Part shown: in pieces, positions 1 through 64,000 of the stretch
Layout: every line of letters begins with the position of its first letter
Position numbering within the stretch: position 1 is the stretch's first letter
Assembly (NCBI RefSeq): GCF_000186345.1
Contig: NC_014962.1
Coordinates: 4,182,450 to 4,246,449 of the forward strand
DNA length: 64,000 nt
Direction of reading: 5' to 3'
Source of the DNA: Isosphaera pallida ATCC 43644
Lineage (GTDB): Bacteria; Planctomycetota; Planctomycetia; Isosphaerales; Isosphaeraceae
Translations under genes and position numbers: made by a program
The notes under the pieces: generated by a model
What the model saw: the letters and a program-made list of their open reading frames with translations, nothing else
Database searches by the model: none
Told to the model about the DNA's origin: nothing

Positions 1-2
1 TC

Positions 3-2057
3 ATTTCCAAAGCCAAAAACGACCTGGTCGCCCCCGAGACACTGGCCCGCAACGCTTGGAACCACGAGGCGGTGCTGGCTGCGCGGGTCTATCCGCTTTA
101 TCAACAGCGGCTCCGCGAGCAATCGGCGGTCGATTTCGACGACCTGTTGCTCCACATGGTCGCCATTCTCAAAAATCATCCCGAGGTCCGCAAGACGCTC
201 GACGCGCGATTTCGATTCCTCTTGGTCGACGAATATCAGGACACGAACCTTGCTCAATACGCTATTCTCAAAGCGCTCTCGGTCGATCATCCCAATCTTT
301 GTGTGACCGGTGACCCCGACCAGTCAATCTACGCCTGGCGGGGGGCAAACATTCACAACATCCTGGAGTTCGAGAAGGATTTTCCGGGCTGCAAGGTCGT
401 CAAGCTAGAGCGCAACTACCGCAGCACTCGGAACATCCTCACGACCGCCGACGGGTTGATCCGCCACAACCGCCTCCGCAAACCCAAGGCACTTTTGACC
501 GAAAACCCGCCAGGCGCTCCGGTACGGGTCGTCACTCACGCCAACGAGGCGGCCGAAGCCCGCGCAGTCGCCGCCGCAATCCGCGACCGGGTGGATCATC
601 ATGGGTTCAGTTATTCGGATATTGCTATCTTCTGCCGCGTCACCGCCTTGACCCGTAACCTGGAATCTGCTTTGAGGTCGGCCCGGATTCCTTATCAAGT
701 GGTGGGTGGGGTAGCCTTTTACGAACGTCAGGAGGTCAAAGACCTGCTCGCCTACCTGAAGTTAGCGGTCAACCCCAAGGACGACGTGGCATTCGAGCGC
801 GTGGTCAACACGCCGCCCCGCGGCCTAGGCCAAACCACGCTGGATCACCTCCGCGCCTACGCTTCGCGGGTGGGAATCCCCCTGCTGAGGGCCGCCCGCG
901 AGGCTCAACAAGTCGCGGCGATCAAGGACAAAGCTGCTCGGAGCTTGCGCGACTTTGCCTTATTGATGGACGAACTGGCCACCCTGCGTGATCAACCCGC
1001 CGAAGCGGCGCTGCGAAGCGTGCTGGCCCTCACCAGTTACCGCGCCTACCTGGCCGAAGCGCCTCAGGGCGAGGCCGAGGAGCGGCTGGCCAACCTCGAT
1101 GAATTGGTCTCGGCGGCCCGGGAGTACGACGCGACCCACACCGAGCCAACCCTGGACGGGTTTCTGGAGGAGGTCTCGTTGATCTCGGCGGTCGATCGAA
1201 TGCGCGACGACGCCGGCGCGGTGGCTGTCATGACGTTGCACGCCGCCAAGGGACTTGAGTTCCCCGTGGTGTTCATCATTGGACTGGAAGAGGGAATCCT
1301 GCCCCACTCCCGCTCCTCCGAAAGTCGGGAGGAGTTGGAGGAGGAACGACGGTTGCTCTTCGTCGGTATCACCCGCGCCCAGAAGGAGTTGACGATTAGT
1401 CATTGCAAGATACGTGAGTATCGTGGTCAACGTCAAGTGATGATCCCCTCTTGCTTTCTCAACGAACTGCCCGAGGAGTCGGTCGAATACGAGGATCGCT
1501 CCGCCCGCGAACCCTCCGGGTTCCATTGGGTCGAAGGGAACCACCGGGCTTTTCAGTCTTCGGGACGCAATGGAGCAAGTTGGGGATTGGTCCCGCGGGA
1601 ACCCAACCACCCCGCCGGAAGACCAAGAACCATGCGATCCCCAACCCATGATGACGACGCCATCGACCCTCCCGCGGGCGATGACCTTCCAGAGGTGCCA
1701 ATTGGGCGGCCGGCTGCATCCAGCGGTTCCAGCTCCTCCCAATCCACTGGCTTTCGGATGATCACCGCGGCCGACCTAGCCGGTGCCCATCCCACCCACT
1801 CCTCCCAAGATGAGCCGGGCCAATCCCCAGATCCGATCCAAAAACTCGGTCCCCAAGACGTGGAGCGCCTCAAACCAGGAACCGCCGTGCTTCATCCTCA
1901 TTACGGCTTGGGACGAGTGACCGGAATCGACGGGGCCGGCCCCCAACGCAAGGGACGCATTCGGTTCGCTGCCGGCGAAAAAACTTTTGTTCTGGCTAAA
2001 ACTCCTTTGCGTATCATCTCAAAACCAGACGGTCTCTCTCACTTGCAAGGAACCTAA
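3..2057 (+). CDS. pcrA: ATP-dependent DNA helicase, UvrD/PcrA family (5' end outside window)
   Basis: This is a superfamily 1A 3'-5' DNA helicase used in repair and in clearing replication forks. The reading frame is already open at base 3, so the start and the Walker A motif lie upstream of the window. Visible motifs in order are VDEYQDTN (Walker B, motif II), TGDPDQSIYAWRGA (III), ERNYRSTRNIL (IV), MTLHAAKGLEFPVVF (V) and LLFVGITRAQKEL (VI). After the helicase core comes a Pro/Ser-rich linker of about 130 residues. The C-terminal segment (HPHYGLGRVTGIDG...) matches the Tudor-like domain of PcrA that contacts RNA polymerase. The stop codon is 7 bp before the next gene, so the two may be co-transcribed. 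The family call is secure; choosing PcrA over UvrD rests on the C-terminal domain. Confidence 0.95.
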   Translation: MSKAKNDLVAPETLARNAWNHEAVLAARVYPLYQQRLREQSAVDFDDLLLHMVAILKNHPEVRKTLDARFRFLLVDEYQDTNLAQYAILKALSVDHPNLCVTGDPDQSIYAWRGANIHNILEFEKDFPGCKVVKLERNYRSTRNILTTADGLIRHNRLRKPKALLTENPPGAPVRVVTHANEAAEARAVAAAIRDRVDHHGFSYSDIAIFCRVTALTRNLESALRSARIPYQVVGGVAFYERQEVKDLLAYLKLAVNPKDDVAFERVVNTPPRGLGQTTLDHLRAYASRVGIPLLRAAREAQQVAAIKDKAARSLRDFALLMDELATLRDQPAEAALRSVLALTSYRAYLAEAPQGEAEERLANLDELVSAAREYDATHTEPTLDGFLEEVSLISAVDRMRDDAGAVAVMTLHAAKGLEFPVVFIIGLEEGILPHSRSSESREELEEERRLLFVGITRAQKELTISHCKIREYRGQRQVMIPSCFLNELPEESVEYEDRSAREPSGFHWVEGNHRAFQSSGRNGASWGLVPREPNHPAGRPRTMRSPTHDDDAIDPPAGDDLPEVPIGRPAASSGSSSSQSTGFRMITAADLAGAHPTHSSQDEPGQSPDPIQKLGPQDVERLKPGTAVLHPHYGLGRVTGIDGAGPQRKGRIRFAAGEKTFVLAKTPLRIISKPDGLSHLQGT

Positions 2058-2064
2058 CCCTTCC

Positions 2065-3327
2065 ATGAATTATTCCATTCCGCCTTGGCCCCACGCACCT
2101 GGCCCCGATCCTCGGGAAATCAAACATCAATTTTTGATTCGTAATGACGTGATCTTTCTCAATCATGGGTCCTTCGGCGCGTGTCCCCGGGTGGTTTTCG
2201 AGACCTATCAGTCCTGGCAGCGCGAACTGGAGGAACAGCCGGTCGAATTTCTAGGGCGACGGTTTCTCGGATTGATGTCTGAAGCACGGGCGAAACTAGC
2301 CGAATTCGTTGGCTCCGATCCCGACGGTTTGATCTTCGTGCCCAACGCCACCTACGGCATGAATGTAGTCGCCCGGTCCTTGGCCCATACGTTGCCGCTT
2401 GGTTTTGGCGACGAGATTCTCACCACCGATCATGAATATGGCGCGATCGATCGAGTCTGGCGGTTCATTGCCCAACACGTCGGCGCTCGACTCCGCCGCG
2501 TCACTCTTCCCTCGACTCTCTCAACCCCCGAAGAGCTGGCGGAGACGATCTTGGCGGAATGGAATCCGCGAACCCGCATCTTTTCACTCAGTTGGGTTAC
2601 CTCCCCCACCGCGCTGGTCATGCCAATCAAGATGCTGGTGGAGGAGGCCCGCCGGCGGGGAGTCGTCACGGTGATCGACGCGGCTCACGCTCCCGGGTTA
2701 CTCGACGAATCCGAGTTCCGGCTCGAAGCACTCGGGGCCGATTTCGTGGTGGGGAATTGTCATAAGTGGATGCTCGCTCCCAAGGGAGCCGGGTTTCTTT
2801 ACGCTGCGCCCCGCGGCCGGGAGACGCTCGAGCCGTTCGTGGTCAGTTGGGGGTACCAGGCCGATCCTCCGGGTCGATCCCGCTTTTTGGACCAGCATGG
2901 TTACACAGGAACAACCGATCCCGCCGCGTATCTGAGTGTGCCGACGGCGATTGAGTTTTTGAGGAATCCGGATTGGGTGCTCATTCGAGAACGCTGCCGA
3001 ACGCGGGCGGCGATGGTTCGTCGCCGAGTGGCTGAGATCGTCGGTAGCGAGCCGGAACGGTTTTGTCCGGACTCGTCTCAATGGTTTCGACAAATGGTGG
3101 CATGTCCGTTGCCGTCGTGCGATGCCCTGGGTTTGCAAAAGGCGCTTTGGGAACGCCATCGCGTCGAAGTTCCCTGCACCCGTCTGGGCGGGTCGATCGA
3201 CGCGGTTCACGCCGACGACCCTCGGCGTTGGTTAAGAGTATCAGTGCAGGGATACACCACTGACCACGACTTGGAAACCCTTTTGGGGGCATTGCGCGAG
3301 GAGTGGCCCCGGTACGCGCGGACTTGA
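2065..3327 (+). CDS. class V aminotransferase, isopenicillin-N-epimerase-like
   Basis: This is a PLP-dependent fold-type I enzyme of 420 aa. The N-terminal FLNHGSFGACP segment and the VIDAAHAPG motif (Asp205 and His208, pyridoxal ring contacts) are typical of the CefD/cysteine-desulfurase-like class V group. Lys234 in NCHKWMLAPKGAG should form the Schiff base with PLP. The chosen ATG lies 7 bp after the helicase stop; the frame is open further upstream but would overlap the helicase. Members act as epimerases, transaminases or C-S lyases, and the substrate cannot be read from sequence. No cysteine persulfide loop of the SufS/IscS type was noticed, so a desulfurase role is less likely. The next gene is convergent. 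Confidence 0.85.
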   Translation: MNYSIPPWPHAPGPDPREIKHQFLIRNDVIFLNHGSFGACPRVVFETYQSWQRELEEQPVEFLGRRFLGLMSEARAKLAEFVGSDPDGLIFVPNATYGMNVVARSLAHTLPLGFGDEILTTDHEYGAIDRVWRFIAQHVGARLRRVTLPSTLSTPEELAETILAEWNPRTRIFSLSWVTSPTALVMPIKMLVEEARRRGVVTVIDAAHAPGLLDESEFRLEALGADFVVGNCHKWMLAPKGAGFLYAAPRGRETLEPFVVSWGYQADPPGRSRFLDQHGYTGTTDPAAYLSVPTAIEFLRNPDWVLIRERCRTRAAMVRRRVAEIVGSEPERFCPDSSQWFRQMVACPLPSCDALGLQKALWERHRVEVPCTRLGGSIDAVHADDPRRWLRVSVQGYTTDHDLETLLGALREEWPRYART

Positions 3328-3384
3328 GTGAACCGAACCGAACTGGAGCGCGCTTGGAAGTGGGATTCGCCGTCTGATCTTCCT

Positions 3385-4557
3385 TCAAATTGTGAGGACG
3401 CGATCGCGCGCGGTCACCTCCCAGCGGTCTACGATCTTGCCCTGCCGCGCCACCACGGCGAACCGATGCAACGCGCAGGTAGGACAAATGTGGTAAGGGA
3501 TGGCCAGGACCGCCGTGCCCACTGGCGTGTCGGCCGCCAGGTTGGACCGAATGACCAGATGTTCTTCGCTGTGGACGACGCCCTGCGCGTCGGGCCAGTC
3601 GGGGAAGAAGACTCGGGGGCCTTTGGGGTCGGCGGCGACGGCCTTGTGGCCCAGGTCGAGGCACAGCAGGTCGGGAGCCGGGCGGCTGATCACGCGGGTC
3701 AGAAGAGCCGCGGCGATGCGGAAGGGCAGGTCCGGGAAGGCGGTGGCGTAACCAGCGTCGTGGAGGAGACAGGTTCCCGGCGAGAACTCGGCGGTGGGTT
3801 CGTCGGCGGCGAGGGTCGCGTGGGCGGGGAAGGCCGGGGTACCTCCCAACACGATCCGGGGAACGGCCACACCTCGCTCGATCAACCGGTTGCGCAGGAG
3901 TGACCAAGGACGATGCACCATGATCTCCGCGGAGTGGAGACGTTCACCCGGGTTCTCGTCACGGATGTGACCGTCGTAGGCGTGGAGGCCGTCGAAGCTC
4001 AGGTAGGGCGAGTCGGCCACCTTGAGAGCCAGTTCGATAGCGCGGTCGTCCGGCATGATTCCAGTACGGTTCATCCCCACGTTCAAGTCGATAAGCACGG
4101 GAACTGGCGACGCGTGGGGTCCGCCGTGACGCGCGACTGTCTCCTCTAGGTCGGTCAGGCCGCGAAGGTGGTCTAGGGTGACACGGAAGGTGGTCTCTGG
4201 ATAGGCGGCTCGGAGCTTCATCAAGCGGTCGAGCTTGGGACCGACCAAAGGATAGGCGATCAGTACGTCGCGGCCGCCCGCCTGAGCGACCATTTCGGCC
4301 TCGGCGATGGTGGCCACTTTGTGACGGTGGATCCCTAGCGCTTCGCAACGGCGGACCAGATTCGGCATCTTGTGAGTTTTGACATGAGGCCGCAACCGCG
4401 CAGCCGAACCTGCGAGACGAATGAGGGTAGCCAGGTTGGACTCCAACGCCTCCTCGAAAAGAACGAGGGCGGGACTATCCAGGTCGGCCACGGTGGACGG
4501 TTCCAGACGTTCCTCGAAGACGAGTGCAGGTGGAGGGAAAGCGGTGGCCGTCGTCAT
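3385..4557 (-). CDS. D-serine dehydratase / D-threonine aldolase family PLP enzyme
   Basis: A fold-type III (alanine racemase-like) PLP enzyme of 390 aa. The N-terminal barrel carries HVKTHK, with Lys60 as the expected PLP lysine, and the C-terminal beta domain carries the metal site. Eukaryotic D-serine dehydratases bind zinc with a His-x-Cys pair, whereas D-threonine aldolases use His-x-Asp for manganese. Here the site reads His356-Ile-Cys358, followed by Pro-Thr-Cys361, which favours the zinc-dependent D-serine dehydratase type. The likely reaction is D-serine to pyruvate plus ammonia, possibly with other beta-hydroxy D-amino acids accepted. The gene stands alone between a convergent aminotransferase and a long inverted repeat. 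Confidence 0.82.
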   Translation of the reverse strand: MTTATAFPPPALVFEERLEPSTVADLDSPALVLFEEALESNLATLIRLAGSAARLRPHVKTHKMPNLVRRCEALGIHRHKVATIAEAEMVAQAGGRDVLIAYPLVGPKLDRLMKLRAAYPETTFRVTLDHLRGLTDLEETVARHGGPHASPVPVLIDLNVGMNRTGIMPDDRAIELALKVADSPYLSFDGLHAYDGHIRDENPGERLHSAEIMVHRPWSLLRNRLIERGVAVPRIVLGGTPAFPAHATLAADEPTAEFSPGTCLLHDAGYATAFPDLPFRIAAALLTRVISRPAPDLLCLDLGHKAVAADPKGPRVFFPDWPDAQGVVHSEEHLVIRSNLAADTPVGTAVLAIPYHICPTCALHRFAVVARQGKIVDRWEVTARDRVLTI

Positions 4558-4639
4558 GGGCGAATCTCATTCCTCTCTAACATCTCTGATCGTGAGCGTT
4601 GCAACGCGAACATCCAAACGGTTGGGATTCATGAAACCA

Positions 4640-4692
4640 GGCGGGTCGAACAGCTGGTTGTCCGGAGACAACCAAGACCGATTCGACCCGCC
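4640..4692 (-). terminator. two-tier inverted repeat, candidate terminator of the molybdenum-hydroxylase operon
   Basis: An 11-bp outer arm (4640-4650 with 4682-4692) encloses a perfect 7-bp inner stem (4656-4662 with 4667-4673) and a CGGA loop. It lies downstream of the last gene of the operon ending at 4816 and upstream of the gene starting at 4557, all on the minus strand. There is no clear T-run after it, so it could instead be a cis-regulatory RNA structure or an operator for the downstream gene. Confidence 0.5.
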
Positions 4693-4815
4693 TTCGGATG
4701 GAGGAGACATGACATCTGGCGACGACGATTGGCGATTTCACGTGGAACTCTCACCGTCGCGTCGCGTCGTCTCGCCTTGCGTTGATCCAGCCAGGGTTCG
4801 CTTCGCTTGATGAAA

Positions 4816-5091
4816 TCAATACGGTTGGTAGCAGGAGCGACCCGGACGGCGGCAATCGCGGCCGTTGACGTGTTCGTCGTCGGGTCCGAAGTTCTTCATC
4901 CCGTTGGCCATGCACCAATAGATGGCGTCATCCTCCTCCACCTCGTCGGGGTTGGAAGGTTCGGCGAACAAGTCGTCGTAGATGAACATCTTCTTAGTGC
5001 GAAGGAAGCGGCAGCGGGGACCGTATTCGGTTTCCGCTTCGGGACGCTCCACGGCGGGTTCCGTGGAGCGCGGGGAGATCGCGTCGCTCAT
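4816..5091 (-). CDS. small four-cysteine protein, last gene of the molybdenum-hydroxylase operon
   Basis: A 91-aa acidic protein with no signal peptide or membrane segment. It has four cysteines (Cys27 in GPRCRFL, Cys60 in IYWCMANG, Cys80 in GRDCRR and Cys87 in RSCYQP), spaced as in a small zinc or iron-sulphur protein. The ATG is 4 bp after the stop of the FAD subunit and has a strong GGAGG ribosome site 9 nt upstream, inside the FAD gene's 3' end. It is therefore almost certainly co-translated with the oxidoreductase. I know of no experimental function. A role as an electron-transfer partner, cofactor-site protein or maturation factor is inference from the operon and the cysteines. Confidence 0.75.
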   Translation of the reverse strand: MSDAISPRSTEPAVERPEAETEYGPRCRFLRTKKMFIYDDLFAEPSNPDEVEEDDAIYWCMANGMKNFGPDDEHVNGRDCRRPGRSCYQPY

Positions 5092-5095
5092 CGGG

Positions 5096-6088
5096 TCACA
5101 CCTCCGGGACCGGTTGGCCCACGGCGATCAGCAGAGCGCGGCGCACCGCGGTTTGGACCAGGGTGAGCTTGTAGGCATTGCGCGACAGCGGTTGCGCACC
5201 GAGGATGGCGGCTTGGGCGGCGCGGTTGAAGGTTTCGGGGGTGGCGGGGCGGCCTACCAGGACCTCTTCGGCAGTCTTGCTGCGCCAGGGGATCGGGGCA
5301 ACGCCGTGGAGCGCCACGCGGGCGCGGGCGATCGTCTCGCCGTCGAGTTTGAGGTGGACCGAGGCCAGCACCAAAGGCCAGTCGGCCGAGCGCTTCCAGC
5401 GGATTTCGTAGGAGGCGTTGAGACCGGGCTTGGGCACGCGGACCCGGGCCAGGATATCGCCGGGCTGGAGGGTGAATTCGCTGTCGCGTTCAGTCTTGGG
5501 AACCTGGTAGAGGTCGGCCAGCTTGACGGTGCGGGTGCCCTTAGCGTTGACCACTTCGGCTTCAGCGTCCAGCGCGACGAGGGCCGGAGCCAGCGAGGAG
5601 GGGTTGACAAAAAGGGCGGGGCTGTCGGTGAGGAAGATGGCGTGGTAGCGGTTATCGCCCTGGCGGACCAGGCTTTGGCCGTCGCGTTGGGCGAGCAGGC
5701 CGAAGCCGGCGCGGTAGTACCAGCAGCGGGGGCGTTGCAGGAGATTCCCCCCCAGGGTGGCCGTGTTGCGGATCGCGGGCGAGGCGATCTCGGCCGCGGC
5801 TTGCCAGAGGGCGGGGTACTGGTGGCGAATCATCGGGGATTCGACAATCCGGGCCAGGGTGACACCCGCGCCTAAGGTCAGACCGTCGCTGGAGTCGGCG
5901 AAGTCCTGGAGTTCGACGAGGTCGGCCAGGGTCACCAGACGGCGGGGGCGGGTCACGCCGTCCTTCATTCGGTTGAGCAGGTCGGTGCCGCCGGCCAGGG
6001 GGACCGAGTCCGGCGTGGCGGCCAGCGCGTCCAGAGCGGCGTCGAGCCGCCGGGGGCGGGCCAGTTCGAAGGGTCGCATGTGACTCAT
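5096..6088 (-). CDS. molybdenum hydroxylase FAD-binding subunit (PaoB/CoxM-like)
   Basis: A 330-aa FAD subunit of the xanthine dehydrogenase/aldehyde oxidoreductase family. The FAD contacts LAGGTDLL (31-38) and TLGGNL (111-116) are present, followed by the CO-dehydrogenase flavoprotein C-terminal region. It passes electrons from the Fe-S subunit to an acceptor. The ATG was chosen because it lies 4 bp after the Mo-subunit stop, with a GGGGGAGG ribosome site about 9 nt upstream; a longer upstream reading would overlap that gene. In PaoB-type relatives the loop after QRPRCWYY binds a [4Fe-4S] cluster through several cysteines. Here only Cys122 remains, so that cluster is probably absent. Confidence 0.9.
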   Translation of the reverse strand: MSHMRPFELARPRRLDAALDALAATPDSVPLAGGTDLLNRMKDGVTRPRRLVTLADLVELQDFADSSDGLTLGAGVTLARIVESPMIRHQYPALWQAAAEIASPAIRNTATLGGNLLQRPRCWYYRAGFGLLAQRDGQSLVRQGDNRYHAIFLTDSPALFVNPSSLAPALVALDAEAEVVNAKGTRTVKLADLYQVPKTERDSEFTLQPGDILARVRVPKPGLNASYEIRWKRSADWPLVLASVHLKLDGETIARARVALHGVAPIPWRSKTAEEVLVGRPATPETFNRAAQAAILGAQPLSRNAYKLTLVQTAVRRALLIAVGQPVPEV

Positions 6089-6092
6089 AGGA

Positions 6093-8267
6093 TTACGCCT
6101 CCCCCTTGATGCTGGCCAGGGCGTTGAGAACATTCATGGGCGACATTGGGAAGTGGGGCACCCGCACGCCGATCGCGTTGGAGACGGCGTTGCCAATGGC
6201 CGCGGCGGTCGAGACGGTCGGCGGTTCGCCAACGCCGATCACGCCCCGCGCCCGCATGGCTGGGGTGTCGTAGGCGTGGATCACGATTTCAGGGATGTCG
6301 GACGGTCCGGCAAGTTTGTACATCTCCATATCCGGGTTGAGCATCCGTCCAGTGGTCTCATCCATGACCCGTTCCTCGAACAGGGCGTAGTTGAGGCCGC
6401 CAATGACGCCGCCATACACCTGAGAATCCCAGGTGGAGCGGTTGACGATCAGGCCCGAATCCTGCACTGCGACGATCTTCTCCAGCTTGACGATGCCGGT
6501 CTCGACATCGACCGCGACGGTCGCAAACTGGCAACCCGCCACGCCGTTGCTGGAGAGTTCGCCCATCTGCGGGCCGGCCGAGGAGGTGACCGAGACCCCC
6601 TTCATGCCCAGTTTGCGGCAAGCGTCAGTCCAGGAGGCGATCGGTTCGTCATGCACGAAGAGCTGGCCGTCGGCCAGACGCATTGCCTTGGGATCGCCGC
6701 CGTAGGCTGGGGCGATCCGCGCGAAGAACTCGTCGCGGGCCGCTTGAGCCGCCACCAGCGCGGCGGGCATCATCGAGGGGGTCGTGGTCGAACCACCCGA
6801 GGCTTGGCCGGGGGGATAGTCGGAATCGCCAATCAGGGCGGTGATTTGGTCAGGCTTGAGGCCGAACACCTCGGCCCCCACGATGGCGAACAGGGTGCGG
6901 GCTCCGGTGCCAATGTCTTGGGTGGCCGATTTGAGCGTCACCGAGCCGTCGGGGTTGATCTCGACGGCGACCTGTTTGCCTGGAGCGCCGCCGCCGCCCC
7001 ACATATGCAGCGCCATGCCGATGCCCCGCTTGATAGGACCGGGAGCCTTGCGGTTTTCCGAGCGGGGACGGTAATTGGCCTTCCAGCCGATCGCCTCGGC
7101 TCCGATCGCCACTTGGTCGCGGTAGATCGGCACCCGATCGACTCCGCCGGCAACGATGTCGTTTTCGGCGAAGTTTTTGAGCCGCAATTCCAGAGGGTCG
7201 ATCCCCAGCGCTTCGGCGAGGTCGTCGATGGCCGACTCGGTGAGGATGCAGCTTTGGGGGTGACGCGGAGCCCGCATGGCCCGCGCTCCGCCGCCGTGGG
7301 TAGCGACCTCGCCGGTGGCGACCCGGATGTTGGGGATCCCCTTGTACACGTCGGGATAGGGAATCAGCACGGTCGCGCCGCCGGCGACGCCGCCGGTGCC
7401 GTACACGTCGGCGGACATCGCGGTGATCTTGCCGTCCTTGGTGCCGGCGATCTTGATGGTGCCGGTGACGCTGGGACGGTTACCCGCGGCGAGGTGTTCC
7501 TGAGCGCGGTCGAGGAAGATCTTGACCGGGCGTCCGCCCGCTTTGCGGGAGAGTTCGCAGGCGGCCACGCCCCAGGAATCCGGGCCGAACTTGGAGCCGA
7601 ACCCGCCGCCCATGACCTCGGTGTAGCAGCGCACGTCGGCTTCGGGTAGGTTGAAAGTCTGGGCGAGTTGTTGGGGCAGGCCGTCCACGTTCTGAGTCGA
7701 GGCCCAGACGGTGATTTTGCCGTCCTTGAACTGGGCGGTCAGCCCGTGGGTTTCGAGACAGACGTGGGTGATGACCGGGGCCGAGTAGGTCGCCTCGACC
7801 ACGGCGTCGGCCTGTTGGAATGCCGCGTCGGGGTCGCCGGTCGTCCGGGCCCGGGGGGGACGGTAGTTGGGGCCGCCCGCGACCCGGGGGGCGTCCTCGG
7901 CCATCGCCTGGGCTTCGGTCACGGCGTGCGGCAGCACCTCATACTCGACTTTGATCGCGGCTAGGGCATCGCGGGCGATTTCCTCGCTTTCGGCCGCCAC
8001 CGCCGCGATGTCGTCACCGTGAAACCGCACCTTCTTACCCGGTTCGGTTAAGAGATGGACCGCGACGACGCCCGGCAGCTTCTCGGCGGCGGAGGTGTCG
8101 ATCGACTTGACGACCGCGTGGGCGTGCGGGCTGTACAACACCGCGCCGAAGAGCATCCCTTCGGGACGAACATCGGAGGGGTACTTGATCCGACCGGAGG
8201 CTTTGCCCAGGCCGTCCACCCGCGGCACTCGGCTTCCGACGACCTTGGGTTGTTCGGGCCATCCCAT
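6093..8267 (-). CDS. molybdenum hydroxylase catalytic subunit (PaoC/xanthine dehydrogenase-type)
   Basis: A 724-aa molybdopterin-binding subunit that hydroxylates aldehydes or N-heterocycles using water. The N-terminal part (about 15-115) is the aldehyde oxidase a/b hammerhead domain. The remainder is the Mo-cofactor domain, with EVMGGGFGSKFG, GGGARAMRAPRHPQ and, near the C-terminus, GVGEPP. Glu681 in GVGE corresponds to the catalytic glutamate of this family. The gene starts 3 bp after the Fe-S subunit stop with a GGGAG ribosome site. Subunit order Fe-S, Mo, FAD differs from paoABC (Fe-S, FAD, Mo). The substrate is unknown; an aldehyde is most likely given the Tat-exported Fe-S partner. Confidence 0.93.
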   Translation of the reverse strand: MGWPEQPKVVGSRVPRVDGLGKASGRIKYPSDVRPEGMLFGAVLYSPHAHAVVKSIDTSAAEKLPGVVAVHLLTEPGKKVRFHGDDIAAVAAESEEIARDALAAIKVEYEVLPHAVTEAQAMAEDAPRVAGGPNYRPPRARTTGDPDAAFQQADAVVEATYSAPVITHVCLETHGLTAQFKDGKITVWASTQNVDGLPQQLAQTFNLPEADVRCYTEVMGGGFGSKFGPDSWGVAACELSRKAGGRPVKIFLDRAQEHLAAGNRPSVTGTIKIAGTKDGKITAMSADVYGTGGVAGGATVLIPYPDVYKGIPNIRVATGEVATHGGGARAMRAPRHPQSCILTESAIDDLAEALGIDPLELRLKNFAENDIVAGGVDRVPIYRDQVAIGAEAIGWKANYRPRSENRKAPGPIKRGIGMALHMWGGGGAPGKQVAVEINPDGSVTLKSATQDIGTGARTLFAIVGAEVFGLKPDQITALIGDSDYPPGQASGGSTTTPSMMPAALVAAQAARDEFFARIAPAYGGDPKAMRLADGQLFVHDEPIASWTDACRKLGMKGVSVTSSAGPQMGELSSNGVAGCQFATVAVDVETGIVKLEKIVAVQDSGLIVNRSTWDSQVYGGVIGGLNYALFEERVMDETTGRMLNPDMEMYKLAGPSDIPEIVIHAYDTPAMRARGVIGVGEPPTVSTAAAIGNAVSNAIGVRVPHFPMSPMNVLNALASIKGEA

Positions 8268-8270
8268 CGC

Positions 8271-8933
8271 TCACGCTCCCTTCTTAGCCTTGGCGGCGTC
8301 GAGGGCCGCTTGGAAAATCCCTACGTAGGTGCCACAGCGACAGATGTTGCCGTCCAGAGCTTTTTTCACCTCGTCGAGCGTTGGGTTGGGGTTGACGTCC
8401 AGCAACGCTTTGACAGCAGTGACGAAACCAGGGGTGCAATAGCCGCACATCAGGGCGTCGTTCTTGACAAACGCGGCGGGCACCCCGTCGGGGCCGGTGG
8501 AGAAGTTCTCCACGGTCTCGATGGCGCAGCCCTGGGCGGTGACCGCCAAGGTGGTGCAGGAATTGACCGGCTTGCCGTCGAGGATCACGGTGCAGGCCCC
8601 GCAGGAGCCACGGTCGCAGACCCGTTTGGGTCCGGTGACGTCCAGGCGGTTGCGCAGGGCGTCGAGCAAGGTGGTGCGGGGCTCGACCCGGCATTCGAGC
8701 TTGCGACCGTTGACATCGAGGACAACGGCAACTTCGCCTTTGAGGACGGCGACCTCGGCTTCCTGAGCGGCCTGAACTTCATCGAGGACGGCGGCGGCCT
8801 GGCCGGTCACCACGGCGGTGGCCGCCGCAATGCCCGAGCCGCGGAGAAAGTCGCGTCGGCTGGCGGTGGGACCGCGGCCGGTTCCCTGGGAAACCGCCGG
8901 GCCGCCTTGAGAACGTGGAGCTTGGTCCGGCAT
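8271..8933 (-). CDS. molybdenum hydroxylase [2Fe-2S] subunit with Tat signal (PaoA-like)
   Basis: A 220-aa protein holding two [2Fe-2S] clusters. The plant-ferredoxin-type site is Cys106, Cys111, Cys114 and Cys126 (CDRGSCGACT...NSC). The helical-domain site is Cys163, Cys166, Cys198 and Cys200 (CGYCTPG...CRCG). A Tat signal, ASRRDFLRGSG with Arg26-Arg27 and then an Ala-rich hydrophobic stretch, should export the folded complex, as in PaoABC. I chose the ATG with AAGGAG 10 nt upstream. An upstream start would add about 27 residues without a comparable ribosome site. It is the first gene of a four-gene operon with 3-4 bp gaps. Confidence 0.93.
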   Translation of the reverse strand: MPDQAPRSQGGPAVSQGTGRGPTASRRDFLRGSGIAAATAVVTGQAAAVLDEVQAAQEAEVAVLKGEVAVVLDVNGRKLECRVEPRTTLLDALRNRLDVTGPKRVCDRGSCGACTVILDGKPVNSCTTLAVTAQGCAIETVENFSTGPDGVPAAFVKNDALMCGYCTPGFVTAVKALLDVNPNPTLDEVKKALDGNICRCGTYVGIFQAALDAAKAKKGA

Positions 8934-9516
8934 CAGTCCGTGACTCCTTGCGTGCGTGTCAATCACACCAAACAACCCCCCGACCCGTGCGACCAACCAT
9001 TGAGCCGCAGTCACAAGCGGGCAATCGTCCGATTTGAGGACGAACCACTCCCTTCAACAGCTTCGGTCGCCCACCACGCGCTTGGTTGAACCTCAAGCGA
9101 GAAAGGCGTCAACCCAAGGACGACGGGCCGAACTCGTTCGCCCGTGAGGGGGTCGGGAACGGACGACGCGGGACAATCCCGTGGAGTTTCGATCGTTGGC
9201 GGAGAGGGACGGATCGACGAGTCGAGTCAAACGGCTTTGGAATCCATCGGCTCGAATCAACGGGATTGGGAGACTCTCTTCCTGAAGCGTCCGACCTTGC
9301 GGCCACGTGAGTGGCACCATCCATCAACGATCTTGACCGACCGAGACTTCCTGGCCGTCTTGCGGGAACCGTCGAACGAGGGTGGAGGTTCGTCGGAGTG
9401 AGCGCAGCCGACCGTAGGAAGTGGACCATCCCAGCGTGGCGGTTATTCTCACCGATCACCCACGGTTCGGCAACGGGCCGGCGGATTTTCTGAATCCGCG
9501 GTAGGGGGCGCACGGT
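8934..9516. other. non-coding gap, probable promoter region of the molybdenum-hydroxylase operon
   Basis: I see no convincing gene here: open frames on both strands lack ribosome sites and family resemblance. The region must hold the operon promoter near 8934-9100 and the 3' end of the phosphatase transcript, but no sigma-factor boxes are clear enough to call. Confidence 0.5.
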
Positions 9517-11274
9517 CTAGGGCGGAGGGGAAGACGGCACTGGAAGCCGGTTGCGTGACACGCAGACCACCGTGATGTCGTCGCGCAAGGCGTCCCCGCC
9601 CAGGAAACGGTTGAGTTCGGCGGTTACCGCCAGGCCAGCCGTCTCGGCGCGATCGGGACGATGAGTCTCCAGGGCGCGTCGAATCCCTCCGTGGCCGAAG
9701 AACGATTGATGGGGATCGCCGGCCTCGGTCAAGCCGTCGCTCATCAACACCACCACGTCACCGGGATCCAACCGAGTTTGATGAACTGGGAAGGTCGCCT
9801 CGGCGAACAAGCCCAAGGGGGGTCCCCCTTCGGCAACCCCCATCTCCTCGACCCGACCGTCGTGGCGGCGGATCACCGGCGCAGGATGACCCGCGCGGGC
9901 GATGCGTACCTCGCCGGTCTCCAGTTCCAGCGTCATCAACGCCAGGGTGACATAAATCAGCTTCAATTCGTCAGAGAGCAGACGTTCGTTGAGGCGCGTT
10001 AGCATGCGATCGGGTTCGGACTCCTCGTTACAGACGATCCGCACCTCCGCCGAGAGCCGGGCCATGATGAGGGCCGCGGGCAGTCCTTTGCCGGCCACGT
10101 CGGCCACCACCACGGCCAGCAGGTGGTCGGAGCGTTGGGCGGTTCCGGCCAGCGGAGCGCGCACGGGAATGTAGCCGAAGTAGTCTCCTCCGACCGCCTC
10201 GATGGGCCGGTAGTCGTCCCAAAATTGCCAACCCGGATGCGAGGGTCTAGCGCGTGGCAGAAAGGTCAATTGAATGCGGCGGGCGTGATTCCGCTCCGCC
10301 TCCAAGCTCGTTTGCTTAATCAATCGTTCATGTAGGATCGCATTCTCCGCCGCCACCGCCGCCTGCCTCAACACCGCCTCGAACAATGCCAGGTCAGCCG
10401 GGGTGAATGGGGTCGGTTGCCGGATGGTGTCCAGCCAGACCGCTCCGACAGGAGGTTCGCGTCCCACCCGCAGCGGCGCGCACATCAGAACGCGGGTCAA
10501 CGCGCTCATCATGCTTTCGCTAAGCGAGTCGGAGTCAATGCCATCGGTGTCCAGTTGGTCGCGGAACAAGCGGGCCCGACCGCCTTGGATCACGGAGCGG
10601 ACGAGACGACAGCTGAACGACGGCGTTGGCGAAATCAAGCGATAACGCTCGGCCCGAACCTCCAAACGGCCGCTCTTGGCATCCTCGACTAGCACCAGCC
10701 CCTGGTTGCTCTGCGGGAACATCCGAAACAAGGTTTCCAGCGTGATCCTCAGCACCGAGTTCAGGTCCAGCACCGAAACGAGGCTGCCGCTCATCTCCAC
10801 CAGGGCGTCCAGTTGCCGCTTCACTGAGTCGGGGCGGCCCCGCCAGGCCTCCGACTCGGTCAACGAATCGGTTCGTGTCACGGGATCGAGGCGAGACTCG
10901 GCCTGAAACAGCAGAAACACGTCGCCAATCTGAATCTCGTCGCCGTCCCGCAGCACCGCCGACTGGCCGCGTAGCACGCGATCGTTGAGTTGGGTGCCTA
11001 GCGAACTGTCCAAATCGGTCAACATGAACACAACCCGGCCGTCCGGCTCGATGACGCGATCGATTCGCGCGTGACGACGCGAAATGTTGGGCGCGGGGAA
11101 AACCAGGTCACAGTATTTCGAGTTGCGTCCCAACGTGATCGTGTTGGTTCGCAGTTCAATGAGTTTGCCCGCCTCCGGACCATCCAGGAGGTGAAGCGCA
11201 GGGACCGTCGTGCCTTGGAACGAAGAAGGGAGGGTCACGTTTCGAGCCGTCCTTTTCGATCCCTCTCGGCGCAA
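9517..11274 (-). CDS. FHA-GAF-PP2C (SpoIIE/RsbU-type) serine phosphatase
   Basis: A signalling phosphatase of up to 585 aa. The N-terminal FHA domain (about 25-125: TLGRNSKYCD, ISRRHARI, LDSSLGTQLND) binds phosphothreonine. A GAF-like domain follows (about 155-325), and then a PP2C domain of the SpoIIE/RsbU type (about 335-575) with EAVGGDYFGY, VADVAGKGLPAAL, LMSDGLTEAGD and RDDITVVCV, which supply the metal-binding aspartates. Such proteins usually dephosphorylate anti-sigma-factor antagonists in partner-switching systems; no kinase or antagonist gene is adjacent. The longest frame begins at a TTG without a ribosome site. A GTG at 11238 with AAGGA upstream is a plausible alternative, so the start is uncertain. 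Confidence 0.9.
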   Translation of the reverse strand: MRREGSKRTARNVTLPSSFQGTTVPALHLLDGPEAGKLIELRTNTITLGRNSKYCDLVFPAPNISRRHARIDRVIEPDGRVVFMLTDLDSSLGTQLNDRVLRGQSAVLRDGDEIQIGDVFLLFQAESRLDPVTRTDSLTESEAWRGRPDSVKRQLDALVEMSGSLVSVLDLNSVLRITLETLFRMFPQSNQGLVLVEDAKSGRLEVRAERYRLISPTPSFSCRLVRSVIQGGRARLFRDQLDTDGIDSDSLSESMMSALTRVLMCAPLRVGREPPVGAVWLDTIRQPTPFTPADLALFEAVLRQAAVAAENAILHERLIKQTSLEAERNHARRIQLTFLPRARPSHPGWQFWDDYRPIEAVGGDYFGYIPVRAPLAGTAQRSDHLLAVVVADVAGKGLPAALIMARLSAEVRIVCNEESEPDRMLTRLNERLLSDELKLIYVTLALMTLELETGEVRIARAGHPAPVIRRHDGRVEEMGVAEGGPPLGLFAEATFPVHQTRLDPGDVVVLMSDGLTEAGDPHQSFFGHGGIRRALETHRPDRAETAGLAVTAELNRFLGGDALRDDITVVCVSRNRLPVPSSPPP

Positions 11275-11366
11275 CGGAAAATCGTGGCAGCACCACGTTC
11301 GACGCCGATTTTCAACTGTTCACAGATCAGAACGTCAAACTATGGGCTTACGGACCACCGCCGATC

Positions 11367-12647
11367 TCAAGGGATTGGTGTCGAGTATCTCACCGGCTCA
11401 GCGGTCGGCTCGGCTCGGGGCGGCCAGTCCAGATCGAGATAAACCAGATGGTGGTCGGAACTGGTCTCGGGATCGACCAGACGGGCCCAGGGGGAGTCGG
11501 ACCGGGGCCAAACCACGCCACCGCCCCGAACCGTCAGTCCACGGGCGGGTAGGACGTAATCGACCCGCAGATTTCCCACCGCGCGATCGTCGAAATCGGC
11601 GGTGTCGTAACGCGGATCGCCTTGATGGTCGCGGTTCGCTTGGCCTTGGATTCGGGCAGCCTCAACCGCACCTGGGGACTCGGGACGAAACGAGGCGTCC
11701 ACTCGGGGATGTTCCAGAAGCTGACGGATCGCGTTGAGGCTGCCGGGGGGATCGAACGGGTCGGAATTCAAGTCACCCAGAATGGCAAACCACCGCGGCG
11801 GTTCGAGGGAACCATGAACACCTTTGGCGTTGAGCCAGGACGACTTGGGGGGGCCACTGAGGTAATCGGCCCAGAGACGAATCTCATCATGGTTGCGGGC
11901 GACGTTGCGCCTCTCAGGGCCGTCGAAGGCGGGCGGAGTCGGGTGGCTGGCGAGGATGTTCAAGGAGACGCCGTCAATGTCGATGGGTACATCCCAATGG
12001 CTTTTGGAGGAAAGGCGGAACACCTTGAGATCCTCTGCGTCGTACCAGGGGTTACCCTGAGGGTTGCGAGGCAGCATCGGGTTAGGCATGTCGGACCACA
12101 GGACGGTTTGGAAATCCCGTAGGGCCTCGCGGCGGATTGGGTAAACCGACAGGAGCGCCATGCCGTATTGACCGGGGTGTTGGCCATAGCCTAGGCAATC
12201 CTCGCCGTAACCGCGTTGTCCTGGTTGGCCGACGATCTGACCATTCTTGTCGAGGTCGCGTCCACTGGGCACGCCGGTGTTGACCGGACCGATCAGGTGG
12301 TGAGGGAAGATGCGGGGCGGCGCACCGTTTTGGGAAACCGCCAGGTAGCGGGTCTGGAAGGCGTCTAGCGCGACTCCGTCGGGGTCGTAGTCAAACTCGT
12401 TCAAAAGGATCACGTCGGGAGCAACGCGCTGGATGACCTCGGCGATGACGCGGGCCTGAGGATCGTCGGGGGTAGCTAGCGAGGCGATAAGGCCGCCAGC
12501 TTGGGGCCGATTGAGCGATACATTGAAGGTTGCCACCCGAATGCAGCCGGGCGGTTTGGGAGGAACCAGTGGCTCCTGGGCGTTCAAGGGGCACGACCAA
12601 CAGGCCATGAGTAACACCGCCGAAAACACACGGCCGCGACCGGTCAT
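11367..12647 (-). CDS. secreted endonuclease/exonuclease/phosphatase-family hydrolase
   Basis: A 426-aa member of the EEP (DNase I-like) fold. A signal peptide is visible (RGRVFSAVLLMACWSCPLNA, then QEP), so it acts outside the cytoplasm. EEP motifs are VATFNVSL, PDVILLNEFDYDPDG (metal-binding Glu), ASHPTPPAFDG (His), ILGDLNSDP (Asp/Asn) and SSDHHLVYLDL (Asp-His). The sequence GPVNTGVPSGRDLDKNGQ is a lineage-type insertion. The family covers nucleases, sphingomyelinases and phosphatases, and the substrate is not readable. A second secreted EEP gene lies at 22289-23359 but is not a close copy. Confidence 0.85.
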   Translation of the reverse strand: MTGRGRVFSAVLLMACWSCPLNAQEPLVPPKPPGCIRVATFNVSLNRPQAGGLIASLATPDDPQARVIAEVIQRVAPDVILLNEFDYDPDGVALDAFQTRYLAVSQNGAPPRIFPHHLIGPVNTGVPSGRDLDKNGQIVGQPGQRGYGEDCLGYGQHPGQYGMALLSVYPIRREALRDFQTVLWSDMPNPMLPRNPQGNPWYDAEDLKVFRLSSKSHWDVPIDIDGVSLNILASHPTPPAFDGPERRNVARNHDEIRLWADYLSGPPKSSWLNAKGVHGSLEPPRWFAILGDLNSDPFDPPGSLNAIRQLLEHPRVDASFRPESPGAVEAARIQGQANRDHQGDPRYDTADFDDRAVGNLRVDYVLPARGLTVRGGGVVWPRSDSPWARLVDPETSSDHHLVYLDLDWPPRAEPTAEPVRYSTPIP

Positions 12648-12746
12648 GGAGCGTCACCTGTGACGGAGGGGGAGGCCAAAATGGGAGTGACCATCGCGTT
12701 GACGTGGAAAGGGGGGCCGATGGTCGGTCCTGCATGAAGCACAAAT

Positions 12747-12800
12747 CCGATCAGATCGGATTCGATTCGATCAGATCAAATCAGATCAGATCAGATCAGA
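12747..12800. repeat. short tandem AGATC repeat
   Basis: A run of GATCA/AGATC pentamers with a few variants lies just upstream of the EEP gene and overlaps the last codons of the next minus-strand gene. It is most regular from 12768 to 12800. It may be a slippage-prone microsatellite; no function is evident. Confidence 0.7.
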
Positions 12801-13650
12801 GGGGACGCGGTCGATGCAGGTTGGAAAGTCGAGCGGAGGCGAGCCGAGTGCCGGGACCGGACAGGGCTTTGGGGGGGGAGAAAATCTCCCGCATCACAAC
12901 GAAGTCTCGCCACCGTTCAGGCTTGCTTCGGAGTTCTTGAAGCAAAGGGAATCTGCCTGAGGACGAGGTTGCGGATGTTGACGCTGCCGCAGGGTTGGCC
13001 CGCGTGTCGATCTCGGCAGTCGAGGGGGGAAGTTGGGAAGAGTCCAGACCGCGAAGGATGACGGGGTTGAGGGACGCGAGTTGCTCGATGTTCATCGAGC
13101 CCGGCGCGCCGGATTGATGGCCGCGGGCGGCCTTAGAAGCGGCCTCGCGGCGGGTCTTCTCGCGGGCTCGATCACGGTCCCGGTCTCGATCTCGTTGACG
13201 CTCTCGGATGCGGTCGGGAGAACGTCGGATCACGATGGGCGGGCGGTTGTCGGGGATGAAAATGAGTTCCTCAAGGGGTTCGCGCTCGCGGTCGCGGTCG
13301 CGCTGACGCTCACGGGTAGGTTGGCGTTCCCGCTCCCGTTGACGCTCCCGTTCCCGATCGAAGTCGCCGACACCGGGAAGACGGGGGGGACTGGCCGACT
13401 CCAAGGGTCGAACGCCGGGCGCGTCACCACGTGGGGGGGGCGGCGGCGGGGGAGGTTGACGCAAGGGAGGCGGTTGCTGACGAGGCGGCGCGACTGGGCG
13501 AGCGAACTCCTCGTCCAGATCGACCGGTGGCCGAACCGGGTTGGGTTGGGGACGCGCCGCGGGCTCGCGGTTGAACAGGGCGTTGAAGATCCAGATGGCG
13601 GTCAACACCAAGGGGATCACCACGCGCAGAATGTCGCCCAGGTCGTTCAT
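12796..13650 (-). CDS. membrane-anchored Pro-rich and Arg/Asp/Glu-repeat protein
   Basis: A protein of about 284 aa that I do not recognise. The N-terminus has one membrane helix (about residues 6-24, ILRVVIPLVLTAIWIFNALF). A proline-rich stretch with a run of eight or more prolines follows. Next is a highly charged region made of RERDR/RQRDRD-type repeats (DNA about 13150-13370), interrupted by EELIFIPDNRPPIVIRR. The C-terminal third is ordinary sequence. It may be a scaffold or nucleic-acid-binding membrane protein, but that is a guess from charge. The start is uncertain: an ATG at 13650 or a TTG five codons upstream, neither with a good ribosome site. The last residues run into the pentamer repeat. 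Confidence 0.65.
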   Translation of the reverse strand: MNDLGDILRVVIPLVLTAIWIFNALFNREPAARPQPNPVRPPVDLDEEFARPVAPPRQQPPPLRQPPPPPPPPRGDAPGVRPLESASPPRLPGVGDFDRERERQRERERQPTRERQRDRDREREPLEELIFIPDNRPPIVIRRSPDRIRERQRDRDRDRDRAREKTRREAASKAARGHQSGAPGSMNIEQLASLNPVILRGLDSSQLPPSTAEIDTRANPAAASTSATSSSGRFPLLQELRSKPERWRDFVVMREIFSPPKALSGPGTRLASARLSNLHRPRPL

Positions 13651-13968
13651 GGCGGCGGCTCGCAACGCGAAGGAAAGGAAAGGGGCAGCGAATCAATCCG
13701 AGACGATTCAACTCGTTGAGGATAGGGTTTGACTCGACTGCCGATCCAATAGGATGGATGGGGTCGGGTTGGATAAGATCGCGTCTCCTCGGGATGACCC
13801 GCCACCGCCCTCGCCTCAAGCGACCGAAGCTGGGGGTCGAGATATGGAGACGTTGGGTCATGGAGCGTCCGAGGAGAAGGACGCGAGTCAGGGAGCGCGG
13901 GATTCCTCTGTTCCTGCCGTTGCCGCTGGGAGATGATCTCGGAGCGGCAACCCGAATTGAATTACGTC

Positions 13969-15045
13969 TCAAGCGGTGGTAACCGATCGGCTGGTAGTTT
14001 CGTTGTGGCCGGTGTTGGCGATGGCGGCCCGCATCTCGGTGTCGGCCTGGACGTTGCGGAGGTTGTAGTAATCCATCACACCGAGCTTGCCTTCGCGTAG
14101 CGCTGCGGCGATTGCTTGAGGCACTTCGGCCTCGGCTAACACGACTTTGGCACGGTTTTCCTGGATCAGCGCCATCATTTCCTGCTCGCGGGCTACGGCG
14201 AAGGCGCGACGTTCCTCGGCTTTGGCACGGGCCACCCGGGTGTCGGCCTCGGCTTGTTGGGCTTGGAGGTTGGCCCCGATGTTGTCGCCCACGTCAATGT
14301 CGGCGATGTCGATGGACAGAATCTCGAAGGCGGTGCCGGCGTCAAGTCCTTTTTCCAGCACCCGCTTGGAGATCATGTCGGGGTTCTCCAGCACCTGCTT
14401 ATGATTTTCCGCCGAGCCGATGGTGGTCACGATCCCCTCGCCGACCCGGGCGATGATGGTTTCCTCAGTAGCACCGCCCACGAGGCGGTCGATGTTGGTC
14501 CGCACCGTCACCCGGGCTTTGGCCTTGAGTTGGATGCCATCTTTGGCGACGGCATCTACCGTGGTCCGGCCCTTCATTGGGTCGGGGCAGTCGATCACTT
14601 TGGGATTGACGCTGGTTTGGATCGCCTCGAGCACGTTGCGGCCCGCCAGGTCGATCGCCGCGGCGCGACGCCACGACAGCGGAATCTCGGCCCGGTTGGC
14701 CGCGATCAGCGCCTTGATGACGCTAGGCACGTTACCCCCGGCCAGAAAGTGCGCCTCCAGCGCCTTGGTCGTCACCCCATCCTTGTCGCTCAGACCAGCC
14801 TGCATCGCCATGATCTTCGACCGCACAATCACGTTGGGATTGACCCGACGCAGCGACATTCCCACCAGGTCCATCAAGCCGATGCCCGCCCTCGTGGTCC
14901 AAGATTGAATCCAAAGATTGAAAAACTTTGCGACAAACACGAAAAGGAACAACAACAACAACCCTAGGGCGATCAGAACCGCCACAAGAATGAAACTGGG
15001 ATCCCCCTGGGCGAATGGAACCAATCCGGAGACAAAAACGTTCAT
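13969..15045 (-). CDS. floA: flotillin-like protein FloA
   Basis: A 358-aa bacterial flotillin of the UPF0365/YqfA family, which organises functional membrane microdomains. One N-terminal membrane segment (about 16-38) is followed by a PHB/SPFH-like domain ([20 protein letters not shown]..., [20 protein letters not shown]) and an Ala/Glu-rich C-terminal coiled coil ([18 protein letters not shown]). Family length is about 330 aa, so the gene is complete. The chosen ATG has GAGG 6 nt upstream; a longer frame adds 31 residues without support. It stands between the charged-repeat protein and the HtrA-type protease, all on the same strand but with gaps over 300 bp, so probably separate units. Confidence 0.93.
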
Positions 15046-15327
15046 GGGAAACCTCAATCCTGGGGTCGGAGGGTGCGGAGCCAAACTACGGGAGCGATCA
15101 GTGGAGACCCCGGCTTGGACAGAGGACGAGCGAAACACGCCTTCGTCGCGTCCATCACCATGGAGCTGGCTTGCGATGGGGTCGGTTTGAGATCATCAAA
15201 GGTCGAAGTAACCGAAAGGGGTTGGAGCATCCAATGGTTTTCGCCTCCGGCTGATCAGGAATCAGATTGTATGGCGACCACGTGGTCGCTGGCAAGCACG
15301 AGCCGCGGCGCATGGGCAGCCGAGCCG

Positions 15328-15349
15328 GGTTCAGGCGACCGCCTGAACC
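15328..15349 (-). terminator. perfect inverted repeat, candidate terminator after the HtrA-type gene
   Basis: Ten-base arms (15328-15337 and 15340-15349) are separated by 2 bases, starting 41 nt after the protease stop. A flanking CCGGG/CCCGG pair can extend or compete with the stem. No T-run follows on the minus strand, so termination is plausible but not certain. The rest of 15046-15390 shows no gene. Confidence 0.5.
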
Positions 15350-15390
15350 AACCCGGCCGGATGTTTGGGGCCAAGGGTCTTAGTTCGGGA

Positions 15391-16857
15391 TCACGGGTTG
15401 CCACCGCTGGGGGCAATGACCAGAATGCCGTCGGTGCCGTCGGGTTGCCGCACTTGGAGGAAGATTTCTTCGCCCGGCATGAGGCGCATGACGATTTGGT
15501 CGCATTGGGCGGGGTTGAACACAGGGATGCGGTTGATTCTCAGCAGAGCCATGCCGGGACGCAATCCAGCGCGTTCTGCGGGGGTGTCGCGTCCTACCTG
15601 GGTCACGATGACTCCCGGGCCACGTCTCAGATTCAATCCAACCGACTCCTCGGGGGTGGCGGACCTGACGGTGAACCCCAGGGAGGCCACCGAGGGCAAC
15701 TCGGCGAGGACGACCTCCAACGACCTCAATTGGCCTTCCCGATAAAACTCCAGCTTGACCCGGGAACCGACCCCTAAACGACCGATCTTGTTGCGCAGGT
15801 CGGCCACGTCGCGCACTGGTTCGCCATCCAAACGGACCACGATGTCGCCTACCCGCATTTGGGCTTTTTCGGCGGGACTCCCTGGAACGAGGCTGGCTAT
15901 TTTGGCCCCCTGGGGCGGGTCGATGCCGATCTCCCGGGCTTCGGCGGGGTCGAGGGGTTCCAGAAGAACGCCCATGTATCCTCGGATGACCCGCTGATGT
16001 ACGATGAGCTGTTCCACGACCGGCTTGACCACCGAAGCCGGAATCGCCAGGCCGATCCCCTGGTTGAAGCCGGTCTCCGACAGGATCGCGGTGTTGATGC
16101 CAACCACCTCCCCCTTGAGGTTGACCAGGGGACCGCCCGAGTTGCCGGGGTTGATCGCCGCGTCGGTTTGGATGAAATCCTGGTAAATCTCTTCCTGTTG
16201 AAGCATGGGGATGTTCGAGCGGCGGGTGGCCGAGACGATTCCGGCCGAGACGCTCTGTTCCAAAAAGAAGGGACTTCCAACGGCGAGAACCCAGTCGCCC
16301 ACATCCAGGGAGTCGGAGTCTCCCCAGGCCGCCTCCACCGGCAACGGGGCAGGCACTTGGATGACCGCCAAATCGGTCTTGGGGTCGGCTCCAACCAGCC
16401 GCCCGACCAATTCCTGGCCGCGTTGCAGCTTGACGGTGATGGATGTGGCGTTTTGAATCACGTGGTTGTTGGTGACGATATAGCCCCGCCGACGGTCGTA
16501 AATCACTCCCGAGCCAATCCCGGACTCCACTCCAAAACCGCCCACCCGATTGAGGCCGTTGGTCCGCACCTGAACCACGCTGGGCATCACCCGGGTCGCC
16601 GCCATGCGGAACAGACCCGATGAGCGGGACAACACCCCCTGCTCGTCCAGCTGGCGCAACATTTGCGCCGTCGCCTCGGAGCGTCCTAGTTCCCAAGAAA
16701 AACCGATCCGAAAGGCCAACCAGGGACCCAGCGCCACGAGGCAAAATCCCAGGAACAGCGCGAGGATCAATAGAATCGGGCCCAGACGCAATCCCGAGCC
16801 CTGCTGGGGCGCGTCCTCGATGCGAAAGACTTCGGGACCATCAAGCGCCATGAGCAT
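15391..16857 (-). CDS. HtrA/Deg-type membrane-anchored serine protease with two PDZ domains
   Basis: A 488-aa envelope quality-control protease. One membrane helix (about 27-50) anchors it, with the protease outside. The trypsin-like domain (about 88-275) has a complete triad: His132 (TNNHV), Asp162 (KTDLAV) and Ser240 (NPGNSGGPL). PDZ1 (about 290-375) and PDZ2 (about 385-475) follow. The length and layout match DegS/DegP relatives. The first ATG was used; the second ATG, two codons later, is equally possible. It lies between dnaB and floA on the same strand. Confidence 0.93.
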   Translation of the reverse strand: MLMALDGPEVFRIEDAPQQGSGLRLGPILLILALFLGFCLVALGPWLAFRIGFSWELGRSEATAQMLRQLDEQGVLSRSSGLFRMAATRVMPSVVQVRTNGLNRVGGFGVESGIGSGVIYDRRRGYIVTNNHVIQNATSITVKLQRGQELVGRLVGADPKTDLAVIQVPAPLPVEAAWGDSDSLDVGDWVLAVGSPFFLEQSVSAGIVSATRRSNIPMLQQEEIYQDFIQTDAAINPGNSGGPLVNLKGEVVGINTAILSETGFNQGIGLAIPASVVKPVVEQLIVHQRVIRGYMGVLLEPLDPAEAREIGIDPPQGAKIASLVPGSPAEKAQMRVGDIVVRLDGEPVRDVADLRNKIGRLGVGSRVKLEFYREGQLRSLEVVLAELPSVASLGFTVRSATPEESVGLNLRRGPGVIVTQVGRDTPAERAGLRPGMALLRINRIPVFNPAQCDQIVMRLMPGEEIFLQVRQPDGTDGILVIAPSGGNP

Positions 16858-17071
16858 TCGTCCTTCTGTATGCCACTTCCACCGAGTCGCCGAGCCATTG
16901 TGGAACGGGGTGTCCCGACGCCGTCACCACGGATCAAGCAACCCCCAACCGGATGATGGCGAGGGTCAGCCTGATCGCTTCGGCGTCCCCGAAATCTCTC
17001 CATGATTGAAGCTAGGCGTTTTTCCGAGCGATTTCAAGACGCGCCGCGCTGCCTTCCCTACGCCGTCTGGT

Positions 17072-18559
17072 TTAGAACGGCGAGCCGGGTCCGGCGTCAG
17101 GGACGATCGAGGCGGCGCAGTTTTCGAACCGCATGATGTTTTTCAGGAAGGTCAACTGGACGGTGCCGGTCGCGCCATTGCGGTTTTTGGCGACGATCAC
17201 TTCGGCGATGCCCGGTTGGTCGTTGGGATCGTAATATTCGGGCCGGTGAAGCAGCAAAACGAGGTCGGCATCCTGTTCAATGGCCCCCGACTCGCGCAGG
17301 TCGGACATGCGGGGGCGGCGATCCTCACGTTGTTCGACGCCGCGGTTCAGTTGGGACAGGGCGATGACCGGAATGCGCAAATCGCGGGCCATTGCCTTGA
17401 GCTTGCGGCTGATCTTAGCGATCTGCTCCTGACGGCTTTCCCGGCCTTCCTGTTCGGAATCCAGCAGTTGGATGTAGTCGATGACCACTAGGCCGATCTG
17501 GTCGCGCTGGCGTAGTCGTCGGCAGTTGGCGTGAATCTGCAAGACAGTGCGCGATGCGGTCTCGTCAATGAACAGGGGCAGCGACTCGAGTTCGCCGGCG
17601 GCTTTGACGAGGTCGGCGTGTTCACGGGTGCTGATGCGGTCCAACCCGCGAAACTTGCGACTGTCGATCCGGGTCCACGCGCAGAGCAACCGCTCGACCA
17701 ATTCCAGTCGGCCCATCTCCAGGCTGACGAACAGCACCGGGGTGCCCGCCACGGCGACGGCGTACTGACAGATGTTTAACGCGAACGCCGTTTTGCCCAT
17801 CGAGGGGCGGGCGGCGATCACGATCAGCTGCTCGGGATGGAAACCGGAGGTCAAGGCGTCGAGATCGGTGAATCCAGTGGGCAACCCCGAAACGGTCTGG
17901 TTGCGTTCCTGGCGGGCTTCGATGCGGTCGATCGCTTCTTGAAGGAAGGAGTCGATGCGGTGCGTCTCACCGGTGGCGGTTTCCTCGGCGATGGCGAAGA
18001 TCCGTCGTTCCGCGTCGTCCACCACCTCCTCGGCCGATTTGCGGTTGGCGAACCCGTCTTCGATGATTTCATGCGCAGCGTGGATCAACCGCCTCAAGAT
18101 CGACTTCTCGCGGACGATCTGAGCATAATATAGCGTGTTGGCCGCGTGCGGCACGCTGTTGGCGATCTCCACCAGCGCCTGGTCGCCCCCAACAGCCTCC
18201 ATCAGGTCGGCTTTGCGAAGGTCTTCGCCGAGCGTGATTAGGTCGATTGCTTTGCCTTGATCGTATAACCGACGAATCGATCGAAAGATAATTCGGTGAG
18301 CATCTCGATAGAAGTCATTCTCATTAATCAGCAGGATAATCTCATGGACTATCTCATGGTTGAGCAATACGCCGGCGAGGACGCCGCGTTCGGCGGCGAG
18401 GTTTTGGGGAGGCACCCTCTGGGTGGGGTCGAGGAGGTCGAGGTTGAGGCTCAAGGGCCGTTCCTGGCGCTTGCGCTTGGTCCAACCCGAGCCGCTTGAG
18501 CCGTTCGCGTTGCCGTGACCGTCAAAGGCCGACCCGTTGCCCGTGGTGGAGGGGGCCAT
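17072..18559 (-). CDS. dnaB: replicative DNA helicase DnaB
   Basis: A 495-aa RecA-fold hexameric helicase that unwinds DNA at the fork. The first 45 residues are a Gly/Ser/basic extension. The DnaB N-terminal helical domain spans about 50-150, and the ATPase core begins near 220 (GLPTGFTDLDALTSGF). Walker A is ARPSMGKT (250-257), Walker B is LVVIDYIQLL, and the later core motif ALSQLNRGVEQREDRRP is intact. No intein is present. The start ATG has AGGGAG about 12 nt upstream. In many bacteria dnaB follows rpsF-ssb-rplI; here it lies directly downstream of rplI but is separated by a 620-bp gap with a terminator. Confidence 0.97.
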   Translation of the reverse strand: MAPSTTGNGSAFDGHGNANGSSGSGWTKRKRQERPLSLNLDLLDPTQRVPPQNLAAERGVLAGVLLNHEIVHEIILLINENDFYRDAHRIIFRSIRRLYDQGKAIDLITLGEDLRKADLMEAVGGDQALVEIANSVPHAANTLYYAQIVREKSILRRLIHAAHEIIEDGFANRKSAEEVVDDAERRIFAIAEETATGETHRIDSFLQEAIDRIEARQERNQTVSGLPTGFTDLDALTSGFHPEQLIVIAARPSMGKTAFALNICQYAVAVAGTPVLFVSLEMGRLELVERLLCAWTRIDSRKFRGLDRISTREHADLVKAAGELESLPLFIDETASRTVLQIHANCRRLRQRDQIGLVVIDYIQLLDSEQEGRESRQEQIAKISRKLKAMARDLRIPVIALSQLNRGVEQREDRRPRMSDLRESGAIEQDADLVLLLHRPEYYDPNDQPGIAEVIVAKNRNGATGTVQLTFLKNIMRFENCAASIVPDAGPGSPF

Positions 18560-19003
18560 ATGTCCGTCCGCTCCCTCTGCAAGCTAGGAAGAAAGTCGCT
18601 CTGCGGCGACGAGTCCCGACCGAGCCGCTCCTCCTTGGCGTCTCGTTCGCCGGATGATGATGGGTTCACCAGGCGGGTTCCTGACCCCGCGTCACCTTGT
18701 GGATTCGTGGCTGGACATTCAAAACGGCTGGGGCGTCGGATCACGTCGTATTCAAAGCCCATCGTCGAACCAACGCATGGGCCAACCACGTCCAGACTTG
18801 GGTTCGACGGGCGATCCTCGGTCCCACACCCGGACATGAACAAAGTCTTACCATGTTGTTCCTGGAGTCACTAGGGGGAAGCGTGCTTTTCTGTCAGCGT
18901 GGGATTGGTTCAGTCAGGTTTAGTTTGGTGTTCGAACCGCGGGCTGTAAAGAAGAGGACCCTGGTGAAGCAGCGCAGTGAGGTGGTTCAACCGGCTTCGA
19001 AGG
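18560..19003. other. non-coding gap upstream of dnaB
   Basis: No gene is supported; the short open frames here lack start signals and recognisable content. The region should hold the dnaB promoter. The terminator of rplI closes its right end. Confidence 0.5.
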
Positions 19004-19046
19004 AAAAAGCCGCCGGGGACTTCGCAACCGAAGTCCCCGACGGCTT
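19004..19046 (-). terminator. rho-independent terminator of rplI
   Basis: On the minus strand an 18-base arm (19029-19046) pairs with 19007-19024, with a single mismatch, around a 4-base loop. A run of five T follows the stem (19008 down to 19004). It begins about 137 nt after the rplI stop and separates rplI from dnaB. Confidence 0.88.
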
Positions 19047-19182
19047 GACATAGGGTGAACTCGAATGGAACGACGTCCCGCCGCATCGATTATCGGTTAC
19101 CAACCGCTTGGCAACCGCCGCGGAGGAGGGCGAACCGCTTGTCAACCCAACGCGGCGCGATTCCGGCCCCGCAGATGCATCC

Positions 19183-19791
19183 TCAAGCGGGCTGGTCAAT
19201 GTCGGCGGGCATGACCCAAAGCTCAACGATGGCGTCCACGTCTTGTCCGAGGTGGAGATTCACTTTGTAATTACCCAGCTGCTTGATCGTTCCGTCAAGC
19301 CGCACCTGGTCGGCCGTGACCGGGAAGTTGAGGGCCTGCAACTCCGAAGCGATCCGATCAGCGTTGACCGAGCCGTAGAGGTACCCATCGGCGTTGGAAA
19401 GCTCGGTGACGTAAAGCTTGGTCTGATTGATCTGAGCCGCGATGTTGAGCAGTTCGGCCCGCCGCGCCTCTTCAAGCTGACGCAAACGGATTTTGTGACG
19501 CTCGACGATCCGCACATTGTGGGGAGTGGCGAAGGTCGCCAGCCCCATTGGCAGCAGGTAGTTGCGGGCAAACCCAGCGCGGACCTTGACCAGATCGCCC
19601 GGCTGACCCACATGCGGCACCGCTTGGGTCAAGATCACCTGATAATATCCGTTCTTGGGCCGCATGGGGTGGTTGCGGCGGCGCTCGACGCCCGGTTGAC
19701 GAGGGGGGCTGGCAACCGCCGCGCCTCCCTTGACTTTGGCGGAGCCGCCCGTGGCCGACTTAGCCTTGGCGTTGGCGGCGGACTTGGCCAT
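19183..19791 (-). CDS. rplI: 50S ribosomal protein L9 with N-terminal extension
   Basis: The bL9 core starts near residue 50 (YYQVILTQAVPHVGQPGDLVKV, shown here in part by VILTQAVPHVGQPGDLVKV and ARNYLLPMGLA). The C-terminal RNA-binding domain is present (LYGSVNADRIASEL..., IKQLGNYKVNLHL). Typical bL9 is about 148 aa, whereas this protein has 202 aa because of an Ala/Lys/Gly-rich N-terminal extension of about 48 residues. The chosen ATG has GAGGAG 11 nt upstream, so the extension is probably translated. A second ATG at the MRPKNGYY position would give a standard-length protein. Confidence 0.94.
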   Translation of the reverse strand: MAKSAANAKAKSATGGSAKVKGGAAVASPPRQPGVERRRNHPMRPKNGYYQVILTQAVPHVGQPGDLVKVRAGFARNYLLPMGLATFATPHNVRIVERHKIRLRQLEEARRAELLNIAAQINQTKLYVTELSNADGYLYGSVNADRIASELQALNFPVTADQVRLDGTIKQLGNYKVNLHLGQDVDAIVELWVMPADIDQPA

Positions 19792-20345
19792 GACAAACGA
19801 CACTCCTCGACGGTGGAAGACGAAACTCCGGACCGTTCTGATCTGACTTCTCAAGCGATTCTTCAAGACCGATCGGCCATCTCCCCCCAAGGCGGGAATT
19901 CCAACCCCCGCCGAAGGAAACCCAACCGCGATCGAACTCCAACCGCCACTCCTTCACATCCGCGGCATCAGCCAACGCGGATACGAGGACCAAACCCAAC
20001 CAGTCCGGACAGGAATCAATCGCCTCATTGTAACCCAAGACTCGATAAACGCAACTGAGGGCGGCCGCTAGCCTCCCTTTCACGGCCACCGGGACGCGGT
20101 TTCAACGACCAACCGACCCCCCAAGCAACGCGGTGGCCTTGCCAACACACCGCAAGGTTGCCCTCGCCAAAATGGTGGGCTAAGGTAAATCCCATCCTCC
20201 TCTCCTGACGACAAGCCGCGTCGGTCCCCTCGCCTCCCCTCCCCATGTGACACGATGAGTTGAATCGCGTCTCGAGGCGGCCGTTCAGTCCCTCCGCCCC
20301 ATTTCATTCTCGCCGGCAACCCGCCGGCCGGAGTCCTTCACCCCC
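19792..20345. other. non-coding divergent gap between rplI and the AGCS symporter
   Basis: About 550 bp with no supported gene. The rplI ribosome site lies at its left edge. The right part should hold the symporter promoter. I looked for a glycine riboswitch here, as found ahead of some AGCS genes, and saw no convincing one. Confidence 0.5.
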
Positions 20346-22112
20346 ATGCATCTTCCGGGTTTCTTCGACACCGCCTTCAGCGTCTACGACGCCGTTTTGG
20401 AATGGCTCGTGCCAATTCTGTGGAGCACCGTCACCTTCGTCACCATGTTGACGCTGGGAATCGGCTTCTCCATTTGGAGTAAATTTGTTCAGTATCGCGC
20501 CTTGACCCACGGGGTCCGCGTGACTCTAGGCCAGTATGACGAACCGGATACCCCCGGCGCACTCAACCATTTCCAAGCCCTGACCACGGCTCTTTCGGGG
20601 ACCATCGGCCTGGGCAACATCGGCGGCGTGGCCTTGGCCGTCGGCATCGGCGGACCCGGCGCGTTGTTTTGGATGTGGATTGTTGGCTTGCTTGGCATGG
20701 CGATCAAAACCCTGGAAGTCGCCCTGGCCATGATGTACCGCGACGAATCCGACCCCCACCACCCCAAAGGCGGCGCGATGTACGTCGCCTGGAAAGGCCT
20801 GCCCACCTTCCTCGGACCAGCCTTCAAACCCCTGGGAACCATCCTGGGCTATCTCTTCTGCCTGGCGCTTTGCGTCGCCACCTTTACAGGTGGGAACATG
20901 TTTCAGTCTTGGAATATTGGCGACATCACCCGAACCTATTACGGCGTGCCCACGATCTACACCGGGGTGGCGTTGGCAGTGGCAGTGGCGGTGGTGATTC
21001 TGGGGGGCATTCGACGCATCGGGCAGATTACCGAGAAGCTGGTGCCAGTGATGTGCCTCATCTACTTGCTGGGCGGCGTAGCGATCCTGATCGTCGGGGC
21101 GGCTAATGTGCCGGAAATGCTTGGCCTGATCGTCCGCTCGGCTTTCTCCCCCTCCGAGGGTCAGGGAGCCTTCCTGGGGGCGTCGGTTTGGTTCGCTCTG
21201 ACCACCGGCATGAAACGGGCGGTGTTTTCCAACGAGGCCGGACAGGGCTCGTCTCCTTTGGCCCACTCCGCGGTCAAAACCAAGGAGCCGATCGACGAGG
21301 CGGTCGTCGCCGGCATCGAGCCGTTCATCGACACCTGTTTGGTTTGCACCTTGACTGGCCTGGTGCTTTTGACCACCAGCGCCTGGAATCGTCCCCCCGA
21401 CGGCGACTTCACCGACCAACCCGTAAGGATCGTCGATGGCCGCCTGATTGCTCCCGAGTCCATCGACACCCTGCAGTTTCGAGGCGAGGCGGCCGCCATG
21501 CCGTTGCGCGCCAACGATCAACTCTTCCTGGTCGTCGAGGTGGCCGTCGAAGGATCTGAAGGATCCAGCCAACGGCGCAAGCTCTACGGCACCATCGTCC
21601 CGTCCAAAACCGAACAACTCAAACTCGGCCCGGTGAAGCCGGAGGAACTCCCCTTCGAGATCATCTGGAGCGCGCCTGAGAAGGGCACTACCCTGGTCGG
21701 TTTAGCCGAACCCGGTGTTTACCGCGACTACAAAGGAGCCGCCCTCACCGGCATGGCCTTCCAGCGCGGTTTGGGCCCGTGGGCCGTCCACATCGTCATC
21801 GTGACCTGCTGGTTTTTCGCCTACTCCACCCTTATCTCCTGGAGCTACTACGGGGAATTGGCCGTGCGCAACCTGTTGGGCGATTGGGCGATCCGACCTT
21901 ATCAAGTGGTCTACTGCGCCGCGGTGGTGTTGCCTTGCGTCCCCGGCTTCATCACCACCGACGTGGAGTTGAGCCGTCTGGCCGACCTGGGTTCCGGCTG
22001 CATGTTGTTTGCCAACCTGCCGATTCTGATCCTCATGAGTCCGGTGGCGATCAAGGCAATCCACACCTATTTCCGTCGGGTGGACAGCGGTGAGATCAAG
22101 CGGACCCATTGA
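20346..22112 (+). CDS. AGCS-family amino acid/sodium symporter with periplasmic insert
   Basis: A 588-aa polytopic inner-membrane protein of the alanine/glycine:cation symporter family, which imports alanine or glycine with sodium. The family signature ALSGTIGLGNIGGVALA begins at residue 81, and MKRAVFSNEAGQGSSP, the other hallmark motif, is intact. The normal family size is about 450-500 aa. The excess comes from a soluble stretch at about residues 347-468 (DNA 21385-21750), between TTSAWN and LTGMAFQRGLG, which is predicted outside the membrane. It contains beta-like sequence such as LFLVVEVAVEG. The start ATG lies in a pyrimidine-rich region without a clear ribosome site. A good terminator follows. 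Confidence 0.92.
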   Translation: MHLPGFFDTAFSVYDAVLEWLVPILWSTVTFVTMLTLGIGFSIWSKFVQYRALTHGVRVTLGQYDEPDTPGALNHFQALTTALSGTIGLGNIGGVALAVGIGGPGALFWMWIVGLLGMAIKTLEVALAMMYRDESDPHHPKGGAMYVAWKGLPTFLGPAFKPLGTILGYLFCLALCVATFTGGNMFQSWNIGDITRTYYGVPTIYTGVALAVAVAVVILGGIRRIGQITEKLVPVMCLIYLLGGVAILIVGAANVPEMLGLIVRSAFSPSEGQGAFLGASVWFALTTGMKRAVFSNEAGQGSSPLAHSAVKTKEPIDEAVVAGIEPFIDTCLVCTLTGLVLLTTSAWNRPPDGDFTDQPVRIVDGRLIAPESIDTLQFRGEAAAMPLRANDQLFLVVEVAVEGSEGSSQRRKLYGTIVPSKTEQLKLGPVKPEELPFEIIWSAPEKGTTLVGLAEPGVYRDYKGAALTGMAFQRGLGPWAVHIVIVTCWFFAYSTLISWSYYGELAVRNLLGDWAIRPYQVVYCAAVVLPCVPGFITTDVELSRLADLGSGCMLFANLPILILMSPVAIKAIHTYFRRVDSGEIKRTH

Positions 22113-22157
22113 GCAAAGCGACCTCTCTCGACCAAGCACGCTAAACCATTGCCAACC

Positions 22158-22209
22158 CCGGAGGACCGAAGGATCAGCGCATGTCGTTCCTTCGGCCCTC
22201 CGGAGTTTT
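22158..22209 (+). terminator. rho-independent terminator of the AGCS gene
   Basis: Arms 22158-22173 and 22188-22203 pair over 15 of 16 positions (one A/C mismatch) around a 14-base loop and are followed by AGTTTT. It lies 46 nt after the symporter stop. Confidence 0.85.
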
Positions 22210-22288
22210 GGTCTCATCGGGTCATCCCACCTTGTCTTGCTTTCTCACTTAACTTAGCCTTGAGGATTGACCAAACATCCAGCTCGAC

Positions 22289-23359
22289 TCAGAGAACAGG
22301 AGTGAATTCGGTCCACACCGGCAGATGATCCGACCCATAAGAAGAGCGAGCGGGTTTGGCGGGTCGGAAACGGTCGCGGTGGGGACCATCGACGTACAGA
22401 TTGTCGATCGCGCCGGCTCCTTTGAAGCGATTGGCTCCCTTGACATAGGTTTCCCCCACCCCTTCGCATAGGGGACGGAATCGGCAGCCGTCGATCAGGC
22501 CAGTCAGCAGGGCGTGGGTGCGATCATAGGCTTGGCCCTTGCGACGCGCTGCCTCGACCTCCCATGAATTGGCCAGCTTGTCACGGTCGGTAATCCCGAC
22601 GTTGAAGTCGCCGCCGATGATCACGTCATGGTTGGGAAAGGCGACTCGTATGGCCGCCGCGTCCAACGCCAGCGCCCCCATAACATATTCGCGTTGAATG
22701 GCGTTGTTGACATCCTGGCGACCAAACTGGCCCCGCGAGCTCTTGAGGTGAACATTGTAAAGCACCAGATCGGGCGACGAGGTCCGCACCCTCAGGAAAC
22801 CGCGGCCGCGGAAGTTGGGGGGGGGATTGAGCCGACTAGGGATCGTCAACTGGCGCTCGACCACCTGACGTTCACTTGGGGGGTTGTCCAGTTCGGTGTC
22901 GAATTCGACCGCCTCAACGATGGGAAAGCGACTGATGACCCCCACTTCCAACGAGTTGTATTCCTGGGTGTGATCCGGGTTGAAGGAGGAGCAAACCGCG
23001 TCGGCCGGCGAGCCGTCGGCCTTGGTCCAGCCGATCACGTCGCGGACCGCCTCTAATACTGCTTGTGAGGTCACCTCCTGCAACAGGATCACATCCGGTT
23101 GCACTTCGGCCACCATGTTGATGAAATCAGACTTGCGGCGCTTGACTTCATCGGTGGTGAACAAGGCGTCGCAATTCCAGGTGACGATTCGAATGGGACG
23201 TCCAACGGCGGGTTGGGTTTGGGGAGGCACGGCTTCCTGCCGGGCTTGAGCCGGCGGGACGCTAGCGACGGCCGCGAAGAAACCCGAGAGGATCAGACAG
23301 GCCATTCCAAGGGTCGGAAAGACGAACCGATCGAAACGCGGCGACAACAGCGACATCAT
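22289..23359 (-). CDS. secreted endonuclease/exonuclease/phosphatase-family hydrolase
   Basis: A 356-aa EEP-fold protein. After a short basic N-terminus there is a signal or anchor helix (FPTLGMACLILSGFFAAVA) ending near AQA. The EEP motifs are IVTWNCDALF, PDVILLQEVTS (metal-binding Glu), YNVHLKSSRG (His), VIIGGDFNVG (Asp/Asn) and YGSDHLPVWTEF (Asp-His), all expected catalytic positions. The ATG was chosen because AAGG lies 9 nt upstream and the signal sequence follows; the frame is open for 80 more codons with non-protein-like sequence. The substrate could be nucleic acid or a phosphodiester lipid. It shares fold but little sequence with the EEP gene at 11367-12647. Confidence 0.87.
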   Translation of the reverse strand: MMSLLSPRFDRFVFPTLGMACLILSGFFAAVASVPPAQARQEAVPPQTQPAVGRPIRIVTWNCDALFTTDEVKRRKSDFINMVAEVQPDVILLQEVTSQAVLEAVRDVIGWTKADGSPADAVCSSFNPDHTQEYNSLEVGVISRFPIVEAVEFDTELDNPPSERQVVERQLTIPSRLNPPPNFRGRGFLRVRTSSPDLVLYNVHLKSSRGQFGRQDVNNAIQREYVMGALALDAAAIRVAFPNHDVIIGGDFNVGITDRDKLANSWEVEAARRKGQAYDRTHALLTGLIDGCRFRPLCEGVGETYVKGANRFKGAGAIDNLYVDGPHRDRFRPAKPARSSYGSDHLPVWTEFTPVL

Positions 23360-23876
23360 ATGCAAACACCTTGTGTTAGTTGAAGGAACGACGTTGCCGA
23401 CAAGGACGCGAACATAAGCGTATTTCGAATTTAGTCCGTCGCTCCCGGCTTGACCAGGTCCAGGTGATCCGTCTGAGCGCACGCCGAACGAATTGCGTGT
23501 CAGCCTTGGATCAACGTTTTGCCTCCCGCTTGAGATTCGCGTCCGCCGTGTTTCGTCCGAAACCCGCGGCTTTGAGCTTTGGCCACCGACTTGGACCACC
23601 GATCAGCGCATTGTCTCCGCTTCCAACCTGCGCCCTTCGACTTCGGCTTTCCGTTTGGGTGGTCACGCCAAGGAGGGAGTGGGTTGACTTTAAGCGTGGT
23701 CCACTTTCTCACTCCCCGCCCCCCCCACACCCCACTTCCCTCCGTCTCGCAATCGCGGATAGATTGAATTGAAAGAAAGTCAGGTCAAGAGGGTTGCGGT
23801 GTGGTCGGGACCGTCCCAACCGCCGTTCACCGCGACGCTGCGTGACGCGACGAGATCAGCGGGGAGAAGGTCGCAG
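23360..23876. other. non-coding divergent gap
   Basis: About 515 bp between divergent genes with no supported coding sequence. It includes a GGGAGTG...CACTCCC inverted repeat around 23676-23718 with a TTGACT box inside, which could be part of a promoter or operator for the TPR gene. The promoter reading is weak. Confidence 0.4.
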
Positions 23877-25316
23877 ATGGTCAATTCGGCCGACGCCCAA
23901 CGAGCCACTCAGTTTTTCCTTCGGGGCACCGAGGCGGTCAAGAAGGGCAATCACCCCTACGCTCTGGAGATGTTCCGGGACGCCTGCAAGCTCGCTCCCG
24001 ACAACATCCAATACCGCCAGTCGTTGCGGGGCACACAGCGTCTGGTCTTCGGCAACAATCCATCCAAGGTCGGCATGATCGCCGCAGCCCGCGCCACCCC
24101 GGCCCGCTCCCGCGCCAAGTCGCTGCGTCAAAAGGGCAGGTTCGCCGAGGCGTTGGAGGCCATCGAGGACGCCTTCGCCCACCACCCCTGGGATCTGGCC
24201 TCCGCCATTGAACTCGCCGAGATTTACGAGGCAATGAACCTGCCGCTCCAAGCTCGCTGGGCGATGCAGTCGGTCTTTGAGCAGGGCAAGGAGGACGTCC
24301 ACTTCCTCAAGCATTTGGCTCACGTGCTACGCATCAACAAGCAGTACGAAGCCGCGGCGCAGTGCTTGGAAAAGGTGCGCCAACTCAAGCCGAGCGAAGA
24401 TGTGGCTCAGCTCATCAAGGACATCTACGCCGAACAGGCGATGAATCAAACCGAGGAGACCTCGGCCTCCTCCGGCACCGTGGCCCGAATTTCCCTGACC
24501 CGCTTGGCTCATAGCCAATCGTCCCCGGACCCAGAGGAAGGACCCGACGAACTGTCCTCCAACCCTTCCGACGCCCAGTCCGACGCCGAAGCCGCCCGAG
24601 CCACGGCCACCCGCAGTCCCGAGGAACGTCTCCTGGACGAAATCAAAGCCAACCCCGACGCACCCGGGCCTTACCTCCGCGCCGCCGACCACTTCCGCAA
24701 CCTGGGTCGTCTGGAGGAGGCGGAGAAAATTCTGGCCCGCGCGCTCAAACGGCTGCCCGACGACGAATTGATCGCTCGGGATCTCGCCGAAGTTCAACTC
24801 GAACGAATCACAAAATTGATCGGTGAGTGGGAAAAACGGCTCCAGGCGCAACCCGACGACCCCACCGCCCAAGCCAACCTCAAGAAACTTCACGCCCTCC
24901 GCGACGAACGTGAGATCGCCGAACGCAAGCGACTCCACGACCGCAACCCCAACGATGCCGAAGCCGCCTGGAAACTTGGCGAAATCCTTGCTCGGGTCGG
25001 TCGCCACGACGAAGCAATCCGCTGCTTCCAAATCGCCCGCCACGACCCGGCCTGGAAGGTCAAAGCACTCGAATACGCCGGCCGTTCCTTCGAGGCCAAA
25101 AACATGGCCAAGCTCGCCGAACGCAACTATCAGGACGCCCTCAAGGAACTCGACCCCGCCGACGAAGAGACTTTCAAAGCCCTCCATTACCGCTTGGGGC
25201 GACTCGCCGAGGAACACGGCAACCCCGTCGCGGCCGAGGAACACTACAACGAAGTTGCCAACCTCGACTACAACTATCTGGACGTGGCTCAGCGAATCCA
25301 GGCCTTGAACGCTTAG
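23877..25316 (+). CDS. tetratricopeptide-repeat protein
   Basis: A 479-aa protein without signal peptide or membrane helix, probably a cytoplasmic scaffold. TPR-like helical pairs occur at about 5-50 (GTEAVKKGNHPYALEMFRDA), 85-185 (LRQKGRFAEALEAIEDAF, NKQYEAAAQCLEKV), 270-315 (NLGRLEEAEKILARALKRLP) and 380-470 (RVGRHDEAIRCFQIAR, EHGNPVAAEEHYNEV). A low-complexity Ser/Glu/Asp linker lies near 200-255. The ATG with GGGGAGAAGG upstream was chosen over a longer frame. No enzymatic domain is present, and the partner is unknown. Its relation to the downstream rpsT is only positional, across a 300-bp gap. Confidence 0.85.
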   Translation: MVNSADAQRATQFFLRGTEAVKKGNHPYALEMFRDACKLAPDNIQYRQSLRGTQRLVFGNNPSKVGMIAAARATPARSRAKSLRQKGRFAEALEAIEDAFAHHPWDLASAIELAEIYEAMNLPLQARWAMQSVFEQGKEDVHFLKHLAHVLRINKQYEAAAQCLEKVRQLKPSEDVAQLIKDIYAEQAMNQTEETSASSGTVARISLTRLAHSQSSPDPEEGPDELSSNPSDAQSDAEAARATATRSPEERLLDEIKANPDAPGPYLRAADHFRNLGRLEEAEKILARALKRLPDDELIARDLAEVQLERITKLIGEWEKRLQAQPDDPTAQANLKKLHALRDEREIAERKRLHDRNPNDAEAAWKLGEILARVGRHDEAIRCFQIARHDPAWKVKALEYAGRSFEAKNMAKLAERNYQDALKELDPADEETFKALHYRLGRLAEEHGNPVAAEEHYNEVANLDYNYLDVAQRIQALNA

Positions 25317-25618
25317 CCGCTGACGTGTTATGATTCCGTCTTTGCGAATCGAGACCTCAACCAAGCGGGTGGCGCTGGAGGAAAACCGGAGTCCAGGTTC
25401 CCATCCCCATAGGCTTGACTCCTCCCTCCCCTTGCCGAATCGTTCCTCCGTCACCCGACCCGCCTGGCGCGGGCGGCGTTTGACCACGGCTCGCTCGCAG
25501 GGCAGTGGAGAAAGGAACCCACCGATCCGCCACCCTCGGTTCGGCTCGGTACGCCTTGCTCGTTCGCGTGTTGCCCCCGCGGAATGTGACCGCGTGTTCG
25601 TCGGACCTCGGATCAATC
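25317..25618. other. non-coding gap upstream of rpsT
   Basis: About 300 bp without a supported gene. The rpsT frame continues upstream, but the sequence there is not S20-like. It should hold the rpsT promoter. Confidence 0.4.
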
Positions 25619-25906
25619 ATGCCTAACACCCACTCCGCCATCAAGCGACTCAAACAATCCCAAAAGCGCCGGATGCACAACCGGATCGCCAAAAAGATCA
25701 TCCGCACCTATACCAAGCGGACCCTGGCCGCCGTGGCGGCTGGTGAGTTCGAGAAGGCCGAAGCCGACTTCCGCTTCACGATTGCGAAGATTGATAAGGC
25801 CGGGGCGCGTCGCATCCTGCACCCCAACACCGCCGCCCGCCGCAAATCTCGGCTCACCCGGGTCTACATGGCCGCCCTCGCCAAAGCCAAGGGCCAATCC
25901 TCCTGA
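25619..25906 (+). CDS. rpsT: 30S ribosomal protein S20
   Basis: A 95-aa basic protein of the bS20 family that binds 16S rRNA early in 30S assembly. The N-terminus MPNTHSAIKRLKQSQKRR and the C-terminal helix NTAARRKSRLTRVYMA are typical. The length matches the family (about 85-95 aa). The start at MPNT is fixed by the conserved N-terminus; upstream in-frame sequence is unrelated. It is monocistronic by context. Confidence 0.96.
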   Translation: MPNTHSAIKRLKQSQKRRMHNRIAKKIIRTYTKRTLAAVAAGEFEKAEADFRFTIAKIDKAGARRILHPNTAARRKSRLTRVYMAALAKAKGQSS

Positions 25907-26086
25907 TCCAACTGACCCCACCCATCTCGAATCGAATGGGACGGAGAGGAACCGGGGAACGCGAACCACGCGACGACTCCGTTTGACACCAAGTCGCGTC
26001 CCCGCATCTCCACCAGGGTGTCCACGGAACCTCTACCCACCCGCTTACCTTGTTGATCGAACCTGTTTCCCGCCGGAGTCGATCCC

Positions 26087-26338
26087 ATGAAACGCTTGGC
26101 TTCCCGGCTTCTCGTCGCCCTTCTTCTCCCGTTGGCCAGTTCGGTCTGGACCTCCTCCGCAATGGCCTGCCCCAACTGCAAAGACGGGGTGATGGACGCC
26201 GAGGAAGGCGGCGAAGCGCTAGGCGAAGGCTACAACGCCAGCATCATGCTCATGCTCGGCGTTCCAATCGCCTTGCTCGGTACCGGCGCGGCTTTGATCG
26301 CCCACGCCGCCAAACGTGGCGATCTTCCCGAACTTTGA
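26087..26338 (+). CDS. small exported membrane protein with CPNC motif
   Basis: An 83-aa protein. The signal peptide (KRLASRLLVALLLPLASS...) ends at AMA, directly followed by Cys-Pro-Asn-Cys-Lys, so the mature protein should begin with a CxxC pair outside the cytoplasm. One membrane helix follows (about 52-76, IMLMLGVPIALLGTGAALIA). A GGAG ribosome site precedes the ATG. The CxxC could bind a metal or haem-copper partner or be redox active; the layout resembles small planctomycete proteins I associate with respiratory-chain gene neighbourhoods, but none is adjacent here. The function is unknown. Confidence 0.72.
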   Translation: MKRLASRLLVALLLPLASSVWTSSAMACPNCKDGVMDAEEGGEALGEGYNASIMLMLGVPIALLGTGAALIAHAAKRGDLPEL

Positions 26339-26525
26339 GTCGCGTTTGGAACGACCCACTCCGGCTTTTCTGCACCCCGCTCATCTGAGGCAAAGCGAAT
26401 GGTGTGGCAACGACAAGGTCAATCAATCCCCACCACATTGGACAACGAGCGATTGAATCGGTTCGTTTCTCTTTTCTCTTAACCACACAGCATCATGATA
26501 ACATTGTTGCGCGCGGGTAGATTGA

Positions 26526-27863
26526 ATGGAGAGGCAAACCTTCGGATCGCGTCGCATGACGCATTCCCCCAACTCGCCTCGCCCCTTCGCGTCCCCGCTT
26601 CGGATTGACCCGTCGCCGATGAGCGTTCCGACCCATCCGGCCTGTCTTGCCCGCTCCGCCCGCGCCGCCGAATTGATCGCGCGCCGCCAGTTAGTTCGAG
26701 CACGCACCCTCGCCATTCTAGAGATCGTCGATTCGTCCGATCGGCTTGGTCAGATTCACCCCGACTTCAGCCCGATCCGCTGGCATTGGGGTCACCTGAT
26801 CGTTTACGAAGCCCATTGGGTGTTGCGAGTCGCCGGCGGCCTCGATCCAGGACGCGACGAGTGGAACCACGCCTTTGACCCTCGCCACACCGCCAAAGCT
26901 GACCGCGTTCACCTGCCCGACGAAACCACCCTCTTCGACTATGCTCAACAGGTCGATCAGCGAATCGCCGACCTACTCGACCGTTGGTCCGCCGGCACAG
27001 TCACCTCGCCCCTTTTGGAAAACGGCTACATTCTTGATCTTGTCCGTGAGCACGAATGTCAACATCAAGAAATCATGCTGATGTTGATCGCGCTTTTGCC
27101 ACCCAACCGCAAAACCCGACCCGCCTCCTGGTCGGAGGCTCCGACCATTCTGACTCCCCAGGACCGTTTCGACTGGGTCGAGTTTCCCGGCGGTTCGTTC
27201 CTTCAAGGCGATTCCAGCAAGTCCTTCGCCTGGGACAACGAGCGCCCCGCGCATGAGGCGACAGTCCCTTGCCCTTTCGCCCTGGCCCGCCAGCCGGTAT
27301 CGGAATCCCTCTACGCAGCGTTTCTGGAGGATGACGGTTACCAGCGTCCCGAGTTCTGGAGCGCGGAGGGTTGGCGTTGGCGAGACGCAGCGCATGTCAT
27401 AGGCCCAGCCCGCTGGCTGCCCCCCAACTCCCCCTCCAACCCCTCTCTGACTTGGTGGGTCCGCGACCTGTTCGAAGATCGCCCTCTTCGCCCTGATCGC
27501 CCGGTCGTCGGCCTGTCCAAACACGAGGCCGAGGCCTTCGCCCGCTGGGCCGGCGTCCGTCTGCCCACCGAATCCGAATGGGAAGGGGCCGCGCGTCGGA
27601 CCGACTTGCGTTCCAACCAACCTGGCTTGGAGGCGCTCGGAGCCGTCTGGGAGTGGACGGCCTCCCCTTTCGCACCTTATCCTGGCTTCCAGCCGTATCC
27701 CTATGAAGGGTACTCGCAAGCTTGGTTCGATCATCGCCACTTCGTCCTGCGTGGCGGTTCGTGGGCGACTCATCCCGACCTGCTTCGCCCAAGTTTCCGC
27801 AACTGGTATCAGCCGGAGGTTCGTCAAGCCCTCTCGGGTCTGCGACCCGCTCGGCTCGATTGA
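26526..27863 (+). CDS. egtB: EgtB-like non-haem iron sulfoxide synthase (DinB + FGE-sulfatase domains)
   Basis: A protein of up to 445 aa with the EgtB/OvoA/SenA architecture: an N-terminal DinB-like four-helix domain (about 45-200) and a C-terminal formylglycine-generating-enzyme-type lectin fold (about 215-445). The three iron ligands are visible: His90 (IRWHWGHL) plus the HX3HXE motif His176, His180 with Glu182 (EHECQHQE). EgtB joins a thiol to trimethylhistidine in ergothioneine synthesis. The C-terminal part has RLPTESEWEGAAR, GAVWEWTAS and LRGGSWATH. No EgtD methyltransferase is in the window, so the substrate (ergothioneine, ovothiol or selenoneine type) is open. Three ATGs (26526, 26556, 26619) compete and none has a clear ribosome site. 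Confidence 0.85.
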   Translation: MERQTFGSRRMTHSPNSPRPFASPLRIDPSPMSVPTHPACLARSARAAELIARRQLVRARTLAILEIVDSSDRLGQIHPDFSPIRWHWGHLIVYEAHWVLRVAGGLDPGRDEWNHAFDPRHTAKADRVHLPDETTLFDYAQQVDQRIADLLDRWSAGTVTSPLLENGYILDLVREHECQHQEIMLMLIALLPPNRKTRPASWSEAPTILTPQDRFDWVEFPGGSFLQGDSSKSFAWDNERPAHEATVPCPFALARQPVSESLYAAFLEDDGYQRPEFWSAEGWRWRDAAHVIGPARWLPPNSPSNPSLTWWVRDLFEDRPLRPDRPVVGLSKHEAEAFARWAGVRLPTESEWEGAARRTDLRSNQPGLEALGAVWEWTASPFAPYPGFQPYPYEGYSQAWFDHRHFVLRGGSWATHPDLLRPSFRNWYQPEVRQALSGLRPARLD

Positions 27864-28021
27864 CACCCAACGCGCGACGCGCACGTAACCATGACGAAGT
27901 CTGTGTCGCGCCGAAGTCCATGTCACGCCATTGTCAAACACACAACCCCGTCGGTTCCCATCCATTTGGTTCTCGAAGACCTTGGGTGAGCAACGATTTC
28001 GCCCGTTGAAGGACCTCCGCT

Positions 28022-29509
28022 ATGAGCCCCCTCTCCAACGCCCCGGTCGCCTCCCACCAAAGTGAGATCGTCGCCGAACGTCGCATGTGGATCGATGGCC
28101 AGTGGCGGGAGGCGATCGACGGAGGCACTCTGGCGATCCTCAACCCGGCCGACGAATCGACCCTCGCCGAGGTGGCGTTCGGCGGCAAGGCCGACGCGCT
28201 GGCGGCGATCGACGCGGCCGCCCGGGCCTTTGTTGCCTGGCGGGCAACTTCGGCCTACGAGCGCGCCAAACTGCTGAAAACCACCGCCGACCTGATGCGG
28301 CAACGCGCTGACCGCCTGGCCCGCACCTTAACCTCTGAACAGGGCAAACCACTCCCCGAGGCCCGCGGCGAGGTGCTGCACGCCGCCGACACCTTCGAAT
28401 GGTTCGCCGAAGAAGGCAAGCGGGCCTACGGACGGATCATTCCCCCGACCACCATGAACCGCCGCCATCAGGTTCTTCGCCACCCGGTCGGCGTGGTCGG
28501 CACCATCACCCCCTGGAACTTTCCCGCCGCCCTGCCCTCCCGCAAGATTGCCCCCGCTCTGGCCGCGGGTTGCACCGTGGTCTGCCGCCCCGCTGACCAA
28601 ACCCCCCTGACACTCATTGGCATGATCGAATGTCTGATCGACGCCGGAGCGCCCCCCGGCGTGGTCAACCTCGTCATGGGCACGGCCCCCGAGATCGCCG
28701 ACGCCTATTTCGAGCATCCCGCCGTTCGAAAAATCAGCTTCACCGGCAGCACCGCCGTTGGCAAGCAACTCATTCGCAAATCAGCCGACCAAGTCAAACG
28801 TCTCAGCCTGGAACTGGGCGGCCATGCTCCCCTGATCGTCTTCCCCGACGCCGACCCCGCCCAGGTCGCTCAACTCGCGGTGCTGGGCAAATTCCGCAAC
28901 AACGGTCAGGTCTGCGTCGCCCCCTCGCGGTTTTACATCCACGACCGCATCGCCGCCGACTTCACCGAGGCGGCCGTCGAACTGACCCGCAACCTCAAAC
29001 TCGGTCCCGGACTGGCCGAAGGGGTCCAAGTCGGCCCAATGTTCGACGCCCGGGGACTCGACAAAGCCCAACGCCTAGTGGAGGAGGCCAAGGCCAAAGG
29101 GGCCGTGGTTTTGACCGGCGGCACCCGCTCCCAACGCTTTGAACGCGGCTTCTTCTTCGAGCCGACCGTTCTCCGGAACGTCACCCCTGACATGGCTCTG
29201 ATGCGTGAGGAACCGTTCGCGCCGGTCATGCCACTGCTCTCGTTCGACCGCCTCGAAGAGGTACTCGCTCAGGCCAACGCCACCCCCTACGGCCTGGCCG
29301 CCTACGTCTTCACTCAGGATCTCACCACGGCCACCCGCATGGCCGAAGGACTCGAAGCCGGCATTGTGGCAATCAACGACCCGGTCCCCGCCACGCCCCA
29401 ATGCCCCTTCGGCGGCATGAAGGAATCCGGTCTGGGCCGCGAACTCGGCCAGGAGGGGCTAGACTCTTACTTCGAAACCAAGTACGTCTCAATCGGCCTG
29501 CGGAGCTAA
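28022..29509 (+). CDS. aldehyde dehydrogenase, succinate-semialdehyde-dehydrogenase-like
   Basis: A 495-aa NAD(P)-dependent aldehyde dehydrogenase of standard length. Key residues are the cofactor segment TPWNFPAALPSRKIAPALAA, the catalytic base Glu in LELGGHAP (about 264) and nucleophile Cys298 in NNGQVCVAPSR. The C-terminal PFGGMKESGLGRELG motif is intact. Overall it resembles the SSADH/GabD group, where the product is succinate. No GABA transaminase is nearby, so the substrate is uncertain. An ATG start after GAAGGACC gives a good ribosome site. The gene lies between the EgtB-like enzyme and the lipid kinase on the same strand. Confidence 0.92.
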   Translation: MSPLSNAPVASHQSEIVAERRMWIDGQWREAIDGGTLAILNPADESTLAEVAFGGKADALAAIDAAARAFVAWRATSAYERAKLLKTTADLMRQRADRLARTLTSEQGKPLPEARGEVLHAADTFEWFAEEGKRAYGRIIPPTTMNRRHQVLRHPVGVVGTITPWNFPAALPSRKIAPALAAGCTVVCRPADQTPLTLIGMIECLIDAGAPPGVVNLVMGTAPEIADAYFEHPAVRKISFTGSTAVGKQLIRKSADQVKRLSLELGGHAPLIVFPDADPAQVAQLAVLGKFRNNGQVCVAPSRFYIHDRIAADFTEAAVELTRNLKLGPGLAEGVQVGPMFDARGLDKAQRLVEEAKAKGAVVLTGGTRSQRFERGFFFEPTVLRNVTPDMALMREEPFAPVMPLLSFDRLEEVLAQANATPYGLAAYVFTQDLTTATRMAEGLEAGIVAINDPVPATPQCPFGGMKESGLGRELGQEGLDSYFETKYVSIGLRS

Positions 29510-29634
29510 GTTCTTCTCCAGCCCAGACTTCCCCTCTCTGTTCCCAACTAGATCGGCGGCGAACCCACCCGTCTCCATGAACACGGTCCCTTGCCGACCT
29601 CTCCCGTCGAATCCACCCGGTTCATCCTCAAGAC

Positions 29635-30624
29635 ATGTCCACCAGCACCCCGTTGTCCAATTCGGACACTCCCGCCGCGCCCTCGTTCGAGCCGCTGGGC
29701 GCGGGGAACAAGCTTCCCGGCGATTCGGGGGTGTTCGTGATCCTCAACCCAGTCGCCGGCTCGATGAAAACCGACTTGTTGCGAACCGCCCTCAACGAAA
29801 CCTTCGCCTCCCGCGGCATCGTTCCCACGATCCATCTCACCCGTCCCGAGGACAACCTCAGACAACTCGTGACCCAGGCGCTGGAACAAGGTCATGATCT
29901 GATCGTGGCCGCAGGAGGGGACGGCACGATCGCGGCCGTGGCCGACGCGCTAGTGAACCGCCGCGCCGCCTCCGGCGTCACGCCCACCTTGGGCATCATC
30001 GCTACCGGAACGGCCAACGTGTTGGCACGCGAACTTGGCCTGCCGTTGGATCCTCTGGCTGCAGCGCGTCTGTTGGCACACCCCAAGGGTCGTCGCGCCT
30101 TGGATGTCATGAGAGTCCAAGACCGCCACTTCGTCGTGCAAATCGGCCTGGGTCTCGACGCCTTGATGATCCGCGACACCCCCCGCACCCACAAACGCCG
30201 CTGGGGTCGCCTGGCCTACCTTCTCGTGGGCCTGAGCCATCTGATTGGCTTCCGAGTCCATCGCTTCCAACTCTGGATCGACGACCAACCCCGCTACACC
30301 AAGCGGGGTCTGCAACTGGTCGTCGCCAATAGCGGCACGCTTGGCCAGGAAGGTTTTCACTGGGGCCCGAACATTTCACCCGATGACGGTGTCCTTAATG
30401 TGTGCCTCGTTGGCGCGCGAACCTGGCGGCACCTCTTGGACGTGGCCTGGGCCTTCTTCCGCGGCCGCGCCCACCACCACCGCCGTATCCACCACTTCGA
30501 GGCCCGACGCCGAATCACTCTGGACTCCCGCCCCCGCCTGCCAGTCCAGGCTGACGGCGAAGTGATCGGCACCACTCCCTTGACTATCGAATTGGTCCCC
30601 CGCGCTCTTGCGGTCCTCTGCTGA
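29635..30624 (+). CDS. diacylglycerol/lipid kinase family protein
   Basis: A 329-aa kinase of the DagK/YegS/sphingosine kinase superfamily, which phosphorylates a lipid hydroxyl with ATP. Motifs are NPVAG (38-42), the nucleotide-binding GGDGT (94-98), TGTANVLARELGLP and the C-terminal VQADGEV. The first 30 residues are a disordered extension. The family length is about 290-330 aa. The lipid substrate is not readable from sequence. It is followed by a tRNA gene. Confidence 0.9.
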   Translation: MSTSTPLSNSDTPAAPSFEPLGAGNKLPGDSGVFVILNPVAGSMKTDLLRTALNETFASRGIVPTIHLTRPEDNLRQLVTQALEQGHDLIVAAGGDGTIAAVADALVNRRAASGVTPTLGIIATGTANVLARELGLPLDPLAAARLLAHPKGRRALDVMRVQDRHFVVQIGLGLDALMIRDTPRTHKRRWGRLAYLLVGLSHLIGFRVHRFQLWIDDQPRYTKRGLQLVVANSGTLGQEGFHWGPNISPDDGVLNVCLVGARTWRHLLDVAWAFFRGRAHHHRRIHHFEARRRITLDSRPRLPVQADGEVIGTTPLTIELVPRALAVLC

Positions 30625-30740
30625 ATCAGGGTCACCCCGCCCTACTCGCCCCAAGGAATCCCCACTCACCCCTTTTCCAACCACCCCGTTTCTGGTATCA
30701 TTCCAACGTCGTGAATGACACCCAACCACCATATCCCACG

Positions 30741-30814
<74 letters not shown>

Positions 30815-31047
30815 TTCCTTATGCCAAAACCCTGCATCTCGTCTTCGTGAATCCCTCGTTGTTGTGGGATTCGCCCCAGCCAAAGATTCCCAACCGGGAA
30901 TCTCTGACTGAGGCCGCCTTTTTATATTGCAGCGACTTCGGCTGCAGATACTTGGGATACAAGGCCGCCGAGGGAATCCGCTGGGTCTGAGAACACCGCA
31001 TCACCGATTCTGAGCAATGGAAATCATAATGGTGTTCTTTTTTAACA
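30815..31047. other. lower-GC patch with hairpins downstream of tRNA-Arg
   Basis: This stretch is clearly richer in A and T than its surroundings. It holds an 8-bp perfect hairpin (30884-30891 with 30896-30903, AACC loop), then a T-rich run (30919-30923) and a second hairpin around 30928-30947 (TGCAGC/GCTGCA arms). Either could end the tRNA transcript. A minus-strand frame of about 60 codons exists here but matches nothing I know. The composition suggests acquired DNA. Confidence 0.5.
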
Positions 31048-31337
31048 ATGAGTTTGATATTTCTGCTCCTTGATCCTAAAATTAAGGTCCGCTCAAAAGA
31101 ACGCCTGATACGTGCCCCGAGTTGGATCCACGAACTCTCTCCTCTCTCCGCCCTCTATGACATCAAGCCCGCCAGCCTCATCGGCGAAGGACGGATTTAT
31201 GGTGGGGCGGACTCTACAAGCTGGAGCCAGAGGAACTCAGCTCTCGTTCAGCGCACCCCATTCTCGAAGCGATCGGGCATCCCATATCCAAACCCAGCGT
31301 GTTCAAGGTCTCTTGTTCACGTCTATATGATCTTTGA
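31048..31337 (+). pseudogene. frameshifted C-terminal remnant of an adenine-specific DNA methyltransferase
   Basis: Two frames join across the G-rich run at 31201-31210. The first encodes ALYDIKPASLIGEGRIYGG and the second continues GGLYKLEPEELSSRSAHPIL... to a stop at 31335-31337. Placed together they resemble the 'RIYGGGLYKLEPKEL' block common near the C-terminus of N6-adenine DNA methylases of restriction systems. The catalytic half (NPPY region) is absent, so this is a decayed fragment. The assignment rests on one motif and the frameshift reading, so it is moderate at best. Its place next to a tRNA and within lower-GC DNA supports an old insertion. Confidence 0.45.
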
Positions 31338-31362
31338 ACAGACTTGTCTTGCAAGCGTCTCC

Positions 31363-31992
31363 TTAGTTGAGCGAGGGATCGGGTCCCACCCGGCGGGGAC
31401 GCTCGAACTGGAAGCCGGAGTCGTCGGCCTCCTCGGTCGAGGCGGGATCGGTCTGAAAAAGTTCGGCGCGGGGACCGGAGGCGTTGACGTGGGATTGAGA
31501 AAAGGCCAATGACTCACTCGTTGATGAGGTTTTCCGATCCTCGCCAGCGACCCGGGGACCAATCATCGCGCGTTGCATCTCCTCCAACATGCGTCGGCGT
31601 TCCGCCATTAAGACCGCCAGATGGCGTCGCGCGAACCGCAGGTTGGCCAACCAATCCAACCCGGCCACGAACAGCAACGAGAGACACAACAGGGTGTTGA
31701 GAACCCAGATCGCCAGGAAGACCCCGTTGGGAGCGCGGTCGTGCGCAGGAGGAACCACCAATCCCGCCGCGACTCCTAGTCCCAAACAGCCCATCAGCAC
31801 GAGACCGGTGATCCGTCGGCGATCCTGACCGGCGAAGTGGCGGCGATCCTCCGGCGACAGATCGTCCTGAAGCGCCCGGCGTGCCCGTTCGCGTAGGACC
31901 ATCCAGGCTAATCCGGCGACCGCCACCCCCACACCCAGAGGCAGCACCACCACCGCCGATCCCAACAAACCGCCTTGAAGCAGCAGGGTCAT
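31363..31992 (-). CDS. three-helix membrane protein of unknown function
   Basis: A 209-aa protein not recognised as a known family. Predicted membrane segments are at about 9-33 (GSAVVVLPLGVGVAVAGLAW), 62-80 (ITGLVLMGCLGLGVAAGLVV) and 91-110 (FLAIWVLNTLLCLSLLFVAG). The loop between the first two is basic, and the C-terminal 80 residues are charged and Ser-rich and probably cytoplasmic. A GAGG site precedes the ATG. It lies 110 bp downstream of the GH38-like gene on the same strand and could be co-transcribed with it. Confidence 0.7.
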   Translation of the reverse strand: MTLLLQGGLLGSAVVVLPLGVGVAVAGLAWMVLRERARRALQDDLSPEDRRHFAGQDRRRITGLVLMGCLGLGVAAGLVVPPAHDRAPNGVFLAIWVLNTLLCLSLLFVAGLDWLANLRFARRHLAVLMAERRRMLEEMQRAMIGPRVAGEDRKTSSTSESLAFSQSHVNASGPRAELFQTDPASTEEADDSGFQFERPRRVGPDPSLN

Positions 31993-32101
31993 GGAGGCAA
32001 ACCTCGCAATCGAGTTGAGGGGGGAGGGGAGGAAGCGGGCGGATCGAGTGGGAGGGAGGCCAAACCCGTCATGGTCGGGTCAAGCGCATCCTGGCGTGGC
32101 T

Positions 32102-35100
32102 TCACTCGGCGGCCAGGGTAACATCCAAGCGGGTGAGTTCATGCGGGGTGAAATCGACCAGAACTGAGTCGCCGTCGATGGTGGCATCCACCATCGTTTG
32201 TTCGAGGAAGTCAGTCTGGCGCGCCCAAACGGGGTCGCGGAAGAAGTGGATTTTGCAGCGTCCGGGACGTCCGGCGGTTTCGATCAAGTGGAGGGCCAAG
32301 CCCCAACCCCGACCATCCCCCGAGCGTCCCGAAGCGAGGTGTTCCAAACGGGTAACCGCGACGTGGGGCGAATCGACCCTCACCAGCCAGCCGGTCGGCC
32401 CCGAGGCGGGCGGTCCTCCCAGAATCGGCACTGCCAGGCCGGGCGCGAAGGCGTCCACCGCTGCGGCGTGCAGGTCACTCGGGTTGAGGACCACGGCCAG
32501 GTTGAAAATGCGGGTCTGTTCTGCCCCGGCCACCAAAAGGGTGTCGAGCATCCGCCCCCCCTTGCGTTGGTGGTAGGGCAAACCGCCGGTGAGCAAACCC
32601 ACCTCGCGGTGGCGAACCTCCACCAACAGCCCTTCGGACGTCTCCGGACGACGCGACTGAGTCTCGAACAGAGCGTGACGGTGCAGACGATGTAGCGCTG
32701 CCGCTTCGTCGGGCCAGGCCCAGCGACAGGCCACGAAGTCGGTCCACGGGTTGCTTGAACGCGACCCCAGGCGAGCCTCAAAATCGCCGTCGAGTTGCTC
32801 CAGGCGAATCTCAATCTCCACCCGGGTTTGTCCAGCATAAAGCCGATAGGTCTGGCGGAACCGCGCCAAAGCGCAGCCCTTGTCGTCATCCAGGGTACCC
32901 TCAGTCCACGCTTGAACCAGGGCCGGACCGGCGTAATCGACGTCATGCCGCAACTTGACCATCCGCGTGGCGTCTTGGCCATCCTTGACCGCGACCAGAC
33001 GCTGGGCCAATCGCGGAGTCGATTCGTCGGCAGCGCGGATCGACCTCAACCCACCCGTCGTTTTGTCGATCTCGACACGAATCAAACCATTCGAAAGTGT
33101 CATGTCCGAGAACGAAAGGATTCCCAGGGGAGCGGGAGGGGCTTCGAGAGGCGAGGAGGCCGGAACATAAGCGAAGCCGAAGCCGGCGACCTCAACAACT
33201 CCCCGCACACCGGTCTCGGTGAGTTGGGCAGCCAACAGAGGACCGGAAGGTTTGAGGTCGGGGGCGGCCTCAGGCAAGGAGACCACCACCCGACGGGTCC
33301 GCCCGGTTGGGTTGAGGACTAGGTAGCCCTCAGGTCGAACCCGCGGGGCTGCCACCCTGGCGGGGTCGCCGAGGATCACCGCGGCCAGCGCGGTCGCGGC
33401 GGCTTGCGCTAGGTCGCCCGGCGGAGGCAAAGCGGCGGCTCCCTCGGGCGCGACCGGGCCGGCTCCCATCGAGGCTTCCAGGCGATCCTCGGCGGCGGTC
33501 AGAAGACCGGCCGTGACGTTGAGCGGCTCGCCGGCGCGGTTCGATTCGGTGACGAACGCGGACGGGTCAAAGGCCCCTCCGCCGCCCTGAAGCGCCAGGC
33601 GAAGCGCCACGGCGGCCGCGGCGGAATCCAACGCCATGCGGTCGCGCTGATGAGCGACCCAACGGCTGATTGGGTGACCCTCTCCACGCCTGACCGCCTG
33701 ACTCAACCAGGGTGAAAGGAATTGGTCGGGATGGGGATGGAAGCCGTCATAGGGCCGGTCGGTGTAGTGGAAGAAGTCGCCCACGGTGACCCAGCGGGCC
33801 AAGACCGGCGAGTAGGAGGCGATCCGTCGCGCTTCGTGATACCAGGCGGCCACCGGTTCGGGCCAGTGGGCCAGCAGCACCACCGCCGAGCCGTCGAGGT
33901 TCATGGATTTGCCCAAACGCCAGGGCAAACGGCGTCCGGCGGCTTCGCGGTCGGCCCGGTCGGGTGTGCGAAATAGGCATTCCAACGATGAACCATCGCC
34001 ATCGTCCCACAGACGTTTGACTTCGGCCGCGGTGGGAAACACGCCTTCGTCCAAACACCACCCCAACGCAAAGCGGAAGCCCAGTTTAGCGGTGATCGCC
34101 GCCATGCCAGGGCTGAGTCCAAAACGGCGCCGTGCCAAGGTTTCAACGGTGCGTTCGTCCAAGTGAGTCCGATAGGCGTCGGCCGCCCGGCGATATTGCC
34201 AAAGGACCGACTCCAACGGCATGAACGCCTCTTCAAGTTCCTCTAGCGGACCGCCGATCAGGTCGAGACGGCCTAGGCTGACCGCTTCGCGGATCGTTTC
34301 CAGCAGGGCGGGATGGCGTTGGCCAAGGGTCTCCACGGCGCGTCCGGTGGCCATCAGCGTTGTGGCTGGACCTTCGCGCAGCAGTGCGTGCAGACTTTCG
34401 GGCGGGGTTGAGTCCTCCAGCAAGGTCAGGTCGATCAAGTAGGCATCCATGGGATAGAATCGCTCGCGCGCCTGAGTGAGCAGCTCGAAGGCAGCGCGAA
34501 GGCGTCCCGTGGCAGTGGGCCAATCCCCTTCGAGCCAGGCGCGGGCTCCTTTGAGGGTTTCACGATCGAAGGCGTCGCGATCCAGGGTCTCGCCATGGCC
34601 GACGGCGCGGGTGAGTTCCTCGAGTTGGAAGCGAGCCGTCCCCAGCGCGAGGAAGTCGCCGGCGAGTTTGAGACCTTCGGGGTCGTCGGGGTCGGGCGAT
34701 TCGGCTCGTTCGGGGGCGAGGCGTTCTAAGAGGCGGCGGATCGTGGCGCGGCGCCCCAAATCGGCCTCAACGACCGGCACGCCGAGGTCGGCGGCGGCCG
34801 TCAAATGGCCAGAGGGGAGGCGATCCAGACAGCCATGCACGACCAGACGGATGGTGTCCAGTTCGGGAGGCGCGGGGGCCTCAGCCGGCTCGAAGTCGGG
34901 GGTGACGCCGCAGGATCCCAGAACCGCCGGGTGGAAGGGTGAACTTGCGGCGACCCAGACGCCGCGGGCCAGGCGTTCGGAGCGTTCCAGCAACCACGGC
35001 TCGTTTTCGGGGTCGTTGGGGGGCGGTTCGGTCCCAAGGTCGGGGATTGCCACGACCACCCGACGGCGGTTGAGCGGGCCGGTCGCGGGGTCACTCAGGC

Positions 35101-35188
35101 TCCTGGACGCGGCTTCAGACGCGGATGCGGCTGAGGCGTTCGCGTCGGGTCGGGGGTCGGATTCAGAGGCAACCGACGGGTCGGACAT
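32102..35188 (-). CDS. large GH38 (alpha-mannosidase)-like protein
   Basis: A 1028-aa protein. After a disordered 45-residue N-terminus comes a region resembling the GH38 (beta/alpha)7 domain (about 245-480: MDAYLIDLTLLED, AVSLGRLDLIGGPLEELEEAF, ITAKLGFRFALGWCLDEG). The C-terminal beta-sandwich of GH38 follows (about 690-1025: LSNGLIRVEIDKTTGGLRSI). No signal peptide is seen. The block that should hold the catalytic nucleophile Asp reads LARRRFGLSPGMAAI, without Asp, so normal retaining mannosidase activity is doubtful. The gene starts 4 bp after the YceH-family gene stop, so they form an operon. The fold call is moderate and the function unknown. Confidence 0.72.
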   Translation of the reverse strand: MSDPSVASESDPRPDANASAASASEAASRSLSDPATGPLNRRRVVVAIPDLGTEPPPNDPENEPWLLERSERLARGVWVAASSPFHPAVLGSCGVTPDFEPAEAPAPPELDTIRLVVHGCLDRLPSGHLTAAADLGVPVVEADLGRRATIRRLLERLAPERAESPDPDDPEGLKLAGDFLALGTARFQLEELTRAVGHGETLDRDAFDRETLKGARAWLEGDWPTATGRLRAAFELLTQARERFYPMDAYLIDLTLLEDSTPPESLHALLREGPATTLMATGRAVETLGQRHPALLETIREAVSLGRLDLIGGPLEELEEAFMPLESVLWQYRRAADAYRTHLDERTVETLARRRFGLSPGMAAITAKLGFRFALGWCLDEGVFPTAAEVKRLWDDGDGSSLECLFRTPDRADREAAGRRLPWRLGKSMNLDGSAVVLLAHWPEPVAAWYHEARRIASYSPVLARWVTVGDFFHYTDRPYDGFHPHPDQFLSPWLSQAVRRGEGHPISRWVAHQRDRMALDSAAAAVALRLALQGGGGAFDPSAFVTESNRAGEPLNVTAGLLTAAEDRLEASMGAGPVAPEGAAALPPPGDLAQAAATALAAVILGDPARVAAPRVRPEGYLVLNPTGRTRRVVVSLPEAAPDLKPSGPLLAAQLTETGVRGVVEVAGFGFAYVPASSPLEAPPAPLGILSFSDMTLSNGLIRVEIDKTTGGLRSIRAADESTPRLAQRLVAVKDGQDATRMVKLRHDVDYAGPALVQAWTEGTLDDDKGCALARFRQTYRLYAGQTRVEIEIRLEQLDGDFEARLGSRSSNPWTDFVACRWAWPDEAAALHRLHRHALFETQSRRPETSEGLLVEVRHREVGLLTGGLPYHQRKGGRMLDTLLVAGAEQTRIFNLAVVLNPSDLHAAAVDAFAPGLAVPILGGPPASGPTGWLVRVDSPHVAVTRLEHLASGRSGDGRGWGLALHLIETAGRPGRCKIHFFRDPVWARQTDFLEQTMVDATIDGDSVLVDFTPHELTRLDVTLAAE

Positions 35189-35192
35189 GCGA

Positions 35193-36014
35193 TCAGGCTC
35201 CCAACGCCGTTTTCAACGCGGCAAACTCGGCTTGAAGGCGGGCCACCTCGGCGCGGAGCGTTTCCAGTTGGGCTCGGAGGACGGCGATCTCCCGACGCGC
35301 TTCGGCCAGTTCCGTGGGATCAGCCGACCCAGCCAGGACCGGGGTGACCGAGGGATGGGGCGGTGCCGTCGAAATATAAGCCGGTGCGGTTTGGGTCGGG
35401 GTTGGTGTCGAAGGCGAAGGTTCGGCGGGAAAGTCGCGTGTGACCTGAAGACGCACCCGCTCCCATTCGTCGGGGGGATACAGACCGTGGGTAACCACCA
35501 CACCCCGTTTTTGACCCTCGGGACTGAGCGAGACGACCAGACCGCGTTCGATCAGGCCGGCCAGCAGCGTTTGCAACTCGGTCAGGTCAGCGATAGGGTC
35601 GCGCTCGAGCATCCGGTTGGCCCGCGCCCGCAGGTCGCCCTCGGTCTGAGGACCACGCAGCAGCAACTCGGCGATCACCGCAATTTGTGGCGAGGTGACA
35701 CCCAGCTTCTCGTACAGAGTGTGTTTGAATCGAGGCACCCGGCCCGTCGAGGAATCGACCTGGATCACGAGCCCACGGGCCCGCAGCCGATCCAGCGTCT
35801 CTTCAACCTCGTCCTGGTCGTAATTGGTGAGCGGGATGCGGTTGGTTTTTTGGTTGCAGCCGGTCGTCAGGGCGGCCAACGTGAGGGGGTAGGCGTCGGG
35901 AGTGGTCTTGGCCTTTTCGACCAGCACTCCCAACACCCGGCGCTCCGGCGGTGACAGGGTTGGCCATGAGGGTTGAGGGCGGCCGGACGACGGCGGCGAA
36001 ACGACGGATGACAT
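35193..36014 (-). CDS. YceH/DUF480 family winged-helix protein with C-terminal coiled coil
   Basis: A 273-aa protein. The DUF480 (UPF0502) core spans about 20-185 with the signature LSPPERRVLGVLVEKAKTTPDAYPLT..., containing VEKAKTTPD, CNQKTNR and LLRGPQTEGDLRAR, and forms two winged-helix domains. The C-terminus adds a Pro/Thr-rich linker and a heptad-rich coiled coil (ARREIAVLRAQLETLRAEVA). The ATG was chosen for the conserved start and GGAG upstream; a longer frame exists without support. The core function is not established. It is the first gene of a two-gene operon with the GH38-like protein. Confidence 0.88.
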   Translation of the reverse strand: MSSVVSPPSSGRPQPSWPTLSPPERRVLGVLVEKAKTTPDAYPLTLAALTTGCNQKTNRIPLTNYDQDEVEETLDRLRARGLVIQVDSSTGRVPRFKHTLYEKLGVTSPQIAVIAELLLRGPQTEGDLRARANRMLERDPIADLTELQTLLAGLIERGLVVSLSPEGQKRGVVVTHGLYPPDEWERVRLQVTRDFPAEPSPSTPTPTQTAPAYISTAPPHPSVTPVLAGSADPTELAEARREIAVLRAQLETLRAEVARLQAEFAALKTALGA

Positions 36015-36237
36015 CGAGCGGGACTCTCCAAGGGGACCGGACCATCCGATCCTCCTCATCCTCGCCCCGCGTGCTGCGCAACTCAATCGGAGACGAACTC
36101 GATGAACCCGATTCGGAGCCGCCGGGCTCCAATTCCCTTCACCGATTCCCTCCGAGTAAGCCCGCAAGCTCGGAGTTGGTCACCAACCGAGGCGGGACAG
36201 CATCCAGATCATCTCATCAAATCCAATCCAATCTAGC

Positions 36238-36801
36238 TTAGAAGGGAATATCGTCCCCCTCGTCGTCGTGGGAAGGCGGCGGAGGCGCGGGGCGGGCGGG
36301 ACGAGCCGGAGGAGATCCACCGCCGTCGTAAGAACCGCCGGGTCCCCGCGGCGCGGGACCACCAGGGGCCACCTCGCGGGAACCGCTCGAGAAACGGGAG
36401 GTCGAGCGAGGCGGAGGCGGGCCGTACCCCTCTTCGTTTCCGGAGCCGCTCGACTCGCCGCCGGACCGATCCCCTCGATCAAGGAACTGGACATTATCGG
36501 CCACGACCTTGATCTTGGAGCGTTTTTCGCCGTTGGATTCCCACGTCTCCTGCTTGAGATAGCCCTCGACGTGGATTGGGCGACCTCGCTTCAGATATTT
36601 GCAGCAGTTTTCGGCCATCCGGTCCCACACGGTCACGTCGATGTACAGCACCTCCTCACGACGTTCGCCGTCGCGGCTGGACCATGAGCGGTTGATCGCC
36701 ATGCGGAGGTCGGCCACCGCGGTACCGGTGCCGGGAATGTAGCGCAGTTCGGGGTCGGCCGTGAGGTTGCCGATCAAAAACACCTTGTTCAAGTTCGCCA
36801 T
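36238..36801 (-). CDS. ssb: single-stranded DNA-binding protein
   Basis: A 187-aa SSB that protects ssDNA and recruits replication and repair partners. The OB-fold spans residues 1-110 (NKVFLIGNLTADPELRY, VLYIDVTVWDRMAENCCKYL, RPIHVEGYLKQETWE). A Gly/Pro/Ser-rich linker follows, and the acidic tip ends in DDIPF, the protein-interaction tail. Length and layout are standard. It lies downstream of rpsF on the same strand with a 285-bp gap. Confidence 0.96.
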   Translation of the reverse strand: MANLNKVFLIGNLTADPELRYIPGTGTAVADLRMAINRSWSSRDGERREEVLYIDVTVWDRMAENCCKYLKRGRPIHVEGYLKQETWESNGEKRSKIKVVADNVQFLDRGDRSGGESSGSGNEEGYGPPPPRSTSRFSSGSREVAPGGPAPRGPGGSYDGGGSPPARPARPAPPPPSHDDEGDDIPF

Positions 36802-37085
36802 CGTCGCCGACTCCGCGTCGCGGGCTGAGGAGGATCACAACAAGGCGGGCCAGGATCGTCGCGTCGGTGAGGTCCGGTGGGGGAGCAACCCGGCGTGGCG
36901 GCGCGGTCATGCCGCCACATAGGGAAACCGCTGTTCAGTCTACCATGTCCAAGCGCGGGAGACAAGCCACCACTTCGGGCTTAATCCAACTGTGATCAAA
37001 TTGGTTCCCCAGCCCGCCCTAATCGCCGTGTCAACCAAACCGGCTGCGCAACGCATCGGATCCCCGCCAGACCGCGCGGCCCTGA

Positions 37086-37502
37086 TTAGTCGTCCCGGCG
37101 GGAACGGCGGCGGGGACGCTCGCGTTCGTCGATCTCCTCGTCGGAGCGCCGCTCCTCCTCCTCGGTCGGCGTGGCGGACATCCCCTGTTGCACCGAAGCC
37201 TCGGCCAGCTTGGGATGCACCTTGAGGATCAGTTCGCGCAAAATCACGTCGTTGAGCTTGCAGTCGTGGCTGATGTCCTTGAGGCGGGAGGCGTCCGCCT
37301 TGAAGAAGGTCAACAGATAGGTCCCCTTGCGGTGACCTTTGACCGGATAGGCCAAACGCTTCTCGTCCCACTGACGACTGGCCACAATCTCCGAACCGTG
37401 CTTGGTCAAAATCCCATGCACCTGTTGCACCGTCTCCTCCCAGGCCACAGACGCCTTGGCACTGTCCAGGAGAAACATTCCTTCATACATGTTGATTGGC
37501 AC
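37086..37502 (-). CDS. rpsF: 30S ribosomal protein S6
   Basis: A 138-aa bS6 protein that pairs with uS18 in the 30S platform. The core starts MPINMYEGMFLLDSAKA and includes KHGSEIVASRQWDEKRLAYPV, here seen in WDEKRLAYPVKGHRKGTY. The last 30 residues are an acidic/basic tail ending RRRSRRDD. I place the start at a GTG with GGAG 9 nt upstream; the ATG four codons later is the alternative. It is separated from pth by about 200 bp and from ssb by 285 bp. Confidence 0.94.
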   Translation of the reverse strand: MPINMYEGMFLLDSAKASVAWEETVQQVHGILTKHGSEIVASRQWDEKRLAYPVKGHRKGTYLLTFFKADASRLKDISHDCKLNDVILRELILKVHPKLAEASVQQGMSATPTEEEERRSDEEIDERERPRRRSRRDD

Positions 37503-37706
37503 TTGTCGGATTCTCCATGAATGGGAACCTCCGGCCCAAACGTGCCCGGGGGACCGGATGCCCGGGACCATGCGACGGGCCACCTCGGAGGGAGGGATTG
37601 GTCGCGTGGTGGGGAGGGGAAGGCAACGAAACGGGAGCGAGGCACCGCGACAGGGTTAGCGGGGGGTGGTTGGTTTGGTGAAGTCGGGTTAGGGATCGCG
37701 GAAGGG

Positions 37707-38360
37707 TCAGGGGGGAGGGTCGCAAGCGGGGTGGGGGTCGTGGTCGGGATCGCGGGGGGAGGAGCTGGAACGGTTGGGCTGGCTGGCTGGTCCGGTGGCG
37801 TTGAACTGGTTCATGGCCGCCTCGAGACCCCGCGTCACCCAGACGGCCACCGCCTGGGTGGCCAGGATCAGGGCGTCTTCGATGGCGGCTCGTTCCGAGG
37901 GGCGAAACCGGCTCAACACAAAGTCGGCCGCGTCGATCGATCCCCGGTCGCCGATCCCCAGACGTAGCCGGGGCACGTCGGAGGTGCCCAGGTGGGCGAT
38001 GATGTCGCGTAATCCTTTTTGGCCGCCGTCGCCGCCGCCGGGTCGCAATCGCAACCGACCCAGGGGCAGAGATAGATCGTCGCAGACCACGAGTACGTCG
38101 GACGGTTCGAGTTGGTAGAATCGTGCCACTTGACCGACACTGCGGCCCGAGAGGTTCATGAACGTCTCAGGCTTGAGTAGCAGGACCCGGTGGTGATCGA
38201 TCAGCGTGTCGGCGATTTGACCATCGAATTTGCGGACGAAGCGGGCCCCCATGCCGCCCTGGGCCAGTCGATCCACCACGTCGAAGCCGACGTTGTGGCG
38301 GGTTCCCTCGTACTTGCTGCCAGGGTTTCCCAAACCGACCACCAGCTTGACCCTGCCCAC
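37707..38360 (-). CDS. pth: peptidyl-tRNA hydrolase
   Basis: A 217-aa enzyme that frees peptides from stalled peptidyl-tRNA. Catalytic and binding positions are Asn12 (GLGNPG), His22 (TRHNVGFD), Asn69 (ETFMNLSG) and Asp94 (VVCDDLSLP). The loop usually written GGHNGL reads GGQKGL here (Gln114-Lys115), a substitution at positions that matter in the E. coli enzyme. The C-terminal 25 residues are a Ser/Pro/His tail. The start is a GTG with GAGGAG 9 nt upstream. It lies between rplY and rpsF, all on the minus strand, which is a common bacterial order. Confidence 0.95.
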   Translation of the reverse strand: MGRVKLVVGLGNPGSKYEGTRHNVGFDVVDRLAQGGMGARFVRKFDGQIADTLIDHHRVLLLKPETFMNLSGRSVGQVARFYQLEPSDVLVVCDDLSLPLGRLRLRPGGGDGGQKGLRDIIAHLGTSDVPRLRLGIGDRGSIDAADFVLSRFRPSERAAIEDALILATQAVAVWVTRGLEAAMNQFNATGPASQPNRSSSSPRDPDHDPHPACDPPP

Positions 38361-38549
38361 GCCCGCGGTCTCCTCGCTTTCACTTCCGTTGCTTCCGCCG
38401 ATTCGAACCCAATCTCACTCAACTCACCCCATTCCACCATCCAACCTGGGCCGATTGACCTTCAACGACCCCACGCCAACTGCCCGGGAGCATGAACATG
38501 AATCTGGTGCTGCTGCTGTCGCCACCCCGGCCTTGGTTGCGCCTTTGGG

Positions 38550-39158
38550 TCAAGCTTGGCCTTCGGCGGGGGCCGCAGGGGCTGCCTCGACCTTGACCGG
38601 CTTGGCGACGACGTGAGCCACCAGCAGGTCGGGGTTGCCGTGCAGTTTGACGCCGGCGGGCAGGGGCACGTCGCGAGCGTAGAGCGATTGGCCCAGTTCC
38701 AGACCCGAAAGATCGACCGCAATGAGGTCAGGGATCGAGTCGGCCCGGCAATCCACCTTGAGTTCATGCACCGGCGTTTCCAGCAGGCCGCCGGCGGCGA
38801 CGCCAGCAGGCGTGCCCTTGAACTCGAGCCTCACGATCGACTCGACTGTTTCCTCCGGGCTGACCCGGTAAAAATCCAGGTGAATGATGTCGCGCGACAG
38901 GTGATCCCACTGCACGTGGCGGACCAACACCTCTTCGGTCTTGCCCGCGACCACCAGATCGACCCGGTGCGACTGTTGCTTTATGATGCGCCACACGTCG
39001 TCGTGCTTGAGCACGATTGGGAGGTTGGGTTCCTTGTGACCGTAGATGATCGCCGGGATGAGACCTTGTTGCCGCAATTTACGGGCAACGCGAGTTCCGG
39101 TCCCTTTGTTCTTTTCAGGGCTGCGGGCCTGAGCTTCCAGTTTGACCGTGACCGACAT
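38550..39158 (-). CDS. rplY: 50S ribosomal protein L25/general stress protein Ctc
   Basis: A 202-aa bL25 protein of the long Ctc type that binds 5S rRNA. The L25 domain covers about 1-95 (LEAQARSPEKNKGTGTRVARKL, shown by KGTGTRVARKLRQQGLIPA and HVQWDHLSRDIIHLDFYRV). The TL5/Ctc C-terminal beta domain covers about 100-190 (HELKVDCRADSIPDLIAVDL, seen as VDCRADSIPDLIAVDLSGL). An Ala/Glu-rich tail ends the protein. It is the first gene of the rplY-pth-rpsF-ssb series. Confidence 0.95.
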   Translation of the reverse strand: MSVTVKLEAQARSPEKNKGTGTRVARKLRQQGLIPAIIYGHKEPNLPIVLKHDDVWRIIKQQSHRVDLVVAGKTEEVLVRHVQWDHLSRDIIHLDFYRVSPEETVESIVRLEFKGTPAGVAAGGLLETPVHELKVDCRADSIPDLIAVDLSGLELGQSLYARDVPLPAGVKLHGNPDLLVAHVVAKPVKVEAAPAAPAEGQA

Positions 39159-39669
39159 GGATGACGCGGCTCGATTTCAAGAACGGGATGACGCGGCGGC
39201 TGATTGGATCCAGCGGCGCCTCGTCGTAACTGGGAAAAATCACATCCTAACCGATCCCGCCAAACTTCTCAAGACCGCCTGCGCCTCGCCGCGGTGTCCG
39301 GAGTCGCGTTGGCGTTGGCATTGGCATCTTGTCTTTTGTCTCTGCAAGCCGGAATCGGAAACCTCCTTGCGAATGGTTTTTCTCACCTTTCGAAGTCGAT
39401 TGGGTTTCGAGCGGAGCTGGTTGCAACGATCAACGAATCGTCATGGTCCAAGAAATCGCTGAATTCGTTGGATTTGGCGGGATGAGTGGAATCCTCTCAA
39501 GAGCCACGACTCGAATTGCCAATATCAATCGGGGTGGTGAATCCCCGTGGTGACGGAGTTCCCGCTGGGATGCGGGATTGTGGCGGAGTGATTCACCCCA
39601 CTCCGACCCTGGGGCTCGACCTTGCTCGCGGGTTTCGAGCGTTGTGTTTTCCGGAAGGACGGAATCGAG
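39159..39669. other. non-coding divergent gap upstream of rplY
   Basis: About 510 bp with no supported gene. A plus-strand frame near 39290-39485 contains a hydrophobic GVALALALASCLLSL-like stretch, but it has no ribosome site or family resemblance. Promoters for rplY and the exported repeat protein should lie here. Confidence 0.45.
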
Positions 39670-41349
39670 ATGACCCATTCAGCCCGTTCCCGATCCGAAG
39701 CCGCTCTAAAGTTGGGCGACCGGACACGCCGTCGTGCCCGGCGAGTCCAACCGACACTAGACGGCCTGGAGTCGCGTCAGTTGCTCTCGACGACCACTCC
39801 GTCGTTGTTCGGAGGATTGCTGGGTTCGTCCACCACGATCCACACTTCGGCCGCCGCTCGGGCTCAGACCGGCTCGGCGGCGAGCGGTTCGGCTTCCGCC
39901 GAGGCTTCGGCAACCGCCACGGCGACGACCGACGCTCCCGCGTCCTCCATCGTTTCCTCAAGCGACTCGAGCACCGCTTTGTTGACCGGGGGCGTGTCGA
40001 GCGTTGCCGACGGGGTGGGCACGATCATGCCGGCGATCCCGCCCACGACCACGCCCGGCACCCAGGGTTCGGCCATCGACGCGGCCATTGACGCGCTGAT
40101 GCCAACCACAACCACCCCGACCGACGCCGCCTTAGCGAGCGGAGTCTCGACGACCCCGGCAAGCACGGACTCGACCACGCCCAACCCGTCCCCCACTTAT
40201 GTGTTCAACCTCTCGTTCCAGGCCCACTCCAACATTGCCAACACCACCTCCGCCCATGTCGATTCCTCGTTGACTCCGGCCACCGAGGCGAGCGGCGAGC
40301 TTCGTCCCGTTGGCCTAGAGCGGAATCGTCCTGAGTCTAGTCTCAACCACGCGCCGGCGATCACCCCCATCCCCGAGCAGACGGTGATGGAAGGGACAAT
40401 GATGGTCGTCAACGTCAATGTTTCCGACCCGGACGAAGGACAAACCTGGACCTACGCCCTGGACGAGGACTCGCCGCCCAACGCCACGATCGACCCGCAA
40501 ACCGGGCGGATAACCTGGATGGCGCAGGATGGTCCCTCGACGGTCACCTTTCGGGTGAAGGTAACCGATAACGACGCCCATCCTCAAACCTCGATCGCCA
40601 CCTTCCAGGTCCATGTGGAGAACCGTCCGCCGACGGTTCGAGTCGGTGGCGATCTGACGGTGGAGGCGGGGGTTCCCCTGATTCGTCTGGGCACGGTCTC
40701 TGACCCGGGCAATGATCCTTGGACCGGTACGGTTGATTTCGGCGATGGTCGAGGTCCGCAACCAATCGAGCGGCTTTCGGGCAATCAGTTCCAACTGCGC
40801 ACGACTTATGACACGCCCGGTCGGCGCGAGGTGGTGGTGACGGTGACCGACAAGGACGGCGCGTCGACGACCTCGCGGTTCAACGTCACTGTGACTCCGC
40901 CGGCCTCGCCATTACCGATCACGCCCAATCCGTTTCCAGCTCCGGTCCGTCCGGTTGCGGGGAACGCCACCGATCTTTCCACTCCTGCGCCCCGGATCTC
41001 CCAAGTGATGATGGGCCGGGCCAGCCAGCGCGACCGCCGCGGCTTTGTGCGGGTGATGTTCGACCGTCCTGTGACGCTTGGTACCGACGCGATCGTCTTG
41101 AGCGTGGGGAATCGTCGCCTACCGGTCCACGTCGAGACCCGCCAAGCCGGTGGTCGCACCATTGCCACTGTCACGCCCGTGGGAGGGCATTCGCTGATTG
41201 GCCGCGGCGCGCCTCGTTTGGTGGTTCGATCCGCGCTGGTCAACGATGCTGAGAATCGTCCGCTGGATGGCAACGGCGACGGCCAAGCGGGCGACAATTT
41301 CGTCCTCAACCGGATCCCGTTGGGCCGCAACCGGTTTGGTCTGAGCTGA
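39670..41349 (+). CDS. exported LEPR-XLL-type protein with cadherin-like and PKD domains
   Basis: A 559-aa cell-surface protein. The N-terminus is basic and ends in LESRQLLS (residues 33-40), the planctomycete LEPR-XLL targeting motif. A Thr/Ser/Ala-rich low-complexity region follows to about 210. Next are an Ig/cadherin-like domain (about 235-320: PIPEQTVMEGTMMVVNVNVS, DPQTGRITWMAQD) and a PKD domain (about 322-410: VDFGDGRGPQPIE, VVVTVTDKDGAST). The C-terminal part has VMFDRPVTLGTDAIVLSVG and a DGNGDGQAGDNF segment, which could bind calcium. The ATG has GGAAGGAC upstream. A role in adhesion or surface structure is inference. Confidence 0.8.
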   Translation: MTHSARSRSEAALKLGDRTRRRARRVQPTLDGLESRQLLSTTTPSLFGGLLGSSTTIHTSAAARAQTGSAASGSASAEASATATATTDAPASSIVSSSDSSTALLTGGVSSVADGVGTIMPAIPPTTTPGTQGSAIDAAIDALMPTTTTPTDAALASGVSTTPASTDSTTPNPSPTYVFNLSFQAHSNIANTTSAHVDSSLTPATEASGELRPVGLERNRPESSLNHAPAITPIPEQTVMEGTMMVVNVNVSDPDEGQTWTYALDEDSPPNATIDPQTGRITWMAQDGPSTVTFRVKVTDNDAHPQTSIATFQVHVENRPPTVRVGGDLTVEAGVPLIRLGTVSDPGNDPWTGTVDFGDGRGPQPIERLSGNQFQLRTTYDTPGRREVVVTVTDKDGASTTSRFNVTVTPPASPLPITPNPFPAPVRPVAGNATDLSTPAPRISQVMMGRASQRDRRGFVRVMFDRPVTLGTDAIVLSVGNRRLPVHVETRQAGGRTIATVTPVGGHSLIGRGAPRLVVRSALVNDAENRPLDGNGDGQAGDNFVLNRIPLGRNRFGLS

Positions 41350-41515
41350 GCCGTCTGTTCAAGGTCGGAATGGACTGACTCGGGATCAGGATCGACAAAC
41401 CATTCGGGAAGCGGGATCGAGGCCGCGCTGTCGCAACCCGACGATGGCGGGTCCGATCCCGTGACCGCTTGGTGTTTGCGTTCCCAATGGTTTGGATTGG
41501 CTCCGCGTCGCCGCC

Positions 41516-42685
41516 TCACGAGCGTACCGAGGGGACTTCCTCGTCGGGGACGGGGTCGCGGTCGGGACGGCACCACTCCAGAGGAACCCGCGGCTCGACG
41601 CCCTCGATCAGGTCGGCGACGACCTCGCCGGTGCCAGGGGCCTGTTGGAGTCCGGCCCGTTTGTGACCGGCGGCGACAATCAGCCCTTGGATGCCTGGCA
41701 GAGGACCGATCAACGGTCGGGAGTCCGGAGACCCAGGACGCAGACCGGCCCAGGTCCGCTCGACCGGAAAGGCACGCAGGCCGGGACACATCAAAAAAGC
41801 TTCCTCCAACACCTCGCGGACCCCTTCTTCGGTGGGGGAGGAGTCGAAGCCAGCGTCCGGTTCGATGGTCGCTCCGGCCAAGATTCGACCATCAGCGCGG
41901 GGCACCAGGTAATACGAGCCGTGTTCGACAATCCGCCGCAACCAGCCGGGGGGACCGGCCAGCAGCGCAAGTTGGCCCTTGACCGGGCGGGTGGGAATCG
42001 CCCTTCCTAACCGTTCTAGGAGTCCGCCGGTCCAAGCCCCTGCGGCTAAAACGACGATTTCGCCTGGCCGCTCGGTGCCATCCTCCAACCGAACGCCTCG
42101 CACGCGGCCGCCTTGTTCGACGACGTTGGCCACCTCGCAACCGGTCTCGATGGTCACGCCTCGCTGCTGGCACGCGATCCGAAGCGCTCTTAGCAACCGA
42201 GGATTGCGAATCTGGGCGCGGTCGGGCAGAAAATAGACCGCTTGGACCTGATCGTTGAGTCGGGGTTCGACCCGATGGTAATCGGCCTGCGCTAGGCGTT
42301 CGAACACAATCCCCTCGCGCTTCCAGCGACCCGACATTGCTTGAAGCTCGTCGGCCTCTTTGGTGTTGAACGCGAGATCGACCCCCCCTTGACGACGGTA
42401 CTCCGGATCGATGCCAGTCTCGTCGCGCAGATCGCGCGCCCATGTTTCATAAAGACAGCTGCTCAGGGCGCGAAGCATAGCAAGCCCCTCGCGTGGGGTT
42501 GCGCCTGAAGTCAAGGCATCCGGCGCGACTGGAGCGATCATGCCGGCCCCCGCCCACGAGGAGGCTTGACCGGTCTGGCCCCGCTCAAGAAGAAGCACGC
42601 GTGGACCGCGTCCCCGACGCGCCAACGCATAAGCCACTGAAAGGCCGATCACTCCGCCACCTACGACCACAATCTGCGCGCTCAC
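41516..42685 (-). CDS. thiO: glycine oxidase ThiO
   Basis: A 389-aa FAD-dependent amine oxidase of the DAO family. It oxidises glycine to iminoglycine for the thiazole half of thiamine. The N-terminal Rossmann motif is VVVGGGVIGLSVAYALARRG. Further signatures are SWAGAGMIAP, LAAGAWTGGLLERLG, RPVKGQLALL, GRILAGATIEPDAGFD and the C-terminal GHKRAGLQQAPGTGEVVADL. The length is typical. No ThiG or ThiS gene is adjacent; the ThiE fusion lies about 7 kb away on the same strand. I saw no THI-box-like element upstream. Confidence 0.88.
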   Translation of the reverse strand: MSAQIVVVGGGVIGLSVAYALARRGRGPRVLLLERGQTGQASSWAGAGMIAPVAPDALTSGATPREGLAMLRALSSCLYETWARDLRDETGIDPEYRRQGGVDLAFNTKEADELQAMSGRWKREGIVFERLAQADYHRVEPRLNDQVQAVYFLPDRAQIRNPRLLRALRIACQQRGVTIETGCEVANVVEQGGRVRGVRLEDGTERPGEIVVLAAGAWTGGLLERLGRAIPTRPVKGQLALLAGPPGWLRRIVEHGSYYLVPRADGRILAGATIEPDAGFDSSPTEEGVREVLEEAFLMCPGLRAFPVERTWAGLRPGSPDSRPLIGPLPGIQGLIVAAGHKRAGLQQAPGTGEVVADLIEGVEPRVPLEWCRPDRDPVPDEEVPSVRS

Positions 42686-43005
42686 GATCCCTCTCGATCC
42701 GAGTTGGTGTAGTGAGGAAAGACAACAGGGTTCATGGAAAGCCGGCCACGATTCGGGGTCGGTTCCGACCGTGTCACGCCCGCTTGCTCTGGGTCATCTT
42801 AGGCGGTGGGTTCGATGTCGGTCAGTGGAATCGTCCGTGGTGGTGTCGAATCGCGTCTCGTGATTTCAAACGTCGGCGGGGGGAATTGGTCTTGCCCGAA
42901 CCGTCCGAACCGGCGAACTTGACCAGCCGCTTCAAGCGAAGGAGTCCTCTCCAACCATGGCACGGGGGGGGCGAAGCGCAATGCGTCCAGGGAGGTCGAT
43001 TCAAC
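42686..43005. other. non-coding divergent gap
   Basis: About 320 bp between thiO and the thioredoxin-fold gene, without a supported gene. A long open frame crosses it from inside thiO, but its sequence is not protein-like. The ribosome site GGGAGG for the downstream gene lies at the right edge. Confidence 0.45.
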
Positions 43006-45072
43006 ATGGAGATGGTCGAGGGAAACCAAGCCAAAGGGCCAATGGGCAGGACAACTCGAAAGATCCCCGCGGTCTGGCTGACCACGGCGGCGCTGGGAAG
43101 TCTGTTGGTCGGGACGACTGCGGCCTGGGGCCAACCCCAGATCACCCCCAAGGAAATGTTGAGCATCGAGCCGGGGCTGCCCGGCGTGGAGTTCGACCGG
43201 ATTACCGACCCGGCCGCGGTGGCCGCCTGCAAGGTCGAAGTCTACGAGGGCGTACGGCTGCCAGGCTTCGAAACCAAGGTTAGCGGTTACGCCTTGCGCG
43301 ACGGTCAGGGCCGGATGTTACGACGCTTTCTCGACACCGACAGCTTCCGCGGTCTGGATCGTTGGAGCTACTACAAAGACGGGTTCGAGGTCTATCGGGA
43401 AATCGACCGGGACGGCAACCGCACCGTCGATGAATGTTGGTTCCTCAACAGTAACGGCACTCGGATCGCCCGTCTCGAAGGGGGGCGAATCACCGGCTGG
43501 CTACGCCTTTCGCCCGAAGAGGTTGGCAAGGTTCTGGTTCAGGCTCTGGTCGCCAACGACGATCGCTTAGCGTCCGGCTTGTTCGCCACACCCGAAGACC
43601 TCGGCGGACTGGGCATCCCCGCCGAGGAAATCGAGCGGGTCAAAACCCAAACCGCCCAGCGCAAGACCTGGTTCAATGACCTGCGTGCCAAGCTGTTCCA
43701 GGCCGGTTGGAATGAGAAGACCGTCTGGCTGCGGTTCGACGGCGCGATGCCCCGGGTCATCCCCCACGACGCCGCCCCAGGATTGACCGGCGACGTGATC
43801 CTCTACGAAAACGCGGTGGTCTTCGCCGCGGGCAGCGACGGCTCCTCCGACCCAGCGCGGATGGCTTACCTTCAAGTCCCCGAATTAGTCAAATTCGGCG
43901 ACGTTTGGAAACTGATCGACCATCCTCAAATCATCGACCCGTCGCAAACCCAAATTGTCTTGGCCAGTACCAGCGGTGGCGTCCGCGCGTCGATTTATTC
44001 GCAAGCGGTGCTGGGTGGTCCGACGGGAATGGGTAGTCCCGACATGGAACCGGCACTCAAAGCGTTGGCCGAATTCGACACCGCCAACGCCGACAAGCTC
44101 GCGGAGATGCTCCCCCGCGATCTGGCCACTTACTACGTCAAACGGGTCGATCTGCTGCGGAAGGTGGCCGCCGCAGCCGGCCCTCCCCAATCACCCGACC
44201 GCTTGCTCTACGAGCGTCAAGTGGTGGACAGCTTGGCCGCAGCGTACCAAACCGGCGGCTATCCCGCCGGCGCTCAGGAGTTGGATACCCTCATCGCTCA
44301 AGGGGGACCAATCGCCTCCTACGCCGCTTTCCGCAAGGCGTTGGCCCGCTATGCGTTGGATTCCGAAGAGCCCGGTGCTAACCTGCTGGACATTCAAAAA
44401 CGGCTGCTGGCCGACCTGGAGGCGTTCGTGGCTGCCTACCCCCAATCGGCCGAGGCTCCCGAGGCATTGCTCCAACTGGCCAATGTCAACGAATTCAACG
44501 CCGACGAGGCCAAAGCTAAATCGTACTATCAGACGTTGGCCAAGCGGTTCCCCGAGAGCGGCCCCGGACGCAAAGCCCAAGGGGCCCTGAAGCGTCTGGA
44601 GTTGGTGGGCCAACCCCTCACTTTGAGCGGAACCGGCCTCAACGGTGAGGCGATCGACCTCAAAGCCGACCAGGGGCGCGCCACGTTAGTGATCTTCTGG
44701 GCCTCCTGGGCCGACCAGGCGCGCCGCGACCTCGCCGAGATTGGACGCCTGCTAGCCCGACGCGCTGAAGGGTCCCCCTCGACCGCGGTGGCGGTGGTCT
44801 CGGTCAACTTCGACACCGAAGCCGCCACCGCCGAGGCGACGCTTCAAGCTGAGGGCCTGAACTGGCCCACCATCCACGACGCCGGCGGCATGGACGGCCC
44901 CATCGCCCGGGAATTCGGCATCATGTCGCTGCCCACCATGTTCCTGGTTGGAACCGACGGCAAGGTGGTCTCCCGCTCGATCCGCTCCGCCGCCGAACTG
45001 GAACGCCAACTCGAACGCTTGGCCGCCGCCGGCGGCGTGGCGCTTGACGGCGAAGCCAACCCCAAACGCTGA
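43006..45072 (+). CDS. exported thioredoxin-fold protein lacking the CXXC motif
   Basis: A 688-aa protein with a signal sequence (VWLTTAALGSLLVGTTAAWG). The N-terminal part (about 40-330) is of unknown fold and includes ILYENAVVFAAG. A TPR/outer-membrane-lipoprotein-like helical region covers about 450-535 (YPQSAEAPEALLQLANVNEF, RFPESGPGRKAQGAL). The C-terminal 135 residues are a TlpA/AhpC-like thioredoxin fold (TLVIFWASWADQARRDLAEI, MSLPTMFLVGTDGKVVSRS). The redox CXXC is replaced by Ala569-Asp-Gln-Ala572, while the cis-Pro loop LPTMF is kept, so it cannot act as a thiol oxidoreductase. It may be a binding or scaffold domain. The ATG has GGGAGG 10 nt upstream. Confidence 0.82.
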   Translation: MEMVEGNQAKGPMGRTTRKIPAVWLTTAALGSLLVGTTAAWGQPQITPKEMLSIEPGLPGVEFDRITDPAAVAACKVEVYEGVRLPGFETKVSGYALRDGQGRMLRRFLDTDSFRGLDRWSYYKDGFEVYREIDRDGNRTVDECWFLNSNGTRIARLEGGRITGWLRLSPEEVGKVLVQALVANDDRLASGLFATPEDLGGLGIPAEEIERVKTQTAQRKTWFNDLRAKLFQAGWNEKTVWLRFDGAMPRVIPHDAAPGLTGDVILYENAVVFAAGSDGSSDPARMAYLQVPELVKFGDVWKLIDHPQIIDPSQTQIVLASTSGGVRASIYSQAVLGGPTGMGSPDMEPALKALAEFDTANADKLAEMLPRDLATYYVKRVDLLRKVAAAAGPPQSPDRLLYERQVVDSLAAAYQTGGYPAGAQELDTLIAQGGPIASYAAFRKALARYALDSEEPGANLLDIQKRLLADLEAFVAAYPQSAEAPEALLQLANVNEFNADEAKAKSYYQTLAKRFPESGPGRKAQGALKRLELVGQPLTLSGTGLNGEAIDLKADQGRATLVIFWASWADQARRDLAEIGRLLARRAEGSPSTAVAVVSVNFDTEAATAEATLQAEGLNWPTIHDAGGMDGPIAREFGIMSLPTMFLVGTDGKVVSRSIRSAAELERQLERLAAAGGVALDGEANPKR

Positions 45073-45438
45073 CCAAGCCAAGCCTTGGTCGGCGGGATCG
45101 CGCCGACCTCGAAGCCCACAACTCGACGTCCCAACCCGCACCGCCTCGGACCCCAACCCCACAAGCGTTGGTCGGATCCGAAGCGGTGAGCCTGTTTCCA
45201 GGCATGGCAATCGAATCGGCGCGACACATGACATCACATGACATCAACCCCTCCCCTCCCCTTTCCTTGGGCTTGGCCGCGATCAGTCGTCGGGCCCTTG
45301 CCTTGCAACTACCGGCGAGCGCAAACTCGGAAGGAGACGCCGCCGGTTGGTTCCAACACGAATCAGACCACCCCGCTCAGGCGTTCGTTCGATCCGGTTC
45401 CCAGACCGACCCAACTCAACCCGAGGATCTGGTTGACC
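45073..45438. other. non-coding gap with a tandem 10-bp repeat
   Basis: About 365 bp without a supported gene. A perfect tandem duplication of ACATGACATC lies at 45226-45245. No clear terminator was found. Confidence 0.45.
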
Positions 45439-46047
45439 ATGACTCTTGTGACTCTTGCTTGTGCTTGGACCTGGACCGCTGGATGGATCGCTTGGGCTGG
45501 AATCGGCCCGTGCGTGGCCTCGCCCCACACCCCGATCCCCCACACCCTGACCGCCTGGCTCGATGACAAGACCCAGGTCGTCGATGCCGGCGGGCTCACC
45601 TTCGAAGTGCCCGCCACCTGGAAGGCCTCTCCCGGCACGAACGCCATGAGAAGGGCCCAAGTGGTCAAACCGGCTGTCGAGGGCGATCCCGAACCGGCCG
45701 AGTTGATTGTCTTTGTCTTCCCCGGCGGCGCGGGCGGGATCGAGGCCAACATTGAGCGTTGGCGATCTCAGTTCCAAGACGACAAGGGCCAACCCCCCCC
45801 CGCCAAGACCGAAACCCTCAAAGTCGGCGACCTCGAAGTCACTACCGTTGAAATCAACGGCCGTTACGTCGCCTCGGTTCGTCCTGGCTCGCCCCAAACA
45901 TTCAACAAACCTGGCTTCGCCCTGCTGGGCGCGATCATCCTGACCGACGACGCCGGCTACTTCCTCAAAATGGTCGGACCGCGAAACACAATGGACGCCG
46001 CCAAGCCCGAGTTCCAAGCCCTGGTCAAGTCGATCAAAGCCAAGTGA
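45439..46047 (+). CDS. secreted protein of unknown function
   Basis: A 202-aa protein with a signal peptide (TLVTLACAWTWTAGWIAWAG, cut near CVAS). The mature part contains a short compact beta-rich sequence: VDAGGLTFEVPATWKASPG, AELIVFVFPGGAGGIEANIERW, LEVTTVEINGRYVAS and FALLGAIILTDDAGYFLKMVG. The pattern of a quasi-lipoprotein domain with 'VP.TW' resembles exported proteins seen in planctomycetes. No catalytic motif is visible. The ATG was chosen for the signal peptide and a GAGG site; the frame extends upstream without support. It follows the thioredoxin-fold gene on the same strand. Confidence 0.7.
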   Translation: MTLVTLACAWTWTAGWIAWAGIGPCVASPHTPIPHTLTAWLDDKTQVVDAGGLTFEVPATWKASPGTNAMRRAQVVKPAVEGDPEPAELIVFVFPGGAGGIEANIERWRSQFQDDKGQPPPAKTETLKVGDLEVTTVEINGRYVASVRPGSPQTFNKPGFALLGAIILTDDAGYFLKMVGPRNTMDAAKPEFQALVKSIKAK

Positions 46048-46473
46048 AGGGAGTGGGGTCGCTGCGCGACCTCTTCCCCTCTACAACCCCTCCCTAGTTT
46101 CCCCTCGCGCTGCCCCAGGCGCGAGGAGGAACCCTGCTCAACGCGATCTGTCTCATGGTCCACGCGGGCAATATTGACCCCTGATCCGTTCAATCAACCG
46201 CGGGCGAATGGAGCCGCCGCTCGCCCCAAAAAACGGGAGAGAAGCGGATCGCAAGCTGCAGGACCAAACGCCGCTGCGTTTGGATCATAACGGTTCCGGC
46301 TCTCGAATCCCCGCAATCTCAACACATCTCAATTTCATCCATTCGAAGTCACAAGACCAGAATCCGCGTCGAAGCCGACTGGACCAATTGATCAGAGGGC
46401 TTCGAGGATGTTGCTCACTCGCCCCCTCGTCACTTTCTCGCCTTCTCCCTTCGCGCCGCGAGCCGATTCCATT
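46048..46473. other. non-coding gap
   Basis: About 425 bp with no supported gene, RNA or clear terminator. The frame of the downstream gene reaches back to 46408, but the residues before MAKKAVSKA are not convincing. Confidence 0.4.
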
Positions 46474-46902
46474 ATGGCCAAGAAAGCCGTATCCAAAGCT
46501 GACGCCAAGTCCAAAACCAACCCTGACCCTCTCGCGTCCCCAGCCGCAACCCCAAAGACGCCCCTTCCCTCCGGGCGGGTCGGCTGGTTCGACCCCGACA
46601 CCCAATCCCCCCTGATCGACACCTACGCCCGACGTCTCGAGTCGTTCACCCGGATCATGTCCGATGGCGTCGTCGAAGCGCGCGAAGTCGAGGAACAGGA
46701 AGCCCGCCTGATCGCCCTGATGCGCGAGATCGAGCCCCTTCTGAGCGACGAACTGCACGACAAGGTCACTCGTCTGCTCTGCGAATTGACCGCCTATGAT
46801 CTCATTCAGATCGCCCACCTGATGCAAACTCAACGGGCTCGCACCCAGTTCGCGGCTGAACCATTCACACGTTCCGACTCAAACCAAGCGGCGGCCAAGT
46901 GA
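46474..46902 (+). CDS. small soluble alpha-helical protein of unknown function
   Basis: A 142-aa protein. The first 40 residues are Lys/Ala/Pro-rich and probably disordered. The rest is helical and acidic (TYARRLESFTRIMSDGVVEA, EEQEARLIALMREIEPLLSD, ELHDKVTRLLCELTAYDLIQ). It ends in a Gln/Ala-rich tail. I recognise no domain; the helical part suggests an oligomeric or partner-binding protein. There is no strong ribosome site at the chosen ATG (MAKKAVSKA), so the start is uncertain. Codon use is as in neighbouring genes. Confidence 0.7.
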   Translation: MAKKAVSKADAKSKTNPDPLASPAATPKTPLPSGRVGWFDPDTQSPLIDTYARRLESFTRIMSDGVVEAREVEEQEARLIALMREIEPLLSDELHDKVTRLLCELTAYDLIQIAHLMQTQRARTQFAAEPFTRSDSNQAAAK

Positions 46903-47184
46903 GTCTGTTTCACTTCCAGATACGGCGATTGCCACCATCCCATCGTCGGAAGCGGTTTTTCGAGTTTGAACGTATTTCGAATCATTCGGCACTTCGAGTC
47001 GAAGTTGTCATCAACCTCGACATGACCACGTTCGGTGCGTAAGGCTGCAGCGTCGAGCCGGACAAAGACAAACGCCCGCCGGGCTTCCAACCGGAGGAAC
47101 CGTCGGGCTGCCTCGACCCATAAGGATAGGTTCGAAGGCGCGTTGGTGTTATGCCTAGGTCCAGCCACCCGACTAAGCATCCCG

Positions 47185-49098
47185 TCACGGTTCATCCACC
47201 GCCGAGGGCTTCGTCAGGAACGATTTGAGTTGTTTGAGGAAGTCGGTCCGCCCAGTGGGCCGGGAGATGACGCCGTCGAACCGGCTCAGATCGATTCCAT
47301 GACGCTCACCATCCCCCACCGCGTCCAGCGCGACGATGGGACAAGTCACGCCGCATCGCCTCAAGTCGTCGAGCCAGGATGGGGAACGATTCTTGAGCAA
47401 GCGTAGATCAATGAGGATGGCCCGATGCCGCCCCGCCCGGGCCCGTTTGTCCAGCTCGTCCAAATCGTGGGCCAATTCCAGCTCGATATGGGCGCGTCGC
47501 AGGTACAGTTCCACCAGCATCCCGATATCCTCGCTATCCTCGCCCATCAGGACCACAGGGGATTGAGGACGGCGTCCAGGCCGAACCTCCTCGGGCGTCG
47601 GCTGTTTACTGGAGGCCAGTTGAGGGTAGGTAGAGGTTTGAGTTTGGGTGAGAGCCAGCGGTGCGGGAGCAGAAGCGGGCGATCCGCTGCGCGCGAAGGT
47701 GACGGGCAGACGGAGGGTGGCGCGAGTGCCGACTCCAGGGCGAAACTGGAGTTGAAGGCTGCCGCTCATCGCCTTAACCAACCGCTGAGTCAACGCCAGG
47801 CCAATGCCCAAGCCCCCGCGGGTTCGGTTCAGCAGAGGATCGCCTGGGTTGAACGGGCCGATCAATTCCAGATCGCCTTGGGCGTTCACCAGTTCGACCA
47901 CGTACTCCGTTCCTCGTTGGGTGACCACCTCACGAACCGACATGCCGACCGGCGGTACGAACCCTACCCCGTCATCCTCCACCACCAGCTTGAGGACGTG
48001 ATGAGCAGAAATGTCGTCGGAACCGTCCTGGGGACGATCTGGCGCGATTGGCTCCTGTTCTAAGCTCAACGCGACCCGGACCTCGCCGTGATCAGTGAAT
48101 TTGACCGCGTTGCCCGCCAGATGCTGAACGATTTGCAGATACGCCGATTCATCCATGAAAAGGGGGGGCAAGTCCTGAAGGGTCGAGTCGAACCGAAAGG
48201 TCAAACCGCGTTCCTCGGCCTCCCGCATCGGCTCGGCGAGAGCAGTTCGGGTGAGCGTGTGAATAGACGTAGGAACGAGTTTCAAATCGTTTTCAAGGGT
48301 GTCCATCCGCGTCAGCTCCAAGATGGAGCCGACTTGACTCATCAGTCGGAATCCATTGCGTTGGATGGTCTGAATCAGGTCGCGCTGAAGTTGGGGATCG
48401 ATCACTGGATCGTTCCGGTCCAGCAGGATGTCGCAATTCCCCAAAATCGCGGTCAATGGGGTGCGCAGTTCATGCGAGACGATCGCCAGGAATTGGTTTT
48501 TGGCGCGCACGCCGGCCTCGGCGGCGACCCGGGCTTCAATGAGCTCCCGCTCGCGGCGGGCCGATTCGGCCAGAAGATCGCGTAACTCCAATTCGCTCAT
48601 CAACGACGCGGTCAAATCGGTGAGGAGTTCGATCTCCTCGTCGGACCAGTCGCGCGGCTTGCCATCGATAACGCAGTAGGACCCTAACACATAGCCACTC
48701 TTCGTGACCATTGGGATGCCCAGGTAGGCGATGACCCCGAGTTCGGCGATCGCCAGGTTGTCGCACACCAGGGGGTCAAGCCGGGCGTCACGCACGACGA
48801 GTTTGTCGCGACGCTCCACCACGTGTTTGCAGAACGAATGCGTTAGGGGGGTTTGCCGAGTGGAGGACCAGGGTTCGGGCAAGCCCACTTGACTGAAGAA
48901 AAACTGTCGCGCCTCATCCACCAGCGACATGAGAGCCACTGGGGTTTTCAATAACCGGGCGGTCATTCTGACTAGACGATCAATCGCCCGCTCAGGTGGT
49001 TGATCGAGTAGAGCCATCCGCCGCAACTCGAACAAGCGTTTTGGGTTGTGGACCTGAGGCAGTTCGGCTGGAGCGCAGGGATTCATCGAAAGCGTCAT
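47185..49098 (-). CDS. hybrid sensor histidine kinase (GAF-HisKA-HATPase-REC)
   Basis: A 637-aa cytoplasmic signalling kinase without membrane helices. A GAF domain (about 35-175, with FCKHVVERRDKLVVRDARLDPL, seen as FCKHVVERRDKLVVRDARL) is followed by HisKA with the phospho-acceptor His209 in AIVSHELRTPLTAILG. The HATPase domain has the N box (LAGNAVKFTDHGE), G1 (EDDGVGF) and G2 (GGLGIGLAL). The C-terminal receiver (about 515-635) keeps the acidic pair (EDSED) and Asp in ILIDLRLL, but the conserved Lys position reads SRPTGRTDFL, so it may signal atypically. No separate response regulator is adjacent. The start may be the ATG used or one four codons later. Confidence 0.9.
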   Translation of the reverse strand: MTLSMNPCAPAELPQVHNPKRLFELRRMALLDQPPERAIDRLVRMTARLLKTPVALMSLVDEARQFFFSQVGLPEPWSSTRQTPLTHSFCKHVVERRDKLVVRDARLDPLVCDNLAIAELGVIAYLGIPMVTKSGYVLGSYCVIDGKPRDWSDEEIELLTDLTASLMSELELRDLLAESARRERELIEARVAAEAGVRAKNQFLAIVSHELRTPLTAILGNCDILLDRNDPVIDPQLQRDLIQTIQRNGFRLMSQVGSILELTRMDTLENDLKLVPTSIHTLTRTALAEPMREAEERGLTFRFDSTLQDLPPLFMDESAYLQIVQHLAGNAVKFTDHGEVRVALSLEQEPIAPDRPQDGSDDISAHHVLKLVVEDDGVGFVPPVGMSVREVVTQRGTEYVVELVNAQGDLELIGPFNPGDPLLNRTRGGLGIGLALTQRLVKAMSGSLQLQFRPGVGTRATLRLPVTFARSGSPASAPAPLALTQTQTSTYPQLASSKQPTPEEVRPGRRPQSPVVLMGEDSEDIGMLVELYLRRAHIELELAHDLDELDKRARAGRHRAILIDLRLLKNRSPSWLDDLRRCGVTCPIVALDAVGDGERHGIDLSRFDGVISRPTGRTDFLKQLKSFLTKPSAVDEP

Positions 49099-49210
49099 CC
49101 GTCGGGGCGGCAGGAGAGTCGGCGCGTCATTGTGTTCAACGATTCATTGGCGGGGCCAACCGGGAACATCAGGCGAGGACGAGGTGACCCGAATCTGGCC
49201 CGAAACGGGG

Positions 49211-50848
49211 TTAGTCCTCCTCGTCGGACGAAATGGCGACGGCCTGCTCCAGGCGGTCCTTAAGTGAGCGAGCCACCTTGCGGGGACTACCGGCCCTTAA
49301 CAACGCCCCGGAAACCGCCACCCGACGGGCTCCGGCCTCCAACACGTCGTCGAGGTTCGACTCGTCGATTCCCCCTAGGGCAAACCAGGGCAGCGTGGTC
49401 GTTTCGGCGGCGTGGCGCACCAAGCCTAGCCCCACGATTTCCGAGGAGTCGAACGACTTGGTGCCGCTAGGGAAGACGGGGCCGACCCCTAGGTAATTCG
49501 CCGCGTCCAGCACCGCGCGGCGGATCTGGCTCGGATCGTGGGTCGAAACGCCGATCAAGGGAGCGCCTCCCAGTAAACGGCGCGCGTCTCGCACCGTCAA
49601 ATCGGTCTGGCCAAGATGAACCCCATCCGCGCCTGCCAGACGCGCAAGATCGCAACGGTCGTTGACCACGAAGGTCGCCCCCGCCCGAGCCGTCAGTAGC
49701 CGCACCTCGCGCGCCCGTTCCAGCCAGACACGATCCTCCACGCCCTTCTCTCGAAGCTGGACCACGTCCACCCCACCTTCCAAAGCTTCGCCCACCACCC
49801 AGGTCAAATCCCCCAGAGTCGGCAGCCCCCCCACCAGGAGATACAAACGGGCCTTTCCCAACCCACGCTGCGAACGGATCGCCGTCGCCACCATCTTCTC
49901 CAAGGTGTACACGTCGTATCGTAACACTTCAAAACGACCTGACAACCAAACGTTGCGGATTTTGCAATACTCTTCCAGCGTCCGCAACGCTTCGCCAAGA
50001 CGTTTGAAGTTGGCGGTGAGAACGGCGCGGGGGTGTTCGCGAAGGCGTTCCTCCGGGGTCATGATATGGGTTCCGACGTCGCCTGGGGTGTCGCGGGCAG
50101 CCAGGAGGGTCTGGTCATCCAGACCGGCGAGGGCTTGGGAGAGGCGGTGTCGCACATCCTTGAGGCGGCGGGTGAGCATCGGATCGTCCAAGGCGAACCG
50201 GACGTAGTCCTCGATGACCCTCAGCGCCTCGCGGGCTCGGTTGCCCGAAGCGTCCAGGATACGGGCGAGTTCGTGGTCGTCGGCGGCGTCCCCTAGGTCG
50301 AGGCGGAACGGCTCGTCCTCGACCTCGATTGGCCCAATGTCCTCGTGGATCAGGGTTCGGATTGCCTCCACTAGCGCTTCGACCTGCACACCGGCCCGAA
50401 CGAGTAGGGTGCGGAGCGGCAGCGAGTACTCCACCAACGCCAGGAGGAGATGTTCTGAACTCACCGGATGATTGCGGTCCCAGCGTCGGGCGATTGACCG
50501 GGCTTCGTTGAGAACGGCCCGGAAATCCAACGAGTCAGGCGGCTCGTTGGTTGGCTTGCCGGGGGCCTCGGCGTCGCGGGGCGGTTCGCCGGGGACGACG
50601 TTGGGTTCCGCGACCGATTCGTCGGGGCCCACCCTATCACTGTTGGCGACGCTAAACCCGAGCGCTGAGAGCAATTCCTCGGCACGCAGACCGTGATCGG
50701 CGAGCAGTTCGCCGGCTTTGCTCTCAGGTTGATCGGCCAGAGCCGCCAGCAGGTCGCCCGGCTCGGTCAGGGGCGAGGACCGAGCCTGCGCTCGGCGGTG
50801 GGCTTGATCAACCAGACGTTGAGCGGCGGGGGTGAGGGCGTCTCGCAT
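49211..50848 (-). CDS. thiE: thiamine-phosphate synthase with Clp_N-like and ThiD2 domains
   Basis: A 545-aa fusion. Residues 5-63 and 110-168 are two Clp-N-like helical repeats (LTPAAQRLVDQAHRRAQ; HPVSSEHLLLALVEYSLPLR), normally seen in ClpA/B/C chaperones. Residues about 193-325 (ASGNRAREALRVIEDYVRFA, ANFKRLGEALRTLEEYCK) match the ThiD2 domain, an HMP-phosphate kinase often fused to ThiE in cyanobacteria. Residues about 334-535 are ThiE with VVQLREKG, FVVNDRCDLA, GADGVHLGQTDL, LGVGPVFPSGTKS and FALGGIDESN. ThiE couples HMP-PP and thiazole phosphate into thiamine phosphate. The start is uncertain; the ATG at MRDALTP was chosen because it opens the first repeat. The Clp_N part is unusual here. 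Confidence 0.88.
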   Translation of the reverse strand: MRDALTPAAQRLVDQAHRRAQARSSPLTEPGDLLAALADQPESKAGELLADHGLRAEELLSALGFSVANSDRVGPDESVAEPNVVPGEPPRDAEAPGKPTNEPPDSLDFRAVLNEARSIARRWDRNHPVSSEHLLLALVEYSLPLRTLLVRAGVQVEALVEAIRTLIHEDIGPIEVEDEPFRLDLGDAADDHELARILDASGNRAREALRVIEDYVRFALDDPMLTRRLKDVRHRLSQALAGLDDQTLLAARDTPGDVGTHIMTPEERLREHPRAVLTANFKRLGEALRTLEEYCKIRNVWLSGRFEVLRYDVYTLEKMVATAIRSQRGLGKARLYLLVGGLPTLGDLTWVVGEALEGGVDVVQLREKGVEDRVWLERAREVRLLTARAGATFVVNDRCDLARLAGADGVHLGQTDLTVRDARRLLGGAPLIGVSTHDPSQIRRAVLDAANYLGVGPVFPSGTKSFDSSEIVGLGLVRHAAETTTLPWFALGGIDESNLDDVLEAGARRVAVSGALLRAGSPRKVARSLKDRLEQAVAISSDEED

Positions 50849-51230
50849 GGCCTTATTCTGACAAGGAGGACGCGGTGACGAAAGGGGGTTGAAATGGGTT
50901 CGGCGGACCATCGGAGTGAAGTGCGGCAATCCATTTTGAAGCGAGCGCTGACGCCGGGCAAGCGACCAGGCGACTCACCCGGTCGATCCTCGGCCCTTTC
51001 CCTGCTAGCCAAACTGGCTGGCTCGACCAACCAACCCCAACCCGGTCTCGCCAACTTTGACGTTGAACACGTCAAGCCCCCTCTTGAATCCCGAGTCCGG
51101 GATGCCCAAGATGAAACCGATTCGCGGACGTGGTTGCGGGAACCGTGTCGTCTTGACTCGTTCCACGCGCGAAGGCTTCCACTAGACTGCCATCTCCGTT
51201 TCCCTCCCCGTTTCGCTCGGAGTTTCAACA
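50849..51230. other. non-coding divergent gap
   Basis: About 380 bp between thiE and the peroxidase gene. The thiE frame stays open for 27 codons, but the residues are not convincing. I looked for a TPP riboswitch on the minus strand and saw none. Confidence 0.45.
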
Positions 51231-51803
51231 ATGCTCAAACCTCTGCTGATGGTGGCCGCCCTGGCCCTTCTGACTCTTCCGCTTGGTCTGGCGGTCGCCG
51301 CCGAACAACCCAGTCTTGACCCACCCAGCTGCGTCCTGGACCTCAAGGCCGAGTCGATCGACGGCGACACGATCGATCTGGCGTCCTACAAGGGTGAGGT
51401 GCTGTTGATCGTCAACACCGCCAGCCAATGCGGATACACTCCTCAGTATAAAGGACTTGAAGCGCTCTATCGCACGTACAAGGATCAAGGTTTCAAGGTC
51501 CTGGCTTTTCCCTGCAACGATTTTGGTGCCCAGGAACCCGGCGACAACGCCCAGATCAAGGATTTCTGCACTAAACGCTATTCCGTAACCTTCCCGGTGT
51601 TCAGCAAGATTGTTGTCAAGGGAGCCAATAAGCATCCGGTTTACCAAGTTCTCACCCAAAACGGCGGTGAAATCCGCTGGAATTTTACTAAGTTCCTAAT
51701 CGACCGCGAAGGCAAGGTCGTCAAGCGGTTCGAGCCGGGGGTTGACCCCACCGACGAAGAGCTTGTCAAGGCGATTGAGTCGGCGTTGGCTCAGGGCAAG
51801 TGA
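51231..51803 (+). CDS. exported glutathione-peroxidase-family thiol peroxidase
   Basis: A 190-aa peroxidase with a signal peptide (LLMVAALALLTLPLGLAVAA). It should act outside the cytoplasm, reducing peroxides with thioredoxin-like donors. The catalytic Cys67 is in NTASQCGYTPQY, and Trp150-Asn151 complete the site in IRWNFTKFL. The usual Gln in the CNQFG motif is Asp97 here (PCNDFGAQEPG). Length is normal once the signal is removed. A cysteine for an intramolecular disulfide (Cys95 or Cys113) is available. The gene is monocistronic, with an inverted repeat downstream. Confidence 0.92.
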   Translation: MLKPLLMVAALALLTLPLGLAVAAEQPSLDPPSCVLDLKAESIDGDTIDLASYKGEVLLIVNTASQCGYTPQYKGLEALYRTYKDQGFKVLAFPCNDFGAQEPGDNAQIKDFCTKRYSVTFPVFSKIVVKGANKHPVYQVLTQNGGEIRWNFTKFLIDREGKVVKRFEPGVDPTDEELVKAIESALAQGK

Positions 51804-51910
51804 TTTGGGAGCCATTGCAAACCGTCAAACCGACCGATTCGCTCCCGCGTCGAGCAACCGGCGCTGTCCGCCGCAACGTGGATTGGATATTCATCCTCAG
51901 TTCTCAGGAG

Positions 51911-51943
51911 ATCGGTCGCGTCGAATCACTTGACGCGACCGAT
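51911..51943. terminator. perfect inverted repeat between convergent genes
   Basis: Twelve-base arms (51911-51922 and 51932-51943) flank a 9-base loop. It lies between the convergent peroxidase and adaptor genes, 107 nt after the first and 90 nt after the second. There is no T-run on either side. A bidirectional terminator is likely, though an operator cannot be excluded. Confidence 0.6.
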
Positions 51944-52032
51944 TGACATTAAGGTCGCCGCTGACTTGCGGTTCAGGCAACTTATCGAGTGCGTTCCTTT
52001 TTCAATACTTCACTTCAGACCGGCAAATTGGA

Positions 52033-54072
52033 TCAACGTTCTCGAACCGCCAAGGACTTCAACTCAGCGTCCTTGGATGTGTTGGGGCGGGGACGAAACA
52101 AAGGTGTTCCAGTGCTCGGATATAACGAGGGCAATGATTCGGGGTTGAGGACAATCTCCTCGCCCACCCGCAGTCCTTCGATGACCTCGGCGTAAGTGGC
52201 GTTGGAAAGACCAATCTTGACCTGACGCCAGGTCGCGCGGGCTTGGGTGGCGTTGTTGGTCGCGCTGACTGCCACAAACGGCTCGTTGTCTAGGTAATGG
52301 ATCGCTTGCACCGGCACCCGCACTACCCCAGGCCGAAGCGCCACGTTGAAGGCCGCCTTAGCGGTCAGTCCTGGCTTAAGAAGTTTCAGGTCGGCGGCAG
52401 CGTCGATCTGAACCCGCGCGTTGTACACTTTGACGTCGCTGAGCGAACCCTGGGCCGGGGCGGGGATCAAGGTTACATCCAGCACCCGACCATTGAAGAT
52501 CCGGTCCTTGACGGCGTCCACGCGGATCGACACCGTTTGGCCTGGAACAATTCGAGAAATCTTCGATTCGTTGATCCGAACCTTGAGAATCAGCTCTGAG
52601 GGGTCTGGCACGCTGAAGATAGGTTGACCCTGGCGAACGATCGCGCCGGGCTCGATTCGATAATCGATCGAACCCCAAAAATTAGTCTCATTGACGTAAC
52701 TGAGGATGCCGTCCCGGGGCGCGACGATGACGCAGTTGGCGATCGCCTTTTCGATCCGCTGCAAACGCTGCTCCTCCTGACGTAACACCGACTCTTTGGA
52801 GAGCAGGTCGGATTTGATCGCCTCCGATTTCGCCTGGTATTCCTTGAGGATGCGGGGCGCGGTGAAGTCTTCCAGCTGGGTTCGCATTCCGAGCGCCTCG
52901 CGGAGGTTGATCCGACAGCGTTCCAGGGTGAGCCGATCGGCCAGCTCCTGGTTTTCGGGCTGGAGTTTCTTGGCGACCACCCCCAACGACCATTGGTAGT
53001 TGCGCTCGGCCTGAAACAGCAGGTCGCGGCATTGCTTGATGTAGGTCTCGATCGCCTGGCGATCTTGTTCTAGCACTCCCTCGAGATACTCCTTCATCGC
53101 CAACTCATTGACTTCCAGCGCGATACGCACCTGGTTATAGTTGGAGCGGGCTTCCTCGACCTTGATCTTTTGGTTCTCTAGTTCCTCGCGGAACGCGGCC
53201 GAGTCGAGTTCACAGACCACTTCGCCCTTACGCACGAAGCTCCCTTCGGGCTTGATGTCCAGGATGGTTGTGGATCCGCTTCGTTCGGTGGACCCGAACA
53301 TGCCTCCACCTCCACCCATTCCCATCGCGCCTTCGGAGCTGGCGGTGAGGCTCACTGTCGAAACCATCCCGACCGTCGGAACGGCGGTGTGGGGTTGAAC
53401 CTTCAGGTTGAAGCTCTGGATGTTGGGTTTGGGCACAGTCAACCCCAGGCCACTCATGCCCCCCAGCCGTCCGCCACCACCCGCCATGAAGGCGTTGCCG
53501 CCGGCCGCCCCCATGCTTCCAGCGCCTCCCGACGAGCCGCCTGAGCCGCCCGAGCCACCTAAGCCGGAGCCGCCTGAGCCGCCTGAGCCGCCCGAGCCGG
53601 AGCCGCCCGAGGCGCTCGCCATGTTCACGCTGGTGTTGGACCCGCCGCCGGAACGCGCAGCCCCACCCATGCCGCCGGAACGTCCTCCCGGACGACCTCC
53701 CGGGGAACCCACGTTCATCCCCATCATCATCCCGCCGCTGCCACCCGAGGAGATCGGCCCGAGGATCGCTTCGACCTCGCAGATCACGGTGGAACCGCTT
53801 TCGGCTTCGATGACGCCGCTTTCAACCACTTCCACCGCCACATCGCCCACATCGACGACATGAAGTCGAAGGGGTTCGCGGCTTTCCTCAACGCCGGAAC
53901 CCACCTTCGAGAACCAAAACACCGCCACGCCGCCGGCGACAACCAAGAACGCCGTGGCACGCCCAAGCCAACTCCACCAACGACCACGCGCCTTTGAGGA
54001 GCGGGACATCAGAACGGGTCTCGGCTCAACCGGAATCCTGGGTAATGGAACCACCGTCGTCGAAGCCGACAT
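52033..54072 (-). CDS. HlyD/RND-type periplasmic adaptor protein with Gly-rich insert
   Basis: A 679-aa membrane-fusion protein. One membrane anchor (about 37-55) leads to a barrel/lipoyl region (VVDVGDVAVEVVESGVIEAE; later TTILDIKPEGSFVRKGEVV). A long coiled-coil hairpin spans about 288-455 (FREELENQKIKVEEARSNY; KESVLRQEEQRLQRIEKAI), followed by the second lipoyl half (VIVAPRDGILSYVNE) and barrel domains to about 650. These proteins link an inner-membrane pump to outer parts. No pump gene is adjacent; the MFS gene 310 bp upstream on the same strand is a possible partner. Residues about 103-266 form a Gly/Ser/Met-rich insert inside the first lipoyl half. The ATG has GGGAGG 9 nt upstream. Confidence 0.88.
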   Translation of the reverse strand: MSASTTVVPLPRIPVEPRPVLMSRSSKARGRWWSWLGRATAFLVVAGGVAVFWFSKVGSGVEESREPLRLHVVDVGDVAVEVVESGVIEAESGSTVICEVEAILGPISSGGSGGMMMGMNVGSPGGRPGGRSGGMGGAARSGGGSNTSVNMASASGGSGSGGSGGSGGSGLGGSGGSGGSSGGAGSMGAAGGNAFMAGGGGRLGGMSGLGLTVPKPNIQSFNLKVQPHTAVPTVGMVSTVSLTASSEGAMGMGGGGGMFGSTERSGSTTILDIKPEGSFVRKGEVVCELDSAAFREELENQKIKVEEARSNYNQVRIALEVNELAMKEYLEGVLEQDRQAIETYIKQCRDLLFQAERNYQWSLGVVAKKLQPENQELADRLTLERCRINLREALGMRTQLEDFTAPRILKEYQAKSEAIKSDLLSKESVLRQEEQRLQRIEKAIANCVIVAPRDGILSYVNETNFWGSIDYRIEPGAIVRQGQPIFSVPDPSELILKVRINESKISRIVPGQTVSIRVDAVKDRIFNGRVLDVTLIPAPAQGSLSDVKVYNARVQIDAAADLKLLKPGLTAKAAFNVALRPGVVRVPVQAIHYLDNEPFVAVSATNNATQARATWRQVKIGLSNATYAEVIEGLRVGEEIVLNPESLPSLYPSTGTPLFRPRPNTSKDAELKSLAVRER
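53275..53766 (-). repeat. Gly/Ser/Met-rich low-complexity coding segment of the adaptor gene
   Basis: The insert encodes repeats of GGSGGSG, GGMGG, MMMGM and similar. It is in frame and has no stop codons. On the plus strand it reads as Pro/Glu-rich sequence, which is a shadow. Its repeats suggest growth by slippage. Confidence 0.8.
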
Positions 54073-54386
54073 GAATCACAACCTCCCGAACCCCTCCGAG
54101 AGAACTGAGGGGAACAACGGGAACCTAGGGATGCCTCAAGGAAACCCGACAAGAACTGCTCGGGCGAAGAGGGGCGACGCCGACGCGCGGGGCATCCGTC
54201 ACGCGCCGACTTTCGCTCATTGTAACGAATCGGTTGTCTGGGACCAGGTTTCAAACAGGAATCCCATCGAAAACCCGTCTCTCCAACCGACGTGTCCACA
54301 GCGCGACCCACGATCGCGTCTCTTGCCGAAGAAGACTAGGCCGTCAACGAGCGACCAGGCGATCGCCGCGCGATCATCATTCAGCT
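54073..54386. other. non-coding gap between adaptor and MFS genes
   Basis: About 314 bp, no supported gene. The adaptor ribosome site lies at its left edge. No clear terminator is seen for the MFS gene. Confidence 0.4.
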
Positions 54387-55814
54387 TCAAAAGGTGTCGC
54401 CGGCGATCGGCGGGTTTGCTCGCCAACTGATTAAGTTGAAGGCGAAGCCAACCACCAGCGCCAACAAAGCCACGCCGATCGAACCGGCCAGCATCGCCTG
54501 AGGGGTTCCCAACCAGGAGGCCAGCACCCCGGAGACCAACGCCCCCGAGGGAACCGAGGCTGAGAACATGATCATCCAGACGCCCATGATCCGCCCGCGG
54601 ATCGCGTCGGGCACGGCCGCCTGAATCACGGTCTGGGTGGTGGAGTAGACCATGATTGCCCCGCAACCCACCACGCTCAGGCAGGCCATCGCCGTAGCCA
54701 GGGCCAAGCGCGATCCCGAGGCTCCCCCCGCTACCAATGGCGGCACCACCGCAGCCGCGGCCAGACCTACGGCGAACAACACCAGACCCAAGGCGATCAC
54801 CTGAAGACGGTCCCGTCCCGGACCCAGCGAGGCGACAATCAACGCGCCCAGGGTCGCCCCCACTCCTGAACTCGCTAGCAACAGGCTGTAGCCGATCTCG
54901 CGGACCCCGAGGACCACCTGGGCGTAACTGGGGATCATCGCCGAGTAGCCCATTCCCAACACCCCGAAACCGCTGAGCATCAGGAACAGCCCGCCCACCA
55001 GCCGATCCCGACCGAGATGGGCGAATCCCGCTAGCGCGCCCTTCCAACCTTTGGACGCCGTCGCGTTGTCGCCCGCTCGCGCGTTGGGTGGTTTAGGTCG
55101 GACCCGCATTAGTCCCACGGCGGTCATGGCCGCGGTGAAGCTCACCGCATTCAGAACGAAGCAGGCTGGCGCGCCCAGGGTCGCCAGCACCACCCCGGCC
55201 AGGCTGGGACCAACCACCCGCGAAGCGTTGAACAATCCAGTGTTCAACGCGATGGCGTTCATCAAATGGCCGCGACCCACCACGTCGTAAATCAATACCT
55301 GACGACTCGGCATCTCGAAGGTCACGCAGACCCGCGCTACCACTAGCGCCGCTAACATCAGGGGCACCGGCAGCCAACCAATCAGCGCCAGCGCTGCTAG
55401 CGTTGAGGCGACCACGAATTGGCCGAACTGCATTGCCAGCACCATCCGCCGGGGCGTCACTTGGTCGGCCACCATCCCGGCCAACAGACCGACCACCACG
55501 CCTGGCATGAGGTTGGCGGCCTCGACCAGCCCCAGCATCCGCTCATCGCGGGTCGTCTCGAAGACGATCCATGCCACCGCCGCCCCTTGAAGCCACGTCC
55601 CCACCAGACTAATCCCGTGTCCAATGAAGAACTTGCGGTACTCCAGATTCCCCAGCGCCTCGAAGGTCCGCGGGACGCGCGGGGAGGACCCAGAGAAACC
55701 AACCTCAGACGACTCGTCCGCCTCCGCCTCCGCTTCCGCTTCCAAAGTGGCGGGGACCGTGACCGGAGCGGAGCGGCGAGGGGAGCCGGAGGCAACCGGA
55801 CTTGTTGTGGACAT
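54387..55814 (-). CDS. MFS transporter (MFS_3/EntS-like)
   Basis: A 475-aa transporter with about 12 membrane helices after a 45-residue disordered N-terminus rich in Glu/Ala. The opening FEALGNLEYRKFFIGHGISLVGTWLQGAAVAW is the family hallmark of the EntS/MFS_3 group (shown by ALGNLEYRKFFIGHGISL). The motif-A-like loop is GMVADQVTPRRMVLAMQ. The substrate may be a siderophore or drug but cannot be read. It lies upstream of the adaptor gene on the same strand, about 310 bp away. Confidence 0.87.
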   Translation of the reverse strand: MSTTSPVASGSPRRSAPVTVPATLEAEAEAEADESSEVGFSGSSPRVPRTFEALGNLEYRKFFIGHGISLVGTWLQGAAVAWIVFETTRDERMLGLVEAANLMPGVVVGLLAGMVADQVTPRRMVLAMQFGQFVVASTLAALALIGWLPVPLMLAALVVARVCVTFEMPSRQVLIYDVVGRGHLMNAIALNTGLFNASRVVGPSLAGVVLATLGAPACFVLNAVSFTAAMTAVGLMRVRPKPPNARAGDNATASKGWKGALAGFAHLGRDRLVGGLFLMLSGFGVLGMGYSAMIPSYAQVVLGVREIGYSLLLASSGVGATLGALIVASLGPGRDRLQVIALGLVLFAVGLAAAAVVPPLVAGGASGSRLALATAMACLSVVGCGAIMVYSTTQTVIQAAVPDAIRGRIMGVWMIMFSASVPSGALVSGVLASWLGTPQAMLAGSIGVALLALVVGFAFNLISWRANPPIAGDTF

Positions 55815-55989
55815 GGACCATCCCAGAACGGAGCGTTTTCAAACCCAACCCCGCCCCTTGCCGATTTTCGGACCACGCGGCGCGGGGGAACGCCTCATTG
55901 TAGTCCGAAGGGTCGAGACGCCTGGATCGCGTCGCAACGACGGCACGGCTCTCCTCGCCCACCCACCCTGCCGATCGGTGTCCCTCAAT

Positions 55990-57327
55990 TCAATCCTCCA
56001 GAGCGAGCCGGTGACGAGCCGCGTGGTTTAGGCCGTCGCCCCCGAGACTCGGCGTCGCCTTAGAGGAAGGGTCGGTCTCGTCCTCCAAACTCAGTCCCTC
56101 GATCTCGGGCAGGGAGCGACCCACGATCCCCTCCAGATCGCCATAGAGACCGCTCATGTTCAAGTCGATGATTTCAAGCTGTTTCTCACGCTTGGACCAT
56201 TGCTTTTGCATGAACTTCTTCTCTTTGTCCAAATCGTCTTGAAGGTCTCTGAACTTCTCCAGAAGTGCTTGGAAACGGTGGCGGAAGCCGGGTCCGGTCA
56301 GGTAGCGATAGAGGAGGGCTTCCTTGGATTGACGGTCCTCATGCACCAAGCGGGCTTGAGCCACCTCGACTAGAGCGTGCCGTAGGATCGTCGCCAGCGG
56401 CGCGGCCAGACGGGGCGAGACCACCCAGATTTGGTCGATGTACTCAAACCCCTCGACCCCTTTGGGCAGCGTTTGCGACACAATGACGGCCAGATCGGCC
56501 TGGGCCGCGCGTTGATCCTGACGCAGCTTAGGCAGCCATGCGTCGTTCCAGTTTTTGGTCCGCTTGAACTCCCAGAGGATCGTACCCCGGCTGACACTTG
56601 AACCGCCCGCGAACACCCTCTGCAACAGATCGCCGCCAAATTCCCCCTTGCCGACCGGCTCGATCGCGTCGCCCGGAAACCGCGACCGCAGCAGCTCCTC
56701 GAATTGAAGCTCAAGCACCTCGCCGCGCAACTGCTCCGAGCCTCTCTCGGCGCGGCGTTTGAGTTCCTCGATTTGGTGTTGCATTGTCGCAATGAGATGA
56801 TCCTTCTCGGCGACTTTGAGTTGCAACGCCTCTTCGGCCTCGCGGCGCGCCCGCTCACGCTCGCGGTCCAGCGACTCAGCCACGCGGCGGGCTACCGTGA
56901 CCTCCAACTCGCGGCGGGCGTCCTCCAGGTCGCGCTGGCACCTCAAAAACTCGGCCTCGGCCCGCTTGGCTTCCTCCAGTTGTGCCTCGCGTTTCTTGAG
57001 CAGCTCCAACGCCTCGACCAGATCGCGTTGTTTGGATTCTAAGTCCTGGGCCATTTGACGACGGACGCGGCGGTTCTCCTCCTCGGCGATCTCTTTGCGT
57101 CGCTGGTCCACTTCGTGGGCGATCCGTTCCTCGATGAGGGTCTGCTCGCGGCGAAGCTGCTCACGCTGACTCTCCAGTTCGGCCTCCCGCCGCGTCATCA
57201 TGGCCTCCAGTTCGGCCAGACGCTTTTGATACTCCACGCGGGTCTTCTCCACCAAGGGCGCGGCCAGCGACTCGGTGAGCTTAATGACCTGCTTACAACT
57301 CGGACAGATGATCGTTGGCTCGATCAT
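55990..57327 (-). CDS. DUF2130 coiled-coil protein with PD-(D/E)XK-like motif
   Basis: A 445-aa cytoplasmic protein. The N-terminus has a CPSC zinc-knuckle half (TIICPSCKQVIKLTE). A long coiled coil follows (about 30-200; ELESQREQLRREQTLIEERI). The DUF2130 core is about 205-375 with FEELLRSRFPGDAIEPVGKG, GGDLLQRVF and ILWEFKRTKNWNDAWLPKLR. The GGD...ILWEFK arrangement resembles a nuclease D-(D/E)xK core. A second coiled coil ends the protein. The ATG has GAGGGAG 10 nt upstream. The biological role is unknown. Confidence 0.88.
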   Translation of the reverse strand: MIEPTIICPSCKQVIKLTESLAAPLVEKTRVEYQKRLAELEAMMTRREAELESQREQLRREQTLIEERIAHEVDQRRKEIAEEENRRVRRQMAQDLESKQRDLVEALELLKKREAQLEEAKRAEAEFLRCQRDLEDARRELEVTVARRVAESLDRERERARREAEEALQLKVAEKDHLIATMQHQIEELKRRAERGSEQLRGEVLELQFEELLRSRFPGDAIEPVGKGEFGGDLLQRVFAGGSSVSRGTILWEFKRTKNWNDAWLPKLRQDQRAAQADLAVIVSQTLPKGVEGFEYIDQIWVVSPRLAAPLATILRHALVEVAQARLVHEDRQSKEALLYRYLTGPGFRHRFQALLEKFRDLQDDLDKEKKFMQKQWSKREKQLEIIDLNMSGLYGDLEGIVGRSLPEIEGLSLEDETDPSSKATPSLGGDGLNHAARHRLALED

Positions 57328-57548
57328 GGGCGCGCGACTCCCTCGACTTCAGTTCGACAGTTCTTCTTTTTTATGTTCTTCGATGCGATGCTGATTGCGA
57401 CGAGACGCGATCGGTTCTACAACCCAACCACGGCACGCTGGTTCGCAGTGAGTTGGTTCGCTCACGTCGCTCCAACTCTCTATCCGGATCGGAGCCAACA
57501 CGCGAAACGATTTCGACCGATAGAACGGGTTGGTGTAGCGGGCGATCG

Positions 57549-59153
57549 TCACCGGGAAGGATGCGTGGACCGTCCCAAGCGTGACGCCGCAAGGTGCCCC
57601 GCCGCGGCGGCCACTGTGGCGCTCAGGGTGGACAAAATGGCGAAGGGGACCGCTTCACCACGTCCCTCCAGACCGCCGGAGACCCGCACCGCCAGACCGA
57701 TCCCCGCAACCAGCACCCCCAGGACCCAGGCGATCAAACCCGCGGCTCGCCAGCGGGGAACTAGGGTGGGATCCTCAGGGATGCCCCTTCGCGCTTGAAC
57801 GGCCAGCACCGCCGCCAGCGGACCCACCAGACCAGCCACCGCCAACCAGAGCCAGGCCGGGCGGTCCCCAAGCCCAATCAAGGTCAGAATCGCCGCGACT
57901 CCCCCGATTGCCCAGGCCCAGCGGATCGGCGGCGCGGCGGGAGTCACCCGTCGCAACCCCAAATTCCCCCAATGGGCAGCGAAGACCCCATGCGCCAACG
58001 ACGCGCACGCCAGAATCACCGCTGCGACACCCAAGGCGATCCCCCGCCACCCCCCGGCCGCCACCGCGCGCTCGTTCCAAACCACGCGATGAAACGTGAG
58101 TGTCTCCAACGGGTTCTCGACCATTCCCCACCCTTCGGCGGACTGCCTCAACGCCACGACTGCCAAAGCCAGCAGGCACGCAGTCGCCACCGCGACCCCC
58201 ACCCCAACCGCGGCCGTCAGTTTTAGTTCACCCCGCGTTTTGAGAGTTGCCCCCCAGTCGGCCAAAAACCACGCGACCACCAGACCCACGGCCGCCACCG
58301 CGTCCAGACCGATCGCCAGCCCCAACCAGGCGTCGGGACCACGACTCGCCAACACCGCCTCGTCCAACCTCGACCCGCCAAGAGCGACCTCGGGTCCCCC
58401 CCCCGCTCCCTGCTCCAACCCCTCCACCAGCGTGCCAATCCCGCTCCAGTCGGCCAGGGTGATCAAAAATATCGTCCCTAGCGCCAGAGGGGGCAGAACG
58501 GTTCCAAACTTGACCAGCATTAAAACCATCCGTGTGAACAAGGTCGAACATCCCACCAGGGCCAGCACGACCGCCCAGGTGGTCGTCGTGATCCAGCGGA
58601 CCGGGTCAGACGACACCCATCCAAACCGTTGAGGCGCGATCGGATCGAGTCCTCCCAGTGCGTTCAACCCGGCGAAACTCAATTCGACCGCGAAGTGGAC
58701 CGCCAGCACCAGCAACAGCAAACCGGCGATTCCTAATGCCCAGGAGGCCACGCGGTCGCGTCCCCAGACGCCAAGCGCGCATCCGAGTTGGTCGAAGGTC
58801 GAGAGACCCGAGCGTTGGCAAGTCGCTGCCGGCCCTACCGCGAAGACCCACGAGGCCAGCAACGCCCCTAGCGACACCCCCGCCGCTGCCCAAAGCGGCC
58901 CCCCCGGGGGAAGCGTCCGCGCGGTCACATCGTCGTACACCCCGACCCAAAGCAACGCCACGATTGTCATGGGCGCGGCCCCCAGACGCCACGAGCGATG
59001 CGGGATCAACGACCCAGGCCGCGTCGCCGAATCCGACTCCGCGGCGACGATCGGCAGGGGGCTTGACGAAGGCGTGGAGGCGTTCACGGGATCACGCAAA
59101 GGTCGTTCGTTTCCGTCCCACACGCGCGTTGAACGGTCTCTCTCCTCCACCAA
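57549..59153 (-). CDS. polytopic membrane permease, NCS1/purine-cytosine-permease-like
   Basis: A membrane protein of up to 534 aa with about 12 predicted helices after a 60-residue soluble N-terminus. The first helices (MTIVALLWVGVYDDVTART, GPLWAAAGVSLGALLASWVF) and the sequence RSGLSTFDQLGCALGVWGRD are like the NCS1 nucleobase:cation symporters. The helix count and spacing fit, but key substrate residues cannot be assigned, so the family call is moderate. The longest frame begins at a TTG next to GGAGGAG; a downstream GTG or ATG is possible. It is 89 bp downstream of the other MFS gene on the same strand. Confidence 0.7.
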   Translation of the reverse strand: MVEERDRSTRVWDGNERPLRDPVNASTPSSSPLPIVAAESDSATRPGSLIPHRSWRLGAAPMTIVALLWVGVYDDVTARTLPPGGPLWAAAGVSLGALLASWVFAVGPAATCQRSGLSTFDQLGCALGVWGRDRVASWALGIAGLLLLVLAVHFAVELSFAGLNALGGLDPIAPQRFGWVSSDPVRWITTTTWAVVLALVGCSTLFTRMVLMLVKFGTVLPPLALGTIFLITLADWSGIGTLVEGLEQGAGGGPEVALGGSRLDEAVLASRGPDAWLGLAIGLDAVAAVGLVVAWFLADWGATLKTRGELKLTAAVGVGVAVATACLLALAVVALRQSAEGWGMVENPLETLTFHRVVWNERAVAAGGWRGIALGVAAVILACASLAHGVFAAHWGNLGLRRVTPAAPPIRWAWAIGGVAAILTLIGLGDRPAWLWLAVAGLVGPLAAVLAVQARRGIPEDPTLVPRWRAAGLIAWVLGVLVAGIGLAVRVSGGLEGRGEAVPFAILSTLSATVAAAAGHLAASRLGRSTHPSR

Positions 59154-59242
59154 CGTTGGATGGGATGGAGGAGAGGAACCCCGTTCAGATTCACGCGTGA
59201 TGAAAATCCATCGTCAACCGCGTTGTCACACCTCGATTCCGG

Positions 59243-60865
59243 TCAATACTCGGTCGCCGCTTCCTCGGCGTGACTGAGACTCTTGGGTTTGTAGCCCCCT
59301 TGGGTGGCGAAGTAAACGATTAACCCGATGTAGGAGACCAGCATCAAGCAGGGCAGCAACGCCACGGTCAACAGCGCCCGCTTGCTCTCGCGGTCGCGGA
59401 TCTCCTTGAAGATCGCCGCTTGAGCCTGGCGTTCCTCGGTTTCGTCGTTCAAAAGCGCGTCCACCTTTTGAGCGTCGATCGGGGTGTATTCGCCGAAAAC
59501 CGAGGCTTTGCGGTCACCGGTGACCAGTTCGTAAATCGCTGGATGTTCCTGCCGCAGCGCGTCGGAAATCCGGGTGTCCTGGATGAAGCCGAGGAACGGG
59601 TTGCCCAACACCCCCACGGCCAACATGCCCACGCCGCCCATCGTGTTGAGGGTCAACGCGCCGCCTTCGGGATACTGTTCGGAGACCACTCCCAGCATTG
59701 TCGGCCAGAAGAAGGTTTTGCCCAGGCCGTACAGCGTCGCCGCCGCGAGGATCACCGCGCCTTGAGCTTGTGAGAGGAACACCAGACCTCCCGCCGCCAG
59801 CGCCGCGCTGAGGGCCAGCAGACCCAGAGGCGAAAGCCGGTGCACAATTGGCCCGGCGCTGAACCGCAAGACCATCATAATGAGCGAGGTGTAGATAAGG
59901 ATCAATCCAGGGTTGAGGCTCATCGCGGTCATTTGCGATTCCATCAGCGGGGTGATCCAGCTGTCGGTGCCCAACTCGGTGGTGGCCAGCGGGATCATGA
60001 TCAGCATCAATACGATGAACAGCGGACTGCCCAGGCTGCGAACCGCCAGGCCGTAGCCGCCGACCAACGCGCCGATGATCACAAGTTGAACCATGTCGGG
60101 GATGACGAAGACCCGGCCCACTTCGCGGACGATCAAGCCGACCACGATCAGCGCCCCAAGGGCACCGACCTGCTGGAGCATCGTCAGATACGAGCCCCCC
60201 ATCGCCACCCGTTCGTTGATCGGGAAGCGGCAGCGACTAAGGATCGCGCCATAGGCGACCACCGGGATGAACAGCAACGCGACCTTGAATTGCCAACTCA
60301 CGTCGCCCAAACCGATCGAAAGCAGGCCGCCCAGCACCAGACCACCGGGCCAACCGGCGTGAAGGATGTTGAGCCACTTGGTTTTCTGGTTGCGGAAGAT
60401 CGTCGCCACCACCGGGTTGATGACCGCTTCAACGGTGCCGTTGCCTAGCGCCACGATGAAGGTGCCGAAGTATAAAATCCAGTAACCTCGATCCTTGTAG
60501 CCTGGATCGCTTGGGTCTCCAGCCAGGGTTGGAGCCATGATCGTGACCACCGCCGAAACGACATGGCAGAGAAAGGCGAAGGCCATCGCCTTGCCATAGC
60601 CGATCTTGTCGATGATGAGGCTGAACAAAATGATGCTAATGGCGAACGGCCACAGCCCCACCCCGAACAACTCGCCTTTTTGGGTGAAGTTCAGGTCGAA
60701 CTCGCGGCCCCAGTCGTTGATGATCTGGGTGCGGACGATGAACCCAAAGGCGGTGGCGATCAGGGCGATGAAGCAGCCCCAGAACAAAAGCATGTCGCCC
60801 GAACTTGGCCCGGCTTCGGAGCCGTTGCCGAAATCAGCGCGGTGAGAGTCGGAGGTGGCGGCCAT
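59243..60865 (-). CDS. MFS transporter
   Basis: A 540-aa major facilitator with about 12 membrane helices and a soluble N-terminus of 20 residues. Family signals are the N-terminal FWGCFIALIATAFGFIVRTQ, the loop-2/3 IDKIGYGKAMAF (motif A region), and YGLGKTFFWPTMLGVVSEQY. A soluble segment of about 75 residues (VTGDRKASVFGEYTPIDAQK onward) precedes the last helix. The ATG is chosen for GAGGAA upstream; the frame runs on without support. A substrate cannot be read; sugars or nucleosides are common for such planctomycete members. It may be co-transcribed with the permease downstream. Confidence 0.87.
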   Translation of the reverse strand: MAATSDSHRADFGNGSEAGPSSGDMLLFWGCFIALIATAFGFIVRTQIINDWGREFDLNFTQKGELFGVGLWPFAISIILFSLIIDKIGYGKAMAFAFLCHVVSAVVTIMAPTLAGDPSDPGYKDRGYWILYFGTFIVALGNGTVEAVINPVVATIFRNQKTKWLNILHAGWPGGLVLGGLLSIGLGDVSWQFKVALLFIPVVAYGAILSRCRFPINERVAMGGSYLTMLQQVGALGALIVVGLIVREVGRVFVIPDMVQLVIIGALVGGYGLAVRSLGSPLFIVLMLIMIPLATTELGTDSWITPLMESQMTAMSLNPGLILIYTSLIMMVLRFSAGPIVHRLSPLGLLALSAALAAGGLVFLSQAQGAVILAAATLYGLGKTFFWPTMLGVVSEQYPEGGALTLNTMGGVGMLAVGVLGNPFLGFIQDTRISDALRQEHPAIYELVTGDRKASVFGEYTPIDAQKVDALLNDETEERQAQAAIFKEIRDRESKRALLTVALLPCLMLVSYIGLIVYFATQGGYKPKSLSHAEEAATEY

Positions 60866-61137
60866 GAGTGATGGTTCCTCGGCGCAATGGGACCGAAGGG
60901 AGAGGATGGGAAGGAAAATGGGGACAAAGCGCGGGAGCCGGTTGCGCGGGGGTGTCGTCCCACAATGTTGAAGGCGAGGAAGGCGGAAGCGACCCACTTC
61001 GTTGGGTTTTCATAACCGACGGATCGCCTTGTCGCAACCGAGTGGTCCGCGTCCCTGATCCCTCCCCAAAACCGCGTTGGAATGGTTCGAGCGATTGGAA
61101 ATGGCGAACAGCCGCGGCGACGGCCCCACCCCGTGTC

Positions 61138-62067
61138 TCAATCCCGTCCCACGGCCAGCGCGACCGCCGCGCGGACGGTAGCGAGTTGGATCTCCACCGT
61201 GTCCTCGATCGGCTCGGCGTAGCCGCCGGCCATCGTTACTGCCACCGGCAACATCCGCCGCCGACACTCGGCGAAAATGAAGGCATCGCGACGCCTCAGC
61301 CCTTCTTTGGTGAGTTTCAGGCGTCCCAGACGATCCCCTTCGTAGGGGTCGGCCCCGGCCAGATAGATCGCTAGGTTGGCTCCCGCCCGGTCCAACGCCT
61401 GGGGAACTGTCTCCTCCAGCCGCGCAAGATAGTCCGTGTCGCCAATCCCGTCGGGCAACGGCACATCCAGGTCGGAGGGGGGCTTACGCATCGGGTAGTT
61501 TTTAGCAGAATGGATCGAATAGGTGAACACCCGCGGATCGTCCGCGAAGATCGCAGCCGTGCCGTCGCCGTGGTGCACGTCGCAATCCAGGATCACCACC
61601 CGCTCCACCCGTCCCTCCGCCAGCAACGCCCGCGCCGCCACGGCCGCATCATTGAACACGCAGTAACCTGCCCCTTTGTGGACATGCGCGTGGTGGGTGC
61701 CTCCCGCCAGGTTCACCGAGGCGAAATCCTCCAGCGCCGCTCGCGCCGCGGCGATCGTGCCGCCGGTGGAGCGTCGGGAACGCTCCACCAGTCCCTCCGA
61801 CCACGGTAACCCGATTTCCCGTTCCTCCTCGGGCCGCAACCCGCCGGTGGCCACCCGGCGGACGTATCCGGGATCATGCACTCGTTCGAGGTCCGCGTCC
61901 GACGCCGCCGGCGGCTCCAGCAAACGGACCCGATCCGACCACGCGGCCCGCTCGACCTGCTGACGCAACAGCGCGTACTTGCGCATCGGAAATCGGTGCC
62001 ACTCAGGAAGCGGCAAGGTGTAGCGATCCGAATGATAAACCCGCGCTTTGACCTTCTCGACGCTCAT
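61138..62067 (-). CDS. histone-deacetylase-family (AcuC/HDAC-like) deacetylase
   Basis: A 309-aa zinc-dependent deacetylase of the arginase/deacetylase fold. The active site is complete: His125-His126 (GGTHHAH), Gly-Tyr-Cys-Val-Phe-Asn-Asp (134-140), the zinc ligands Asp163 and His165 in DCDVHHGDGT, Asp240 in AGADPYEGDRLG and Tyr283 (MAGGYA). Bacterial members deacetylate acetoin-linked or polyamine substrates or acetyl-lysine. The start ATG has GAAGGAAG upstream; a very long frame continues upstream, but it is antisense to argG. It is divergent from argG, with a 237-bp shared promoter region. Confidence 0.93.
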   Translation of the reverse strand: MSVEKVKARVYHSDRYTLPLPEWHRFPMRKYALLRQQVERAAWSDRVRLLEPPAASDADLERVHDPGYVRRVATGGLRPEEEREIGLPWSEGLVERSRRSTGGTIAAARAALEDFASVNLAGGTHHAHVHKGAGYCVFNDAAVAARALLAEGRVERVVILDCDVHHGDGTAAIFADDPRVFTYSIHSAKNYPMRKPPSDLDVPLPDGIGDTDYLARLEETVPQALDRAGANLAIYLAGADPYEGDRLGRLKLTKEGLRRRDAFIFAECRRRMLPVAVTMAGGYAEPIEDTVEIQLATVRAAVALAVGRD

Positions 62068-62304
62068 CGACGCGCTTCCTTCCTTCGAATCTCCCACTGT
62101 GATCGATCCTCGTACCAGCGTTGGAATGCCAGCCGCAATGATACAATCGTAGACAGCCTGGACCCTCCCGGCCCCAAAACATCCGCGGACCCCGGCCTGG
62201 ACTTCGCCTCGCCGAATCCTTCCTTCCCTCCTTGCCTCGCCTCTGGTTAAACGGTTTTGGTTCGTGTTGCCCCTCATCTCGGCACGCTTCGGGACGCTTC
62301 CTTG

Positions 62305-63564
62305 ATGAACACCAGTCAACTTCGCGGCCGCACCGTGGCCTTTGCTGCCTCGGGCGGTCTGGACAGCTGCACGATTACCCGTTGGCTCACCGATCAGGGA
62401 GTGACCGTGGTGGCGATCACTGCCGATCTCGCCCAGCCTGACGAGCCGGACTTCGCCGCCATCGAGGCCCGCATGAGGGCCAGCGGAGCCAAGGAGTTCA
62501 TCCGGGTGCCGCTGCACGACGCCATCGCCCAGGCGGGTCTGGAAGGCGTCCAGGCCCAGGCCCGCTACGAAGGACCGTACTGGAACACCACCGCGATCGG
62601 CCGCCATGTGATCGTCGCGGGCATGATCCCGGTGATGCGCGAGTTGGGCGTCTCGATCCTCTCCCACGGCGCGACCGGACGCGGCAACGACCAGGTCCGT
62701 TTCCAACTGGTCACCAACATGCTCGCCCCCGACTTCCAGGTGTACGCCCCCTGGCGCGATCCCGAGTTCCTCGGTCGGTTCCGAGGCCGCCGCGAGATGA
62801 TTGACTATTGCAACTCCCACAACCTGCCGATCAAAGCGACCGTGGAGGCCCCTTACTCCACCGACGCCAACCTCTTGGGTCTGACCCACGAGGCCGGCAA
62901 GCTCGAATCGCTGGAGGTCGCCCCCAGCTTCGTCGAACCCAAGATGGGCGTGACACCCCAATGCGCCCCGGACACTCCCCAGGTCGTCACCCTTCGCTTC
63001 GAGGCGGGCCGCCCGGTGATGATCAACGGTCAAAGCGTCAGTGGCTTCGAGGCATTGCGCTTGGCCAATCAACTTGGCGGCGCGCATGGGGTCGGTATCG
63101 CTGCCCACCTGGTTGAAAATCGCTTCGTGGGGATCAAGTCCCGAGGAGTTTACGAGGCCCCCGGCATGGAACTGCTGGGCACGGCGTATCGTTATCTGCT
63201 CGAATTAATTCTCGACCGTCGCGCCCGCGCCCACTTCGACAACCTCTCTGGCTTCATCGCGCAACAAGTCTATCAAGGTTACGGCTTCGACCTGGCCTCA
63301 CGGATGGCCCGCAAAGCGGTCGAGGAGGTGACCAAGCTCGCCACCGGCACGATCGCAGTGAGCCTCTACAAAGGTCAAGTTCGCTTTGAGTCCGCCCGCG
63401 ACGTGCCCCACTCGCTCTATTCCGAGGACAACGCCTCGATGGAGGCGGTCGGCGAGTTCGACCACGCCGACAGCGAAGGATTCCTCCGCGTCCTCTCCGT
63501 CGGAGCCCGCGCCTTGGGAGCCGCCGGACAGGTTCCCCCCGCCTCGCTCAACCAGAGGGGCTGA
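62305..63564 (+). CDS. argG: argininosuccinate synthase
   Basis: A 419-aa enzyme that joins citrulline and aspartate with ATP in arginine synthesis. The ATP-binding P-loop is AASGGLDS (15-21), followed by YEGPYWNTTAIGRHV, GATGRGNDQVRF (citrulline/aspartate site) and SGFIAQQVYQGYGFD. The length matches the family. The ATG at MNTSQL is preceded by a pyrimidine-rich segment and no clear ribosome site; an upstream start lacks conserved sequence. It is not in an arg operon here. Confidence 0.97.
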   Translation: MNTSQLRGRTVAFAASGGLDSCTITRWLTDQGVTVVAITADLAQPDEPDFAAIEARMRASGAKEFIRVPLHDAIAQAGLEGVQAQARYEGPYWNTTAIGRHVIVAGMIPVMRELGVSILSHGATGRGNDQVRFQLVTNMLAPDFQVYAPWRDPEFLGRFRGRREMIDYCNSHNLPIKATVEAPYSTDANLLGLTHEAGKLESLEVAPSFVEPKMGVTPQCAPDTPQVVTLRFEAGRPVMINGQSVSGFEALRLANQLGGAHGVGIAAHLVENRFVGIKSRGVYEAPGMELLGTAYRYLLELILDRRARAHFDNLSGFIAQQVYQGYGFDLASRMARKAVEEVTKLATGTIAVSLYKGQVRFESARDVPHSLYSEDNASMEAVGEFDHADSEGFLRVLSVGARALGAAGQVPPASLNQRG

Positions 63565-63942
63565 GCCGCTCACCGAACACGGTCATAACGATTTCCATCC
63601 AGATCCACTGGACCCACCTTTCGTCCCTGGTCCTTCGATTCCAGGTCTCAACCCTCGGTTGAAGCAGCGGACTTTGCTCGCCTCTTCCTTAAACCAAGAT
63701 GGTCCCAGTGATCTCCATGTGTCAATCTTAGCAGGGTCAGTTCGCGTTCACTTCGTCCCCACCGCGCGAACGGTCCCGGAACTCAGTGGCGCGATCTGGA
63801 TCTTGCCCAACAATCTGCACGACCGGCTCGATGATGAAATGTGGCCCTCGTTCGATGAATCTTATTTTATCTGAAAGACACGCTCGCTGCCCCGTCGTCC
63901 ACCCTGCATCGGAGCCACCAGTCGTTGTAAGGACTTCCGCCC
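63565..63942. other. gap downstream of argG with a possible unrecognised small frame
   Basis: About 380 bp. A plus-strand frame ends at 63874 with plausible residues (GAIWILPNNLHDRLDDEM...), but its start would lie inside argG or at a weak GTG near 63720, so I do not call a gene. No terminator was found for argG. Confidence 0.35.
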
Positions 63943-64000
63943 ATGTCGATTCATCCGCTCGATCGCACTGAAGAGGATGTCAACCCAAGCGAGCAGCCAG
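63943..64000 (+). CDS. start of a protein-coding gene cut by the window end
   Basis: An ATG preceded by TAAGGA with 9 nt spacing opens a frame (MSIHPLDRTEEDVNPSEQ...) that runs to the window edge without a stop. The first 19 residues are acidic and probably disordered. Nothing can be said about function. The ribosome site is the main reason for calling it. Confidence 0.5.
   Translation, partial: MSIHPLDRTEEDVNPSEQP

Follow-up and report, generated by a model that had tools for sequence, protein, structure and literature searches.

We report that a gene of Isosphaera pallida ATCC 43644, found in the window (the whole stretch of 64,000 nucleotides analysed here), encodes a real fusion of a two-repeat Clp_N domain to the thiamin enzymes ThiD2 and ThiE. 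ThiD2-ThiE fusions and Clp_N domains are each already known, the latter being the docking surfaces that Clp unfoldases offer to adaptors, marked substrates and several antibiotics. No mention of their combination was found in searches of open-access papers, and domain databases may list the architecture. The order given in the original prediction, two Clp_N repeats followed by ThiD2 and ThiE, was confirmed, with all three families above the Pfam cut-off (PF02861, PF17792, PF02581). The gene and its parts, in window positions, are as follows.

49211..50848, minus strand: Clp_N-ThiD2-ThiE fusion gene, 545 codons plus stop, ATG at 50846-50848
50660..50836, minus strand: Clp_N repeat 1, residues 5-63, with G31 at the E32-equivalent position, T6 as the T7 equivalent, and the family-specific R11 and E42
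50555..50623, minus strand: disordered inter-repeat linker, residues 76-98, pLDDT <50 at 76-90 and 92-98
50336..50530, minus strand: Clp_N repeat 2, residues 107-171, with S131-E132-H133 at the positions of T105-E106-H107 in B. subtilis ClpC
50294..50317, minus strand: flexible linker from the Clp_N domain to the enzyme, residues 178-185, pLDDT <50
49895..50263, minus strand: ThiD2 domain (HMP-phosphate kinase), residues 196-318, PF17792, 138 bits
49241..49846, minus strand: ThiE domain (thiamin phosphate synthase), residues 335-536, PF02581, 177.5 bits, match at 336-515

On the whole protein PF02861 scores 29.7 bits in two stretches, against a Pfam cut-off of 20.7. Residues 1-189 scanned alone give Clp_N as their sole Pfam match (30.8 bits, again in two stretches), so the N-terminal 170 residues, on whose identity the original prediction depended, score as nothing else. 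PF02861 is also matched at E<=0.01 by 73 of 80 N-terminal extensions of relatives, the window's own included. A profile of the extensions compared with the PDB matches ClpC N-domains across both repeats, the best hit being M. smegmatis ClpC2 (E 2.7e-21), followed by ClpC1 and ClpC (about 1e-19), ClpB (down to 1.9e-18) and ClpA (about 1e-12). The AlphaFold2 model of residues 1-189 (mean pLDDT 87) contains eight helices in two sets and has the fold of the ClpC1 N-domains (Foldseek probability 1.00, TM 0.81-0.84 normalised to target); its helices at residues 7-62 and 107-171 agree with the repeats initially placed at 5-63 and 110-168. The matches among relatives, the PDB profile and the Foldseek fold rule out a chance or low-complexity match. 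The Pfam search of the 545-residue protein detected no AAA+ family and no domain ahead of Clp_N, including the DNA-binding N-terminal domain of ClpC2 type; Clp_N begins at residue 5. In the full-length model (pLDDT 90, pTM 0.71), residues 76-98 and 178-185 lie largely below pLDDT 50, which suggests that the repeats are loosely linked and that a tether holds the domain to the enzyme. Judging from the confidence values of this model and not from its coordinates, the Clp_N domain is probably not packed on the enzyme.

A true start near residue 190, which would leave the enzyme without the extension, is ruled out by several observations. Conserved extensions occur in 111 genomes, and homologues share the start position of the fusion gene, with a LTxGAxRAL-like motif, when the sequences of relatives are compared. 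The G+C content of the extension by codon position (0.79/0.47/0.74) is close to the values of the catalytic part (0.72/0.46/0.76) and unlike those of the upstream DNA (0.54/0.66/0.59). A simple Nei-Gojobori count over 17 close pairs gives dN/dS values of 0.10-0.62 for the extension (median approximately 0.22, all <1) and 0.03-0.20 for the catalytic part. The Clp_N extension is under purifying selection, and by the same measure the evolution of the N-domain outpaces that of the catalytic part by a factor of 1.1 to 6.5. The local neighbours of the fusion gene in the window genome are, by eye, a divergent glutathione-peroxidase-like gene and a histidine kinase.

The enzyme half appears ordinary, as judged from its sequence: ThiD2 would phosphorylate HMP-phosphate and ThiE would join the product to the thiazole. 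Residues 190-536 pass the NCBIfam ThiD2-ThiE equivalog NF002727 (357 bits, cut-off 335), and the ThiE equivalog-domain model TIGR00693 scores 177.4 bits against a cut-off of 145.1. In a set of 57 homologues the invariant residues include R196, D199, N203, R204 and E207 in ThiD2, and R366, K368, N396, D397, H411, Q414, S435, T463, K464, G492 and G493 in ThiE, where Q364 is nearly invariant. We take R366, K368, N396, D397, S435, T463 and K464 to be ThiE active-site residues with catalytic roles. The window genome also encodes a separate ThiD-type kinase. Neither a TPP riboswitch nor a CIRCE site, the latter sought by its consensus sequence, was detected near the fusion gene here or in the loci of relatives, and the gene is therefore not tied to either regulon by such elements.

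The fusion is not peculiar to the window genome. P0001 matches 388 of 398 Planctomycetia genomes, and among 162 loci of the class read in sequence, 111 are fused and 51 encode ThiD2-ThiE alone; this is not an unbiased frequency, since the loci were partly chosen for strong matches. All loci read are fused in f1, the family of the window genome (31/31), and in f104 (4/4), as are nearly all in f2 (32/36) and f101 (23/24), and none in f3 (0/28), f106 (0/6), f110 (0/3) and f107 (0/2). The families with the fusion are f1, f2, f4, f5, f101, f102, f104, f108, f109, f111, f113-f115, f117 and f118. Seven loci sampled from other planctomycete classes are all unfused, and no N-domain was found in 20 loci of other classes with long upstream open frames (G057 also being among the seven); a peptide-pattern scan of named genomes returned a single match, an unrelated ThiE.

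On the enzyme tree (FastTree, weak backbone) the fused state requires 15 changes. The N-domain has been lost in the whole families f3, f106, f107 and f110, and also in single lineages; the Clp_N domain of the enzyme is dispensable in evolution. The fused N-domains form one group as against those of ClpC, ClpB, a third Clp group and the stand-alone Clp_N proteins, with a weak support of 35. Fold and key motif are retained at 20-30% identity. The domain was probably gained once, in or before the ancestor of Planctomycetia, and then lost repeatedly; one gain with repeated loss is the simplest reading of the trees, short of proof.

In at least 60 of the 162 class genomes (L007, L010, L020, L087, L092, L110, L140, L157, L169 and 51 more), clpC lies upstream of thiD2-thiE as its head-to-head divergent neighbour, a lower bound because the flanks covered just 0.3-2 kb. 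Of these neighbours, 27 stand beside fused and 33 beside unfused genes. The gap between the 5' ends of the matches is 254-1427 bp, with a median of 596 for fused and 1079 for unfused loci. All but one of the divergent neighbours are 78-88% identical to the ClpC N-domain of the window genome, and on loci long enough they continue into the ClpC AAA+ module. At L030 the divergent upstream frame encodes 297 aa that are 40% identical to the window genome's ClpC, a diverged paralogue. At the unfused f3 locus L092 a TPR-like gene of approximately 240 aa (L092:3233-3955, plus strand) lies between thiD2-thiE and clpC and explains the wider gap there. The larger neighbour-less loci of f1, f101, f104, f102, f4 and part of f2 showed no clpC, over approximately 8-10 kb upstream in most of them. 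In the window genome itself the two genes are not adjacent, clpC lying at 1.37 Mb and the fusion at 4.23 Mb. As the pairing occurs with and without fusion, adjacency does not show that the domain originated from clpC. Origin as a recent inverted copy of the 5' end of the neighbouring clpC is unsupported, the fused domains grouping apart from ClpC and ClpB; a profile of the fused domains gives planctomycete ClpB N-domains (45-72 bits) roughly the same scores as those of full-length ClpC (57-72 bits).

Almost every genome checked in the class has ClpC and the McsB arginine kinase. ClpC-type matches were obtained in 31 of 32 genomes searched, one of these (G435) at ClpB level only, and 59 of 60 genomes have McsB, a frequency that makes any correlation between the fusion and McsB uninformative. 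A fusion without ClpC in family f104, which would have ruled out any connexion with ClpC, can be set aside: G429 has no ClpC or ClpB matches, yet other f104 genomes have ClpC, and its assembly is therefore probably incomplete. The window genome encodes one ClpC, one ClpB and a McsB homologue (L105:1195-2247). Two tandem McsA-like genes lie upstream of the latter (L105:2244-2939 and L105:2978-3556, both minus strand). The original prediction had proposed that the fusion lets thiamin synthesis be sensed or degraded by the Clp system, or places the enzyme near it. A link with this system draws support from the clpC neighbour in 60 of 162 genomes and from the presence of ClpC and McsB almost everywhere; it is weakened by adjacency being uncoupled from fusion and by the absence of the domain in many lineages.

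We aligned 111 fused domains with 50 ClpC N-domains, the residue numbers being those of a B. subtilis ClpC sequence that served for numbering alone. E32 and E106 are the determinants of one phospho-arginine site each in ClpC, and activation depends more on E106 (PMC12583610). The equivalent of E106 (pArg1 site) is E or D in 98 of the 111 fused domains (E132 in the window protein), the residue before it is T or S in 110, the H107 equivalent is H in 79, and the T7 equivalent is T or S in all 111. The E32 equivalent (pArg2 site) is lost, with no consensus in the column and G31 in the window protein, and the basic residues R9 and R83 of ClpC are replaced. The K12 equivalent is R in 107 of 111 (R11) and the E43 equivalent is E in 103 (E42). 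The window genome's own ClpB likewise has E-H at positions 106-107; retention of the E106 site is therefore not specific to phospho-arginine binding, and the E-H motif may have been kept for structural reasons.

Our tentative reading is that the Clp_N domain is a tethered module of Clp type that binds ligands or adaptors. A free N-domain of ClpC type would dock something that the ClpC N-domain also binds, either a Clp adaptor or a peptide or protein, for instance one bearing phospho-arginine, and through this docking the amount, place or activity of the enzyme would follow the state of protein quality control. That the fused domain binds a ligand, which ligand this is and how the enzyme responds are inferred, by analogy with ClpC2, as the most likely account. 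In favour of docking are the identity of the domain, its conservation and constraint, the disordered linkers, the kept T7 and E106 equivalents, the frequent clpC neighbour and the wide presence of ClpC and McsB. The disappearance of the E32 site, the replacement of R9 and R83, the E-H motif shared with ClpB, the faster evolution of the N-domain, its losses, the adjacency of clpC without fusion and the lack of a TPP riboswitch or CIRCE site all argue against it. A bolder version, in which vitamin B1 synthesis is under the direct control of phospho-arginine marks or Clp adaptors, so that a link between McsB-ClpC and cofactor supply would have existed since the origin of the class and be mirrored in the clpC/thiD2E pair, seems to us unlikely.

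The strongest rival to docking is a structural role, with Clp_N serving as an oligomerisation, solubility or stability element that has no connexion with the Clp protease, and the clpC neighbourhood being a historical accident. We consider it rather doubtful. It would accommodate the uncoupling of adjacency and fusion (27 fused and 33 unfused neighbours), the separate grouping of a domain that is no recent copy of ClpC, the ClpC surface residues that were not retained and the faster evolution of the N-domain relative to the enzyme. However, disorder in the linker at 178-185, together with a pTM of 0.71 against a pLDDT of 90, suggests no packing on the enzyme, and ThiD2-ThiE works without the domain in 51 genomes of the class and in other classes. 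The domain could also be a nearly neutral passenger that a single gene fusion brought in and that is now disappearing. The 15 changes of the fused state on the enzyme tree and the interspersed losses (e.g. L086, L087, L089, L093 and L088) fit such a passenger, but neither the dN/dS of 0.10-0.62 and persistence in most families of the class nor the conservation of fold and key motif at 20-30% identity would be expected of it; we regard it as very unlikely.

It is also quite unlikely that Clp_N delivers ThiD2-ThiE to ClpC-ClpP through a bridging adaptor and thereby places the abundance of the enzyme under regulated degradation. To our knowledge, Clp_N resides on the unfoldase and not on the substrate in known systems, so that a free Clp_N should compete with ClpC, which counts against delivery. 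The near universality of ClpC and McsB and the clpC neighbourhood of thiD2-thiE would suit delivery, as would the enrichment of the plastid thiamin enzyme THIC with a ClpC1 trap (PMC8889267), although THIC is a different enzyme devoid of Clp_N. The basic residues of the ClpC N-domain are, moreover, not conserved in the fused domains. A free Clp_N would more naturally compete with ClpC for ligands or adaptors, as ClpC2 does, than send its own protein to degradation.

A biosynthetic enzyme that stably carries a Clp_N domain across a bacterial class, often with clpC next to it, provides a natural case for studying the role of a free Clp_N and a possible coupling of cofactor synthesis to proteolysis. 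The fusion may let protein quality control touch vitamin B1 synthesis. As many related species exist with and without the domain, the question is directly testable.

Compared with known systems, the protein shares its ThiD2-ThiE domain order and the invariant ThiE residues with the enzymes of NF002727 / PRK02615, which lack Clp_N (the NCBI model has 349 residues). With the N-domain of B. subtilis ClpC and M. tuberculosis ClpC1 it has in common both Clp_N repeats, the fold, T7 and the E106-site motif; it differs from them in having no AAA+ modules, a lost E32 site, a disordered inter-repeat linker and its own near-invariant R11 and E42. Clp_N likewise occurs outside an unfoldase in four planctomycete proteins, L248, L249, L250 and L251, which group with ClpC in the tree and carry no thiamin enzyme. 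L248 (148 aa) and L249 (158 aa), from f101 and f3 genomes respectively, are stand-alone two-repeat Clp_N proteins. In L250 (491 aa, plus strand) a ClpC-like N-domain precedes a long stretch of uncharacterised sequence with zinc-ribbon-like cysteine motifs at its end, and in L251 (424 aa, minus strand), from an f1 genome, it precedes a stretch of membrane-spanning appearance. Mycobacterial ClpC2 also carries a two-repeat Clp_N detached from the unfoldase, its M. smegmatis representative being the best PDB match of the profile. ClpC2 senses cyclomarin and competes with ClpC1 in binding it (PMC10030653). As a ligand-binding sensor and decoy it is the nearest tested precedent for a Clp_N off its unfoldase; it is a DNA-binding autorepressor that sequesters cyclomarin, whereas the partner of Clp_N here is an enzyme.

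Follow-up and report, generated by a model that had tools for sequence, protein, structure and literature searches.

A conserved core peptide inside a low-complexity lipoyl-domain insert of Isosphaeraceae periplasmic adaptors

Analysis of a window of 64,000 nucleotides from Isosphaera pallida ATCC 43644, located on contig C2 of a genome of 5,529,304 bases in two contigs, revealed a periplasmic adaptor whose first lipoyl half is interrupted by a long insert. Within this insert, between two variable low-complexity tracts, we found a peptide of about 20 residues that is conserved across a single clade of adaptors of the family Isosphaeraceae. The peptide was missed in a preliminary description of the window, and its presence changes the interpretation of the insert. 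We propose, tentatively and with slightly more doubt than confidence, that the insert is a tethered latch: its core would dock on the lipoyl/hairpin-base region, either of the protomer that carries it or of a neighbouring one, and so stabilise or gate the ring of adaptors. The lipoyl domain of a pump adaptor is usually regarded as a compact and conserved building block; an insertion of 130-248 residues that runs through a whole family and keeps one short peptide would offer a testable handle on how adaptor rings hold together or gate, and is a warning that stretches labelled "low-complexity" can hide a conserved functional motif.

The adaptor and its interrupted lipoyl domain

The adaptor, P0001, is encoded by a 679-aa open reading frame on the minus strand (52033-54072), and its Pfam domains and fold matches place it in the HlyD/membrane-fusion family. 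It passes the cut-offs of PF13437 (44.1 bits, cut-off 22.2) and PF16576 (35.9 bits, cut-off 30). Models of narrower scope do not classify it as an RND-type adaptor (RND_mfp TIGR01730, 83.7 bits, below the curated cut-off of 94.9), as MacA (equivalog model NF008606, 40.4 bits against a cut-off of 342) or as EmrA/EmrK (TIGR00998, 61.4 bits against a curated cut-off of 390.8). In the AlphaFold2 model, a helix at the N-terminus precedes a lipoyl domain interrupted by a hairpin of two helices, each about 75 residues long, and beta domains make up the C-terminal part; this order of elements, in which a lipoyl domain split by an alpha-hairpin is followed by beta-barrel and membrane-proximal domains, is that of the HlyD/membrane-fusion fold and matches MacA, EmrA and BesA. 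Judged by its predicted fold, P0001 is an ordinary adaptor.

All features of the gene are given here on the minus strand. The N-terminal helix of the model (residues 32-53, 53914-53979) is likely a membrane anchor, given its hydrophobic sequence. Lipoyl half 1 opens with strand 1 and a CxVEA motif (residues 93-102, 53767-53796; modelled strand 93-97), in which C98, V100 and E101 are invariant in 24 orthologues. The insert follows, beginning with a repetitive first tract rich in Gly, Ser, Met and Ala (residues 103-213, 53434-53766), where pLDDT is below 50 for most of 107-208. The conserved core peptide PKPNIQSFNLKVQPHTAVPTV (residues 214-234, 53371-53433) was delimited by its pLDDT, its invariant residues and its presence in orthologues, and is followed by the second low-complexity tract (residues 235-265, 53278-53370; pLDDT below 50 at 239-259). 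Strands 2 and 3 of lipoyl half 1 come next (residues 266-291, 53200-53277; modelled strands 267-273 and 285-289), succeeded by the alpha-helical hairpin (residues 292-445, 52738-53199; helices 292-367 and 373-445) and lipoyl half 2 (residues 446-492, 52597-52737; strands between 448 and 489). Two further cysteines stand out, C447, which like C98 never varies among the 24 orthologues, and C348, a residue peculiar to the insert clade (21/24); disulphide or structural roles are possible for these three cysteines in P0001.

The preliminary description had located a low-complexity insert between two strands of the first lipoyl half at 53275-53766, that is, residues 103-266 of the minus-strand frame (residue 103 starts at 53766 and residue 266 at 53277). 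The model bears this position out, with a 163-residue insert (103-265) lying between strands 93-97 and 267-273, and the idea that a normally compact domain is split here also holds, since the insert is conserved and family-specific and the same domain is compact in relatives. The low complexity is equally real: the best 100-residue stretch of P0001 holds 75 Gly, Ser or Met residues, a count that none of 10,000 shuffles of the same protein reached (maximum 45), and the next of the 297 stop-to-stop ORFs in the window has only 42 per 100-residue stretch. The insert was, however, too simply described as about 160 residues of repeats, because residues 214-234 in its middle are not of low complexity and are conserved. 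Tandem Repeats Finder reported arrays with periods of 9, 24 and 33 inside 53534-53615. The frame of the insert is stop-free, and its codon-position GC differs from that of the flanks mainly at position 2, because Gly, Ser and Ala codons demand it. Antisense to the repeats, a 151-aa open frame of PEPPEPPEP type (53408-53863, plus strand) is most likely a mirror of the coding repeats and no gene.

Structural comparison of P0001 with solved adaptors gave the highest Z, 16.8, for BesA of Borrelia (rmsd 3.7 over 254 residues), a small adaptor that lacks a long hairpin and is identical to P0001 at only 16% of the aligned positions. MacA of MacAB-TolC has the same fold order (5nik_D, Foldseek E 4.3e-18, Z 16.2, rmsd 7.3 over 332 residues) and, of all chains with a solved structure, is closest in sequence (9qgy_G, E 2.7e-19), but an insert like that of P0001 was not seen in the sequence matches. 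The hairpin adaptor EmrA of EmrAB-TolC (4tko) was matched by Foldseek with E 1.5e-18. Closer at hand are the no-insert paralogues of the Isosphaeraceae (for example L063, and L002 of the window's own genome), which share about 32-37% body identity with P0001 and, by alignment, the same domain order; at the site of the insert they have a QVEGSTTI-type turn, with neither insert nor core.

A conserved core between drifting arms

The core has the consensus [KR]PxIRSFxYxVxPHxPLR over about 20 residues (215-232 in P0001). It was found in every orthologue with sequence across that stretch, namely 37 of 37 distinct orthologues and all 15 further loci read, some of which repeat genomes already counted. 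Strict core patterns missed four loci (L053, L074, L118 and L128), each of which has the core by eye or with a wider pattern. P216, S220 and F221 are invariant among 24 orthologues; among the 37 distinct ones, position 219 is R in 34, K in two and Q only in the window protein, position 223 is Y in 31, M in four and L in two, and position 228 has either H (23) or Y (14). With R219Q, Y223L and R232P, the core of P0001 itself is among the most divergent, and together with the long branch of this protein (1.21) this divergence suggests that the module may be relaxed in Isosphaera pallida.

The arms on either side evolve differently. Among ten closely related pairs, identity in the first arm ranges from 0.44 to 0.78 and in the core from 0.67 to 1.00. 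In three of the ten pairs the core is less conserved than the body of the protein (0.67 versus 0.88, 0.78 versus 0.88 and 0.78 versus 0.80), which counts against the latch proposal. The whole insert measures 130-248 residues in the 24 orthologues with full or nearly full coverage, the first arm 75-196 aa in the 32 orthologues with both ends covered and the second arm 29-66 aa in 37, and across the 24 the arm composition drifts freely among Gly, Ser, Ala and Thr. In relatives the insert is basic, with 7-20 K/R and 0-6 D/E and the lowest K/R count in the window protein, and it could bind acidic polymers of the envelope. Many orthologues (for example L017, L030 and L032) have a second arm rich in RGG/GGRGG motifs, which are missing from that of the window protein.

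This composition bears on the earlier suggestion that Met-rich clusters of the insert contact copper. The window insert does contain 13 Met, including an MMMGM cluster; across the 24 orthologues, however, Met varies from 0 to 13 (0 in L040), Cys never occurs and there is at most one His, so that conserved Met, Cys or His ligands of a copper-binding segment are absent, and the Pfam-scanned neighbours include no metal-efflux gene. We therefore set the copper proposal aside and regard binding of copper or another metal as very improbable.

A second insert-bearing copy in one genome separates the two components of the module. This locus, L114 (G001:C210, 643 aa frame), keeps VIRSFSYRVSPHVPLRGP while its arms are short, the first being of about 61 residues by eye, Arg/Ser-rich and free of glycine repeats. 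Core and arms are thus separable, the core being kept and the repeats dispensable; the tracts resemble tethers, and it is probably the core that does the work. The same observation weighs on a different explanation, in which the glycine-rich arms themselves do the work, filtering cargo as a disordered brush or plug within the lipoyl ring or around it. The arms are long in every orthologue with both ends covered, and the lipoyl ring is a known place of gating, through the Gln209 loop of MacA and the Gly220 loop of Spr0693 (PMC5768738). On the other hand, L114 retains the core without a glycine brush, the arms exchange Gly, Ser, Ala and Thr freely, and the known gating loops appear, by our own placing from the residue numbers in PMC5768738, to lie in the second lipoyl half, away from the turn that carries the insert. 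We consider a filtering brush improbable.

A functionless expansion by repeat slippage at a tolerant turn seems to us about as improbable, or slightly more so. Tandem arrays are present in the insert DNA, and the turn does tolerate insertion, as four loci (L003, L112, L113 and L117) carry short inserts of roughly 12-17 aa by eye there. Neutral expansion would nevertheless not keep the P-x-[ILV]-[RKQ]-S-F core throughout the family, nor would its product be predicted to be ordered. This explanation is largely refuted for the core, and may still fit the exact length and composition of the arms. The short inserts, which lack the core, mark the same lipoyl turn as an insertion hot spot.

Predicted order distinguishes the core from the arms as well. 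In the AlphaFold2 model of P0001 (46 sequences), block means of pLDDT reach 92 (211-220) and 96 (221-230), and in that of the Singulisphaera acidiphila orthologue the core blocks average 96 and 88 (191-210), with both arms mostly below 50 in each protein; both models place the same one-turn helix on [QR]SF[NS]. The core peptide is thus predicted to be ordered, and in our judgement a short strandless segment amid disorder would seldom receive such values unless packed against something; a high pLDDT does not, for its part, establish a function. The surface loop envisaged in the preliminary description is in part retained, flexible arms being probable in both orthologues, but it left the conserved core out of account.

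Distribution, descent and gene neighbourhood

Homologues of P0001 were detected at 1e-30 in 54 of 59 related genomes. A search of the order covered 45 genomes, all of them Isosphaeraceae, and every one gave a match at 1e-60; the core was read in the DNA of 43 (the window genome, 29 loci and 13 genomes), and for the other two (G059 and G060) no sequence of the insert stretch was obtained. The occurrence of the same insert in independent genomes rules out an assembly error, one of two outcomes that had been named as fatal to the insert. The other, that homologues lack it, fails within the family (43 of 45 carry it) and holds outside as far as we searched. In a search of 148 genomes of the class (38 of the family, 110 outside), 13 of the 110 outsiders matched at 1e-90, a threshold that could conceal weaker relatives, and all 13 matches started at model position 268 or later, past the insert. 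One genome outside the family (G055) matched from residue 204 and was considered as a carrier; this proved to be a chance alignment of the N-terminus, and the sequence, once read, has no insert. The two nearest homologues in the window's own genome are without the long insert; nothing is inserted in L002, and some 17 residues occupy the same turn in L003. Scanning genome contigs with P0001 alone as query found no relative, and a scan with alignment A1 did work; one of its three patterns, CxVEA..G, favours insert-bearers, and its ratio of carriers to non-carriers is uninformative. Five draft genomes (G022, G017, G030, G002 and G021) have one or two in-frame stops inside the matched frame, possibly because match ends overrun the gene or because of draft errors.

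In a maximum-likelihood tree of 68 rows built from the sequence that follows the insert, and without five paralogue rows missed by the cutting pattern (L064, L085, L077, L076 and L080), the 37 insert-bearers fall on one side of a single branch (support 100/99, 200/200 bootstrap trees), the window protein sitting on its long branch within the group. P0001 thus belongs to the insert-bearing Isosphaeraceae adaptors, which we define here as a single clade whose insert between the first two lipoyl strands contains a P-x-[ILV]-[RKQ]-S-F core. Taken jointly with the latch proposal, an origin of the insert on one occasion, in one adaptor lineage of Isosphaeraceae, is a reading on which we remain almost evenly divided.

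The insert-bearing gene of relatives has among its neighbours genes for superoxide dismutase, a matrixin-like protease, glutathione peroxidase and ThiD2-ThiE, not all of which occur in each stretch. The window retains the glutathione peroxidase (51231-51803) and ThiD2-ThiE (49211-50929) genes, and this shared gene order supports the orthology of the insert-bearing genes. In the product of the latter gene (minus strand), an N-terminal Clp_N-like stretch (PF02861) and ThiD2 (PF17792) are joined to a thiamine-phosphate synthase (PF02581); the same three-part fusion occurs in Singulisphaera (L049:10812-12662), and the Clp_N part is odd for a thiamine enzyme.

No constant transporter neighbour of the insert-bearing adaptor emerged from the 27 stretches compared. 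The MFS_3 gene near the window adaptor (54387-55814) forms its own separate cluster among them, and the Pfam scan of neighbours in the window gave MFS_3, Gpx, ThiD2-ThiE and a histidine kinase. The pair that marks a MacAB system, ABC ATPase and MacB-like permease, does not adjoin the window gene, which differs in this from MacA; in several relatives it is the no-insert paralogue that adjoins an ABC ATPase (c7, 8/27 stretches) and a MacB-like permease (c5, 10/27). The window's own genome has outer-membrane channel genes (PF02321), with one match less than 1 kb from the paralogue L002.

How the core could act

The absence of a constant transporter neighbour implies that a partner of the insert-bearing adaptor must be found in trans, and is compatible with a reading in which a separate protein (inner-membrane transporter, outer-membrane channel or other envelope protein) binds the core as a short linear motif and the arms serve as a fishing line. 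At 75-196 and 29-66 residues, the arms look far longer than a reach to the adaptor's own lipoyl domain would require, and a core bound to a partner protein would show equal conservation, which counts against the step from conservation to a latch. Against partner binding, AlphaFold2 orders the core partner-free in two orthologues. This reading seems to us rather unlikely.

In the tethered latch that we tentatively prefer, two flexible arms would extend from the turn that joins strands 1 and 2 in lipoyl half 1 and carry the core of about 20 residues. The core would be the conserved working part, and the arms, needing only length, solubility and flexibility, could drift and expand by repeat slippage. 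Most likely the core would settle on the lipoyl/hairpin-base region, either in its own adaptor or in the next protomer of the hexamer, and from there would brace or gate the lipoyl ring where the helical tunnel opens. We infer the choice between cis and trans docking and the bracing or gating role from these observations, the docking site more weakly still. Since the arms seem longer than a contact in cis would need, docking in trans or on a partner is still conceivable. A more specific form, with the hexameric lipoyl ring closed or braced by six copies of the core, each borne by a pair of long disordered arms and probably swapped over to the next protomer, strikes us as doubtful.

Covariation gives a weak hint of where the core might dock. 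Of seven regions compared with the core in 27 rows, the hairpin base (292-314) alone rose above chance, with an uncorrected p of 0.012 that fails correction for seven regions and is confounded by kinship; the covarying pairs are H/Y228 with C/A287 and with W/Y311. An earlier run with 37 rows likewise yielded a weak hint of docking at most, and clade-specific positions are scattered across the hairpin, barrel and membrane-proximal domains.

In the open-licence literature covered (titles, the beginnings of abstracts and passages of some papers), we found no description of such an insert or of a tethered-latch gate in membrane-fusion proteins, and as far as these searches went a conserved tethered peptide within lipoyl half 1 is undescribed. 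Known systems make a latch plausible. Lipoyl-domain loops make the gating ring of MacA (Gln209 loop) and Spr0693 (Gly220 loop) (PMC5768738; PMC8277102), and in EmrA, which has no such ring, a long C-terminal coil turns back against the lipoyl domain next to it, with its end helix packed on the lower hairpin (PMC13139468). The likeness to these systems is one of place and role, not of homology. The EmrA coil, docked in this way, is the nearest functional analogue that we found; its tether is C-terminal, after the beta-barrel, whereas that of P0001 lies within lipoyl half 1.
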